This document shows positions 1 to 47,755 of a stretch of DNA of 47,755 bases, piece by piece; positions within the stretch are counted from its first letter, which is position 1; the number at the start of each line of letters is the position of its first letter. The notes under the pieces are model-generated. The model was given only the letters and a program-made list of their open reading frames with translations. It did not search any database and had not been told where the DNA came from. The position numbers and the translations under genes are program-made. The stretch covers positions 1-47,755 of the IMG/VR virus record IMGVR_UViG_3300027675_000008. The stretch is one strand, 5' to 3'. Source of the DNA: a virus.

Positions 1-93
1 TTCTCCTCTAGCTGGTTCCACAGGTCCATAGAACTACCTTCATCCCGTGTCATAGCACCGGGACCCATCTTCTTATTGCCCAGTCCAATATCA
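1..93. repeat. Terminal repeat, left copy
   Basis: This stretch recurs at 47663-47755 with 3 mismatches in 93 bases (window positions 78, 81 and 90). Both copies lie in the same frame of the giant minus-strand gene, and joining them there gives one uninterrupted reading frame. The simplest reading is that the window is a circular or terminally redundant genome whose ends overlap. Confidence 0.9.
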
Positions 94-3000
94 TAGGATA
101 GAGGTAGTGGTTCTTGTTCTGGGAAATCTGACCAATCTACTTCCTTACTAGCACTACCAATAAACTTACCATTCTTATCGAACCTATCAGGGTTCATTAC
201 TCCCTTATGACTTACGTGACTTCTCTCTGATGGGAGTTTAGTAGTTATGTCTTCTCTACTTACAATTACGCCTCTACCATCCTTAGTAGTGATGCTAACA
301 GCTCCTGAATTCCATCCAATGACTCGGCCAAACTGACCCTTCAAGTGAGGAAACTTCTCCAAGAACTCAGGAGTGAAATCTCCCTCAGTAATACCATGTA
401 TAGCATCCTGCTCCATATTGTGGATAATAGCTCGCTGGTCTACTAAGTCCTCCTCAGTCATACCAGTGTCAGGATCTACTATCTTCTTACGATCTCCTAG
501 CTTGTAGAATCCCGGTACATCCTGTGCATCTTCCCATTCTTCAATAGCCTTAGCTACATCAAATGGTTCCTTTTCTTTAAGTCCCATCTCAGGCAAGTCC
601 TGCTGTTCGCCTGGCTTAGCGATAGACCTACGGAATGTAGGTTCAACAGGAACAGGCATATCAGCTGATTGAATAGCTGCTTCAGGACCTACTTCAGCAG
701 CTTCCTTCTCCAGCTGAGTTAGTTTATAGCCAGCATAGTTAGCTAGCTTATTGGCTATATGAGCCAGTCTAGGATGGCTAGTGGTAAGACCTGCTCCCAT
801 TCTAAGTAAGTCATTATAATTTTCTTGAGCTTTCTGTACAGTATCAGCAGCATCTACCTTGTCCATAGATGCTCTGAAAATCACTGCCTGATCATTGTCT
901 ATCTGACTTGCCACATCGGGATCAATATTCAAGCTAGCAATGGATTCTCTAGACATATTCACTACACGCCGAGCTGCATAGTGAGCTAGTTCACTATATA
1001 TCTCTGCCGACTGTCTATCTCCTTCATCAGCTGCTAGTTCCGTTTGATCATCAAGATCTGCTACTAGTTGGTTAGTTTCAGCAACAGTTTTAGTCTCATT
1101 GATTCTATCCATCGTTGCTCTGATAACAACTTTAGTCTCATCAGGCAAGTTAAAATCATCAAGACCTGACAGTTCACTAATATCAGTTATAGCAGACTGT
1201 ACCTTAGCTACCGCAGGGATAGGTACTTCAGGTGGGGTAGGTGGAGCACTTGGATGTACAAGAGTACCCGGACCAGACCTATCTACTAGCTCCAGTTCTC
1301 CACTAGTAAGTCTGTCATTAATTTCTTTTAGTCTATCTCCATTCAATCTATCTTCCCACCAAGTTGCACCAGTTTCAGGATCAGACAATTCAACAGATTC
1401 ACCAGCCTTAATGAATCCCTCTGAACCCTGATTTCGTCCTACATTTCTTTCTTCAGATGGGAATATAGGTGTATTAGCCCAACCTAATACCTGTGAGTTG
1501 TCCATCTTAGTATTACGTACTGCTACATTAACGTCACCCGGACGTACAGCAGGCATCTGGTTGGGATCTTCCTCCCAATCTAGTGACTTCAAGAAGTGGT
1601 CAAACTCAATCCGTTCAAATACACTCATCTTATCGAGATCACGCCAGTTATTGGAATCCTTCATCCACTGTAGGTGTGCCTGTCCCTTAGGTCCATAGCT
1701 AGATGGATCAATTGGATGCGCGCCCATCATTCCAGTAGGTGTAGTAGGTCCAAATCCTGGAGTTACATTCTTCTCGCTATCAGCACCCCACGTAATGTTC
1801 ACCAACTCATCATCGGTGGGTTCTCGTCCGTTCTTCTGTACAAACTCCAGATATGCCTTGTTTACTGCTGCACTACCTGGTCCATTCTCCTGCTGTGGTC
1901 CTACAGGGAATGGGATTTCTAGTTGGTTAGGATCAGATGGTGTAATGTTCTGTACACCCTGCTGAGCACGCATGTCTCCAATACCCATTGGTGGTGGGTT
2001 AGGATTCGCGCGTGTAGGTCCAAATGGTAGACCGGGCTGTTCGTATACTTCAGTAGGCTGGTATGTTGGTGCCTGTACATTACCACTCTTAGGTGGCCAC
2101 TCTACATTACCCTCACGACCAGGTGCGCGTACATTGATGTTACCACCTGGCTGGCTGAAATTACGGAGAATATCATCTAGTTTAGGTACAGCAGCTGAAT
2201 TAATTTGTCTAGACTTATCAAGTGCAACATCATGTAGGGCACCAATAAGTTCAATATGATCCGGTGAATCACGTAGACTATAATCTCTAGAAATTTCAAG
2301 GTTATTGAGATTATCCCTAATTATTTCAGGATCAGTCTCATTCATTATCAGTGCTTCAGCTCGATCAAATAATTCCTGTACCTTGGGATCATCAGGAATA
2401 CCCTGACTTAACTGAGTACGTAAATCTTCCACTACATTGTGGAGATAAACTTTAGGAGCAGGGAATTGTGCTACTCTACCAGTAGGTTCACCAGCAACAG
2501 CACCACGTCGAATTGCTGCATCAATCTCCTGTTCAGTAGGTGGACGGCCTAGCATACGTTCAAGCTGAAGATACAGATTACTTACATCAGCTGAGCCAGG
2601 TCCACCCTTCTCAATCTTACCCGGTCCCTTTTCAGCTTCTCTAATACCCTTAGCCAACCTACTACGCCATGTCTCCCGACCCTTGAGTGGTGCAGGATTA
2701 ATCTTAGATGCGAGAGCCTTATATGATGCATCTGGAGCCTTACGACCATCCAGATACTTCATACGCGCCTTTAGATCCTGAATGAATGGATCTTGTGGCG
2801 GTGGTGGAGTGAATCCCTTAGGTAGCTGAACAGTCGGAGTTACTGGAGCCTGAGTGGGTACACCTACATTTGTACTAGATTCGGGAAGTCCAAATGGATT
2901 GGGTAAAACTTCTCCCTGAATATCAGCAGGTCTACCCTGTTCAAATCCACCACGACTATTGATTACAGCCTGATGCGCATCCTCCATCTTCTCCATCTGA

Positions 3001-4778
3001 GCATGATAGGCTTCACTTACTTCAGGTGGAGGTGTGAAAATTTGACCCGGACCAAGTAGTTCTTCCTGCTCACTAATCCATTCAGCATAACTATTCCTCA
3101 CCTCTTGCATCTTGTCATATGAGGCTTTAATTATAGGGTCAGTTTTACCCTCATAGACACTTAGATTACGCTGTGATCTAGCCCAATCCTCATTCTTATC
3201 TACTTCAGCCTGATTTCCTACTCGCTGTACTGGAGGCACATCAGCTACAATTGGACCCGCACTATCGAGTGCGCGCTGAATATCCCCTTCACTGGAGGTG
3301 ATATCATCCTTCCAACCTGGACTACCCGGTCCTTCAGTAGCAGGGAGAATCTCTCCTTCTAGTACATTCTTCTGAGGAGCCTCACCATATGGAGTAGAGC
3401 CAGCTAGTTCTGGATCACCTGCTCCACCCTTATTGAAGTTAGGATCAGTATAAACAAATGCATTCTCAGCAGGAGTATCAACAGTAGGCTCCTTAATGTA
3501 CTTATGCGCAACATCCTTACGGGCCATTTGGAAATAGCCCTCAGAACTGCGATCAACCATTACATAACCCTGATTACGCCATGCCTCAATAGATGCTATA
3601 TCAGGATTCTTGAGTGTGATTAGTTCATCTGCACCCTTAGGTCCGGGAGGCAATTGATTAGATTCAGGACCATTGTAAGTATAAGTAGGAGTATCATCAA
3701 ATGGTACATTTGCAGGACGTGGACCAGTTGGTGGTACATAGTTAGAGTTTACAGTCTTAGCTCCACCTGGAATATTACCAGTAAATAGTGGATTCCTAGC
3801 AGCTCTGTATGCCTGATATCCACGAGCACCTAGGCCGTGAGCTAGACCAAAGCCAAGACCAAGACCTGCACCAGTAGCACCAGAACCAATCCATTCATTA
3901 GCACCAGGAAGATTTAGATTACCAGTTTTATCCCAAATAGCCTTATCACGAATCATCTTACGCGCGGGCGCGTTAACTAGACCTTCAATACTACCAATAG
4001 TACTCTGTTCAACTGCATTAGCAAGTATCTTTCTAGCACTAGTTCCCTGAAGTCCCTTACCAAGTGGACCTACGGCAGCATTTACACCAGCTTCAAATAG
4101 AGTAGATCTCCAGTCCTGCGGCTTACCTGCATACCAATTGGCGATTGGATCAGTAATGAGTGTACCTGCTGCACTACCAGCAGACTGTCCAACCTTCATA
4201 CCAAGAGGCACAGTACCCGGTGCGGCAGGACCACCTAATAGTCCAGTACCACCACCGATAGCACCGCCAATAATACCACCAAGGAGAGGACCAGACTGTC
4301 TAATAACATTCTCTCCAGTGAACAGGTCTCTAAGACTAAACTCAGGATCAGACTGTTCATAGTCATCTGGATTAGTTGACTGTATTCCTTCAAAGTTACC
4401 AGGCTTAACTCCGAATGCAAAATCTGGCTTATAGTTAAATGAAGAATCTCCATACATACTCCCGCTGATACTAGGAGTTTCAGGAGGTTCATTAGCTAGG
4501 TTAGTACCTAGCATATCATATGATTTAGGCTTGAATGGATCGTTATTCTTTGGATTAAGCCACGGTACATTTTCATACGTGTCCGCGTATGGATTCTTCT
4601 CTTTTTCCGGTTGTACAGCCTCAACAGGAGCAGGTTCCTCTCCTGGAAAATCAGACCAATCTACCTGCCTCTCCTGAGTTTCATCAGGAAAATCTGACCA
4701 GTCTACGATAGGAGGCTGAGACTGTGCAATCTGATAGGCATTACGAGGGGATAGCGCGTTGTAAGTTCTGTTTGCCAT
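1..4778 (-). CDS. Giant virion-associated protein, N-terminal part (gene continues across the window junction)
   Basis: The frame opens at ATG 4778, sharing the A of the upstream stop (TAATG), and stays open to base 1. Joined through the terminal repeat to 44995-47755 it makes about 2,481 residues. The visible part begins MANRTYNALSPRNAYQ. It is rich in Pro, Glu and Gln linkers. The short motif VDWSDFP occurs near residues 25, 38 and 1545. A helix-GR-P-T-helix motif (for example MLGRPPTEQEIDAAIRRG and KNGREPTDDEL) recurs near residues 743, 983 and 1590. A Gly/Ala-rich stretch near residues 150-270 (GGIIGGAIGGGTGLLGG) could insert into membranes. As the last gene of the late block, next to other internal-protein-like genes, it resembles the very large internal or ejected proteins of podoviruses (T7 gp16-like role, or large polyvalent proteins). 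I see no protease, RNA polymerase or lysozyme motif. Confidence 0.85.
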   Translation of the reverse strand, partial: MANRTYNALSPRNAYQIAQSQPPIVDWSDFPDETQERQVDWSDFPGEEPAPVEAVQPEKEKNPYADTYENVPWLNPKNNDPFKPKSYDMLGTNLANEPPETPSISGSMYGDSSFNYKPDFAFGVKPGNFEGIQSTNPDDYEQSDPEFSLRDLFTGENVIRQSGPLLGGIIGGAIGGGTGLLGGPAAPGTVPLGMKVGQSAGSAAGTLITDPIANWYAGKPQDWRSTLFEAGVNAAVGPLGKGLQGTSARKILANAVEQSTIGSIEGLVNAPARKMIRDKAIWDKTGNLNLPGANEWIGSGATGAGLGLGFGLAHGLGARGYQAYRAARNPLFTGNIPGGAKTVNSNYVPPTGPRPANVPFDDTPTYTYNGPESNQLPPGPKGADELITLKNPDIASIEAWRNQGYVMVDRSSEGYFQMARKDVAHKYIKEPTVDTPAENAFVYTDPNFNKGGAGDPELAGSTPYGEAPQKNVLEGEILPATEGPGSPGWKDDITSSEGDIQRALDSAGPIVADVPPVQRVGNQAEVDKNEDWARSQRNLSVYEGKTDPIIKASYDKMQEVRNSYAEWISEQEELLGPGQIFTPPPEVSEAYHAQMEKMEDAHQAVINSRGGFEQGRPADIQGEVLPNPFGLPESSTNVGVPTQAPVTPTVQLPKGFTPPPPQDPFIQDLKARMKYLDGRKAPDASYKALASKINPAPLKGRETWRSRLAKGIREAEKGPGKIEKGGPGSADVSNLYLQLERMLGRPPTEQEIDAAIRRGAVAGEPTGRVAQFPAPKVYLHNVVEDLRTQLSQGIPDDPKVQELFDRAEALIMNETDPEIIRDNLNNLEISRDYSLRDSPDHIELIGALHDVALDKSRQINSAAVPKLDDILRNFSQPGGNINVRAPGREGNVEWPPKSGNVQAPTYQPTEVYEQPGLPFGPTRANPNPPPMGIGDMRAQQGVQNITPSDPNQLEIPFPVGPQQENGPGSAAVNKAYLEFVQKNGREPTDDELVNITWGADSEKNVTPGFGPTTPTGMMGAHPIDPSSYGPKGQAHLQWMKDSNNWRDLDKMSVFERIEFDHFLKSLDWEEDPNQMPAVRPGDVNVAVRNTKMDNSQVLGWANTPIFPSEERNVGRNQGSEGFIKAGESVELSDPETGATWWEDRLNGDRLKEINDRLTSGELELVDRSGPGTLVHPSAPPTPPEVPIPAVAKVQSAITDISELSGLDDFNLPDETKVVIRATMDRINETKTVAETNQLVADLDDQTELAADEGDRQSAEIYSELAHYAARRVVNMSRESIASLNIDPDVASQIDNDQAVIFRASMDKVDAADTVQKAQENYNDLLRMGAGLTTSHPRLAHIANKLANYAGYKLTQLEKEAAEVGPEAAIQSADMPVPVEPTFRRSIAKPGEQQDLPEMGLKEKEPFDVAKAIEEWEDAQDVPGFYKLGDRKKIVDPDTGMTEEDLVDQRAIIHNMEQDAIHGITEGDFTPEFLEKFPHLKGQFGRVIGWNSGAVSITTKDGRGVIVSREDITTKLPSERSHVSHKGVMNPDRFDKNGKFIGSASKEVDWSDFPEQEPLPLSYDIGLGNKKMGPGAMTRDEGSSMDLWNQLEE

Positions 4779-6241
4779 TAATTCACGTACCCCTTCCTTA
4801 TCGCCCACTCAATAGCTGCAGGACTTGGCCTTTTACCCTGACTACGCAACCATGCTTCAGCTCTTTGTGCTCTTGCAGGATCAGCACTAGCTAATGGAGT
4901 AGGAGTAGGAACACCGGGTGGTGTCGGAGTAGGTGGTGGAGCTACAGGAGGAGCAGCAGGTGGAGTAGGAGCAGCAGGAGTTGAACCATTAGGAACAGGT
5001 ACATAGTTAGGGAATACTCTCTTCCTAAGTGCATCATACCTGGCCTGAGCCGCAGATCTATCCCTGATTATACTAGATGCAGGTCTTTCATCGAAGTAAT
5101 ACTGACCATTATTACCTCTGATGATATAGTCTCTAGCATCAGGTTCATTAGCATATATTTCAGCAAGAGTATTCTGAGTATCTACCTTCTCAGCCTGTGG
5201 AGTCATAGGCTTTTCTACGGGATCACGCGGTTTACCAGTGATAGTGAATAGACTTCCTACCGGCTCGTCAGGACCGTCATCACCTTGTGGTTCTAGGTCA
5301 TCACCATCCCATACAAATCTATTACCCACACTGTCCTGCAATAGTTTAGGCGTAGCTTTTGATGCGGACGTACCCGCGCGTTTTACAGCAGCTTCTGCTC
5401 TAATACGTGCAGATTCAGTAGTTGCAGTCGCTCGGATACGCGCAATTCTCTCACCAGTTTCACGCTGAATCATGAGTCTTTCACGTTCAGGAATCTTCCC
5501 AGTGTCTCCAACGATTTCATTCTCTCTTGGATTAGCAGGATTCCATGCAATAGCCTTGGGACCAGAGAAATCAACCTTCCAGTTAGGATGAGTTGCGATG
5601 AAATCCTTAATTCTGAGACCTTCTACTCCAAGATCATATTTCTGATCATTAGCCCTGATAGTAGCACCAGTACGCCGGTTATAACCAAATCCAGTCAAAG
5701 CATTGGCTACTACTTGGCGTTCCTGAGTATTAGCAGTACCTTCTAGTTGTGCAGCCTTATAGAATGGTTCAGCTTTCTCCTTCCACTCAGCTACACCTCT
5801 GTAATATGGCCTCTGTAGTGTCTCGTCAATAGTCTTAGCGGGATCCTTAGAATTCAGACCATATCCAGCAGCGATGAATCTATCTGTCTTGGTAGGTACA
5901 TGACGCTGAGGAAATTCCTCCAACAGTCGATTATACCTATCTCTTGATGTAACATCGGGATTGTAGCTACCCTGAATAGCATTGATAAATTTACGTGCTT
6001 CTTCATCAGTATCCTTGTTAGGATCTACTGACACGTCCGCTAGTTTAGCTAGTCCAGGTGTAGGTGCTTCTTCTGGTTCCGGATTCTTAGGATCGTATGT
6101 AGCAGCATTCCGCTTCTGTCGAAGAGGCTGACTGAAGCTACCTCTATTATCTACGTTAGACTCTCCCCTATTCCGACTAGGAGTCAGTTTATCGTACCCA
6201 CCCATGAGTGACTGCATCCGAATCTGGCCTACGTCAATCAT
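4778..6241 (-). CDS. Putative internal virion protein (487 aa)
   Basis: The frame lies between the Gly-rich protein gene (3-base gap) and the giant gene (1-base overlap). The sequence is hydrophilic, with a predicted helical region RIRATATTESARIRAEAAVKR rich in Arg and Ala near residues 268-288, and a long Pro/Thr-rich linker (PTPPAAPPVAPPPTPTPPG) near residues 425-450. It ends with a small helix-turn-helix-like module, AWLRSQGKRPSPAAIEWAIR, which resembles the GRxPT modules in the giant neighbour. The N-terminus carries YDKLTPSR, similar to YDNLTPRR in the protein at 20888-21643. Function is inferred from position among internal or ejection proteins; no enzymatic motif was recognised. Confidence 0.8.
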   Translation of the reverse strand: MIDVGQIRMQSLMGGYDKLTPSRNRGESNVDNRGSFSQPLRQKRNAATYDPKNPEPEEAPTPGLAKLADVSVDPNKDTDEEARKFINAIQGSYNPDVTSRDRYNRLLEEFPQRHVPTKTDRFIAAGYGLNSKDPAKTIDETLQRPYYRGVAEWKEKAEPFYKAAQLEGTANTQERQVVANALTGFGYNRRTGATIRANDQKYDLGVEGLRIKDFIATHPNWKVDFSGPKAIAWNPANPRENEIVGDTGKIPERERLMIQRETGERIARIRATATTESARIRAEAAVKRAGTSASKATPKLLQDSVGNRFVWDGDDLEPQGDDGPDEPVGSLFTITGKPRDPVEKPMTPQAEKVDTQNTLAEIYANEPDARDYIIRGNNGQYYFDERPASSIIRDRSAAQARYDALRKRVFPNYVPVPNGSTPAAPTPPAAPPVAPPPTPTPPGVPTPTPLASADPARAQRAEAWLRSQGKRPSPAAIEWAIRKGYVN

Positions 6242-6244
6242 GGC

Positions 6245-7324
6245 TTATCGTCCTCTCCTACGCGCTTCTTCCGCGTATGGATCGTCTGCTCCACCAGTGG
6301 CTCCAGAGTATCCGAAGTTCTCACCACTAGGTCCAATAGGAGTAGTAGGCTGCTGCTTATTCCTATCACGAGTTACCGCATCAGTGATAGTACTAGCGAT
6401 ACCCATACCTTCTTTAGCAGCACCTGTAATCTTACCAATTCGATCCATAGTCTGGTCAAACTGACCGGGTGCCTGACTAGCTAGAATCTGACTATTCATT
6501 GTATTGTTGCCGAATGTACCACCCTGACCCACAATATCAATCAACTGGTCACCAAACTTACCAGCCATACCAGGAGTGGTACCATACATGAGTCTCATAC
6601 CAGTGAGTGCGTCCATACGGTCATCCATGTTAGCTCTACTAGCAGCGTTGGACGCGCCCGCATTAGATGAATCAGCACTCATCTGTGCATTAGCATTAAA
6701 CTTGCCTACTTCAAGATCCGCTGCAAGTCTCTGCTTTTCAATGTCCGACATACCCTCTAGACCCTTGAGACGACCTGTATTTCTAGCCTCAGCGAGTCCA
6801 GCTTCAACATTCTGTACAGCATCAGCACCTAGCTGACCCTGTTCACGTGCCATTCTACCCTGTAGGGCGAAGGCATTAGGTGAATAACCACCTTGTAGTG
6901 AACGCTGTCTACCTACTTCACGTTCAGCGTTAGCATACGCGGCTCGGATTGGACTAACTCCACGAGCGCGCATATTAGCTACGTCAGTGGGTGAATATCC
7001 ACCAGTGTTACTGAACTCTTCAAATCCTGTGTATGATTTGAATGGGTCCTTGTAACTGATAGTAGAAGGTCCCCACGTAGCTGCACCACCTCCCCCTCCA
7101 CCACCTCCTGCTCCACCTGCACCAGAGGCTATACCACGGTACTGATTCATGATATCAGTATAATCACCGTAGTTAGCCTCGGCTCCACGCGCGTAGTTCT
7201 GACCCATTAGGTCAGCTACTGGACCCTGTTGACCCTGATATCGCTGGACCTGCTGATTAATCTGGTTCTGATTCGTTCCACGAGGATCACCACCAGATGA
7301 TTCCTTTGTTTTATTTCCACCCAT
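6245..7324 (-). CDS. Gly-rich internal/DNA-ejection-like virion protein (359 aa)
   Basis: The start ATG has GAGG five bases upstream. The first 100 residues are low complexity, Gln/Asn-rich, with a run of Gly (SGAGGAGGGGGGGGAA, about residues 68-83). The middle (about residues 120-230) is predicted helical, with many Ala, Arg and Glu, including REVGRQRSLQGGYSPNAFALQGR. The tail is Pro/Gly-rich. This composition, and a place between tail and giant-protein genes, fit the core or ejection proteins of short-tailed phages. The family was not recognised by motif; the role is inference from context. Confidence 0.78.
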   Translation of the reverse strand: MGGNKTKESSGGDPRGTNQNQINQQVQRYQGQQGPVADLMGQNYARGAEANYGDYTDIMNQYRGIASGAGGAGGGGGGGGAATWGPSTISYKDPFKSYTGFEEFSNTGGYSPTDVANMRARGVSPIRAAYANAEREVGRQRSLQGGYSPNAFALQGRMAREQGQLGADAVQNVEAGLAEARNTGRLKGLEGMSDIEKQRLAADLEVGKFNANAQMSADSSNAGASNAASRANMDDRMDALTGMRLMYGTTPGMAGKFGDQLIDIVGQGGTFGNNTMNSQILASQAPGQFDQTMDRIGKITGAAKEGMGIASTITDAVTRDRNKQQPTTPIGPSGENFGYSGATGGADDPYAEEARRRGR

Positions 7325-7331
7325 GTGCGCC

Positions 7332-7703
7332 TCACAAATCTAGAATAAGTGACTTTCCTCGTGGCAATCTGAACCCGTTACGCATCAATCGTTTGCTATA
7401 CTTCTCATTCTGACTCCAGACAAACATCTGGTCATAGTCAGACTGCTTACAAACGAAAGTTGACGCGTCAAGAAGCTGATATAGTGCCTTAATCCTATCC
7501 TGTGGTAACCTGTCCATGTCCGTGATCGCGATACACTCAGCAATATCACGTACACCACCGATAGTTAAGACACCTTTATCATCTTCTACTACAAATGCAC
7601 ATATGAACTGCATGAAATCGGGTAAAAGGAACTCATATTTAAAGTGTTTTTCATGTAGTTCCTTCAATCTCTCTAGATCTGAAGGTTCAAAGGCTCGAAT
7701 CAT
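7332..7703 (-). CDS. GNAT-like acetyltransferase-fold protein (123 aa)
   Basis: It begins MIRAFEPSDLERLKELHEKH, the typical first strand and helix of GNAT proteins, and ends with a beta-type segment, MRNGFRLPRGKSLILDL. The central part holds VVEDDKGVLTIGGVRDIAE. The usual acetyl-CoA loop (Q/R-x-x-G-x-G/A) is not obvious, so activity may be lost. GNAT-fold proteins occur in the structural blocks of podoviruses, where they may be virion or head-maturation components. The gene starts two bases after the upstream stop and the downstream gene begins seven bases after its end, so it is part of the late operon. Confidence 0.75.
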   Translation of the reverse strand: MIRAFEPSDLERLKELHEKHFKYEFLLPDFMQFICAFVVEDDKGVLTIGGVRDIAECIAITDMDRLPQDRIKALYQLLDASTFVCKQSDYDQMFVWSQNEKYSKRLMRNGFRLPRGKSLILDL

Positions 7704-7705
7704 AG

Positions 7706-8059
7706 TTAGCTCGGTGTGTCAATACCAGCGAGTGCATTCCACAGAGTAGTAATCTGTGACTGAAGATCAATATCCGTAGCAGTACAAGTAGCCTTCTTCT
7801 CTACCTCATCATAGGTGGTAGTATTAACGATATTCACACCCATGACAATCTGAGGACCACCCTGAGTAGCAGCCTGTTGTGGACTTTGTACTACTCGCTG
7901 GGCATATCCTGCTCTACTCTGGTGATAAGGTTCACTACCTGCTTCACTAAGGATAGTACCAGCTACCATAGCGAGCATAGCCACAACACGCTCCATGAAT
8001 CCACCTGGTCCAGTGTCGCGTGTAAGTGCCATCTGTTTAACTGAAACTTCTACGGCCAT
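7706..8059 (-). CDS. Small virion/assembly protein of unknown function (117 aa)
   Basis: The ATG is preceded by a strong AAGGAG site. Residues 20-40 (FMERVVAMLAMVAGTILSEA) form a hydrophobic or amphipathic helix; the C-terminus (LQSQITTLWNALAG) is a second helix. Genes of this size and pattern are common downstream of tail-fibre genes in podoviruses. It could be a chaperone or minor structural protein. No enzymatic motif was seen. Confidence 0.75.
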   Translation of the reverse strand: MAVEVSVKQMALTRDTGPGGFMERVVAMLAMVAGTILSEAGSEPYHQSRAGYAQRVVQSPQQAATQGGPQIVMGVNIVNTTTYDEVEKKATCTATDIDLQSQITTLWNALAGIDTPS

Positions 8060-8068
8060 TGTGTCTCC

Positions 8069-10198
8069 TTAAACTATTCGGTAAGTGAAATGGACATACA
8101 TTGCTTGTGCACCGGCAGCGTATGTTGCCTTATACTGCACATAAACGTTAGCATATAATGTACTATCTATAACAGTACCAGTTTCCACACCTACATTAGT
8201 ACCCATAGATCCTGCTACTAGAGTACCGGAAGGTATATTAGAGGGAAATGGTAATGTCATATGAAAACCAGCAGTTCCCACGGCTGCTGCTTGAATAACA
8301 CCTTGTCCAGATATTGTTACTACACTACCTACCCTCATATAATTCAAGGGATAGAATGCTGCTGTAATGAGATTAGATAGATTACTAGTGGAAGGCTGAT
8401 AGGTACCATGTGCTAGTCCTGTATTGTTAGTAATACCAGCTACTGAAATCGTAGCACCAGTAAGTGCTCCACCGGCATTAATATTACTAGCACCAACATT
8501 TCCACCAGTTGCAATCGAACCACTAGTGTCAACTGTTACACTTCCACCAACATTAGCTGTTTCATCATCAGTTAAGAAATCAATCTTTACTGCTCCCCCA
8601 GTATGTACTAGTCGAGCCTTACGTGCATTAACTGATCGACTAGGATCATTAAGTACAACACCTGCCTGTGTTCCTCTTAGTTCTAATTGATTGGCTGCTT
8701 GACCAATACCAATTAGAGTTAATCTTTTACCTACCTGAACATCACCATTACGATAGAGAACTAGAGGTGTTGAATTAGCAGTATCTCCTGTATCATTCAA
8801 CATGTAAAAAACTAATTGTCCCTCACCCTGAGCTTGTATCTCAGAACGCTTCAAACCCGATAGTGCAGCAGTATTAATAAGAGTTAGACCAGGAGTTGAT
8901 CTACTAATAGTTTGTTTCTCGGTAAATACATTAGGCTGATTAGTCCATGCATTATTTAGAAGTGTATCACCTCCACCTATCTGATGCGTTGCCTGATGTG
9001 CTACTGCTCCACTAGTTGCATTGATCTTGAATTGACCAGCAACAGTAGTGTCAAAGGTAACATTAGTACCGGCTACTAGCCTTCTATGATTAGCTAATGA
9101 TGCTTCAGCAACCGTAGTAATGAATGATTCAAGTAACGCGGGCGTAGGTCCAATCGGTCCCTGTGGACCCTGTATACCCTGTGGTCCTTGGCTACCTGTT
9201 GCACCTGTTGCACCAGTATCGCCCTTTACACCTTGTGCGCCAGTGTCTCCCTTAACACCCTGCGGACCTTGTGAACCAGTAGCACCAGTTGGCCCAGCAG
9301 GACCGGGTACAGTTGATGCAGGACCAGTTGCACCAGTAGCGCCCGTATCACCTTTAACACCTTGTGGACCCTGACTACCTGTAGCACCTGTTAAACCTAT
9401 TGGTCCCTGTGGTCCTACATCTCCTTCAGGACCTTCTGGACCTACAGGTCCTACTTCACCCTGTATACCTTGTGGACCTTCAGGACCAGTTAAACCTATT
9501 TCACCCTGTGGACCTGCTGGACCTATAGGACCGGGTACAGTAGAAGGATCACCTTTTGGACCCTCTGGACCGGTTAATCCTATAGGGCCTTGTGGACCTG
9601 TATCTCCTATATCACCCTTTGGTCCTTCAGGTCCGGGTACACCTTGTGGACCAGTCTCACCTATTGGACCTTGTGCACCTGTAGGACCTATAGGACCTTG
9701 TGGACCAGTGCTTCCGGTAACACCTGTAGCACCTGTAGGACCAGCTACACCCTGTGGCCCCGGAGGACCTACTGGACCTACTGGACCCTGTGGTCCTTCT
9801 GGTCCTTGAATTGGTCCTAAATCAACCCATGAATCTCCGTCCCACATCCATAGGTGACTAGTATCCTCAGCCACCCACGCATCACCTATTGCAGCACCAG
9901 ATGGTAAATCACCAGCAGAAGGTACACTACCCTTAATATTTACACCTGTTCCTGCTGGTCCCTCTGGTCCTGGTGGACCTGGTGGGCCGGGTACTCCACC
10001 TTCTCCCGGTTTACCCGGAGGACCTGGTGCTCCAGAACCTACATTACTTAGTTTCTCAGTTTGGACAGCCTGATACTGAACTAGTCTATCAATTAGTGTC
10101 TGTAAAAGTTGGTATACTGCATTTTCAGCCTGAGTAGTGGCCAAAACTCCCTTCAAATCAGCAAATGAAGGCTCTACCTTAGGTGATTGAAAGGCCAT
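8069..10198 (-). CDS. Collagen-like tail fibre (709 aa)
   Basis: The N-terminal ~50 residues ([20 protein letters not shown]) form a helix likely to attach to the virion. Gly-X-Y repeats follow from about residue 55 to 85 and from about 130 to 355, many as GPxGPxG or GPTGATG. They are interrupted near residues 90-130 by a segment containing [20 protein letters not shown] and [15 protein letters not shown], as in other phage fibres. After residue 360 comes a non-collagen beta-rich head ([26 protein letters not shown], and a C-terminal segment ending [10 protein letters not shown]) that probably trimerises and contacts the host. The start overlaps the preceding stop (TAATG). Collagen triple helices in phage fibres are well known; the receptor is unknown. 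Confidence 0.92.
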
Positions 10199-10512
10199 TA
10201 TGCACCCGGATGAGAACTGTAAATTTCCTTCATGTATACAATGATTCGATTAATCTTGACATACTCATTAAATTTCGTAGTTTGAAACTCAAATGCTACT
10301 CTTTGATCAACGTAGTTAACAATTCTATTAGGCTGAATTCGGTTCTTATCCTTCAATATAAAAGGAATTAATTGCTTAACTCTTCCTATATTATAATCTA
10401 TAGGTTGAACTGACATCTTCAGTTCACCATTACCAACAGCTCGAACCCTGATTGTCGAGAAGTGTTGAATATTCTCCCCGCTTGATGGCTCACTCGCAGC
10501 AGATCCTCGCAT
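10198..10512 (-). CDS. Small late protein of unknown function, probably tail-associated (104 aa)
   Basis: It sits between the large tail protein and the collagen-like fibre, with a one-base overlap with the fibre gene. The sequence is beta-rich ([38 protein letters not shown]) with no Cys. The position suggests an adaptor between tail and fibre. Its family was not recognised. Confidence 0.75.
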
Positions 10513-10514
10513 GA

Positions 10515-12788
10515 TTAACCACCTAGGAAAGCGGTTCGGAAGGCTATCTTTATCGGTAAATCTACTTCTAAGTAATTAGTATCTAGAACTCTATCAAACC
10601 TATTTTGATTATATGGATCCAATACTGCTAGTCCACCACCTAGATTAGTCGGATTAGGTAGTGGTGCTACTGGTTCATTCCAAGGATACGGAGGTGGTGT
10701 GATTTCAGGTGGATATGCCTCATCATCCCACGGAGGCCATACACCCGGTACTTCACTACGAATCATTGCAAGAGTTTTAGTCCTGAATGCAGGATCATCA
10801 GGTACTGTAGTAGCTAGTACTAGCTTATCATTTTTATGGAGACTAAGTGAGGTCATTATGATTATCCCGAAATCCCATAATGCCCATCGAATATTCTTAG
10901 GATCTAGTCCATTATTGTAATCAGCCAGAAACATTAGGCTAGTATTACCCGGATAGGTGATCCAAATCTTCTTACGGATTGAATCATTGGCTATCTGTAA
11001 TTTATGGAGTAGATTCTTGTCGAATCTCATCCAAAGATTCTCAATCTTCCAACTTAATTCTGGACGCGCGTATGTGCCATTGAACAGCATTAGACCTGAC
11101 TGATCACCAACGATCAGATAATCGACGTTGACACCACCAGAGTCCAGTACATCAGCAATTCCATGTACCGTAGCACCCACACCTTGATCTACTACTTCTA
11201 CTGGTCCCCATGTAGCAGGTTCATCTTGATTATCTACAACAGCGTAGGTGCGATTAGACTTGAACAGGTATAAAACGTCACGAAAATCCTGACAATTGGT
11301 GAGAGGATTTCCATCTAAGGGAGTGACAATCAATCCATCGACCTGATTAATTGCTTCAGGTTCGCCTGGCGCACTCACCCATGCAATGGACCTATTGTCA
11401 GACTTCTTAGTGTCCTCAACACCGGCTGAATCTTTTGGAAAGTGTGCATCTCCAACTACTACCATGCGACTATGATATTCAGCAAAATTAACACCAGCTG
11501 GAATCTTAGAGAAATTATCCATCAGGTGAGAAGCATCAGCTATAAGATCGCTGTCATAGTAACTGAGAATAATTTCTGTATCTGTATTATTCTCTAGTGT
11601 ACCCTTTGGTACGAAGAAGAACTGATAGCCCTTCTGATCTCCGTTGTATTCAGGGATAGTTTTAGTGGATACGATATGTCGTTTTAGTGAGTAGGGAAAA
11701 GGACCAGTCGGGATGTTACTGACCTTAATAGCCCTCTTCTCATTAATGAAAGTGTTGCCACCAAAGAACTCAGGACCGGGAGCAGATAAATAACCTGTGT
11801 GTGATTCATAGACTACAGCAAGTAGATGGAATCCTGGATCACAGAATCCAACTGTGTCTGTATTAGTAACTAGTAATGCACCAGTCTGTGTACCTGGGGT
11901 AGCATTAGGTACATATACTCCCTTAGCTTCAAGTTCTGCGTCAGAAATGTCTAATGTAAAGGTAGTTTCAGCATTGGTAGTGAAGGTTTCAACAGGATAA
12001 AACTGACCATTATACGCACCGGGAGTTGACACAAACTTATCATGAGGAATAGCCTTAGTCATTACAATCGTGCGAGTAGTTGTACCCGCGGGACCAGCTG
12101 GAATATGATCCAACTGAATCATTTTCTCTCCGGGCGCATCAACAATAGGGGATGAATCAGGACTTCCTACACCACCATTGTTAGTAACACTGATAATATG
12201 TACACCTTTAGTAACTTTACCATCCTTAGCTGAATTATAGCCAATCATAGGTGCCTTTCCCTTAAGAAAGGTACTATTGGCATTAGTAGGAGGTAGTCCT
12301 GCTGCGGGCACACCACCAATTATACCTGTAAGTGGATCCTGATCACCCTTATATACATAAACACACTCATTTATCATGCCTAGCGCATAAGTTTGACCTG
12401 ATTTATTGGTATAGATTTTAAAGGGACTGATATAGGCCTTATTTCCTATTGAAATGAATGCAAAATCATCTGCTCCACTACAAATACGGATTTGAAATAC
12501 CTCAGTTGGACTAATTACGTGGTAAATGACTCCATCCTCTGTCATTACAACGAGAGTCTGAGCCTTTTGAGTTGTCCAGTTATAAACACGCACTAATTTC
12601 CTTAAATCAGCGGGAAATGAGGGCTTAACATAGGGTAAAATACCTGTGCGAGTCTCAATTCCAGAGTGAATGAACTGAATATTATTAGCTAGAAGGAGAT
12701 GATCTGATGGACATGTCTCATCATCTCCACGACTCCATAAACCGTTAATTTCTTCAATTACAATCGGCTCATGTCCACGTACGGTCAT
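10515..12788 (-). CDS. Large tail (nozzle/stabilisation-like) protein (757 aa)
   Basis: I place the start at ATG 12788, which overlaps the previous stop (TAATG), giving MTVRGHEPIVIEEING; the frame is open further upstream but only with weaker starts. The N-terminus has a phrase typical of podovirus tail tube/nozzle proteins: an INGLWSRG segment followed by DDETCPSDHLLLANNIQF. The rest is beta-rich with repeated strands (NYLIVGDQSGLMLFNG-type loops, FRDVLYLFKSNRTYAVVDNQ), suggesting a propeller or jelly-roll tail protein comparable to T7 gp12. A Pro-rich loop (PPYPWNEPVAPLPNP) is near residue 710. Family placement is by resemblance of layout and motif, not by search. Confidence 0.85.
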   Translation of the reverse strand: MTVRGHEPIVIEEINGLWSRGDDETCPSDHLLLANNIQFIHSGIETRTGILPYVKPSFPADLRKLVRVYNWTTQKAQTLVVMTEDGVIYHVISPTEVFQIRICSGADDFAFISIGNKAYISPFKIYTNKSGQTYALGMINECVYVYKGDQDPLTGIIGGVPAAGLPPTNANSTFLKGKAPMIGYNSAKDGKVTKGVHIISVTNNGGVGSPDSSPIVDAPGEKMIQLDHIPAGPAGTTTRTIVMTKAIPHDKFVSTPGAYNGQFYPVETFTTNAETTFTLDISDAELEAKGVYVPNATPGTQTGALLVTNTDTVGFCDPGFHLLAVVYESHTGYLSAPGPEFFGGNTFINEKRAIKVSNIPTGPFPYSLKRHIVSTKTIPEYNGDQKGYQFFFVPKGTLENNTDTEIILSYYDSDLIADASHLMDNFSKIPAGVNFAEYHSRMVVVGDAHFPKDSAGVEDTKKSDNRSIAWVSAPGEPEAINQVDGLIVTPLDGNPLTNCQDFRDVLYLFKSNRTYAVVDNQDEPATWGPVEVVDQGVGATVHGIADVLDSGGVNVDYLIVGDQSGLMLFNGTYARPELSWKIENLWMRFDKNLLHKLQIANDSIRKKIWITYPGNTSLMFLADYNNGLDPKNIRWALWDFGIIIMTSLSLHKNDKLVLATTVPDDPAFRTKTLAMIRSEVPGVWPPWDDEAYPPEITPPPYPWNEPVAPLPNPTNLGGGLAVLDPYNQNRFDRVLDTNYLEVDLPIKIAFRTAFLGG

Positions 12789-13504
12789 TAGAAACCTCCA
12801 CGCGCCTTCCAAGCAGCCCTAAATGGACGGTGCCGGGTCATAATCTGCTGTCTACCCTTATTGTTGATGCTATCAATTCTCTCTAGTGCCTTCTCTGCTT
12901 GTGTTTCAAGTACCTGAGCACGTTCTGAATTCTCACCAATGAACATAGCCGCGTATGCAGCAGTCTTATAAGTGAGAAATGATCGAGATTTAACACCACC
13001 CACGACTGAATCTACACCATATGGCTGTAGTGCTACGTTGAGATCACCGATGAAATGTAGTACAATTTCTTGAGGTATAATTGTACCTGCTCGATGTAGA
13101 ATAATAGTCTGAACCTCCCATGACCATTGTGTATACATCCCACAGGGAAAGTCAGCGGGAGGCATATACTCAACTCTAGTCAAGAGAGTAAATGAATCAG
13201 AGCTACCTAATTTTCGTGTCCTAACCTCTTGAATCTCCACCATTCCATCTGGATAGTGAGGTACAGCTGGATTTGGATTTTCAGAGGGATAGATTGCATT
13301 AGTACCAGCAGGACAGACTATCGGCATTGAAGTAATGACTGTCGGAGTACCCTGACTATCAATCAATGACTCCGACAATTCATGAAGTGCCATTGTTAGG
13401 AGTGGCAGCAGCACTTCGTGCGTATAGTCTGTTTTTGCTGGATCATTTAGAAGCACAGCAGAAGCATCCATTACTTCTCTAGCGGTGACGTAAGCGGAAG
13501 ACAT
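12788..13504 (-). CDS. Head-tail connector/adaptor-like protein (238 aa)
   Basis: The start has AGGAG upstream. The N-terminal helices (TAREVMDASAVLLND, LLPLLTMALHELSESLIDSQ) are followed by a beta-rich middle and C-terminal helices (AAYAAMFIGENSERAQVLE, AEKALERIDSINNKGRQQ). This helix-beta-helix plan, its size and its place just upstream of the large tail protein fit the adaptor rings that join portal to tail in podoviruses (T7 gp11-like role). A clear hairpin terminator precedes it at 13517-13547. Confidence 0.8.
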   Translation of the reverse strand: MSSAYVTAREVMDASAVLLNDPAKTDYTHEVLLPLLTMALHELSESLIDSQGTPTVITSMPIVCPAGTNAIYPSENPNPAVPHYPDGMVEIQEVRTRKLGSSDSFTLLTRVEYMPPADFPCGMYTQWSWEVQTIILHRAGTIIPQEIVLHFIGDLNVALQPYGVDSVVGGVKSRSFLTYKTAAYAAMFIGENSERAQVLETQAEKALERIDSINNKGRQQIMTRHRPFRAAWKARGGF

Positions 13505-13516
13505 GGTTACTCCTGT

Positions 13517-13547
13517 TAAAAGGTAGGGGAGCCATCATTAGCTCCCC
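13517..13547 (-). terminator. Rho-independent terminator before the connector gene
   Basis: Read on the minus strand, GGGGAGC pairs with GCTCCCC across an 8-base loop (13526-13547), followed by TACCTTTT. It lies in the 52-base gap between two late genes transcribed in the same direction, so it probably attenuates transcription from the head genes into the tail genes. Confidence 0.75.
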
Positions 13548-13556
13548 ATCCAATTA

Positions 13557-13757
13557 TTAGAGGGCGCGAAAACGATTCATCAGATCCCAATATTCATGGT
13601 TCAGAGGAATATTGGATTCCTTATTATCGTATTCCGCCAGAATCTCACCGACCTTCTTGTGAAGGTCAATTCTTTCCTTCTCAGTTGCCTTCTCTTTTAC
13701 CGGCAATTGAGTAGCCTTGGGAACAGGTGGCTCGAAGTCCTTCTTATCGTCAGACAT
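13557..13757 (-). CDS. Small charged late protein (66 aa)
   Basis: The ATG has GGAGAGACA upstream. The N-terminal half is disordered and Lys/Asp/Glu/Pro-rich (SDDKKDFEPPVPKATQLP); the C-terminal half is predicted helical (RIDLHKKVGEILAEYDNKE). It has no Cys and no membrane segment. It could be a scaffold-like or head-completion protein; the family is unknown. Confidence 0.7.
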   Translation of the reverse strand: MSDDKKDFEPPVPKATQLPVKEKATEKERIDLHKKVGEILAEYDNKESNIPLNHEYWDLMNRFRAL

Positions 13758-13765
13758 TGTCTCTC

Positions 13766-14038
13766 CTACGACACCACGAAGGCGTACACACCAGCGGTGA
13801 CGGTGCAGGTAACAGTAGTCACACCAACGAGATCATACTCCTTGATGTTGCTACTTGCCACACTCTGAGTTGGACCGGGAGGTACTGCGGGAAATGGTAG
13901 AGTGGGTGGAGCCTGTTCTACCTGAATGCGCGCATGTTCCAAGTCGAATAGAACAGTTTCAACTCGGTCAATGACCAATGCAGTATTCGTGCGATTTGGT
14001 CCCGTCTTACCCGTTACAGTGATCTGATGTCCTGCCAT
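13766..14038 (-). CDS. Small beta-rich late protein (90 aa)
   Basis: The start is set by GGAG seven bases upstream of ATG 14038. The sequence alternates beta segments (HQITVTGKTG, TVLFDLEHARIQVEQ, VTTVTCTVTAGVYAFVVS) with a Pro-rich linker (PPTLPFPAVPPGP). It may be a minor capsid or head-surface protein. No function is recognised; the context is between capsid and connector genes. Confidence 0.7.
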   Translation of the reverse strand: MAGHQITVTGKTGPNRTNTALVIDRVETVLFDLEHARIQVEQAPPTLPFPAVPPGPTQSVASSNIKEYDLVGVTTVTCTVTAGVYAFVVS

Positions 14039-14048
14039 CTCACTCTCC

Positions 14049-14744
14049 TTACTGAGCGAAGGTTAGACCTAGTTCCTTAGCCTTTTCCTTGTCTACAATT
14101 GCATGACAAGACTGACAAATGGGGAACAACTGATTCCTCAATGCACCACACGCGATGCAACGTACCAGTTCCGCAGTCTGAAGATCACCCAGCCACGGTT
14201 TATTATGAATATTCAGTTCCTTACACGCGAGGCGCGCATCACCAGAGATAGCCAATGGATTACCGTTAGATCGTGACCACAGAATATCTGCGATACGAAT
14301 CAATTCCAGAAACCACTTCCTCTGTCTGGCCTGAGCCTGTAACAGAAGTGGCATATGCTCCTTCTTCAACCTATCCGCCGTGTAATCACCAGGAATATAG
14401 AACAATCCCGGCATCTGGTCACTCATATTGGCAGCTAGAAGACCGTTAAGATAATCTTTAACGATACTATCTGCAATCTGGATACTCGATACCGGGATTT
14501 CCAATAGTGGTTGATTCTCGTCTATCTCTCTCCACCAAGAACTAGGGCCAACAACAAGCACGCTAGGACTATCAAAGCTACCAGGTCCAATATCAAAGAA
14601 TCCAGGCTGTATTGTTGCTTTTCGCTCATGGATCTCCTTGGGCAGAATCGACACTACAGTCGATTTATCCATAGGATTACTGGGCGCACGAATAGTTCGC
14701 CGATTATTGTTGTGCTGAATTCCGGGAAATTCACCTACTTGCAT
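14049..14744 (-). CDS. Late structural-block protein with C-terminal zinc ribbon (231 aa)
   Basis: The start overlaps the previous stop (TAATG at 14744). Residues 1-100 are mixed and beta-rich; residues 100-190 are helical (LLLQAQARQRKWFLELIRIADILWS). The C-terminus has two CxxC pairs, CIACG and CQSCH, about 11 residues apart, a likely zinc ribbon. Proteins of this kind, with a terminal zinc ribbon, occur in head-gene clusters of environmental podoviruses. Role unknown; DNA or capsid contact is possible. Confidence 0.78.
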   Translation of the reverse strand: MQVGEFPGIQHNNNRRTIRAPSNPMDKSTVVSILPKEIHERKATIQPGFFDIGPGSFDSPSVLVVGPSSWWREIDENQPLLEIPVSSIQIADSIVKDYLNGLLAANMSDQMPGLFYIPGDYTADRLKKEHMPLLLQAQARQRKWFLELIRIADILWSRSNGNPLAISGDARLACKELNIHNKPWLGDLQTAELVRCIACGALRNQLFPICQSCHAIVDKEKAKELGLTFAQ

Positions 14745-15274
14745 TACTTAAACTCCTTGTTAGGAACTACAATAGCTTCTTTGTAGCGAAGGGCATCGCC
14801 TACTTCTGTTTCATTTCCAAATAGTTCATCATGTAGTTTAGTAATCCTCTCTTCTTTAGCACCTTCACTAGCGTCTGGATCAACATATTTCCTGAGGCTT
14901 TTCTTGCCCGTAGCCGCGTGTACCGTATCAATTACGAGCTTTGTAGGCTCCCATTTAGGTGGAAGTGGATTACCACCAGCATCTACATAGACCCACAATG
15001 GCTCATAGGATATCTTTACACCAGCTAACTCTTTCTGCTGATCATCTGGCACGAGGACCAGTTGTTCGAGCACATGAACATTGTGTAAATAACTATACTT
15101 CTTCACCTCTCTAACCACGGGATGGAGTAACTGAATCCCATTGTCGAGAGTGTCCATCATACGCTTTTCAGTCTGATCATCAGCCCAAACAATGCGGAAC
15201 ATAGGATTGCTCGACGCAGTATCTAGACCGAAATAATCAATAAGACGCTGATTGAGAGAAGTAAGTGGTTCCAT
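14744..15274 (-). CDS. Late structural-block protein of unknown function (176 aa)
   Basis: It starts at ATG 15274, overlapping the TAA of the upstream gene, and is followed by a one-base overlap with the zinc-ribbon protein gene. It begins MEPLTSLNQRLIDYFGLDT. It has a central hydrophobic beta part (HVLEQLVLVPDD, YEPLWVYVDAGGNPLPP) and a charged C-terminal helix (KEERITKLHDELFGNE). No motif was recognised. The position after capsid and decoration-like genes suggests a head or neck component. Confidence 0.75.
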   Translation of the reverse strand: MEPLTSLNQRLIDYFGLDTASSNPMFRIVWADDQTEKRMMDTLDNGIQLLHPVVREVKKYSYLHNVHVLEQLVLVPDDQQKELAGVKISYEPLWVYVDAGGNPLPPKWEPTKLVIDTVHAATGKKSLRKYVDPDASEGAKEERITKLHDELFGNETEVGDALRYKEAIVVPNKEFK

Positions 15275-15582
15275 TATGCTATCGTCCCACCTGAACCGAT
15301 GAACCAGCCCTGAAACATCTTAGAATAAACCAGAGTTGTAAATCTGTGAAGGATAATGGTACTGACTCCGTAGATATTACCGTTAGGCTGTCCGGCCAAA
15401 TTAATTGGTTCAGTTAGTGCAACGAGAACAAGTAATCCAGCATGTCCACCCCCAAAGTGGGGATGAATCCATTCAATCAAGGGACCACCTTCTACATATA
15501 CAATGTCAGTTCTGACATGAATCTCTGTGCCAATCAGTTTAATTCTAGCTTCGGTTAACTTGGTTGTGGTTCCTGGTATCAT
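15274..15582 (-). CDS. Decoration-like small capsid-region protein, paralogue 2 (102 aa)
   Basis: It begins MIPGTTTKLTEARIKLIG and shares this opening, a central PHFGGG (compare PNFGGG) and a final ...WFIGSGG-type end with the gene directly upstream. The two are diverged tandem paralogues. Beta-strand-rich sequence and placement right after the capsid gene suggest capsid decoration or head-fibre proteins. The start has GGAG six bases upstream. Function is inference. Confidence 0.8.
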   Translation of the reverse strand: MIPGTTTKLTEARIKLIGTEIHVRTDIVYVEGGPLIEWIHPHFGGGHAGLLVLVALTEPINLAGQPNGNIYGVSTIILHRFTTLVYSKMFQGWFIGSGGTIA

Positions 15583-15591
15583 CGCTATCTC

Positions 15592-15619
15592 CGAAAATAG
15601 TGGGGGCCGAAACCCCCAC
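15592..15619 (-). terminator. Terminator-like hairpin between the two paralogues
   Basis: On the minus strand GTGGGGG pairs with CCCCCAC around a six-base loop (15600-15619) and is followed by TATTTTC. It lies in the 42-base gap between the two decoration-like genes and so may lower expression of the second copy. Confidence 0.65.
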
Positions 15620-15624
15620 CAAGA

Positions 15625-15918
15625 CTAGACACCAGAGTTAATGAGCCACTTACCAAGTGACTTGACATACACAAGCCACACTGGTCGATTGGCGGCACAA
15701 GTAATACCCACAAGGATATTACCGGAAGTATTGATAACCAAAGCACCAGTAGGAATCAGAATCAACATTCCACTAAACTGCCCACCACCAAAGTTGGGTC
15801 GAATAGTAGAAAGTGGTCCTACACCAGCGACAGTAATGATGTCAGTTTTGGCATCAATTGCACCAGCTGCCACTACTGCCGTTGCTTCCGTAAGTTTAGT
15901 CGTTGAGCCTGGAATCAT
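15625..15918 (-). CDS. Decoration-like small capsid-region protein, paralogue 1 (97 aa)
   Basis: I place the start at ATG 15918 (MIPGSTTKLTEATAVV), with GAGG five bases upstream; the longer upstream frame would run into the perfect inverted repeat. The sequence is beta-rich (DIITVAGVGPLSTIRPNFGGG, MLILIPTGALVINTSGNI) and ends KSLGKWLINSGV. It is paralogous to the next gene. Its position directly after the major capsid gene suggests a decoration or head-fibre protein. Confidence 0.8.
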   Translation of the reverse strand: MIPGSTTKLTEATAVVAAGAIDAKTDIITVAGVGPLSTIRPNFGGGQFSGMLILIPTGALVINTSGNILVGITCAANRPVWLVYVKSLGKWLINSGV

Positions 15919-15951
15919 ATCAGCCTCTTTCCCCACCACCACCGTGAAAGA

Positions 15952-16023
15952 GTAAGTGGATGTTAACACACTCGTGAGGGAGTATGCAAACTAACGAGTG
16001 CCCCAGTGTTAACATCCACTTAC
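15952..16023 (-). other. Perfect 18-bp inverted repeat (large hairpin) after the capsid gene
   Basis: GTAAGTGGATGTTAACAC at 15952-15969 is exactly complementary to 16006-16023. Inside, ACTCGT (15970-15975) pairs with ACGAGT (15994-15999). It begins 4 bases after the capsid stop codon in transcription order. There is no T tract, so it may stabilise or process the capsid mRNA, or act as a partial terminator, rather than being a standard terminator. Confidence 0.85.
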
Positions 16024-16027
16024 AAGA

Positions 16028-17278
16028 CTAATAACCTACCGGCACCGCAAGGGCGTCGATGTACGAGCAGGCCGCTGGATTAGACACGAATGTCTGCATA
16101 CCAACAACCATGTAGAAGATTTCCGCCGCAGCTACACCACCAGATGCGCCACGAATCTCGAAAATCTTACGTCCATCAGTAGTGTAGAATCCGATGGGAA
16201 GAATTTCCCCGCGTCCCCACACCTCATCGACAATGAAGTCAATGCGCGTCTTATCCCAGCTATAAGATGCCTTCATGCTGGCACCAGCAAGCTGCATGTT
16301 GTTCCCAAAATACATATTCAGGCCTTCTTCTTTGGCCGTCTTCTGGATAATGGAAACAAGCTGACCGATCTCTTCATACGCCTGCATCTGGCAAGGATGG
16401 AGCCATGCAGTAGGATTGAAGTTGTTATCAATCCCTACACGGTTTCCAATCTTGTTGATTGCAAGACGTGGAAGTGGCAGTGTAAGCGCGGCGCCTCCAC
16501 CATTGACTCGATTTGCACGAATCTCTGGAGTAGTTGAGCGACTAAAGCCCAACCATGTACCTGCACTAGCGTTGGAGTGATGGTAAGGCACCCCATACAA
16601 TGCAGGCAGACTAGCAGGAGCAGCGATACCCGCAGTGACAATCTTGTCAAGTGGAGCCACAGCTGCAATCTGTGGAGTAATGGAGATAACCTTGTTCTCC
16701 ACATCCCACTGAGTGATCACACCTTCACCACGCTTCGTGGTAAGAGTCGGATCAAAGATCTGTACAGTCTGTCCAAACCGTACAAGACGCGCACCGAATC
16801 CGTCCGTCGTCAGAGTGATGACATTAGCACCACCGGCGGGTGTATCCGTAGTAACTACTCCGATTACACCATCACCCGTCTGCATCATCTGAGAATCAAG
16901 CTGACGCCTCATCTCATCCAATGCTGTAGCGGTCAGACGACGGACAGAATTGACGATAGCCTTACGAGCATCGTCAGTAGCCCACTGCGTCAACTTGGTG
17001 TACTCAATGTTCTCAGAGCAGAACACACAATTGAGTACAGCCTTGTCGAAAGTAGGCCCACCACCTCGTCCCAGATCTCCACCATCTGGATTGAAGTACT
17101 GGAACGAACCACCCGGACGCAACTCAAGTGGTACGCGCATCTGGCGATGTGAAATCTTTTCCACATCACGCTTCTTGATGTTAGCGTAGAACTTGTCGTC
17201 ACGCTCGAACAACACACGCACCTTTGGAATAACCTTTTCAAGCTCCAAAGCTGCTACCTGAGACTCAACAACAGCCAT
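16028..17278 (-). CDS. Major capsid protein (416 aa)
   Basis: The start is ATG 17278, six bases after GGAG; the open frame extends 12 bases further only with a TTG. The protein begins MAVVESQVAALELEKVIPKV. Features typical of HK97-fold coats of podoviruses are visible: an N-terminal helix, an RPGGSFQYFNPDGGDLGRGG loop near residue 55, the ALDEMRRQLDSQMMQTGDGVIG helix-loop, a beta-domain around residues 150-220, and a C-terminal strand region (IGFYTTDGRKIFEIRG). The length fits. It follows the scaffold-like gene and precedes small decoration-like genes, the usual head-gene order. Confidence 0.88.
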   Translation of the reverse strand: MAVVESQVAALELEKVIPKVRVLFERDDKFYANIKKRDVEKISHRQMRVPLELRPGGSFQYFNPDGGDLGRGGGPTFDKAVLNCVFCSENIEYTKLTQWATDDARKAIVNSVRRLTATALDEMRRQLDSQMMQTGDGVIGVVTTDTPAGGANVITLTTDGFGARLVRFGQTVQIFDPTLTTKRGEGVITQWDVENKVISITPQIAAVAPLDKIVTAGIAAPASLPALYGVPYHHSNASAGTWLGFSRSTTPEIRANRVNGGGAALTLPLPRLAINKIGNRVGIDNNFNPTAWLHPCQMQAYEEIGQLVSIIQKTAKEEGLNMYFGNNMQLAGASMKASYSWDKTRIDFIVDEVWGRGEILPIGFYTTDGRKIFEIRGASGGVAAAEIFYMVVGMQTFVSNPAACSYIDALAVPVGY

Positions 17279-17290
17279 AGCTGGCTCCAA

Positions 17291-18520
17291 TCAATCCTTC
17301 ATTAGCACATCGAGTGTAGACATTCCTTGCGGAATATCCGAGGCTTTACGTATACGTCCGCTTGATGGGGCTGCGGATCGCCCGCGTGTAATTGGGCCTT
17401 TAGTGGCCGGCTTATTCTCAGTGTAAGGATTACTACTTCCCTTCAAGGCGCTATTTCGTGCCGATTTGATTACGCTTGGCAGGAGCGTCTTAGCCTTGGA
17501 GAGATACGCAGACTTAATCCTATCAGTAGATTCCTTGTCAAATCCTGTCTGAAATGCCTTTTCCCAGAGCTTATCGAGGAGACTACGGAATCTGGTGTCT
17601 TTACTGATAAGACCCTCAAGAGCATCAAAGGCTTCATTAGTTGCATGACCTTTGACGTAATCAGACATAGTACCATTCGGGTCAATATGACCATCAATCG
17701 TAGACTTCAGCACGTTATCCGCGCGTGTCTGGAGGTCATTCTTTACTGACTCGAATGTATTATAAACTCGCTGACGTTCATGCTGTTGATACTGCTTTTC
17801 CTGCTCTTGAATACGCGGATCAACCTGTTTAGCTAGTGGAGCCGGAGCAGAGAACGTCTGTGAACCAAAAATAAACTGGTTCAATATGTTAGCAGCCGAC
17901 GTTAGAGGCGCACCCTGATCTCCAAGTGCGCGACCCTCCTTAACCATTGTGATGATAGTGTCTTTGATGACATTACCAAGTACATGATAGTAAGCCTGTT
18001 GATCTACCCTGCGAAGAGTAGGCAGGTAGTTATCAGCAATCTTATTAAATGCTTCACCACTCTCCTGCTTTGCTGCAATGAGGACTGAACTAATATCCCC
18101 ATTCATTACCTGCTGTTCGGTTCTGTCTAGAATATTTGCCTTTTCTGCTGCGAGTTTAGCGTCCGCGACAGTTGGGAACGTTTCAGTAAATTGCTGTTCT
18201 CTATAGTAAGCCTTTTCAAGGTAGGGAAAGTCTTTAAATAGTTGCGGATACTTAGCAAGAATCTCCTTACGTCGGACTGGCGTGGTGAGTTCAAGTAAAT
18301 CTTCCTCAGTAGGTGGCTTGAGTTCTTCTTCAAGTTCCTTGAGTTCATCTACTTCTACTTCTGTCTCAGATTCTGGTTCTTTCTCTTCAATATCTAGAGT
18401 TTCAGGAGCTTCTTCCTCTTCACTCAACAGTTCTAGAGTATCAAGAGGATCTGTATCGACAACACCACCAGATCCAGCACCATCTTCAGCAGCATAGAAT
18501 TTATTGAATCGTAGGTTCAT
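17291..18520 (-). CDS. Scaffold-like head assembly protein (409 aa)
   Basis: The start is ATG 18520 (MNLRFNKFYAAEDG), nine bases after AGGAG; it overlaps the end of the portal gene by 20 bases. The N-terminal 100 residues are very acidic (LLSEEEEAPETLDIEEKEPE), the middle is helical (VDPRIQEQEKQYQQHERQRV), and the C-terminus is basic and Ser/Arg-rich (RGRSAAPSSGRIRKASD). An acidic start, a helical body and a basic end between portal and capsid genes is the normal pattern of a podovirus scaffolding protein. No protease motif was seen. Confidence 0.82.
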   Translation of the reverse strand: MNLRFNKFYAAEDGAGSGGVVDTDPLDTLELLSEEEEAPETLDIEEKEPESETEVEVDELKELEEELKPPTEEDLLELTTPVRRKEILAKYPQLFKDFPYLEKAYYREQQFTETFPTVADAKLAAEKANILDRTEQQVMNGDISSVLIAAKQESGEAFNKIADNYLPTLRRVDQQAYYHVLGNVIKDTIITMVKEGRALGDQGAPLTSAANILNQFIFGSQTFSAPAPLAKQVDPRIQEQEKQYQQHERQRVYNTFESVKNDLQTRADNVLKSTIDGHIDPNGTMSDYVKGHATNEAFDALEGLISKDTRFRSLLDKLWEKAFQTGFDKESTDRIKSAYLSKAKTLLPSVIKSARNSALKGSSNPYTENKPATKGPITRGRSAAPSSGRIRKASDIPQGMSTLDVLMKD

Positions 18521-20888
18521 TCTGTCCAACTCCTAGTGGTTGACCTGTACTCTGTGGGGCACCACCATTTGCAGCTACTGGTGGACCCTGTTGGGCTCCA
18601 TCTGGAGCCGTTTGTACTGGGGGCATCATACCGCCCTGTGCCATCATCATTTTCTGCTGATCCATCATTTGCTTCTGAAGATCCATATCCTTATGCATCT
18701 TCATATGAAGCAGAACATTCTCATATCCAGCCGGATTATCGAGTTTGCACAGTCTACCGGCATCACTAACTAGCCATCTCCTGTCAATATCAGCCGCAAG
18801 TAAGTGATTATCTACTTCCAACTCTGGTTCAATACTTGGAAATCTCTGAGGCGGAGGTGGAGGCATACCCATCATCATAGCTTGCTGTTCCATCATTGGA
18901 TCAGGAGGCAATTCGATAGGTTCAGAGTTAATTAGCAGCTGAATTTCCTCAAATTCCTTGATTCTATCATCTTCACCAGGAATAATGTAGTCATCCAGCC
19001 CAATAGCCTTCTTAATGTATGGAATATTTTCAGGTGAAGCGAGAGTATTGGTAATTCCCTCGTTATTCAGCTGAAATAGCTCCATGATGGCGTCTTTCTG
19101 CTGATTCCACGTAATTGGGAGATTCTCATTCGCTTCAAGTTCAACTGAACCAATTTTACCATGCAATTCAGACATGCGGATGAAGACATTGACGAAATTA
19201 CCGAATTCATCCTTCTGAACCGATTTTTCATCATCCTTCATTACCTTGATATAGAGAGGAATTGCCTTACCAAACACATTCTTCCACCACAAAAGGAGCA
19301 TTTTCCATGTTCCCTGTAGTCTCTGAAGTGCTTGGGCTCTCGACATGCTATATTCCGAAGCAGTACGAGAGCCCGACATCTGTCCACCGAATAACGATGG
19401 CAGTGCTCCGGACACCATTTGACCAATTTCCTGTACCTTCTGAGCAAATGGGAGAACCTCTTGACTCAGAGTAGCAGTCTTTACTTCATAGAACCCTTCA
19501 TGCAGAGGTTTACCAGATTTAGGAGTAGCAGGATAGATTCCACCCGGAATTACTTCTGAATTACGATATGCGTTGAAATTAAGTACCTTCGGATCAGCGA
19601 ATGTCTGAGGAATACCATGCTCAATAGTCTGAAGAACTAGTGAAATGAGATCATTCGTAATGTCCTGAACTGAGGTAAGAAGTAGACCAATAGGATCAAA
19701 GTGAACATAATCTGATAGTGGATTGTGCGTGATTGTCCAAGAGTCATCGAGATTCGCATTACTAGCTTCAGCTACGAAATCATTCGCCATCTCTACTTTT
19801 ACGCCATCAGGGAACTTAGCCTTCAGGTCATCACATTCGTCTTTAGTCAGAATATTGAACGCGCACGGGCGTATCCACGCATATCTGCACGTAATGTTGT
19901 TTACCGGATGTTCACCGTGATACTGCGGACTAGTGCGACCCCACTGTTCGTACAGGTCATATGAAGCACCACCTTTAGTGATCTTATCTCGGAGTTCTGG
20001 ATACTTTTCGAGTACATTTGCATAATGTGTTTCATACGAGTAGATAAGGTAGTTGCATTCGGACTGATTCCGCGCCCAGACCGGCACTTTGACAAATAAA
20101 CCACCATAAACTTCCATCTTTACGCGAGTTTTAGGCTCTTTAGTGACTCCCACAAGGCGAGTCATTGTAACTGTTTGCTGCTGAATATCTGGAATGACCT
20201 TCTGAGCACAACTAGGACAGACTTCAAGTCCACTATCTAGGAGATAATTGAGTTCTGCATCCATGTCATCAGGTGCATACTCATCTTCCTGTGCACTAGT
20301 GGCGGCAGGATCTGTCATGTTCTGTTGACACAGAGGACAAATCTTCACATCCTGCAACATCTTCTGATCTTCATACTGCTTACGATCTATTGTACCGTAG
20401 GATTCATCCTCGTGCGGATATGTATAACACGCGGTCATACCCTCGGTAACGAATACAAACAGTGAATGGAGCCAGAACAGGGGAATATCGTTATGCTTGA
20501 AGATAAGAGCAGCGATCTTATCTCCCGTTTTAGCGGTGATAACGTCGATAGGATTATCAGCATCATCAGGATAGCAAGTAATAGGAGGTACAGTGACAGA
20601 TAGAGCAGCAATGATTGACTCAAGGTAAGCCCGGTAGACGTTGACCGGCTTGTCATAGAAACTCTGATCTGAGTCATCACTCGACTTACCAGATTCCGGA
20701 ATGCGCCAGTCATGAGCTACCTCGGAGTAATATGTATGCTGGATATTCTCCCACAATAGCTTCAATCGGCGCCAAGTCCGTATCTGCCTATCACGTACAC
20801 CTCTATCCTCATCGTCGAAATGATCGACAAGTTGTTTCAATAGAGCTTTAGTTGCATCATCCAGTTCTTCGGTTTTATTAGCTGCCAT
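18501..20888 (-). CDS. Portal protein (795 aa) with zinc-ribbon-like insertion
   Basis: The start overlaps the upstream stop (TAATG). The N-terminus (RDRQIRTWRRLKLLWENIQHTYYSE) and the core segment GALPSLFGGQMSGSRTASEYSMSR (split here: SLFGGQMSGSRTASEYSM near residue 510) match the pattern of large portal proteins of P22-like and environmental podoviruses. Two CxxC pairs, CPLCQ (near residue 183) and CPSCA (near 229), sit in a loop, a likely zinc-binding insertion. The C-terminal ~130 residues are Met/Gln/Pro-rich (MMEQQAMMMGMPPPPPQ). It forms the DNA-entry ring of the head and docks the terminase. Confidence 0.9.
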   Translation of the reverse strand: MAANKTEELDDATKALLKQLVDHFDDEDRGVRDRQIRTWRRLKLLWENIQHTYYSEVAHDWRIPESGKSSDDSDQSFYDKPVNVYRAYLESIIAALSVTVPPITCYPDDADNPIDVITAKTGDKIAALIFKHNDIPLFWLHSLFVFVTEGMTACYTYPHEDESYGTIDRKQYEDQKMLQDVKICPLCQQNMTDPAATSAQEDEYAPDDMDAELNYLLDSGLEVCPSCAQKVIPDIQQQTVTMTRLVGVTKEPKTRVKMEVYGGLFVKVPVWARNQSECNYLIYSYETHYANVLEKYPELRDKITKGGASYDLYEQWGRTSPQYHGEHPVNNITCRYAWIRPCAFNILTKDECDDLKAKFPDGVKVEMANDFVAEASNANLDDSWTITHNPLSDYVHFDPIGLLLTSVQDITNDLISLVLQTIEHGIPQTFADPKVLNFNAYRNSEVIPGGIYPATPKSGKPLHEGFYEVKTATLSQEVLPFAQKVQEIGQMVSGALPSLFGGQMSGSRTASEYSMSRAQALQRLQGTWKMLLLWWKNVFGKAIPLYIKVMKDDEKSVQKDEFGNFVNVFIRMSELHGKIGSVELEANENLPITWNQQKDAIMELFQLNNEGITNTLASPENIPYIKKAIGLDDYIIPGEDDRIKEFEEIQLLINSEPIELPPDPMMEQQAMMMGMPPPPPQRFPSIEPELEVDNHLLAADIDRRWLVSDAGRLCKLDNPAGYENVLLHMKMHKDMDLQKQMMDQQKMMMAQGGMMPPVQTAPDGAQQGPPVAANGGAPQSTGQPLGVGQNEPTIQ

Positions 20889-21643
20889 TACTCTACCACC
20901 GGTTCTGGATTACGCTGACGTGCTCTACGTGGGGTAAGATTGTCATACCTTCTACGTGGAGTACTCTCATCTATAGGAGGTGAAACTAAGTTCTGCTGAA
21001 ATGAGCTAGGCTGAGTCTGTGGAGCCTCGTACTGTGGATAGATCGGCGGCATTGTAGTACGAACTTCTGGATCACCTTCTTTAGCTCCAGGACTAACTAC
21101 ATCATATCCAGCACGCCATGGTTGATTACGCAATGCCTCATTCTTACCAGCCGCGAGTGCAGCAGCCATACTAGACCCAGCATTATCACTACGCGGAACA
21201 GCCATGTTACTTCCGGCTGGTACACCATTCTGACTAGATGATGGATCACTACCACCACTTCTAGCCTGACTAATTAGACCACCAATTCCCTGAACAGCAT
21301 TTATACCAGTGTTTATCCTGCCTAGAGTATTCGCAAATCCACTGACTCTACTTGCTGTATTAGCAGCTTGACCAGCCTTACTAGCACCACTCAGAGCACC
21401 ACCGAATCCACCAGTTAGCGAACTAGCCAGACCAGCAGCACCAGAAGTAATACCAAGCCATTTATCAAAGCTAGAAGGTCCAAGACCCTTTTTAGCGTTT
21501 TCTCTGGCATCATGTTCAGCCCATTTCTGACCTAGCTGGTTAGTTAGACCAGTAGCCATTAGTGACGCGCCACCAGTAAAGGGCGCAGCCACATATGGAG
21601 CAGCCTGTAGAGCTATCTTACCCAGCTTATTCCAGAAGCCCAT
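20888..21643 (-). CDS. Gly/Ala-rich membrane-active virion protein (251 aa)
   Basis: The ATG follows GAGG eight bases upstream. It begins MGFWNKLGKIALQAAPYVAA, an amphipathic helix, then a long Gly/Ala/Ser/Leu stretch (GAAGLASSLTGGFGGALSG) to about residue 125. The C-terminal half is polar and disordered, with YDNLTPRRARQ near the end. This pattern resembles proteins that open a channel in the host membrane for DNA entry (pilot/ejection proteins), or a membrane-disrupting protein. It sits between the small membrane protein and the portal gene. No family is assigned. Confidence 0.78.
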   Translation of the reverse strand: MGFWNKLGKIALQAAPYVAAPFTGGASLMATGLTNQLGQKWAEHDARENAKKGLGPSSFDKWLGITSGAAGLASSLTGGFGGALSGASKAGQAANTASRVSGFANTLGRINTGINAVQGIGGLISQARSGGSDPSSSQNGVPAGSNMAVPRSDNAGSSMAAALAAGKNEALRNQPWRAGYDVVSPGAKEGDPEVRTTMPPIYPQYEAPQTQPSSFQQNLVSPPIDESTPRRRYDNLTPRRARQRNPEPVVE

Positions 21644-21648
21644 TGTCG

Positions 21649-21828
21649 TTACCTCAAGGTACCGATGGGAACATCAACGATGCCGAATGTCTTCAACAGC
21701 CAGAGGGTACAAAACAAGATTACTACTACACGGATAACGATCTGAATAGGCGGACTCATCGGGACATATGTCTCCAGTAGATAGAGACATAGGCCGAGAA
21801 TCACGAGCACTATGATCATTGTAATCAT
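21649..21828 (-). CDS. Two-helix small membrane protein, holin candidate (59 aa)
   Basis: The ATG at 21828 overlaps the upstream TGA (ATGA). The sequence MITMIIVLVILGLCLYLLE is one membrane helix; TYVPMSPPIQ is a short linker; VIRVVVILFCTLWLLKTFG is a second helix. The pattern of a YxPMxPP linker between two helices is shared with a family of small membrane proteins found in bacteria and phages (Thivi_2564-like, by memory). A holin or other lysis role fits its place near the lipoprotein-like and coiled-coil genes, but a structural membrane role cannot be excluded. Confidence 0.82.
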   Translation of the reverse strand: MITMIIVLVILGLCLYLLETYVPMSPPIQIVIRVVVILFCTLWLLKTFGIVDVPIGTLR

Positions 21829-22589
21829 TTCTTCCCCTTTTTCTTACCTATGATCAAATTTCCCTCTTCATCCTTGTAAACATCAGTAGATTTATACTGA
21901 CTCAAATCACCGAAATTATCTAGTGGAGTAGCAGTTCCAGGTTCTTGCTGCATCATGTTGTACTTTGGATCAAAATATTCAGGAAGTTCATCCTTATTAA
22001 ACCGTTCATACACCTTGAATGGAGTTCCTACATTCTGCATGAACTTCTTAGCAGCCCAATTTGCAGCACTAGATAGTGGACTACTTTCATCTTCACCAAA
22101 TAATTTAGCATTAGTATTGAAATCCCACTCATCATAGATACTGTTGTATTTATCACCCTTGGACTTAATGAATTTGCCCAGTCCATCTGCTAGAGGATAA
22201 GGCTTATATTCATTTGGTCCAATTTTCATAGGTTCAGCATGAGGAAGACGCCGATACTCCATGTTATCTTGTGGTCCCTGTGCTCCTCTAGTAGGTCTTA
22301 ATGGCTGTTTAGGGATAATATCACGTTCGGGATGTAGATACTGTTCTAGATAGATTCTATCTGCATCAACGTAATCACCCCAATTTGCAACCTTTTTAAC
22401 CAGTTTTTCAATTATTCCCTCTTTTAAATCCATTGGATGAGGATTATCTAGAACTTTATCAGGATACTCAATTGGACCACCTTCATCATCAGGTTCTTCT
22501 ACCTCATCAAACAGTGGAACATTAGGAACCCTCTTAGGATTCACCTTATGACTAGCTAGTAGCTTAGGTGTAGGCCCAAGACCAGGCAT
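21825..22589 (-). CDS. Late protein of unknown function (254 aa)
   Basis: It starts at ATG 22589 overlapping the upstream stop. The N-terminal half is Pro/Asp/Glu-rich. Near residues 148-205 there is a more ordered segment with YNSIYDEWDFNTNAKLFG and GTPFKVYERFNKDELPEYF, a phrase (IYDxWDF ... GxPFxVYxRF) I associate with uncharacterised proteins in environmental tailed phages. The C-terminus is basic (IIGKKKGKK). It lies between the coiled-coil and holin-like genes. It has no recognisable catalytic motif, but a lysis or virion role is possible. Confidence 0.75.
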   Translation of the reverse strand: MPGLGPTPKLLASHKVNPKRVPNVPLFDEVEEPDDEGGPIEYPDKVLDNPHPMDLKEGIIEKLVKKVANWGDYVDADRIYLEQYLHPERDIIPKQPLRPTRGAQGPQDNMEYRRLPHAEPMKIGPNEYKPYPLADGLGKFIKSKGDKYNSIYDEWDFNTNAKLFGEDESSPLSSAANWAAKKFMQNVGTPFKVYERFNKDELPEYFDPKYNMMQQEPGTATPLDNFGDLSQYKSTDVYKDEEGNLIIGKKKGKK

Positions 22590-22897
22590 TACTGAATCCC
22601 CACTTCCTTTTCTAGATCTGCGATTTCTTTACTTCTGTCCTTCAAAATCTTAGCCTTTGCACGGTCCTCAGCCTCTAACATCTGCTGTTTCACACGCCAT
22701 GGAACATACTGCGGAGTAACTGGAATGTGTTCTTCAGTAGAAATTGAGGGTGGCTCGACCTGCTTAGGCTCTAGAAGTCTATGTAATAGATCCTTACGCT
22801 CCCTATTGCTTTCATCAAGCATAGAACGCAGGATTTCACATGACTCACATGGAGTATCAGTCAGGCCGAACCACTTGTACATTAGCTGTTTCCACAT
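22589..22897 (-). CDS. Coiled-coil protein with N-terminal CxxC (102 aa)
   Basis: The start has AAGGA upstream. It begins MWKQLMYKWFGLTDTPCESC, then a charged coiled coil (EILRSMLDESNRERKDLLHR), a Pro-rich middle, and a second coiled coil (KQQMLEAEDRAKAKILKDRS). It has no membrane segment except a weak amphipathic start. It overlaps the lipoprotein-like gene by 41 bases. The pair could be a virion or lysis accessory set; spanin partners normally need a membrane anchor, which is weak here. Confidence 0.72.
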   Translation of the reverse strand: MWKQLMYKWFGLTDTPCESCEILRSMLDESNRERKDLLHRLLEPKQVEPPSISTEEHIPVTPQYVPWRVKQQMLEAEDRAKAKILKDRSKEIADLEKEVGIQ

Positions 22898-23075
22898 CAG
22901 GGGGTTCCTTTAACCAACGATCTGGATGACATGTATATCCGCAAATTCCATTAGGCGGACATTTTGGATGAGTTAAAATCTTAGCAGGCATCCCATCTCC
23001 GCACTTGGGAAGCATACGAAAATGACCACAACCAGAACTAATGACGATAGCGACCAACAGGCTTAATCGTCTCAT
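22857..23075 (-). CDS. Small Cys-rich lipoprotein-like protein (72 aa)
   Basis: It begins MRRLSLLVAIVISSGCGHF, a basic start, hydrophobic core and Cys at residue 16, as in a lipoprotein signal, though the lipobox (SSGC) is imperfect. The mature part has several Cys (KCGDG, HPKCPPNGICGYTCHPDRW), which could form disulphides in the periplasm. It overlaps the end of the terminase gene by 38 bases. An outer-membrane spanin-like role is possible but unproven. Confidence 0.65.
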   Translation of the reverse strand: MRRLSLLVAIVISSGCGHFRMLPKCGDGMPAKILTHPKCPPNGICGYTCHPDRWLKEPPDVETANVQVVRPD

Positions 23076-24693
23076 CTGATTCTACTTTTCCCATATTTCG
23101 GTAGAATGCAGTCCAGTCTTGAGTTTGGTGGAGCTTCTGAATGAGTGCGTCCTGGGCCTGTACCTTCTTAAACTCTTGGTCAGCGTCTCCAAAGAAGCTT
23201 TCTGCAGCATCAACCAAGTATCGCAAACCATCAATGGGGTCATCTCCATCGAATTCTGCGATATCTTCTGCTGCTTTGTTACCTTTAGGCTTGTCATAGC
23301 TACATGCTTTGATTGCTTCCACTAGAATTGGACATGCGCCGGCGAAAATCTGCAATTTCGGGATATTAGTCTCTTCCTCAACCGGATTAAAAGAGTCCAA
23401 ATAGCTCTGATACTCCTTCATTCCACGGTTTCGGTGAATCCACATTGCGTATTCTTCGTCGTAACGTCCAATTTCCTGTGCATTAATCAGTTTTGGCTGC
23501 CACCGTAGGTATTCATGTATAAGTTGCTTACCAGCGATCCTACTTCCAGGGGTATTGTTGGATAACTCAATAGAAATTCCAAGTTCTGCTTCAATCTGCT
23601 CCTGAATAGTGTGTTCCTGTCCTCTATCCTGTCCCGCAGACTTGCAGAATCGAACCAGACGGGGTGATTCCTTGTCGATGTATAACTTAACATGAGGTGC
23701 CCACTCCGCAATCTTAGTTTTCACCCATGTTTGTTCACGATAGATATACACGCGCTTGGATGGAGAGATTGCACCATATCCAATCCATGTCATCGCCGCA
23801 AAACCCCAGTCACCTATGACAATCTTAGGCCACCAGTGAGGAATTTCAAACGGCGTGACTACATGAAGTGCATTCTCTGGTTCATCCTCAAACTTACGAT
23901 CCCTAAACTCATCGAAGACTTGTCCCTGATATGCATCCCAATCACCTAATAGCTTCGCCTTCCTTTCAGCCTCAATTGTAATACCTTGCAGTGATTGTTT
24001 ATAAGTGGGATCAATGTGCGGATTATCTTCAAGAGTAGAGTGGATGTACACCCTCTTATTTCCACCCTTACCAACAATTATTTTTCCTCCCTTAGGATAG
24101 GGCTTAATGAATCTCTTATAAGTCCAAGTGTGCCCAATACCTCCGGGCATTCCAGCAGCTCGTGTAATTGAAGGTAAACCACTATCCTTTGGTGCGCGAT
24201 TACGTTGAAAGGTGATGTATGTGTATATCCACTCAGTAATTGATGTAAGTTCGTCTGGGGTATACAGACATATTTGCATTGTATCGTACTGATGTACGTC
24301 ATCTTCATTCTCACAATGACCTAGAAAGATCATTGCTCCTTCGTTAGTTCCACCTGTACCACCATATTGATCTGTACGTGGGAATGTCCAGCACATTTCT
24401 GTCTTGTTAAGTGTTGCACCGAATTTACGATAAAGTTCTCGACTTCGAGGAATGATTTCGTTTCTAAGCTCAGGGTAGGTCCGACGCATGAAGACTTGTT
24501 TAAATTTGGGGTGTTCGTGCCATCTGTGTACAATTCCGTAAAGCAAAAGTACGTCAGACTTTCCCGAACCAGCTCCGCCCCCATAAAATCCTTCCTTTAC
24601 TGTAGTAGGTAGTGAGAGAAATTGTTCCTGCTTAGGCGAAGGTCTCCACTCATTACTCTGAAAAGTTTTATTTAGTGTTGGATCAGTAGACAT
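23038..24693 (-). CDS. terL: Terminase large subunit (551 aa)
   Basis: Motor ATPase domain: Walker A GGGAGSGKS at residues 38-46 and Walker B ending DE at 147-148 (ICLYTPDEL). Nuclease domain: the first acidic residue in IVIGDWGFA (D295) and the late conserved acidic pair in GDDPIDGLRYL near residue 505. Length is normal for TerL. It cuts and pumps phage DNA into the prohead through the portal. It is separated from the small-terminase-like gene by about 4.2 kb of surface-protein genes, which is unusual. The start overlaps nothing and follows the stop of the preceding gene by two bases. Confidence 0.95.
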   Translation of the reverse strand: MSTDPTLNKTFQSNEWRPSPKQEQFLSLPTTVKEGFYGGGAGSGKSDVLLLYGIVHRWHEHPKFKQVFMRRTYPELRNEIIPRSRELYRKFGATLNKTEMCWTFPRTDQYGGTGGTNEGAMIFLGHCENEDDVHQYDTMQICLYTPDELTSITEWIYTYITFQRNRAPKDSGLPSITRAAGMPGGIGHTWTYKRFIKPYPKGGKIIVGKGGNKRVYIHSTLEDNPHIDPTYKQSLQGITIEAERKAKLLGDWDAYQGQVFDEFRDRKFEDEPENALHVVTPFEIPHWWPKIVIGDWGFAAMTWIGYGAISPSKRVYIYREQTWVKTKIAEWAPHVKLYIDKESPRLVRFCKSAGQDRGQEHTIQEQIEAELGISIELSNNTPGSRIAGKQLIHEYLRWQPKLINAQEIGRYDEEYAMWIHRNRGMKEYQSYLDSFNPVEEETNIPKLQIFAGACPILVEAIKACSYDKPKGNKAAEDIAEFDGDDPIDGLRYLVDAAESFFGDADQEFKKVQAQDALIQKLHQTQDWTAFYRNMGKVESDETIKPVGRYRH

Positions 24694-24695
24694 AA

Positions 24696-25562
24696 TTACC
24701 TAGCACCCCTCCGCGGCTCCAAGCCATTCTCATCCATTACAACAGGCTGCTGTTGCATTGGTGGCTGATTCATAATATCAGTCATACCGTTAGTATTCTG
24801 TAGAGTATTCTGTGGAGTAGTTCCATACAGGCTAGACATACCTGGCATTCCCTGACTACCACCACCCATCCTCTGCATAATCTGATCAAATCCACTACCG
24901 CCAATTCCATAACCGGGAATATTGTTAGGTCCCATGTCATGTATCCGGCCATTCAATTGATTGAATGGACCTTCTGCTAGATTAGATGGAGTTTCCTGAG
25001 TATTCATAGGACCAGTTAGACCTACATTATTTGCAGCGCCCATCTGAACTCCACCAGTAGGTTCAAGTTTATTCATATTTGGTCCCGGAGACATAGCCTG
25101 TCGACCATATCCCTGAGTTGATGGACCTTCAGGAGGTGTATTGATTAGTGGCTGTGGAAGTTGACCAGCCATAGTTCCACCAATGGGCCTACGCGGACCC
25201 CCCATACCTACATTCGTATTAATTGCCCGCATCAATGAGTTTGCGCCACCCATCATTGGATTGGCCTGTTGACTCTGTGTCTGTGGAGTCCTATTCATCA
25301 TGCCAGACATTACTCCACCAGCAGCCTGAGCCATATTATTCATCATGCCAGCATTAGGATTAGGCTTACCCATCATACCAGGTCTACCCTTCATGATGGG
25401 ATTAGCCTTCAACTGCTGTTTTTGGGCAAAATTATTTCCTGTATTCACTCCAGCAGGCACCTGTTGGGCGAATCCCTGTCCTGCGGCATTAGGTACAGCT
25501 GATTGGATGGAATTACCACCCATTGCAGATTTACCCTGCTGCATTGTATCAAACATGCCCAT
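24696..25562 (-). CDS. Met/Gly/Asn/Gln-rich low-complexity protein (288 aa)
   Basis: It begins MGMFDTMQQGKSAMGGNSIQ and is almost entirely low complexity, with clusters such as GRPGMMGKPNPNAGMMNNMA and QPPMQQQPVVMDENG. No Cys, no clear domain. The start overlaps the upstream stop (TAATG). Such proteins occur among virion components of short-tailed phages, but may also be assembly aids. Function unknown. Confidence 0.72.
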   Translation of the reverse strand: MGMFDTMQQGKSAMGGNSIQSAVPNAAGQGFAQQVPAGVNTGNNFAQKQQLKANPIMKGRPGMMGKPNPNAGMMNNMAQAAGGVMSGMMNRTPQTQSQQANPMMGGANSLMRAINTNVGMGGPRRPIGGTMAGQLPQPLINTPPEGPSTQGYGRQAMSPGPNMNKLEPTGGVQMGAANNVGLTGPMNTQETPSNLAEGPFNQLNGRIHDMGPNNIPGYGIGGSGFDQIMQRMGGGSQGMPGMSSLYGTTPQNTLQNTNGMTDIMNQPPMQQQPVVMDENGLEPRRGAR

Positions 25563-27253
25563 TAGCGTAACCTTCCTGTAACGACTTGGGCAGTATAACC
25601 ATTGGGCTGTCCATTTGTGCTTCGCACAAAATCAAAGGACAACTCTTGACCCAAATCAAACTGTTGTTCTGGATGTACTGTACCGTCGAAGTCTACGAAG
25701 GAGAGGAAACAGGCGCGCTCGCACCTTGTACGAGTATGTCCTTGATCCCCATAGAAGATACCAAAAATCCTGCCTTCATGAGAGATCCGGTGATCGAATC
25801 GTAGGGTATCTTCTGCGCACGGACTAAATACCCTGTTACCGGATTGACTAGCACCAAAATGAAAGACTCCGGGCCAGCCCATAATGTCGATTGGAACGAT
25901 ATTTTTTGCGACTGGGACTTCATAGAATCCAGGGTAAGTAGTAATATCTGAGTCACTCTTTACGCCTGCTCCACAGAAGTAGTTGAATCCCTGATCACAC
26001 ATCAATGACTGTACAGCCAGAGCACACATATGGTTGCTATCGACATCGCGACCATCATAACAATGACTTGGCTTAACGCTAACCTCATCACCAGGTCCAG
26101 TAGGCTCATCCTGTATTCCATACTTGGATGGTGGATGTCCTTCCCATGGACATGAGAAGATATGTCGGATTCTATCGTGATCTTCTGCGCCTCTGTATCC
26201 ATGGATCGCATAAAAATCTCCACCACACCAAGCTGCAATATCATTAGCATGTTCGGTGGGTGGAGCTGTAGTTGTAACTATGACTGTCGAGCATTCCGCC
26301 GTGAAACATTCGAGTGCGTCGGAAATCTCTTCCTTACTATTTGCACCCGTTTGCCACGCTTCATTTCCACCGAATACATACGCGGCTGTTTTATGTTCTC
26401 TGCCTCGGAGGTGTCGTCCAAGTTCTCTAAAGAACTCTTCGTGATTACCCGACCAGAGTTTATAGTCGCCAAGGTTATAACCTCCTTTCATTCCATACTT
26501 ATCTAGCAGATCACCAAGTCGGGAAAGTTGGCCCCAGAAATCCTGAGTATAACCAGGACCACACTCTCTACCTGACCAATAATCTCCTAGTGTACCAAGA
26601 TTCATCCAGAAGTGAATGAATGGATATCCTGCTTCTTGTCCTGCCTTTATAATACGCTCAGCCTTAGTAGGATCACGTACGAAGACACTAAACAGGTCAC
26701 CAACATGAAGCCCAATGGGAAGAATACGATTGTCCTCATCATCCACGAAACCTGCTTCATCTATGCGCAGTTGACCTTTGATTAGTGATTCTACAGGAGA
26801 GAAGAAAGAGATAGGAGGATCAGCAGTGAATGTCTCATATCCACCTGGTTCAAGTGATGGCTCATCCTCAAACATTGGCTGTTCAAGAACTACCTGACCA
26901 TTGGGCCATACTTTAATGAAATAGCCTGGCCTACAGACTGACTCGAATGAGACTTTCTTACCATTGTCCTGAAGAATTAGAAGGAACTTTTCCCATCCAC
27001 CTATTGAAGTACGATTAAATGCAATGATTCCATCCTTACCTTCATTCTCACAGCATGCATAGAATCCATTAGCTGACTTGATTCCATAGATACCTGATTC
27101 GTCAGAAGGAACTATTTCAAAAGTTTCCCACGCGCCCGCAGAATCTCTAGTTGCAGTCATCCAACCAGCAGGTCGTCCGTCAATAACTCCCGGTGCGTGT
27201 CCACCATCCTCCGCGCATGCGAACTTACCGTGGTCTGATTTAAGTGTAGTCAT
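25562..27253 (-). CDS. Beta-trefoil plus clan GH-A-like glycosidase protein (563 aa)
   Basis: Residues 1-145 have three repeats of the type KFACAEDGG / FYACCENEG / GYFIKVWPNG, each followed by W-E-x-F-type strands (WETFEIV, WEKFLLIL): a fascin-like beta-trefoil. From about residue 165 a TIM-barrel-like domain follows: ILPIGLHVGDLFSV, YPFIHFWMNLG, MKGGYNLGDYKLW, AYVFGGNEAW, and GIQDEP. N297-E298 fits the acid/base position after strand 4, and E383 the nucleophile after strand 7, of clan GH-A glycosidases. The C-terminal ~90 residues are beta-rich. I infer a virion-borne enzyme that digests a surface glycan or polysaccharide. It is in the late operon among IPT-domain proteins; a ribosome site AGGAAAG lies upstream. 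Confidence 0.8.
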   Translation of the reverse strand: MTTLKSDHGKFACAEDGGHAPGVIDGRPAGWMTATRDSAGAWETFEIVPSDESGIYGIKSANGFYACCENEGKDGIIAFNRTSIGGWEKFLLILQDNGKKVSFESVCRPGYFIKVWPNGQVVLEQPMFEDEPSLEPGGYETFTADPPISFFSPVESLIKGQLRIDEAGFVDDEDNRILPIGLHVGDLFSVFVRDPTKAERIIKAGQEAGYPFIHFWMNLGTLGDYWSGRECGPGYTQDFWGQLSRLGDLLDKYGMKGGYNLGDYKLWSGNHEEFFRELGRHLRGREHKTAAYVFGGNEAWQTGANSKEEISDALECFTAECSTVIVTTTAPPTEHANDIAAWCGGDFYAIHGYRGAEDHDRIRHIFSCPWEGHPPSKYGIQDEPTGPGDEVSVKPSHCYDGRDVDSNHMCALAVQSLMCDQGFNYFCGAGVKSDSDITTYPGFYEVPVAKNIVPIDIMGWPGVFHFGASQSGNRVFSPCAEDTLRFDHRISHEGRIFGIFYGDQGHTRTRCERACFLSFVDFDGTVHPEQQFDLGQELSFDFVRSTNGQPNGYTAQVVTGRLR

Positions 27254-27272
27254 ATATCTTCTTCTTTCCTGT

Positions 27273-27289
27273 TAGTCTCAAAGAGACTA
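27273..27289 (-). other. Short hairpin at the stop codon before the glycosidase-like gene
   Basis: TAGTCTC and GAGACTA form a perfect 7-bp stem with a 3-base loop; the stem includes the TAG stop of the small beta protein gene. No T tract follows. It may affect translation or mRNA stability between the two genes. Confidence 0.5.
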
Positions 27290-27532
27290 TGCACGCTTCA
27301 AATTAATCTGAACACCGGATGTAGCAGTACGAATAAACGTACCATCAGCCAGTGCAGATCCATTGGTCATAGTGAGCGTGATACCCGGAAACGCGTAGGT
27401 GAAATCATTACTCACTTCGAGTAGTGGAGCACCATGTGTAGAGAACACAGTACAACGCACAGCAGGAAGTGCATACACTACATTGGCTAGTAGTGTAACC
27501 ATCTGACCCAAAGGAAGAAGTTGTGTGGGCAT
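27287..27532 (-). CDS. Small beta-rich late protein (81 aa)
   Basis: ATG follows AGGAGAGACGG. The sequence (QMVTLLANVVYALPAVRCTV, FTYAFPGITLTMTNGS, FIRTATSGVQINLKRA) is almost all beta strands, like small capsid or tail surface proteins. It sits between IPT-domain and glycosidase-like genes. Family unknown. Confidence 0.72.
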   Translation of the reverse strand: MPTQLLPLGQMVTLLANVVYALPAVRCTVFSTHGAPLLEVSNDFTYAFPGITLTMTNGSALADGTFIRTATSGVQINLKRA

Positions 27533-27541
27533 CCGTCTCTC

Positions 27542-28303
27542 CTAAATGGCTGTTACGTTAAAGAAAACCGGATAAGAAAGATAATGACCATTAGCAGTCT
27601 TATTCTTAACCCTAATTACTGCTACTCCAACAGGCGCACTCGTGAGATCATATGATGTAGTTAATTCAGTAGATGATACGCGCGTAGTAGGAACCTCCAC
27701 ACCATCCCATAGACCAGGATTATTAGCTGATTTAGTTATAACACAACCAGTAAGGAAGTTAGCCCCATGAACATGGAGTGTCTGAATACCAACTATTTCC
27801 TTAGACATTGTAACAGGCTGAAGTGCACCAATGCGCGGAGTGTCTGGATGAGGATTAAACGTCAGTGTCATTCCATTGGAAATGATATTACCCGGATTAA
27901 CTACATTAATAGTTACGCCAAATGCTTCTTCAAAACTAATAGTTGTTCGGATTTCAGTAGGACTAATGAAATTCATGTTGCCATTATTGAATCCATTCTT
28001 GTATACCTTACAACTAGGATGGAAGTCTGCACCAGTTAATGTAACTATAACTGGATCAACAGTATTAACTACACTAGGATTCAATCCGAGTAACGTAGCT
28101 TGTAATCCTGAAGTCTGATCCTTCTTAGCCCACATGCATACGATTGAATCATACGCACGTTTAGCCATCTGCTGATCTGATCCACAGATACGCAGAATGT
28201 GTTTAAGTATATGATCCTCTGCCGCGGTAAGAGGAAATGGTAGTTGAGCACAATCCTTCAGATCAAACGGATCTGGAATACTAGGTATCCTAGGATCTTC
28301 CAT
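27542..28303 (-). CDS. IPT/TIG-domain surface protein, two domains (253 aa)
   Basis: The start overlaps the preceding stop. Residues 20-60 form a helical module (EDHILKHILRICGSDQQMAK followed by RAYDSIVCMW) shared with the gene upstream. Then two Ig-like IPT/TIG domains follow: LLGLNPSVVNTVDPVIVTLTG with SPTEIRTTIS, and GALQPVTMSKEIVGIQTLHV with SSTELTTSYD. The pattern (G/A-x-F-x-x-x-C/S ... SxTExxxx) is typical of IPT domains, which occur in phage structural and adhesin proteins. I infer a virion surface or tail protein. Confidence 0.8.
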   Translation of the reverse strand: MEDPRIPSIPDPFDLKDCAQLPFPLTAAEDHILKHILRICGSDQQMAKRAYDSIVCMWAKKDQTSGLQATLLGLNPSVVNTVDPVIVTLTGADFHPSCKVYKNGFNNGNMNFISPTEIRTTISFEEAFGVTINVVNPGNIISNGMTLTFNPHPDTPRIGALQPVTMSKEIVGIQTLHVHGANFLTGCVITKSANNPGLWDGVEVPTTRVSSTELTTSYDLTSAPVGVAVIRVKNKTANGHYLSYPVFFNVTAI

Positions 28304-28887
28304 TACTTCTTATCCTGAATAGGAGGAGAGTTGAGTTCAATTTCCTCTCTACGCTTCGTTAGCTCTGGGCCAAGTTCAATCTTCTTAACTGGTTCCTTCG
28401 GTTCTTTAACAGACAAGAGAGCAGGAGCAGTTACTTCAAAAGTCAAAACATTTGAATTATTCGGATAGTTCTCCACATAAACATCATGTGTGAGAGCTAA
28501 GGTTGTATCAGGAATGAATGTGAGTTCAGTAGGACTAACGAATGTACTAGTCTGAACTGCCCCACTCGCGCGCACTACTGAACTCTCACTGAATCCAGTT
28601 CCAATGACTGATACAGTTACAACCTCTTCCTGTACAGCGGTGGCGGGATTGAGTGAGGTGAGAACAGGTACACCAGGAGTACCAGTCAGGATAAGAGTAA
28701 TAGCAGTGTATGCCTTCTTTGCAAAGGCTGAATCTGAACATGAGAGTTCTAGGATCTCACGTAGCCATTTATCCTGTTCAGGACTAACGACTAGGTTAGG
28801 CGAGTTTACTAGAACAGGATTCCACGGATCTTGATACAGGGGTACTTCAACTTCAGCTTTTGGACGCGCGCTAATAGAAGGGGACAT
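28303..28887 (-). CDS. IPT/TIG-domain surface protein, one domain (194 aa)
   Basis: I place the start at ATG 28887 (MSPSISARPKAEVEV), with GGAG upstream; an upstream alternative start lacks such a site. Residues 35-70 hold the same helical module as the next gene (QDKWLREILELSCSDSAFAK then KAYTAI). One IPT/TIG domain follows (LTSLNPATAVQEEVVTVSVI, GTGFSESSVVRASG, SPTELTFIPD). The C-terminus is Pro/Lys/Glu-rich. It is a paralogue of the two-domain neighbour. Confidence 0.8.
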   Translation of the reverse strand: MSPSISARPKAEVEVPLYQDPWNPVLVNSPNLVVSPEQDKWLREILELSCSDSAFAKKAYTAITLILTGTPGVPVLTSLNPATAVQEEVVTVSVIGTGFSESSVVRASGAVQTSTFVSPTELTFIPDTTLALTHDVYVENYPNNSNVLTFEVTAPALLSVKEPKEPVKKIELGPELTKRREEIELNSPPIQDKK

Positions 28888-28914
28888 ATTGTCTCTCCAT
28901 TCTAACTGAATCAA

Positions 28915-29529
28915 CTATTCTTGAACCTGAATGAACTCAAAGGAACGCTCGTCCTTGAATTGAGGAGCGTAGATTACGAACTGAGGCTGTTTATTCTGAT
29001 TCTCTGTACCGGGATCTATCTGCTTCTCAAGATTCTTGATAATGACAGACATATCCTTAGCGATCCCACTTAACTTATCAGGATCGGTAAAGTCTAGCTT
29101 CTCTTGGGTAATACTAGATAGAGCAGCGTTGAGGGTCTTACTCGCCTTACCGATGGCTCGCTGTCTAGCTTTATTGATGTGGGAGATAATACTGGGCTTT
29201 GGCTCTGAGTAGGATGCTGTTGATGTAGCACCCTTTGTGTATGCAGAGACAGATGAAGGAGAAATGCCAAAGTCTGCGGCAAGCTGCAACGCGGACTCAC
29301 GCCCATTGAGTAATGCATCTTCTCCAATAATGGCTCGGAGACTATCGGGTACGTTGACATCATTCTCTTTACGTCCACGTTTAGGTATATCCTGAATGAT
29401 AGGCCCCTCATGTACCTCTTCTTTCTTCAGAGAATCAATAACAGAAGAGGGAGGTACAATCAATTTGACAGGAGAATATGATTCTATCTCTCTACGGAGA
29501 TCTTCGTCAGAGACAATTCCAATAGGCAT
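28915..29529 (-). CDS. Small-terminase-like DNA-binding protein (204 aa)
   Basis: The start chosen is ATG 29529 (MPIGIVSDEDLRREIESY), with AGGA 11 bases upstream; a TTG 30 bases earlier is weaker. A central helix-turn-helix, ALQLAADFGISPSSVSAYTKG, is preceded by RAIIGEDALLNGR. A helical C-terminal part (KQIDPGTENQNK after a long helix) suits oligomerisation. As the first gene of the late block it fits a terminase small subunit that recognises DNA for packaging, or a late regulator. Confidence in the exact role is moderate. Confidence 0.75.
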   Translation of the reverse strand: MPIGIVSDEDLRREIESYSPVKLIVPPSSVIDSLKKEEVHEGPIIQDIPKRGRKENDVNVPDSLRAIIGEDALLNGRESALQLAADFGISPSSVSAYTKGATSTASYSEPKPSIISHINKARQRAIGKASKTLNAALSSITQEKLDFTDPDKLSGIAKDMSVIIKNLEKQIDPGTENQNKQPQFVIYAPQFKDERSFEFIQVQE

Positions 29530-29596
29530 AATTACACTTATCCTAGAATATGAAAACAATTAATTGTGTAGGGATGGGCCGAATAAGGCCGTGAGA

Positions 29597-29625
29597 ATCA
29601 TCTCACAAGATAGGTTGAAAGTCAA
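29597..29625 (-). promoter_or_regulatory. Candidate sigma70-type promoter for the late block
   Basis: On the minus strand TTGACT (29620-29625) is followed after 17 bases by GATGAT (29597-29602), 5/6 and 4/6 matches to -35 and -10 consensus. It points toward the small-terminase-like gene 70 bases downstream. Confidence 0.45.
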
Positions 29626-29626
29626 G

Positions 29627-29661
29627 GACTCTAAGTCGTTTCGTATCAACGAGTTAGAGTC
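29627..29661. repeat. Inverted repeat in the divergent regulatory region
   Basis: GACTCTAA (29627-29634) is exactly complementary to TTAGAGTC (29654-29661). Inside, TCGTT pairs with AACGA. Either transcript would fold here. It abuts the candidate minus-strand -35 box. Confidence 0.6.
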
Positions 29662-29664
29662 ATC

Positions 29665-29679
29665 GTGTAGATTTTACAC
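29665..29679. promoter_or_regulatory. Operator-like dyad, copy 1
   Basis: GTGTAGATTTTACAC is a near-palindrome matching 13 of 15 bases of the dyad GTGTAAACTTTACAC at 31101-31115; a weaker form, GTGTAACTTTTACAT, is at 29780-29794. Repeated occurrence near presumed promoters suggests a binding site for a dimeric regulator. Confidence 0.5.
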
Positions 29680-29778
29680 TCTCCGATTAAAATTATTTTT
29701 TTTCTACAATTTTTTAGGGTCCCCTATTATATAATTTGGTCTGACACACATTATTTCTATGAGGCCGCCTTGAGCAAC

Positions 29779-29856
29779 GGTGTAACTTTTACATACACCA
29801 TGGGTAGTGGGTAGACCGGTCGGTCTACACCATATATGGTAGAAAAGTTACATGCC
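29779..29856. repeat. Large imperfect inverted repeat centred on GTAGACCG-GT-CGGTCTAC
   Basis: The centre at 29811-29828 is an 8-bp perfect dyad. The flanks are also related: GTAACTTTT on the left (29782-29790) and AAAAGTTAC on the right (29843-29851) are complementary, and both flanks contain a CCAT-type segment. A shorter copy of the centre (AGACCGAGCGGTCT) lies at 29880-29893. It looks like a multi-site control region or an extrudable cruciform. Confidence 0.65.
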
Positions 29857-29861
29857 GGCCA

Positions 29862-29909
29862 CCCCAATATCTTGTGGCCAGACCGAGCGGTCTACCCCAT
29901 ATCTTGTGG
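29862..29909. repeat. Repeated ATATCTTGTGG motif
   Basis: ATATCTTGTGG occurs at 29867-29877 and 29899-29909, each after CCCC. Relatives are CCACATCTTGTGG (31698-31710, a dyad), CACATTTTGTGG (31740-31751) and CATCCTGTGG (31755-31764), the last touching an extended -10 box. The motif is probably a regulator-binding site used at several early leaders. Confidence 0.55.
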
Positions 29910-29974
29910 TTGCGCGGATTATCTGTCCATGAGACTATTGACTTGTCGATGTCGCAACCGCCGAAAGGCCGTGA
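29904..29974 (+). promoter_or_regulatory. Leader-like segment A, related to the leader of the 31874 gene
   Basis: Three blocks occur in order here and again before the 31874 gene: TTGTGGTTGC (29904 and 31746), CGATTATCTGTC-type (29915-29927 and 31793-31805) and CCGAAAGGmCGTGA (29961-29974 and 31859-31872). At the second locus the last block is the ribosome site. Here it leads only to a stop after GTG AAC GAC, so this copy may be a vestigial leader. GGTTGCG and CGCAACC also pair across the segment. Confidence 0.5.
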
Positions 29975-30022
29975 ACGACTAGACGAGGCGAACGAAGGAC
30001 CGAACCGGCGGACCCCGGCAAG

Positions 30023-30038
30023 TGTTCCACGTGGAACA
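30023..30038. promoter_or_regulatory. parS-like perfect palindrome
   Basis: TGTTCCACGTGGAACA is a perfect 16-bp palindrome that differs from the widespread bacterial ParB site TGTTTCACGTGAAACA by one symmetric base pair in each half. It lies 11 bases before the ATG of the first early gene. No parA or parB is present, so any binding would be by host ParB. Confidence 0.75.
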
Positions 30039-30048
30039 TGAGGATAAG

Positions 30049-30453
30049 ATGGAAAACAAGACTGGTACAAGCGAATGCAAGACTGCACACGGTCGGCCGA
30101 TTACCTCGTACAAGGACAAGGACGGCAACCCGCTGGAAGTGTTCACGTACGAATTCACGTACGACGCCTATACCGAGGACAAGGATGGTGAGGCCGAGCT
30201 GGTCAAGGACAACAACCAGCTCACCTTGCTGGAGCAGTTGAAGGTCCGCAACGCAGAGCGTGTCAGCAACGCGCGTGCCAAGCAGTTGGCCCTTGAACTG
30301 ACCAGTCGCGGTGTGGTCAAGCCTGATGCCAAGAACGATCCGCAGGTACTTCTCAAGGACATCTTCGACAAGCTGATGATTACCAAGCTGTATGACGTCG
30401 AGGGTGCTCGCAAGATGGCCACGCAGGTGACTGGTATCGAGTGGGCGGTCTAG
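30049..30453 (+). CDS. First early gene, unknown function (134 aa)
   Basis: I start at ATG 30049 (MENKTGTSECKTAHGRPITS), with GAGG five bases upstream. The longer frame from GTG 30022 would translate the parS-like palindrome as FHVEH, a known source of false gene starts. The protein is mixed alpha/beta: beta-like start (PLEVFTYEFTYDAYTED), then a charged helical part (LLEQLKVRNAERVSNARAKQ, LLKDIFDKLMITKLYDVEGA). No Cys motif beyond one Cys. Codons are more C/G-ending than in the rest of the genome. It is followed by a strong terminator, so it may be made separately and in quantity. Confidence 0.82.
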   Translation: MENKTGTSECKTAHGRPITSYKDKDGNPLEVFTYEFTYDAYTEDKDGEAELVKDNNQLTLLEQLKVRNAERVSNARAKQLALELTSRGVVKPDAKNDPQVLLKDIFDKLMITKLYDVEGARKMATQVTGIEWAV

Positions 30454-30466
30454 CCTGAACAACCAA

Positions 30467-30499
30467 GGGGACGGACTCAATATCCGTCCCTTCCTTTCT
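30467..30499 (+). terminator. Rho-independent terminator after the first early gene
   Basis: GGGACGGA (30468-30475) pairs perfectly with TCCGTCCC (30483-30490) around a 7-base loop, followed by TTCCTTTCT. Confidence 0.8.
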
Positions 30500-30525
30500 C
30501 ACACTGATAATCAACTGGAGTTCAC

Positions 30526-30729
30526 ATGTCCCCACACCAGCTATCCGCGTTGTTCCTCACGTTGTCCGTCGCAGACTTTCGCAAGGTGAAGAAAGTCATG
30601 CGGACCCTTGGTTCCCTCGGCGTGTACGACTTCGACTCAATTGTCGAGCAGGTTGTCCTCGGCATCGCTCGCAAGAATCAGGATGCTGCTGACGCGCGTA
30701 GTGAGAACGCCCGACGCAGGTTCGCCTAG
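30526..30729 (+). CDS. Small early protein, unknown (67 aa)
   Basis: ATG 30526 follows CTGGAG by five bases. The sequence (MSPHQLSALFLTLSVADFRK, MRTLGSLGVYDFDSIVEQVV) is predicted helical and basic, with Arg-rich end RSENARRRFA. It could bind nucleic acid or a host protein. GC-richer codons match the preceding gene. A hairpin CCGGGG...CCCCGG follows at 30745-30765. Confidence 0.75.
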   Translation: MSPHQLSALFLTLSVADFRKVKKVMRTLGSLGVYDFDSIVEQVVLGIARKNQDAADARSENARRRFA

Positions 30730-30743
30730 AGGCCCAGGTACTA

Positions 30744-30766
30744 GCCGGGGAGCAGTCAGCCCCGGT
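30744..30766 (+). terminator. Hairpin after the 67-aa gene
   Basis: CCGGGG and CCCCGG form a 6-bp GC stem with a 9-base loop 15 bases after the stop codon. No T tract follows; termination is possible but not assured. Confidence 0.45.
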
Positions 30767-30791
30767 TATCTCGCGTCCGTCCCGCCAGTCC

Positions 30792-30940
30792 GCCTGTGCG
30801 ACTTTTGTAACCCCGCCTGTGCGACTTTCAATCCAATAGTCACGCTACGCTAAAATTATTGCCTGTGCGTCTTTCCCAGACACGCACTTGGGCATAAACG
30901 CGCGTATAGTCCGCTTCGCTTCGAAATTATGCCTGTGCGC
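30792..30940. repeat. Iteron-like direct repeats GCCTGTGCG(A/T)CTTT, candidate replication origin
   Basis: Copies: GCCTGTGCGACTTT at 30792-30805 and 30815-30828, GCCTGTGCGTCTTT at 30861-30874, and GCCTGTGCGC at 30931-30940. The last two are each preceded by an AAATTAT-type tract and a CGCT-CGCT segment, so a unit of about 30 bases is repeated 70 bases apart. The segment 30730-31225 has no convincing gene. Repeats next to a long AT tract fit an origin; no initiator gene is identified. Confidence 0.65.
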
Positions 30941-31046
30941 AATCTCTAATAATAAAGTGTCTGTGTGTATGTGTCCATGTCTTTACCGGATAGGGCACCC
31001 ATCGTCCTCTAAAGGGGACAACCTCGAAAACGATAAAGGAAACTTC

Positions 31047-31084
31047 TTTTTTTTTTTTTTTATTTTTTTTTAATTTATTATTGT
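31047..31084. other. Long AT tract (T15 A T9 AATTTATTATTG), possible unwinding element
   Basis: A run of 15 T, one A, 9 T and further A/T bases occurs between the iteron-like repeats and a promoter-like site. It might be the DNA-unwinding element of the putative origin. Run length may be affected by sequencing error. Confidence 0.55.
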
Positions 31085-31100
31085 TTTTGGCGCGTCAACT

Positions 31101-31144
31101 GTGTAAACTTTACACTTGCGTGCCCGATTGACGTATGATACACT
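31101..31144 (+). promoter_or_regulatory. Candidate early promoter overlapped by a perfect dyad operator
   Basis: GTGTAAACTTTACAC (31101-31115) is a perfect dyad with a one-base centre. It contains TTTACA, with TATGAT 19 bases downstream (31134-31139); alternatively TTGCGT and TACACT are spaced 17 bases. The site would drive the 31226 gene, and its control could be shared with the related sites at 29665 and 29780. Confidence 0.5.
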
Positions 31145-31225
31145 GACACACACGCGGGGACACTCCACACACAGAGTGTAGACCCGGAGGATGAGAATAA
31201 GATAGTCAATAATGGAGAGAAAATC

Positions 31226-31627
31226 ATGGCCAAACACGCGCACAGGATTATGTTACACTCCAAGAAGACGTGGAAATGTATGTTACCAGGATGTAGCTGG
31301 TTCGTACATACGGGCTTAGAGTTCACTATTATTGGAAAGAGAATCATTTGTTGGGAATGTGGTGAAGAGTTTACAGCAGATCAATCACATCTCAATGAAG
31401 CACGTAGAGGTGATGATATGCCTCAGTGCGGATGTACTAAGGGTAAACTTTCTAGTAGTGAGGTAGTAGACTTTGAGGAGCACATACGCAGATTAACTGT
31501 GCAGAGTAAGTTGAAGGAAATAGTTTCAGTACCAGATGAGGAAGACGAGGTAGAAGTAATCGAAGCAGAGGAATCACACGCGGCCGATTGTATGGCCCCG
31601 TATGGTGGAGATTGTACCTGTAAATGA
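31226..31627 (+). CDS. Early Cys-rich zinc-ribbon-type protein (133 aa)
   Basis: Start ATG 31226 (MAKHAHRIMLHSKKTWKCML), with GGAG upstream. Cys pairs: KCMLPGC near residues 18-23, CWECG near 42-45, and CGC/C near 67-70 and at the end (CTCK). The middle part is helical (EEHIRRLTVQSKLKEIV), followed by an acidic segment (DEEDEVEVIEAEE). It resembles a treble-clef or zinc-ribbon domain with an acidic tail. Function is unknown. Confidence 0.78.
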   Translation: MAKHAHRIMLHSKKTWKCMLPGCSWFVHTGLEFTIIGKRIICWECGEEFTADQSHLNEARRGDDMPQCGCTKGKLSSSEVVDFEEHIRRLTVQSKLKEIVSVPDEEDEVEVIEAEESHAADCMAPYGGDCTCK

Positions 31628-31673
31628 GTCGAGTTGTGATTAACCGAATGTAAGAGTTGAGATTACGATAATC

Positions 31674-31697
31674 GGGTTGGGGCGTTTTGCCCCACCC
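31674..31697 (+). terminator. GC-rich hairpin between early genes
   Basis: GGGTTGGGGC (31674-31683) pairs with GCCCCACCC (31689-31697) with one bulged T. It follows the 31226 gene and precedes a new promoter, so it likely isolates the two units, although a downstream T tract is missing. Confidence 0.5.
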
Positions 31698-31739
31698 CCA
31701 CATCTTGTGGCCTTTAAGACGCAAAGCACTTTCCGCCGG

Positions 31740-31770
31740 CACATTTTGTGGTTGCATCCTGTGGTATAAT
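31740..31770 (+). promoter_or_regulatory. Extended -10 promoter before the 31874 gene
   Basis: TGG-TATAAT (31762-31770) is a full extended -10 box with a perfect TATAAT. No good TTGACA is present at 17 bases. It is overlapped by copies of the TTGTGG motif (31746-31751 and CCTGTGG at 31758-31764), suggesting activator or repressor control. About 100 bases of structured leader follow, with CGATTAT/ATAATCG and CTACC/GGTAG pairs. Confidence 0.65.
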
Positions 31771-31873
31771 GGAGGCCGGGCCAACCCCACCACCGATTAT
31801 CTGTCTCACAATGATAATCGTAGTAGTTTACACGCCCTACCTGCAACGGGTAGGCATTCCGAAAGGACGTGAT

Positions 31874-32080
31874 ATGAAGAGGTTCTTCTGCACAGTCTGT
31901 AAGAAAGTCAAGAGGGTACGCAAGTATCCTACTAACGTAGTGTCTGTACACGCGGATGACGTATTCGCGCGTCGTGGTAGTTGTGATAAGCATGATGTGG
32001 TGAAGTCTAGCTACATGAAGGCTCATGATGTTGAGCCAGTTGAGTTGAATATGCTTCGTCGTGCTAAGAGGGGAGCATAA
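31874..32080 (+). CDS. Small early Cys-containing protein (68 aa)
   Basis: Start ATG 31874 (MKRFFCTVCKKVKRVRKYPT) with AGGA eight bases upstream; a longer in-frame extension would overlap the promoter and is rejected. It has CTVC, a second part with one Cys and His (GSCDKHDVVK), and a basic C-terminus (LNMLRRAKRGA). It may be a small zinc-binding, nucleic-acid-binding protein. It is followed in 3 bases by the next gene. Confidence 0.78.
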   Translation: MKRFFCTVCKKVKRVRKYPTNVVSVHADDVFARRGSCDKHDVVKSSYMKAHDVEPVELNMLRRAKRGA

Positions 32081-32083
32081 CTA

Positions 32084-32785
32084 ATGACGCCAGTAGCTAA
32101 GGGCGAATGTGAGATGTGCCCTACTGACACGATAGTTGACTTGTTTGTGGTTCCGGGGTCCGTGTTCCGGCTCTGTGCCAAGCACTATCAGGATGAATTC
32201 AACGCCGTAGAGTCTAGCAAGAAGATTAATGTAGTTGCTGACTCTCTGAAGAAAATCGACAATACGCAGTTGAAGGCCGATATTTACAACGCGGCCACTA
32301 CTTCGTTTGTTGAGTTGCACGCGGCTATTCAGCATGATGAGACGATTCCTGCTGATAAGAAGAATGAAGTCCTTGTGCAGACTGTTGGGAAGTACATCAC
32401 GGGATTCACCGAGGCTATCTTCTCTCTTAATGAGCAGAAGGTAGCTAAGGAGAATGAGCGTGAAGGTTGGCGTCAGGCTACTGTGGACTTCATCGCCAAG
32501 CTGCGTACAGAAGAGCGTGAGAAGTACGCGAAGTTCAATGTCACATACGCGCCGCCGGTTGTGACCAAGAAGGCTATCAAGGGTAGCTCTAAGGGCGCGC
32601 CCAAGACTACGGCCAACAAGCAGCCAAAGGTCGTGGTGAAGATGCATGACCTGAAGATTGCAGCTATTAAGTATGGCGTGGCAATGTCCACCCTACAGGG
32701 TATCTGCGAACTCCGTAACATCGACGTGGACACCGCTGGCAAGATGTTGTCGGCTGCATTCGGTAAGACTGGTACTGATCAGTAG
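32084..32785 (+). CDS. Early protein with N-terminal zinc-binding motif (233 aa)
   Basis: ATG follows GGGGAG. The N-terminus (CEMCPTDTIVDLFVVP ... RLCAKHY) fits a Cys2-Cys/His zinc site. Residues 45-155 are helical, with many charged residues (KKINVVADSLKKIDNTQLK, QATVDFIAKLRTEEREKYA). A basic Lys/Ala/Gly linker follows (KAIKGSSKGAPKTTANKQPK). The last 45 residues (HDLKIAAIKYGVAMSTLQG) look like a small helical DNA-binding domain. A nucleic-acid-binding role is inferred; no enzyme motif was seen. Confidence 0.78.
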   Translation: MTPVAKGECEMCPTDTIVDLFVVPGSVFRLCAKHYQDEFNAVESSKKINVVADSLKKIDNTQLKADIYNAATTSFVELHAAIQHDETIPADKKNEVLVQTVGKYITGFTEAIFSLNEQKVAKENEREGWRQATVDFIAKLRTEEREKYAKFNVTYAPPVVTKKAIKGSSKGAPKTTANKQPKVVVKMHDLKIAAIKYGVAMSTLQGICELRNIDVDTAGKMLSAAFGKTGTDQ

Positions 32786-32820
32786 TTTAAACTGTCACGA
32801 CAATCCGCAAGGACGCGACA

Positions 32821-33000
32821 ATGACTGTTAAAGAACTGAAAGACATATTGGACGCGTGTAACGACACCGCAGAGGTGATTGTACACACGTCCACTGGTCT
32901 GCAAATCCTCAAGGACGAGCAGGTCTATCAGTTGTTTGACCTCTCTGATAATGGCACTGTTATCTTCAGTGTCAGGGATGTAGAGGCGAACAATGGATAG
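32821..33000 (+). CDS. Small early protein, phage VKEL-type family (59 aa)
   Basis: Start ATG 32821 with AGGA eight bases upstream; the end overlaps the start of the helicase gene by 8 bases. MTVKELKDILDACNDTAEV followed by strands (VIVHTSTGLQILKDEQ, TVIFSVRDVEA). The layout resembles the 77-aa protein at 38126 (MKVRELLAQLNDLTVGSLEL...), a common type of small phage protein. Function unknown. Confidence 0.78.
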   Translation: MTVKELKDILDACNDTAEVIVHTSTGLQILKDEQVYQLFDLSDNGTVIFSVRDVEANNG

Positions 33001-35113
33001 ATCACAGGCTACACGCATCCTCAGAGATGAGCTGAATAAGTTTGGTTTAACCGATTGGAATGTACGGTTGAATCAGAATGCAGACTCAAAGTTTCTGGGA
33101 CTCTGCTCCTACAAGGACAAGTGCATTATCTTGTCCGCACACCACATTGATATTCATCCTGATCCGGATGTTATCAATACCATCCGTCACGAGATTGCAC
33201 ACGCGCTAGTGGGACCGGGCCATGCACATAATAGTGTGTGGGCAGCCAAAGCGCGTGAAGTTGGCTGTGACAACACGATGCCATGCTCTAATCTGTCACT
33301 GTCACCGGATATCATCGACGCTATCCGATCTGGTGCAGAAGTTGAAGTGACGTTCGATGAGCAGGTTATCCGAACTCCGAAGTACACTGTCACACGCTTG
33401 CAGGATAAGTGCCCGATGTGTGGGAAAGTGGCTGTCTCTAAGAAGGAGACACTACTTGTCAATCCCAATCCTGACAAGCCTGACACAAAGCTGATTCAAT
33501 TGGAGTGCGGACATATGGTTGTCCGCCTCTTGCCGAAGGGTACACCATTCCATAACTTCCAAATGGGTGGTGATCCTAACTGCGCGCATGAGTGGGACAA
33601 GAATAACTGTCTCAAGTGCAACAGGAAGCGTCCGTATCAGTTCCAGCTAGAGGGAATGGAGTTCCTTGAGGCTGGTCTGTCCATCAACAAGGGTGCTGCT
33701 GTATTCGATGAGATGGGGTTGGGTAAGACTATTCAGGCTGGTGGATTGGTTTTCTTCCATCCTGAACTGACTCAGCCATGTCTCTGGATGGTCAAGTCTG
33801 CTCTCAAGTATCAGACTGCATCCTTTCTGATGAATTGGTGCGGTGGTGAGCACGTTCCTCAGATTATCGAAACGTCCAAGGATTATCTGTATCCACCCTA
33901 TGACCCTGCTACTGGACGCGGGATCAGGCACTATATCATCGGATACGACATGCTAGTACAGAAGTCGCGTACGATGAAGTCTACTGGCAAGGTTGTAACG
34001 AGTGGATTTGATATCACTCAGTTCGACCGTGTTGGAATCAAGTGCGTAGTGCTGGATGAATGCCAGCAGATTAAGAACGTGGATTCCAGTAGGACGCAGA
34101 TGGTTCGCAAGGTAGTAAAGGACAGGAAAGTGATTGCCCTGTCTGGTACGCCTTGGAACAACCGTGGTAGTGAGTTGTTTCCAGTTCTCAACATGCTGGC
34201 TCCGATGAAGTTCTCAAGTGCGGAGAATTTCAAGCGTCAGTGGGTCCACTATTACTATCAGGGAGCATTCCTGAAAGAGGGTGGAATCAAGCGTATCGAC
34301 CAGTTCAAGGAATACACGAAGGATATCTGTATCCGACGTGAGCGTACTGAAGTTCTTCCTGAACTGCCGCAGATCAATCGGACCAAGCTGAATGTGGTCA
34401 TGGATGACACGCAGGAAGCTATCTACGACGAGGCTGTAGCACAATTCGTAGAGTGGTTTGAGAATCAGAAGGAAGAGATTAGTGGGATGCATATTCTTGC
34501 TCAGATGAGTAAGATGCGTCATCTCGCTGGTCTTGCCAAGATTGAAACCACGAAAGAGTACGTGGATGAATTCATGGAGAGTACAGGTAGGAAGCTGGTA
34601 GTATTCGCGCATCACAAGGATGTGCAGGCTATCCTGTACGAAGAGTTGAAGGAGAAGTTTGGTAGTCAGTTCCCGGTATTCTCCATGAATGCTGGTCTGA
34701 CTGGCGAGCAGAAGTTCAACATGTGTGAGGAGTTCAACAAGCTGCCACAGGTAATCATGGTGGCTAGTGAGTTGGCTAGTGGTGAAGGGCTGAATCTCCA
34801 GACGTGCTGTGATTGTATCATGCACGAGAGACAGTGGAATCCAGCCAAAGAGGAGCAGTGTGAAGGTAGATTCATTCGTATTGGTTCTGTTGCGGACCAT
34901 GTGAATGCTATTTACACGAACCTCGAAGGTATCACTGCTATTGACGCGCAGTTCGATAACATCGTCGAACGGAAGCGTATTCAGTTCCACAACGCCATGA
35001 ATAAGGGCGAGGCTATTAAGTGGAATGAAGATAGTCTGATGAAGGAGTTGGGCCAGACTATTGTGAATGCGTACAACGCCAAGAAGAATCGTCAAGTACT
35101 GGCGAAGGTGTAG
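32993..35113 (+). CDS. SprT-like metalloprotease fused to SNF2-family helicase (706 aa)
   Basis: N-terminal 100 residues: a SprT-like zinc protease site HEIAH (66-70), with a third His in GHAHNSVW (79). Residues 139-210 contain CPMC, ECGH and CLKC zinc-ribbon pairs. The helicase follows: motif I DEMGLGKT (K245), motif II DECQ (355-358), motif III SGTPWNN (384-390), and a C-terminal RecA lobe with VVFAHHK, SELASGEGLNLQ and EQCEGRFIRIG. SprT proteases act on DNA-protein crosslinks and SNF2 enzymes move along DNA, so the fusion might strip and cut proteins on phage DNA. It is in the early block with small genes; a hairpin follows the stop. Confidence 0.9.
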   Translation: MDRSQATRILRDELNKFGLTDWNVRLNQNADSKFLGLCSYKDKCIILSAHHIDIHPDPDVINTIRHEIAHALVGPGHAHNSVWAAKAREVGCDNTMPCSNLSLSPDIIDAIRSGAEVEVTFDEQVIRTPKYTVTRLQDKCPMCGKVAVSKKETLLVNPNPDKPDTKLIQLECGHMVVRLLPKGTPFHNFQMGGDPNCAHEWDKNNCLKCNRKRPYQFQLEGMEFLEAGLSINKGAAVFDEMGLGKTIQAGGLVFFHPELTQPCLWMVKSALKYQTASFLMNWCGGEHVPQIIETSKDYLYPPYDPATGRGIRHYIIGYDMLVQKSRTMKSTGKVVTSGFDITQFDRVGIKCVVLDECQQIKNVDSSRTQMVRKVVKDRKVIALSGTPWNNRGSELFPVLNMLAPMKFSSAENFKRQWVHYYYQGAFLKEGGIKRIDQFKEYTKDICIRRERTEVLPELPQINRTKLNVVMDDTQEAIYDEAVAQFVEWFENQKEEISGMHILAQMSKMRHLAGLAKIETTKEYVDEFMESTGRKLVVFAHHKDVQAILYEELKEKFGSQFPVFSMNAGLTGEQKFNMCEEFNKLPQVIMVASELASGEGLNLQTCCDCIMHERQWNPAKEEQCEGRFIRIGSVADHVNAIYTNLEGITAIDAQFDNIVERKRIQFHNAMNKGEAIKWNEDSLMKELGQTIVNAYNAKKNRQVLAKV

Positions 35114-35120
35114 TAAAAGT

Positions 35121-35157
35121 AGTGGGGAGAGAGGCTAGCACAGCTCTCTCCATCACT
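35121..35157 (+). terminator. Strong hairpin after the helicase gene
   Basis: GGAGAGAG (35126-35133) pairs with CTCTCTCC (35144-35151), and AGTG/CACT extend the stem. No T tract is present, so it may be an attenuator or mRNA-stabilising stem. Confidence 0.55.
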
Positions 35158-35210
35158 AGTCAGATCCACTCGAACGAACTGTGCGCTTTTCGTAAATTGA
35201 AGGAGTTGAA

Positions 35211-35411
35211 GTGATCACTAACAACAAGTACAACGTGGTACTTGAACTGGAACCTGAGGATGTTCTTGTCCTCACGACTCTCATCGCCACATTCCGAGAT
35301 ACTCTGAAGGCTCTGGATGTAGAAGTACCTGTTGAGATGCGCGCGCGTATCATCAACATCCTTCAGAAACTGACTGCTGAACTGCATGAAGTACTAGGGG
35401 AGGATAACTAG
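35211..35411 (+). CDS. Small early helical protein (66 aa)
   Basis: GTG start at 35211 with AGGAG five bases upstream. Sequence MITNNKYNVVLELEPEDVLV then two helices (TLIATFRDTLKALDV, MRARIINILQKLTAELHEVL). The next gene's ATG starts right after the stop. Unknown function; no Cys. Confidence 0.75.
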   Translation: MITNNKYNVVLELEPEDVLVLTTLIATFRDTLKALDVEVPVEMRARIINILQKLTAELHEVLGEDN

Positions 35412-35732
35412 ATGGTATGGGATCCTGATAACGCGTGGGAAGACGAGCCGGACTTTCGTGATGAGCGGGAGAAGATTTCCCGTAAGCGTGGCTCAGTGAT
35501 AGGAACTCCTGAACAGAGAGTACAGAAGACGTGGAATGGAATTCCCGTCAAGAGTATGGAGTCGAGCCACATCATCAATTCGATTCTGTATTGCGAGAAG
35601 AAGTATGCGGACGCACTCAGGAATTTCCGTGAGTGTTACGGATTGGAAGCTGCGTTCTACTTTGCAACCGTGTTCGAGATGTTCCCTGAGTATGTCAATC
35701 TGCAGGACGAGTGGAAGAGGAGACTAGCGTAA
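35412..35732 (+). CDS. Early protein of unknown function (106 aa)
   Basis: It begins MVWDPDNAWEDEPDFRDERE, acidic, then helical (SSHIINSILYCEKKYADALR, LEAAFYFATVFEMFPEYVN). Its start follows the previous stop without gap, and its end overlaps the next ATG (TAATG). Family not recognised. Confidence 0.75.
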   Translation: MVWDPDNAWEDEPDFRDEREKISRKRGSVIGTPEQRVQKTWNGIPVKSMESSHIINSILYCEKKYADALRNFRECYGLEAAFYFATVFEMFPEYVNLQDEWKRRLA

Positions 35733-35905
35733 TGACTGAACAGCTTGCGGGACCGATCACCAGCAACGTCACACTCATCAAGAAGTTCTTTGAATTGGGT
35801 GGACGCAAGGTGGAGATGGCTGAAATGAAGGCTCTCTCCGCTGACGATCGGGAAGAGTTGGGCAAGTTGGCTCGTGAGGCTCTGGCCAAGATCGAGAACA
35901 AGTAG
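35732..35905 (+). CDS. Small early protein (57 aa)
   Basis: ATG 35732 overlaps the previous stop; the longer frame from GTG 35711 is not supported. MTEQLAGPITSNVTLIKKFF ... GGRKVEMAEMKALSADDREE LGKLAREALAK. The phrase GGRKVxMAExKALSxxDR is common in small phage proteins of unknown function. No Cys. Confidence 0.75.
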   Translation: MTEQLAGPITSNVTLIKKFFELGGRKVEMAEMKALSADDREELGKLAREALAKIENK

Positions 35906-35921
35906 TTTGTAGGTCGAATCC

Positions 35922-35958
35922 CAGCTCACTAGTAATCCCCCCGGTTATTAGTGAGCTG
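35922..35958 (+). other. Hairpin in the gap before the 35989 gene
   Basis: CAGCTCACTA (35922-35931) pairs perfectly with TAGTGAGCTG (35949-35958). There is no T tract. It may attenuate or stabilise transcripts. Confidence 0.55.
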
Positions 35959-35988
35959 CATTGGACCTATAACCTGCAAGGAACTGAA

Positions 35989-36168
35989 ATGAAATACGAC
36001 GAGTATAACGTCACACGCGGAGTGAAGGAGAACGGAGAGAATCCGGGCTATTTCTATGCTCCGTGTGGTGTATGTGGACGTAGGTTGAACGTGGGTAACT
36101 ATCCTCCCGTCATCATTGAGGGAAGACTTGAAGTGTTGTGCTATCACCCCTGTAAGGAGACTAAATGA
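35989..36168 (+). CDS. Small zinc-ribbon-like protein (59 aa)
   Basis: ATG 35989 follows AAGGA. MKYDEYNVTRGVKENGENPG then CGVCGRRLNVGNY and later CYHPCKETK: two Cys pairs about 30 residues apart. Beta strands between the pairs (VIIEGRLEVLC) fit a zinc ribbon. The end overlaps the next ATG (ATGA). Confidence 0.78.
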   Translation: MKYDEYNVTRGVKENGENPGYFYAPCGVCGRRLNVGNYPPVIIEGRLEVLCYHPCKETK

Positions 36169-36311
36169 GTGTAACTACTGAGGAAGTCATTTGGATTCTC
36201 GTCCGTTACATCATGGGCGAGGAGAAGAAGACTCAAGAGGAAGTTGTGAAGATGCTTCTCAAAGAGGCATTGATTGGGCGTGGTCTACTGAAGCCAATGG
36301 AGAAGAAGTAA
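36165..36311 (+). CDS. Very small early protein (48 aa)
   Basis: ATG 36165 overlaps the preceding TGA. MSVTTEEVIWILVRYIMGEE followed by KKTQEEVVKMLLKEALIG, both helical. The stop overlaps the next ATG. The coupling to both neighbours supports it as real. Function unknown. Confidence 0.7.
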   Translation: MSVTTEEVIWILVRYIMGEEKKTQEEVVKMLLKEALIGRGLLKPMEKK

Positions 36312-36565
36312 TGGAACTGTTTAATGTAGTGCAGTTCTTCGAGGACGGTAGTTATGAGTACGTCCGTAAGAATGTAACTGCCAATGAAGCAGTGAGTGCG
36401 ACACAGCACTACACTACGTCAATCGGCGCGCAGTTGGGTACTACTGTGCGTGTCATCATCACTGACATGATGGACTGCATTGCGTTTGAGTGGGAGAAGG
36501 GTAAGATTATTTTCCCCACTCAGCAGACTATGGACGAGGTGATGGATAAGGTGGAGAAGAACTAA
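36311..36565 (+). CDS. Small early protein (84 aa)
   Basis: ATG 36311 (TAATG overlap): MELFNVVQFFEDGSYEYVRK, then NVTANEAVSATQHYTTSIGA, then a beta part (TTVRVIITDMMDCIAFEWEK). It resembles small phage proteins of mixed alpha/beta fold. A longer upstream frame exists but runs through the 48-aa gene and is rejected. Confidence 0.75.
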   Translation: MELFNVVQFFEDGSYEYVRKNVTANEAVSATQHYTTSIGAQLGTTVRVIITDMMDCIAFEWEKGKIIFPTQQTMDEVMDKVEKN

Positions 36566-36771
36566 TGCCACAACGAATGCCTAGACTGACTGGTGGACGC
36601 CGCCCCTATTACACTGGAGCGGATGGACAGATTGAGCGAGCTATTGAGAAGGAGTGTGAGCGTTATGACATCAGTAGGTCACTGGTGATTCGTAATGCAC
36701 TCGCCTTCACCTTCGGTATCGACCTGTACGCATATGAGAGCAAGAAGCCAAAGATTAGGAGAGTGAAGTGA
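36565..36771 (+). CDS. Ribbon-helix-helix-like protein (68 aa)
   Basis: ATG 36565 overlaps the previous stop. MPQRMPRLTGGRRPYYTGAD, then IERAIEKECERYDISRSLV and IRNALAFTFGIDL. A short strand, two helices and a basic end (KKPKIRRVK) fit a ribbon-helix-helix DNA-binding protein, perhaps a phage repressor. Assignment is tentative. Confidence 0.7.
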   Translation: MPQRMPRLTGGRRPYYTGADGQIERAIEKECERYDISRSLVIRNALAFTFGIDLYAYESKKPKIRRVK

Positions 36772-36896
36772 GTAAAACTTGTCACTACTGCAAGGAGAAT
36801 ACTCATCACGACATTCTCTTTGAGGGTAAGAATATACGAATGGTCCAATGTGAGAAGTGTCTCAAGAGGACCATAGAAGAAAAGAGGGTGAAGTGA
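36768..36896 (+). CDS. Tiny zinc-ribbon-like protein (42 aa)
   Basis: GTG 36768 overlaps the previous TGA (GTGA). MSKTCHYCKENTHHDILFEG then NIRMVQCEKCLKRTIEEKRV. Two CxxC pairs about 23 residues apart are a compact zinc-binding unit. The frame is tight with its neighbours on both sides. Confidence 0.72.
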   Translation: MSKTCHYCKENTHHDILFEGKNIRMVQCEKCLKRTIEEKRVK

Positions 36897-36997
36897 TTCT
36901 ATTCGCACTCACACTCCTGTCGGCTCTGTATTTTGTAGTGTTGTTCACGTTCTTCTGTTGGCTTGCGTGGGAGATGCTGTGGCCGTCGAACTATTAG
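36893..36997 (+). CDS. Tiny single-membrane-helix protein (34 aa)
   Basis: GTG 36893 overlaps the previous TGA. MILFALTLLSALYFVVLFTF then FCWLAWEMLWPSNY: one hydrophobic membrane segment and a Trp-rich end. It overlaps the nuclease gene by 19 bases. It is coupled to neighbours, so probably real, but no function is known. Confidence 0.6.
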   Translation: MILFALTLLSALYFVVLFTFFCWLAWEMLWPSNY

Positions 36998-37944
36998 TAC
37001 CGAAGAAGAATGTCATTATGGACGCTACTCTCTTGTCGAGTCTGATGAGTTGTGGCCGATATCATGACCTTCGATTCAACCATAGGCTAGTCTCCCAACG
37101 TGGAAGAAGTAACTCTCTCGAAGTAGGTTCCCTTATCCATAAGGTGCTTGAGGTATTCTATCAGCATCAGATTAAGGGATTCCCACGCGCGGAGTGTATT
37201 GGAGCTGGCCTCACTGCTGGTCAGATGTTCGTAATTGGTTGTCCAAAGTGTGCTGGTTTCGTGTCAGAAAATGACAGTAAACCAGAATGCGGACACGATA
37301 TCGACGAATATCCTGGTGTGACTAATACACCTGAACAGAGTGTCAAGTTTGAAGTAGGCTGGCGATTCGCACTCGACACATGCCAGCAGTATTTCGACTT
37401 CTACAAGAACGACTCATTTATCCCACTCGCCTGTGAGACAGTGAAGGGCGAAATTATGTATGAGGATGATGAGATCCGCGTGTTGTGGAAGGCGAAGTTG
37501 GATCTGGTAATCGACAATAGCCAGATTGGTATTGTGTCGATGGACCACAAGACGTTCAAGCAGCGTCGAGATAAGTCCACGCTGTCTAATCAGTTCTTGG
37601 GTCAGTGTCTCTTGCTCAAGGCGCGTAATGTCATCGTCAATAAGATTGGTCTACAGACCACATTGAAGATTGACGAGAGACTAACACGCGAGGTGATTAG
37701 TTTCAGTGCAGATAGACTCATTGAATGGCAGCAGGAGATTCTTCCTTACTATGCCTACAAGTACATTCAGTACAGTGAGTCTGAATATTGGCCGCCTGAT
37801 TACACGCACTGCGACACGATGTACGGTCCATGCGCGTATAAGCAGGTATGTGAAGCCGATAGGGGGATGAGAGAGGAAGTGTTGCGTAACAACTACGTGA
37901 TGGCGCCTGTGTGGGATCCACGTAATAAGGGAGAAGATGGATGA
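36979..37944 (+). CDS. PD-(D/E)XK nuclease, Cas4/RecB-like (321 aa)
   Basis: The start chosen is GTG 36979 (MAVELLVPKKNVIMDATLLS), five bases after GGGAG; the next candidate is ATG 37018. After SSLMSCGRYHDLRF comes LEVGSLIHKVLEVFY, the G-xxx-H-xxx-E motif of this superfamily, then a zinc-ribbon-like insertion (CPKCAGF ... ECGHDIDEY). Later SMDHKTFK carries the D-x-K-type nuclease core (VSMDHKTF). Four Cys, one in MSC and three in CDTMYGPCAYKQVC, could hold a 4Fe-4S cluster as in Cas4/AddB. It likely acts in DNA end processing with the neighbouring ATPase. Confidence 0.85.
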   Translation: MAVELLVPKKNVIMDATLLSSLMSCGRYHDLRFNHRLVSQRGRSNSLEVGSLIHKVLEVFYQHQIKGFPRAECIGAGLTAGQMFVIGCPKCAGFVSENDSKPECGHDIDEYPGVTNTPEQSVKFEVGWRFALDTCQQYFDFYKNDSFIPLACETVKGEIMYEDDEIRVLWKAKLDLVIDNSQIGIVSMDHKTFKQRRDKSTLSNQFLGQCLLLKARNVIVNKIGLQTTLKIDERLTREVISFSADRLIEWQQEILPYYAYKYIQYSESEYWPPDYTHCDTMYGPCAYKQVCEADRGMREEVLRNNYVMAPVWDPRNKGEDG

Positions 37945-38123
37945 GTCTAACCAGAGCTGAATGGCTCAAAATGTGGCGTTCATTACGTTACATTGAAAAG
38001 TACATAACTGCGCGTGAGATTCCTCGAACTGAAGTATTTGGTAAGCAGAATCGCATAGAGGTCATCGAGGAAATCGACAAGATCAAAGAACAGATTCAGT
38101 CCGTAGTTGGACAGTTGGAGTAG
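37941..38123 (+). CDS. Small helical early protein (60 aa)
   Basis: The ATG overlaps the end of the nuclease gene (ATGA). MSLTRAEWLKMWRSLRYIEK ... YITAREIPRTEVFGKQNR ... EVIEEIDKIKEQIQSVVG. It is all helical and charged, with a coiled-coil end. It may be a nuclease partner. Confidence 0.7.
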   Translation: MSLTRAEWLKMWRSLRYIEKYITAREIPRTEVFGKQNRIEVIEEIDKIKEQIQSVVGQLE

Positions 38124-38125
38124 AG

Positions 38126-38359
38126 ATGAAAGTCAGAGAACTACTCGCACAGTTGAATGATTTAACTGTCGGTTCATTGGAGTTGGAAGTATACATCGAC
38201 GTTGAGGGTGACGAGTACAAGGAGATGGAACTCGTACCTATCGCTGAGGATGAAGATGGAGAGGTAATTGGCTTCGTTGTCTGTGAATTGAAGGACGTTG
38301 CAGATGATGGTGAGCCAAAGCAGTTGAGTCTTCCCTTCGATAAGGAAGAGATACACTAA
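38126..38359 (+). CDS. Small early protein, phage VREL-type family (77 aa)
   Basis: It begins MKVRELLAQLNDLTVGSLEL, followed by strands (EVYIDVEGDEYKEMELV), an acidic turn and GFVVCELKDVADDGEPK. It resembles the 59-aa protein at 32821. The stop overlaps the next ATG. Function unknown. Confidence 0.75.
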   Translation: MKVRELLAQLNDLTVGSLELEVYIDVEGDEYKEMELVPIAEDEDGEVIGFVVCELKDVADDGEPKQLSLPFDKEEIH

Positions 38360-39171
38360 TGCCTAATATGGCTGGTTGTCTCATCGACCACCTATACGTG
38401 ATGATGAAGGGTGAGCCTGGGTTGCGTAAATCTACGCAGGCTCTCTCATTCCCTGGTCCACAGTATTGGTTCTCGTGGGATAGGAAGATGGATAGTATCA
38501 TTCTGCCCATGAAGAAGTGGGGAATTGATCCTAAGACTATCAGTTACGATGACTATGATGATTGGACTGCGGGTAAGAAGAAGCTAGAACAGCTTCAAGT
38601 AAATTGTCCGTACAAGACCATCGTCATTGATTCTATTACTAGCATGGCGGATATGACTCTGCGTCAGACCATGAGGATTAAATATGGTACGACGAAGGGG
38701 TCAGGTGCAGCCGCTGGTAAGTTGGTTGCAGGAATTGCAGTCAACGAGATTGAGGATTATAACGCCGAGTCAAGCGCGCTTCAGGAATTGATTGCGCTGA
38801 CGAAGGATATTCACAACTTCCATAAGGTGAATATAATCCTCATTGCCCATGTAGTGAAGGCAGAATACCGCGACACTACGAAGAAGACTACGCACATTTC
38901 CAGGCAAATAGTTACAGCTGGGAAGAACGTAGCCGCTAAGATTCCTGCTTATTGTGGTGAAGTCTATCACTTCAACATCAAGCAGGGATTTATTGAGGGA
39001 GCTGGAGGTGACTATAGCCTACTGACTACGCACACGGGTGATGACTTCGCAAGAACTGCACTCGAACTGGATAAGGAAATCGTGTTTGGAGACAAGCCCA
39101 TCTACGACACCTATATCCGACCAGCCATCACCAAACTCAACGCAACCAACAACGTAGTAGCTAAGTTCTAG
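38359..39171 (+). CDS. RecA-like ATPase, Sak4-type recombinase candidate (270 aa)
   Basis: Walker A is GEPGLRKST at residues 18-26, with an Arg where Gly is usual before Lys. Walker B is in KTIVIDSITSMADM near residues 90-103. Later segments (VNIILIAHVVKAEY, QGFIEGAGGDYS) fit single-strand-annealing ATPases of the Sak4 or AAA_24 type. Next to it is an SSB-like gene, as is usual for Sak4. It probably promotes annealing or recombination during replication. Confidence 0.82.
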   Translation: MPNMAGCLIDHLYVMMKGEPGLRKSTQALSFPGPQYWFSWDRKMDSIILPMKKWGIDPKTISYDDYDDWTAGKKKLEQLQVNCPYKTIVIDSITSMADMTLRQTMRIKYGTTKGSGAAAGKLVAGIAVNEIEDYNAESSALQELIALTKDIHNFHKVNIILIAHVVKAEYRDTTKKTTHISRQIVTAGKNVAAKIPAYCGEVYHFNIKQGFIEGAGGDYSLLTTHTGDDFARTALELDKEIVFGDKPIYDTYIRPAITKLNATNNVVAKF

Positions 39172-39202
39172 TAATTCAGTTTACTAGAATTGGAGAACAG
39201 AA

Positions 39203-39592
39203 GTGCCTATCATCAGTTTTTCAGAGAAGGATCTTCTCCGCGGTAAGATTGTGGAGCCGGCTTGGTACGTTGTCACCATCAATGCAGTGGGCGAAGCACC
39301 GTCCAAGGCTGGTGACTCCACGAACTACCCTGTGGAAGGAGTCATTGTCAAGAATGCTGACAATGGTTCTGAGGAGTTCGCTGGTGTTCCTCTGGACTGG
39401 ATGTTCAACAACAAGGCTATCAGTTTCGCAGCTGGATTCCTGATGGCTTTCGGAGTTGATGTCAAGTCTGGTGCGCGCTTCGATCTCAACAACGCTGTGG
39501 GTAAGCAGATCGAAGTGTTTGTGGAGAACGACACGTGGCAGGGACGCATGCTTAACCGCGTCAACCACAAGTATCGTGCTCTGCGTGGCTAG
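39203..39592 (+). CDS. SSB-like OB-fold protein (129 aa)
   Basis: It starts with MPIISFSEKDLLRGKIVEPA, then WYVVTINAVGEAPSKAG, beta strands (YPVEGVIVKNADNGS) and later GKQIEVFVENDTWQGRML. The opening phrase is typical of small phage proteins placed beside Sak4-type ATPases and thought to bind single-stranded DNA. No acidic tail as in bacterial SSB. The next gene is the highly acidic protein. Confidence 0.75.
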   Translation: MPIISFSEKDLLRGKIVEPAWYVVTINAVGEAPSKAGDSTNYPVEGVIVKNADNGSEEFAGVPLDWMFNNKAISFAAGFLMAFGVDVKSGARFDLNNAVGKQIEVFVENDTWQGRMLNRVNHKYRALRG

Positions 39593-39602
39593 TTTGTAGT
39601 TT

Positions 39603-39692
39603 CCTGTCTTGTATGGCAGGTTGTGTGAATGCTTGTGGGTTGCGGTTAACACGTAAAATGACGGAACCCTCACTATTTTGGCTGACTCAGCC
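39603..39692 (+). promoter_or_regulatory. Hairpins and promoter-like boxes before the acidic gene
   Basis: CCTGTC...GGCAGG (39603-39620) forms a short stem. TTGTGG (39633-39638) and TAAAAT (39654-39659) are 15 bases apart, resembling the TTGTGG motif near 31746. GGCTGACTCAGCC (39680-39692) is a 6-bp-arm dyad after a TTTTG. These mark a possible start point for the acidic-protein transcript; spacing is short of ideal. Confidence 0.45.
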
Positions 39693-39709
39693 CATCAATT
39701 GGAGAGTAT

Positions 39710-39979
39710 ATGAATCATTACGACGAGTTTGAAGATGTACCACCCTATCTGATGGCCGATGACACGGATCCCTCTATCATTCCTGATCCTGACGTGGACG
39801 ATGAGGACAAGTTGGATCCAGACGATGAGGTTAGCATCGAAGAAGTTGTGGAAGAACTTCACAAGGATGATCTAGAGGACGAGGAGAACGACGATGAGTC
39901 TGAAGCGGAAGCCGATGAAGACGACGCAGAAGATGAAATCGACGAAGAAGAAGCCGACGACGAAGATGTTGACAGTTAG
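39710..39979 (+). CDS. Extremely acidic protein (89 aa)
   Basis: Asp and Glu make up about 48 of 89 residues, with only two Lys. It begins MNHYDEFEDVPPYLMADDTD and ends DEIDEEEADDEDVDS. The charge pattern suggests a DNA-mimic or a histone/DNA-binding-protein partner, as seen in some phage anti-restriction proteins. It could also be an SSB-like acidic tail supplied in trans. ATG follows GGAG. Function is unproven. Confidence 0.8.
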   Translation: MNHYDEFEDVPPYLMADDTDPSIIPDPDVDDEDKLDPDDEVSIEEVVEELHKDDLEDEENDDESEAEADEDDAEDEIDEEEADDEDVDS

Positions 39980-39993
39980 AACGAACAGGATTC

Positions 39994-40136
39994 ATTGGAT
40001 AGACTCTAACGATGCAGAGGTGTCAGCCTTATCTAATAAGCCTGACTAAGTTGCTGTTAGAGCGAGTCTGATGATAGAGGGGCTATCCAATACTTCCGTT
40101 ACAGGGCGGATGCCAACGGATAGTCCCTCGCTTTTT
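39994..40136 (+). promoter_or_regulatory. Structured RNA leader with mutually exclusive antiterminator and terminator helices
   Basis: ATTGGATAG (39994-40002) is perfectly complementary to CTATCCAAT (40083-40091), closing a domain that contains CTCTAAC/GTTAGAG and a 10-bp hairpin GTCAGCCTTAT/ATAAGCCTGAC (40022-40046, one C-C mismatch). CTATCC is also part of GAGGGGCTATCC (40077-40088), which pairs with GGATAGTCCCTC (40118-40129) to form a terminator stem, followed by CTTTTT (40131-40136). The two pairings exclude each other, as in riboswitches and attenuators. Downstream lies the cold-shock-domain gene. No known ligand class was recognised. Confidence 0.7.
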
Positions 40137-40173
40137 ATGCGCAGTTAACTCAACAGTAAAACACGGGGCAGAA

Positions 40174-40491
40174 ATGGAAGAGACTACGGAGCGTAAAGTA
40201 GTAGGTCGGGTAATCAAGGTTCATAAGACTGGATGGGGGTTCATTAGTTCACGAGATATCGAGTTCACTAGAATCTTCTTTCATTGGACTGCATTGAGAC
40301 AGGACACTGTTAAGTTCCCTGAATTGAAGACTGGTAACTATGTCGAATTCACGCCAGTAGAGATTCCTGGTAAGGGATTCAGAGCTGTGCATGTGCGCGT
40401 AGTTCCGAAGCCTGAGGTGAATGATGGAACAGAAGTCATTGAATATCCCGAAATCGAAGATGAAGTGTCCGAATTGTCAGAATCAGAGTGA
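40174..40491 (+). CDS. Cold-shock-domain RNA/DNA-binding protein (105 aa)
   Basis: MEETTERKVVGRVIKVHKTG, then WGFISSRDIEFTRIFFHWTAL: RNP1 (GWGFISS) and RNP2 (RIFFHW) of a cold-shock domain. Later GNYVEFTPVEIPGKGFRAVH completes the barrel. An acidic tail follows (EIEDEVSELSESE). It probably binds single-stranded RNA or DNA. It is placed directly after the structured leader; overlap with the zinc-ribbon gene is 71 bases. Confidence 0.88.
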   Translation: MEETTERKVVGRVIKVHKTGWGFISSRDIEFTRIFFHWTALRQDTVKFPELKTGNYVEFTPVEIPGKGFRAVHVRVVPKPEVNDGTEVIEYPEIEDEVSELSESE

Positions 40492-40603
40492 AGATTTGTT
40501 AGACCTGATATACACAGGTCCAACGTGTTACAGATACTATTGTGCCGTTTGTGGCAAAACTTACGAGGTAAAATATGAGCTACCACAAGGTAATAGCAAC
40601 TGA
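40421..40603 (+). CDS. Small zinc-ribbon protein overlapping the cold-shock gene (about 60 aa)
   Basis: ATG at 40421 or 40424, three or six bases after GAGG: MEQKSLNIPKSKMKCPNCQN then TCYRYYCAVCGKTYEVKYE. CPNC and CAVC with intervening strands are a zinc ribbon. A third possible start, MKCPNC (ATG 40463), lacks a ribosome site. The gene is nested over the end of the cold-shock gene and overlaps the next gene's start. Confidence 0.75.
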   Translation: MMEQKSLNIPKSKMKCPNCQNQSEDLLDLIYTGPTCYRYYCAVCGKTYEVKYELPQGNSN

Positions 40604-40766
40604 GTTAGTCAAGGAGTGGAGTGTTAAAGAACTAGATGCTTATCTCACTCAACTGAAGGCAAGACACGCGGAAGAGGGTGAGTGGATTAGGACTGTTCAG
40701 GAGATACGCAGAAAGCTAGTTAAGAAGAAGACTACTCCGGAGAATGGACCCAGAGACGGGAGATAA
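40575..40766 (+). CDS. Small helical early protein (63 aa)
   Basis: ATG 40575 inside the zinc-ribbon gene end: MSYHKVIATELVKEWSVKEL, DAYLTQLKARHAEEGEWIRT, then VQEIRRKLVKKKTTPENG. Helical and basic, with no Cys. Three bases separate it from the polymerase gene. Function unknown. Confidence 0.72.
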   Translation: MSYHKVIATELVKEWSVKELDAYLTQLKARHAEEGEWIRTVQEIRRKLVKKKTTPENGPRDGR

Positions 40767-40769
40767 CAA

Positions 40770-43382
40770 GTGAGTGAAAAGAAATATGTTCCCGGTATGG
40801 GTCCAATAGGCGCTAAGTTGGTCATACTGGGAGAGGCCCCATCATATGAGGAAACGGCTAAGGGTCAGCCGTTCATCGGTCCTTCTGGTAGAGAACTAGA
40901 CAGATTACTCAAGGATGCGGGGATGCATCGGGGTAACTGCTGGATTACGAACGTGTGTAAGTACGAAGTCCCATCTAATGCAGTAAGAAAGAAGCTACCA
41001 TTTCACATACGCGCTCGGAATGCGGGTATTGACATGGAACAGCAACTAGCTGAGCTAAGGAATGAAATTAATGACGTCAAGCCTAACACAATATTGGCTC
41101 TCGGTGGGACTGCTCTATGGGCGTTGTCAGGAAAAGATAAAATTAGTAAGCATCGAGGATCTATCATGTGGGGGATGGGAACTAAGTTTGTACCCACCTA
41201 TCATCCCGCGCATCTGTTACATAGTGCTAGTGGTGGGGAAATTAAGGGGTACTGGAATCGTCAGGTAATGATCTTCGATTTCAAGAGAGCATACGATGAA
41301 TCAGCCAGTCCAGAGTTGCAGCTGCCAAGTCGTGTACTACATATCGCCCAGAACAGTGGGGAGTTATACCAGTTTCTTGATAGATACAGAGACTCCAGGA
41401 AACTCTCTGTCGATATCGAAGCAGGAGGGCACTGTCTTCCTATATGTATTGGACTGGCTTTCAACAAGAACCACGGTATTACTGTTCCTCTGTGGAACGC
41501 GGATAATATTAGTCACATACCAACTGCCGACCTAGCTAGCATGTGGGTTATGCTGAGCAAGGTACTAATGGAGAAAGACATTGTCGGACAAAACTTTAAT
41601 TATGACCGGGATAAGATTCGGCGTCTTGGCTTCACCATACGACGGATACACTCGGATACTATGCTCAAAGCATTCGCCATTAACCCTGAGCTTCCAAAAG
41701 GACTCGCATTCCTCACGAGTATCTATACACGGGAACCATTCTACAAAGACGACGGTATGTATGAAGGGAGTTACCGAGATTTATTGCTTGGCTGCGCACG
41801 AGATGCTTGTGTTACTTACGAAGTAGATGAGGCGATGGATGCGGACCTAGATGAGTTGGGAGTGAGGAAGTTCTACGAGAACTTTATCATGACTCTCCCT
41901 GACTTCTATGCCGAGATTGAGCAGAATGGATTCTACGTTAACGAAGACAAACGAAGGGAGCTGATTACAAAGTATGTCCAATGGGATGAGAGACTCGGAT
42001 TTGAAATGCACGAAATCGCGGGAATTGATGTTAATCCCAACTCTCCTCCGGCTGTTCATTCTCTTCTGTTCGATCTGTGGCATCTGCCTCGCCGTAATGG
42101 AGTGGGTGAAGAGGAACTAACTGCACTACTGAATCTAAAGAATGGGGTTAAACATGTGCCCTATAGGAATTGGATTGAGAAGTGTCTGGAACGGAGACGT
42201 GTACGTAAGACTATCTCCACGTATCTCCTAGCTATTCCAGATTATGACGGGCGCATGAAGACTACTACTTACATGTGTCTGGAGACTGGTCGTACCTCAA
42301 CAGGCCAGCAAGACCCACCCACACGCCCGCTAGTAGATACAGTAGGTAAGGGCAAAAAAGCTGATATGAAGCCTCGTGGGGCCGCGTTCCAAACACTCAC
42401 CAAACATGGTGATATTGGACCGGAAGTCCGAAGTATGTATGGACCTGGCCCAGAGGAAATATTTGTGCAACTGGATAGTTCTCAAGCGGAAGCGAGAGTA
42501 GTATTCAACCTAGCACTAGATGATCAAGCATTGAGGGACATAGATGAACATGACTACCATGCTCTCACAGCTAGTTGGTTCTTTGGTGGCACTGAAGAAG
42601 ACTATTCTAAGAAGGTGCTGGGGTACGAGTCTCCCATACGGTTTGCAGGGAAGACTCTACGTCATGCGGGCCATCTTGGAGCTGGAAAGCGACGAGCATC
42701 TGTTGAACTTAACACGCAAGCAAGAAAATTTAAGATACCGATTACAATTGATGAAGGACAAGCCGATAGAGCACTCAGGATCTTCCATGCGCGGCAGCCT
42801 AAAATCCAACAGGTCTTCCACGCAGGAGTCATTGAAGCTCTTAAAGAGACACGTCAACTAGTAGCTCCATTACCTTGGGGGATTGATGCAGATAGAGGTG
42901 GTGTTCGAATATTCTACGAACGATGGGGTGACGACCTATTCAGAGAGGCATTCTCTTACATTCCCCAGCGAGCAGTCACTGACAATACCAAAGCAGCTGG
43001 AATACGGATCAAGAAGCAGCGACCCTACGCGCGTATTATACTTGAGGCGCATGACGCTCTCTTGTTCGCCATACGACGAGAGTACCTCGATGATTTTATC
43101 CCAGTAGCTCAAAAGGAGATGGAGCGTCCGCTTAATTTCACTAACTGTTCACTAGTGCGTAGACTATTGAAGATACCATGTGAGGTTGAAATCGGTGAGA
43201 ACTATCTGGAATTACACAAGTTTAAGGAAGCGGTTAAGGTGGTTCCTCCTGAGCCTGTTAGGACTCGACCATTAACTATAACTGAGCAATTCACTGTGAA
43301 TGATGAGATGGTGAGGCAGGATCACTATGATAAACTAGAAGAAGCTAGGTACAAAGCTTCTCAAAAGGATATTCCGTTCTAG
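40770..43382 (+). CDS. Uracil-DNA glycosylase / 3'-5' exonuclease / family A DNA polymerase fusion (870 aa)
   Basis: GTG start at 40770. Residues 1-160: family 4 uracil-DNA-glycosylase-type domain with GEAPSYEE (21-28), ITNVCKYEVPSN (59-70) and HPAHLL (145-150), but without the N-terminal CxxC of the iron-sulphur type. Exonuclease: SVDIEAGG (D215, E217), GQNFNYD (274-279), and ARDACVTYE (D345), where the usual Tyr four residues before D is Gly341. Polymerase: motif A LDSSQAEAR (D569), O-helix R624-xxx-K628-xxx-H632-xxx-L636, where E. coli Pol I has Phe762 and Tyr766, and motif C HDALLF (D762). It should copy the phage genome and guard against uracil or proofread; the glycosylase part could also be inactive. 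Confidence 0.9.
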   Translation: MSEKKYVPGMGPIGAKLVILGEAPSYEETAKGQPFIGPSGRELDRLLKDAGMHRGNCWITNVCKYEVPSNAVRKKLPFHIRARNAGIDMEQQLAELRNEINDVKPNTILALGGTALWALSGKDKISKHRGSIMWGMGTKFVPTYHPAHLLHSASGGEIKGYWNRQVMIFDFKRAYDESASPELQLPSRVLHIAQNSGELYQFLDRYRDSRKLSVDIEAGGHCLPICIGLAFNKNHGITVPLWNADNISHIPTADLASMWVMLSKVLMEKDIVGQNFNYDRDKIRRLGFTIRRIHSDTMLKAFAINPELPKGLAFLTSIYTREPFYKDDGMYEGSYRDLLLGCARDACVTYEVDEAMDADLDELGVRKFYENFIMTLPDFYAEIEQNGFYVNEDKRRELITKYVQWDERLGFEMHEIAGIDVNPNSPPAVHSLLFDLWHLPRRNGVGEEELTALLNLKNGVKHVPYRNWIEKCLERRRVRKTISTYLLAIPDYDGRMKTTTYMCLETGRTSTGQQDPPTRPLVDTVGKGKKADMKPRGAAFQTLTKHGDIGPEVRSMYGPGPEEIFVQLDSSQAEARVVFNLALDDQALRDIDEHDYHALTASWFFGGTEEDYSKKVLGYESPIRFAGKTLRHAGHLGAGKRRASVELNTQARKFKIPITIDEGQADRALRIFHARQPKIQQVFHAGVIEALKETRQLVAPLPWGIDADRGGVRIFYERWGDDLFREAFSYIPQRAVTDNTKAAGIRIKKQRPYARIILEAHDALLFAIRREYLDDFIPVAQKEMERPLNFTNCSLVRRLLKIPCEVEIGENYLELHKFKEAVKVVPPEPVRTRPLTITEQFTVNDEMVRQDHYDKLEEARYKASQKDIPF

Positions 43383-43390
43383 GAGTAGAA

Positions 43391-44671
43391 ATGACATGGC
43401 TGGACACACTGTTGCATCAACACAGCGAGTTAGAAAGCCCCACGAACTTCTGGTTATGGGGTGGCATAGCAGCCATTTCCGCTGTTGTTAAGGACAATGT
43501 CTGGCTAGATCGCCAGATATACAATCTCTATCCCAACATCTATGTGATGTTCCATGCTGAGAGTGGATTGAAGAAAGGTCCGCCTATCAGTATGGCTAAA
43601 CAGCTAGTGCGTGGAGCAGGGGGGACGCGCATAATCTCGGGTAGGTCTAGTATACAAGGGATATTGAAGGAACTAGGAACTGCGCAAACGGAGAAAGGTG
43701 GACATGTAATCAAGACATCGTGCGCGTTCATCTGTTCGTCTGAGTTAACTAGTTCCATTGTAGAGGATAAGGTAGCTACGGATATTCTGACTGACCTATA
43801 CGACAGACAGTATAACGTAGGAGAGTGGCGAAGTCTACTGAAGATGGAATCCTTTAACCTGAAGGATCCTACCATCACTATGTTAACCGCAACAAATGAG
43901 GCGCACTCTAGTGACTTCTTTGGTAAAAAGGATATACACGGCGGTTACTTCGCGCGTACGTTCGTTATATCAGAGAATAGGAGAAATAGAGCTAACTCGC
44001 TTCTTGTTCCCCTAACTAATCCTCCTAAGTATGTCGAGCACATAGACTACTTGAAGGAATTAGGTAAGTTGAAGGGATCATTTGCACCACTAGCCAAGAG
44101 AGAACAGGATAACAATGGATACAGGTTTCCACGTAAAGAGCCAGTGACAGGTGAGACTAACTACTTCACTGAGGCGGGTGTAGTCTATCAGCAGTGGTAT
44201 GAGAACTTCATTAATGAGGTGCTGACAGATGACTTGAAGGATGAGACTGGTACGTTAAACAGATTTGGTGACTCTGTGTTAAAAGTGGCCATGCTTCTGG
44301 CTTTATCACGGAGTCCAGAGCTTTACATAGACCCTGAATCCATGCAATCAGCCATAACATACTGTGAGAAGCTGGTCGGCAATGTACGTGAGATGACTCA
44401 CGGTAAGAAAGGCTTATCAGAAGCTAAGAACATCAAGAGTCTGATAATAGCCGAATTGTTTGGGCGAGACACGCATCAAATAAGCAGGGCTATGTTGTTG
44501 AAGCGTATGTGGGCACACTACAAAGAAGCCAATGAGTTGGATGAGATTATGCTGTCATTTGATCAGGCGGGTATGATCAAGACAGAGGTGATAGGCAATC
44601 AGATTATTTACAGGATGCCTGATCTGATTGTGCAGGAATACAAGAAACTATACGCGGGGAAGGGCCGCTAA
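43391..44671 (+). CDS. DUF3987-type replication ATPase/helicase-like protein (426 aa)
   Basis: N-terminal segment SPTNFWLWGGIAAISAVVKD and NIYVMFHAESGLKKGPPISM hold a Walker A-type loop (AESGLKKG). Later ICSSELTSSIVEDK, a Walker B-type site, and TMLTATNEAHSSDFFGKKDI fit DUF3987 proteins, which are helicase-primase-like in phages and mobile elements. The C-terminal helical part (ISRAMLLKRMWAHYKE) resembles a winged domain. It is placed right after the polymerase, so it may be the replicative helicase; no separate primase is visible. Confidence 0.82.
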   Translation: MTWLDTLLHQHSELESPTNFWLWGGIAAISAVVKDNVWLDRQIYNLYPNIYVMFHAESGLKKGPPISMAKQLVRGAGGTRIISGRSSIQGILKELGTAQTEKGGHVIKTSCAFICSSELTSSIVEDKVATDILTDLYDRQYNVGEWRSLLKMESFNLKDPTITMLTATNEAHSSDFFGKKDIHGGYFARTFVISENRRNRANSLLVPLTNPPKYVEHIDYLKELGKLKGSFAPLAKREQDNNGYRFPRKEPVTGETNYFTEAGVVYQQWYENFINEVLTDDLKDETGTLNRFGDSVLKVAMLLALSRSPELYIDPESMQSAITYCEKLVGNVREMTHGKKGLSEAKNIKSLIIAELFGRDTHQISRAMLLKRMWAHYKEANELDEIMLSFDQAGMIKTEVIGNQIIYRMPDLIVQEYKKLYAGKGR

Positions 44672-44778
44672 TGACTTGTCCATCATGTGACGGAACCGGG
44701 ATTGTAGAAGATCCTCAACACGGACACACACTACGATGTGAGAGATGTGGTGGTACTGGAGAGGTGAAAGAAAAGTAA
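44671..44778 (+). CDS. Tiny DnaJ-type zinc-finger protein (35 aa)
   Basis: ATG overlaps the previous stop (TAATG). MTCPSCDGTGIVEDPQHGHT then LRCERCGGTGEVKEK: two CxxCxGTG motifs as in the DnaJ Cys-rich domain. The stop overlaps the next ATG. It may be a small redox or zinc-binding protein; function unknown. Confidence 0.78.
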   Translation: MTCPSCDGTGIVEDPQHGHTLRCERCGGTGEVKEK

Positions 44779-45035
44779 TGTTGATACCAAGACCCACGCA
44801 CAATGACTACTGGGAAATTACTCCTATCGAGCCGACCTACTCAACAGGAGAGGACAATAGTAGACATTGCGCGTGGGTCAAATGGTTCTTTGAGCAGACT
44901 CCTTGGGTGTGTCCTGTGTGTGGAGCCAAGATAGTCTACTCATGCGATTACTGCGTGTGTTGCAAGTTCAAGTATCACAGACACACGCCCAGACCTACCG
45001 CCACTTCCCCTTGTAAGGCTCCGGCAACTGGTTAG
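44778..45035 (+). CDS. Zinc-ribbon protein at the end of the early block (85 aa)
   Basis: ATG 44778 overlaps the previous stop; an earlier in-frame start at 44745 lies inside the preceding gene and is rejected. MLIPRPTHNDYWEITPIEPT, then WVCPVCGAKIVYSCDYCVCC: at least five Cys in a zinc ribbon. Its last 41 bases overlap the end of the giant gene on the other strand, so the two blocks converge here with no visible terminator between them. Confidence 0.78.
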   Translation: MLIPRPTHNDYWEITPIEPTYSTGEDNSRHCAWVKWFFEQTPWVCPVCGAKIVYSCDYCVCCKFKYHRHTPRPTATSPCKAPATG

Positions 45036-47755
45036 GATCTTTCTCTCCCCAGTTCCAAGGCATCATCTTCTGTAGTCCCTCGTTGCCTTCGTACACATAA
45101 TCATACTCTTTAGGAATGAACTTAGCTCTAGACTCATTCCTCTCGTAGATCTGTGTACCATCACCGATAGCTGCCTGAATTCCGAATGGTACAAGTAGCC
45201 AAGGTTCTTCCTTGGCAATTTCTACCACATCCTGGAAGAACAGAGGTACAGCTAACTGGATAATACGATCTCCTACATGGAATGGATTGTTCTTATCCGC
45301 GGTGGCAAGGTCTATCGCAAACTTCAACATTGGTTCCGTCTTGTTAGTCATGAATCTAAAGAAGTTAAATCCATGAGTGTCACCTCGATACTCCTCACCA
45401 AATCTCTTGAATTCATCGGAGCTGGCGGTAGTATGTCCACCGTACCAGTGTCTACCATACAGTACAAGGAACTGAAGTAGACCCTGACCGGGATCAAGGC
45501 GCACGTTACCCATTCTATTCTTACCAAAGTCTGAACTAGTTACATTGAGGCTAATCTCATTGTCAATACCGAGAGCATCGGCACCCAGTTTATTTACGAG
45601 CATTGACGTAAACCATGCAGCTGCCTGACCTAGAGCAGATCGCATATACTGTTTACGCACAAAGGGACTAGCCATAACATACGTACCTGGATTAAGCATA
45701 CGCACGTGACTAGCTGATAGTCCTGATGCGAACATAGTTCTATTCAATGCGTTCGCGTAGTTCTCTAGATTAGACTCATAATCCTTATGCCAAACCAAGT
45801 GAGTCTTCAATGGACCTGAACCAGTAGCAGTATTGATCCAGTCTCCAATCTCACGTGCGAACACGGGATTAGCAAATGGATTCAATTCAAATGCTTCCTG
45901 AGCAGTCATCTGCTGTGTTCTGAGTCCAGCTCTAACACCAGTAGTACCACCTCCTTGCTGTGTAATCCGCTGAATAGCATCACCTGACATAGCTACTAGG
46001 TTACGAGCCATGTTCTCAGCTACGTTAGTCTTAACAGTATTCAAGAAGGTAGTGTGCATTCTACTGGATACGCGGTATATCTTTCCGGCAACACCTGGCA
46101 ATTCTTCCAACCATCGGCTAGCTACAGCCTGTGCGCGAGGTCCAATCTGATTACCACTAGCTAGTGTAAAGAGTTCAATCCCCATATCATCAGCTAGTGA
46201 TGGTAGAGGAGCCCCTTGAGGATGCGCGCGTGTAGGCGCACCTACTGGATGCTGATAGATTAGACTAGCTCTATTTCGTGCATCAATTGCGTCAAATCCT
46301 GCCTGACGCGCAGACATAGGAATTTCCATTACAGCCTTCCAATATTCAGGTCGGGTAATCATACCCGCTCCCTGTCTCTTTAGGAAGGATACATCACCAG
46401 CAGTCATAGCATGACGAGGAACCTGCATAGCCTCGTCTAATGTACTATATGGTGCAGGCGGTGCTGGTGGTGTCGCTGGTGGATTCGTACGACTGGCAGG
46501 ATTAACTCCACCCTGTCCCCATCCAGCACCACGAGCGGCATTTCTAACTCCCCGCCATGCTCTACCAAAGGGCATACCTCCGAAGATAGCACCAGTACTA
46601 GTACCACCTTCTCCCTTCTCATTCCAACCTTCCTCAAATCTCTTCAGTGTTTCCCTCATATCCTTAACCATAGTGTTAACCCAGTTATAGATACTAGATG
46701 CTTTAGACCTCTCAGTAAACTCTCTAGAGGCGTAAGGCATACCATTCTGACCGGGCTTAGTTACATCTATACTTATCTCATAGTTCTTCAAATAGGTGCG
46801 CATATCTACCAGTTGACGAGCCTGCGCAATAGTAATAGGTGCCTGGATTTCCGCCGTACCATTTCGAGTGCGTATCATTCCAGCCTGAAGTGCCTCATCA
46901 ACAGTAGTACCTAGTGCTTGTGCAATATTCTCATGATTATCCATTTCTTTAGGAAGTTTTCCTAACATATCTCCTTCAGGTGTAATGAAGCGAGCTTCTC
47001 TAGGTATCTTAGTAAGTGGTAGTCCTTCTATAAATTTAGCTACAACAGGGTGATCAAATGGAAGCTTATCATACCAAGATGGAGCCTTGAATATTTCAAC
47101 TTCAGGATCTGCAACATCCTTCCGTCGAATATCCTCAGGTTTAAACCCTGGTAGTATCTGCTGTTCACCTCGCATCATCCCTTCATTGGGGAAGTGTGAG
47201 TTCACCCACGTAGCGAGGGCTTCTGGTGTCATCCTCTCATCATGTGGCTTACCAACAGTTTCTCCATCAGGCAGAACAACATCTATAAATGCAGCTGCAT
47301 CTCCCCTCTGGACGCGCAAATTGAGAACTTCACGCGCCTGTCTAATTGTGATAGGTCCTCTAGTTTCAGTAGTACTACCACTCACACGAATTACACCAGT
47401 CTTAAGGACCTCATCATGCTTCAACCCAATGTCTCTAAGGGCTTGCGCATGAATCAGTCGATCAGGCTTAGCTAGTCTAGTTCCATTTGGTGTGATAAAT
47501 GCAGTCTGTTTAGCTGTATCAGCTACAGTAAATCCATCCCGCATAATCCGTTCTATTTCTTTTGCACGCTCTTTCTTTCCAGCAAGAGTGCGTGGAGCCT
47601 TAGACATATCTTCTTTGTACAACTCAGCTAGATACTCTTCACCTGTGGGTTTACGTCCCAGCTTCTCCTCTAGCTGGTTCCACAGGTCCATAGAACTACC
47701 TTCATCCCGTGTCATAGCACCGGGACCCATCTTCTTATTACCTAGTCCAATGTCA
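44995..47755 (-). CDS. Giant virion-associated protein, C-terminal part
   Basis: The frame is open to the right edge and joins the frame at 1-4778 through the terminal repeat, so this is residues about 1565-2481 of one protein. Two copies of a ~62-residue unit are visible: FITPNGTRLAKPDRLIHAQA...ITIRQAREVLNLR (about 1648-1709) and FITPEGDMLGKLPKE...ITIAQARQLVDMR (about 1817-1880). A Pro-rich linker follows (NPPATPPAPPAPYSTLDEA). The C-terminal ~300 residues are helical with hydrophobic patches (GQAAAWFTSMLVNKLGADAL, VPLFFQDVVEIAKEEPWLLV), resembling the C-terminal domains of large polyvalent phage proteins. It could form part of the DNA-ejection channel. Catalytic motifs were not recognised. 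Confidence 0.85.
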   Translation of the reverse strand, partial: DIGLGNKKMGPGAMTRDEGSSMDLWNQLEEKLGRKPTGEEYLAELYKEDMSKAPRTLAGKKERAKEIERIMRDGFTVADTAKQTAFITPNGTRLAKPDRLIHAQALRDIGLKHDEVLKTGVIRVSGSTTETRGPITIRQAREVLNLRVQRGDAAAFIDVVLPDGETVGKPHDERMTPEALATWVNSHFPNEGMMRGEQQILPGFKPEDIRRKDVADPEVEIFKAPSWYDKLPFDHPVVAKFIEGLPLTKIPREARFITPEGDMLGKLPKEMDNHENIAQALGTTVDEALQAGMIRTRNGTAEIQAPITIAQARQLVDMRTYLKNYEISIDVTKPGQNGMPYASREFTERSKASSIYNWVNTMVKDMRETLKRFEEGWNEKGEGGTSTGAIFGGMPFGRAWRGVRNAARGAGWGQGGVNPASRTNPPATPPAPPAPYSTLDEAMQVPRHAMTAGDVSFLKRQGAGMITRPEYWKAVMEIPMSARQAGFDAIDARNRASLIYQHPVGAPTRAHPQGAPLPSLADDMGIELFTLASGNQIGPRAQAVASRWLEELPGVAGKIYRVSSRMHTTFLNTVKTNVAENMARNLVAMSGDAIQRITQQGGGTTGVRAGLRTQQMTAQEAFELNPFANPVFAREIGDWINTATGSGPLKTHLVWHKDYESNLENYANALNRTMFASGLSASHVRMLNPGTYVMASPFVRKQYMRSALGQAAAWFTSMLVNKLGADALGIDNEISLNVTSSDFGKNRMGNVRLDPGQGLLQFLVLYGRHWYGGHTTASSDEFKRFGEEYRGDTHGFNFFRFMTNKTEPMLKFAIDLATADKNNPFHVGDRIIQLAVPLFFQDVVEIAKEEPWLLVPFGIQAAIGDGTQIYERNESRAKFIPKEYDYVYEGNEGLQKMMPWNWGEKDPNQLPEPYKGKWR
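47663..47755. repeat. Terminal repeat, right copy
   Basis: Matches 1-93 except at three bases, corresponding to GAC/GAT, CTA/CTG and GGT/GGC in the giant gene; all three are third-position, silent changes. See the left copy. Confidence 0.9.

Follow-up and report, generated by a model that had tools for sequence, protein, structure and literature searches.

A conserved two-helix RNA element ahead of the replication genes of uncultured phages

Phage HK022 carries the putRNA, a cis-acting RNA of about 70 nt that acts on the early genes and consists of two stem-loops side by side, with non-canonical pairing and with an A-G pair where they join (PMC9378689). In E. coli, terminators are repressed by ribosomes near stop codons (PMC4824070), and cold-shock proteins, including the acidic-tailed CspD, attenuate intrinsic termination (PMC9765468). 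The element described here may be set beside all three: it comprises two adjacent helices, designated P1 and P2, it begins on or close to a stop codon, and it lies upstream of a gene for a cold-shock-domain (CSD) protein. Judged by sequence comparison, the two-helix element is a real conserved RNA structure, and it represents a previously unlisted RNA family, absent from Rfam, whose carriers are uncultured phages.

Gene neighbourhood and fold of the leader

The window, i.e., the whole stretch of DNA that was analysed, comprises the 47,755 bases of an IMG/VR virus record. Its element is preceded by the genes of a Sak4-like annealing protein and of a 129-aa protein named p129 and by an acidic ORF, while the CSD ORF on the other side is followed by a small zinc-ribbon-like ORF, a 63-aa ORF, a UDG/DNA polymerase A fusion, and a primase-like protein, in this order. 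A tRNA search of the window found none, and a host search with genome contigs and with the 563-aa protein encoded at 25562-27253 gave no useful match. A 911-aa ORF on the minus strand of the window (44995-47730) has no Pfam or PHROG match. The features discussed below are as follows.

39710-39979, plus strand: ORF of the acidic protein, 89 aa, 54% Asp+Glu; P1 starts 15 nt after the first base of the stop codon (39977-39979)
39992-40000, plus strand: 5' strand of P1, TCATTGGAT, pairing with 40066-40074
40004-40062, plus strand: extension of P1 (40004-40011/40055-40062) around the optional inner module, from the window fold
40014-40054, plus strand: inner module GCAG-AGGU-GUCAG ... CUGAC-UAAG-UUGC, with a 4x4 internal loop (ARNU/UAAG) between two helices
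40066-40074, plus strand: 3' strand of P1, GTCTGATGA, pairing with 39992-40000, with covariation
40075-40076, plus strand: UA linker of 2 nt from P1 to P2, UA or CA in most relatives
40077-40088, plus strand: 5' strand of the P2 outer stem, GAGGGGCTATCC, 12 bp with 40118-40129
40089-40117, plus strand: P2 internal loop (AAUACU / UGCCAAC in the window, bases conserved) and inner hairpin (40095-40100/40105-40110)
40118-40129, plus strand: 3' strand of the P2 outer stem, GGATAGTCCCTC, pairing with 40077-40088
40130-40136, plus strand: tail GCTTTTT, an invariant G and then the U-tract, from base counts over 61 elements
40174-40491, plus strand: ORF of the CSD protein with an acidic C-terminal tail, the first gene 3' of the element (Pfam CSD, E 7.7e-09)
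40770-43382: UDG-DNA polymerase A fusion with an N-terminal UDG-superfamily domain (Pfam UDG residues 8-162, DNA_pol_A 408-812)

The original prediction placed here a terminator-like hairpin before the CSD and polymerase genes, together with an upstream domain whose closing helix would exclude the hairpin. Part of this description stands. The leader is a genuine, evolutionarily maintained structured RNA with a terminator-like hairpin; the 12-bp stem at 40077-40088/40118-40129 is present and is followed by GCTTTTT, and so are the two further helices inside the domain. The leader (39992-40136) folds at -56.6 kcal/mol with a z of -5.3, far better than its shuffled versions, none of 200 being as good. 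The closing helix, in turn, had to be replaced: ATTGGATAG (39994-40002) is indeed perfectly complementary to CTATCCAAT (40083-40091), but the minimum-energy fold contains a domain closed by P1 (39992-40000/40066-40074), immediately 5' of the terminator stem. Accordingly, the statement that only one of the two structures can form is right for the 39994-40002/40083-40091 helix and P2 but wrong for the conserved P1 and P2, which share no bases and can coexist.

The element in related phages

A DNA polymerase search returned 80 viral loci, and a second search with a divergent member as the query gave 79 loci, largely overlapping the first set; in most loci, the region 5' of the CSD gene could be aligned by eye. 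The covariance model R1, which covers P2 only and was built from 39 sequences, matches the window once (E 5.7e-13) and gives 63 hits over 74 loci with an E cut-off of 1 and 21 hits in a further set that partly repeats the 74 loci. When applied to 28 whole records, R1 detected a single copy in 21 of them and two copies in one record, and six had no match at E 0.1; the two copies, situated at opposite ends of one record, are probably the same site. A pattern scan independent of the polymerase yielded 79 stretches, 19 of them accepted by R1, and in each of the four pattern-scan loci whose neighbours were examined (L092, L126, L128, and L151), a CSD gene follows closely downstream. Altogether, the same element occurs at more than 90 loci of related phages (some phages having been fetched twice), normally in one copy per genome; the compared sequences are mutually related, and the thresholds of the hand-made finders were set during the analysis. 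A nucleotide search of phage records gave no match. Rfam searches with the whole window and, at a permissive E-value, with the leader returned nothing relevant, and in 11 relatives, a single tRNA only.

Covariation, proposed as a check of the original prediction, is strong in both P1 and P2. In 39 phages, 99.8% of the cells of the P2 outer 12-bp stem are paired, and 11 of its 12 pairs show two-sided changes; the outer and inner stems together score 0.696, compared with 0.264 for shuffled sequences and at most 0.199 for slid versions. The internal loop of P2 is conserved as AAYAC / NNUUAC in most relatives, and one pair within it (alignment columns 31-57) also undergoes two-sided changes, being A-U in 24 sequences, G-C in four, G-U in two, U-A in one, and other in eight. 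More divergent phages keep the P2 stem and have a variant loop, ACGUA..CGUAUAA. The junction between P1 and P2 carries a conserved unpaired A and G.

For P1, 93.1% of the cells are paired and nine of ten pairs show two-sided changes, both figures coming from a subset of 46 of 60 segments. Because the 5' strand of P1 had been located by pairing, a control was run with own and foreign strands: the mean score of the 5' strand is 10.95 with its own 3' strand versus 7.49 with the strands of other genomes, and positions 6-10 pair in 88% and 55% of cases, respectively. By inspection, the usual base of P1, UUCAU/AUGA, is replaced in L193 by UUGCCGG/CCGGCAA. What P1 encloses is variable. An inner module of the type YCAG-ARNU-helix-UAAG-YYGR, located as in the window, is present in about 18 of 61 P1 arms (the search accepted 22, including four apparent chance hits, and it also matches 35 of 305 shuffled sequences). 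The divergent L050, L051, L055, L072, L199, and L200 contain another conserved inner module, GGAAAAAUAUC ... GAGGCCARAAG, and in some members P1 is a bare hairpin devoid of any inner module. Two other candidates for this region were rejected: leader-peptide attenuation, as the short ATG frame at about 40012 does not recur in relatives by eye, and a hammerhead ribozyme, of which CUGAUGA occurs at the junction in the window without forming a conserved core.

An acidic ORF lies directly upstream of the element in nearly all relatives, with the exception of L195, where a non-acidic gene ends about 107 nt before it. Among 57 elements with an acidic upstream ORF, its stop codon is mostly found 3-22 nt before P1 or inside P1; it is no more than 15 nt before P1, or inside it, in 52 of 56 elements, a list that omits the outlier L043 (+111), whose P1 assignment is doubtful. 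A CSD gene is present within about 1.05 kb downstream in all 93 R1-positive loci counted, some phages having been fetched twice, but the distance to it varies from 6 to 1050 nt, and no CSD gene was found near the element of L074, which bears both P1 and P2, was missed by R1, and was recognised by eye. On these two counts, it is the gene boundary, not the CSD gene, to which the element belongs. In many cases, the next start codon follows P2 by only 6-45 nt, a distance that would hardly accommodate a separate promoter, if at all. At the same boundary in L039, L058, and L196, the element is replaced by a plain hairpin with a T-run.

Several further features of this neighbourhood have been observed. 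A second CSD-like ORF is located downstream of the polymerase in L180 (about 5984) and also in L173, L174, and L189. Between p129 and the acidic ORF, L022, L023, L060, L029, and L045 have a hairpin with a conserved loop, CRYGACCUAY, and a varying stem, possibly a second structured RNA element. In the same interval, L058, L193, L175, and L179 share a conserved AUGAAARUYRGGAUAM stretch, flanked by complementary arms in L175 and L179.

The tail of the element is peculiar. The base right after the P2 stem is G in 61 of 61 elements, and a TTT run follows no more than 9 nt past the stem in 53 of 61, while only 9% of 9-mers in these sequences contain one. A G at the start of the tail should weaken termination. 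In the remaining eight elements, most clearly in L019 and L029, the TTT run is absent and the hairpin is retained, so that it must have a role besides termination. Plain hairpins with T-runs after p129 occur in 25 of 83 distinct regions, and none of these 25 has a tail beginning with G. Finally, there are 54 G-U versus 2 A-C pairs in P2 and 74 versus 11 in P1, counted with finders that accept both pair types equally; this excess indicates that the selected molecule is the plus-strand RNA, not DNA or the minus-strand RNA.

A possible regulated terminator and its rivals

It is quite possible, to judge from these comparisons, that the element is a cis-acting RNA forming a leaky, probably regulated terminator between the Sak4-like, p129, and acidic genes and the replication operon. 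Termination is favoured by the boundary position, by the U-tract, and by the plain terminators that take the place of the element in some relatives, whereas the G before the U-tract, the losses of the tail, and the conserved loop argue for a role beyond termination. P2 would serve as the terminator hairpin, and its internal loop, the UA linker, and the G would provide a conserved recognition surface for a putative factor. A ribosome finishing the acidic gene would hold P1 open; since P1 overlaps the stop codon or starts a few nucleotides past it, a terminating ribosome should disturb it. Termination would thus take place at the element, the downstream replication genes would need read-through, and its amount would be set by translation or by a bound factor, possibly the downstream CSD protein. 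That the CSD protein is the read-through factor is only a guess by analogy with CspD, which it resembles in its acidic tail, and L074, which keeps the element, is a point against it. The mechanism as a whole has to face the lack of competition between P1 and P2, which leaves no visible route from one to the other.

It is rather unlikely that the element defines, in addition, a new class of phage regulatory RNAs, in which a fixed two-helix core with interchangeable sensor-like modules in P1, straddling a stop codon, would let the translation of the acidic protein and an RNA-bound factor jointly decide whether the polymerase enters the replication genes.

An action similar to that of put, the foremost rival, is unlikely. 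By analogy, two adjacent stem-loops of the nascent RNA would bind RNA polymerase during transcription and cause it to disregard downstream pauses and terminators, the hairpin with its short U-tract acting as a loading pause. The two helices with a 2-nt linker, the unpaired junction A and G, the internal loop, and the single copy are all in agreement with such a scheme. However, the HK022 genome gave no hit to R1, which models P2 alone, at E values up to 10; the terminator-like hairpins observed lie on the upstream side of the element, with none shown on the downstream side; a U-tract on the element itself would be odd for an antiterminator; and plain terminators substitute for the element in the three relatives named above.

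Just as doubtful is an RNA acting through the 3' UTR, where termination or nuclease processing would release or protect the 3' end of the acidic-gene mRNA, or free a trans-acting, protein-binding small RNA of 100-180 nt. The almost constant acidic ORF upstream, the exchangeable inner modules of P1, and the persistence of the hairpin without the U-tract in a few phages would suit this role, but there are few conserved single-stranded stretches beyond the junction and the internal loop, an acidic ORF directly upstream is missing in L195, and the element always stands ahead of replication genes.

The switch of the original prediction, in which the closing helix and the terminator exclude each other in response to temperature, a metabolite, or the cold-shock protein, has become very improbable. 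In the window alone, the 9-bp competing helix is unlikely to arise by chance (0 of 60 shuffles), and it appears in some folds of intermediate length. Nevertheless, forcing it costs 14.6 kcal/mol (-46.6 versus -61.2), and at equilibrium it has a calculated probability of about 1e-10 at 37 °C, a value that remains negligible over the range of 4-55 °C. Moreover, pairing of the start of P1 with the 5' strand of P2 is at chance level in 61 elements (median empirical p 0.63 in a test with a mononucleotide shuffle), p being at most 0.05 in only three, the window among them, and the helices of the upstream region with either P2 strand are likewise at chance (median p 0.60-0.63). The relatives lack the competing helix and retain a different P1, compatible with P2; thus, at the level of sequence, the either/or switch proposed from one genome is not conserved. 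An additional match to the 3' strand of P2, with p of at most 0.05, exists in six members, most of them divergent. As for the suggested inputs, P2 stays folded in silico from 4 to 55 °C, with none of the refolding that temperature sensing implies; the Rfam check gave no relevant match to any curated riboswitch or thermosensor family; and the notion of a cold-shock leader is at odds with the variable distance to the CSD gene and with L074. The least credible explanation is that a structure of the DNA itself, for example, an origin of replication or a packaging site, accounts for the element and that RNA plays no part: the single copy beside replication genes would fit it, but the asymmetry of G-U and A-C pairs, the U-tract, and the fixed orientation do not.

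Comparison with known systems

A single genome can suggest a switch, while comparison removes it and reveals a better-supported structure. What emerges is an RNA family with good support, found in phages that are known by sequence alone and placed at a boundary where it may set the amount of replication machinery. If control by read-through is true, the element would be a control point formed by a cis-acting RNA, different from nut/N and perhaps also from put.

Riboswitches and protein-binding attenuators with terminator platforms also combine a structured domain with a terminator before an operon, and the differing inner modules of P1 strengthen the likeness; in contrast to them, the element has no conserved alternative pairing between domain and terminator, and some members possess only a bare P1 hairpin. 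The putRNA of HK022 shares with it a phage origin, two adjacent helices, a minimal linker, non-canonical junction bases, and the presumed action in cis; the differences are the U-tract of the element and the missing R1 match. Intrinsic (Rho-independent) terminators used as attenuators within operons share with the element a GC-rich stem between genes of the same direction and, in most elements, a U-tract after the stem. Unlike these, and unlike the plain terminator-like hairpins that these phages also carry, which have neither the conserved loop nor P1 nor the invariant G, the element combines a conserved internal loop containing a covarying pair with the neighbouring P1 and an invariant G before the U-tract.
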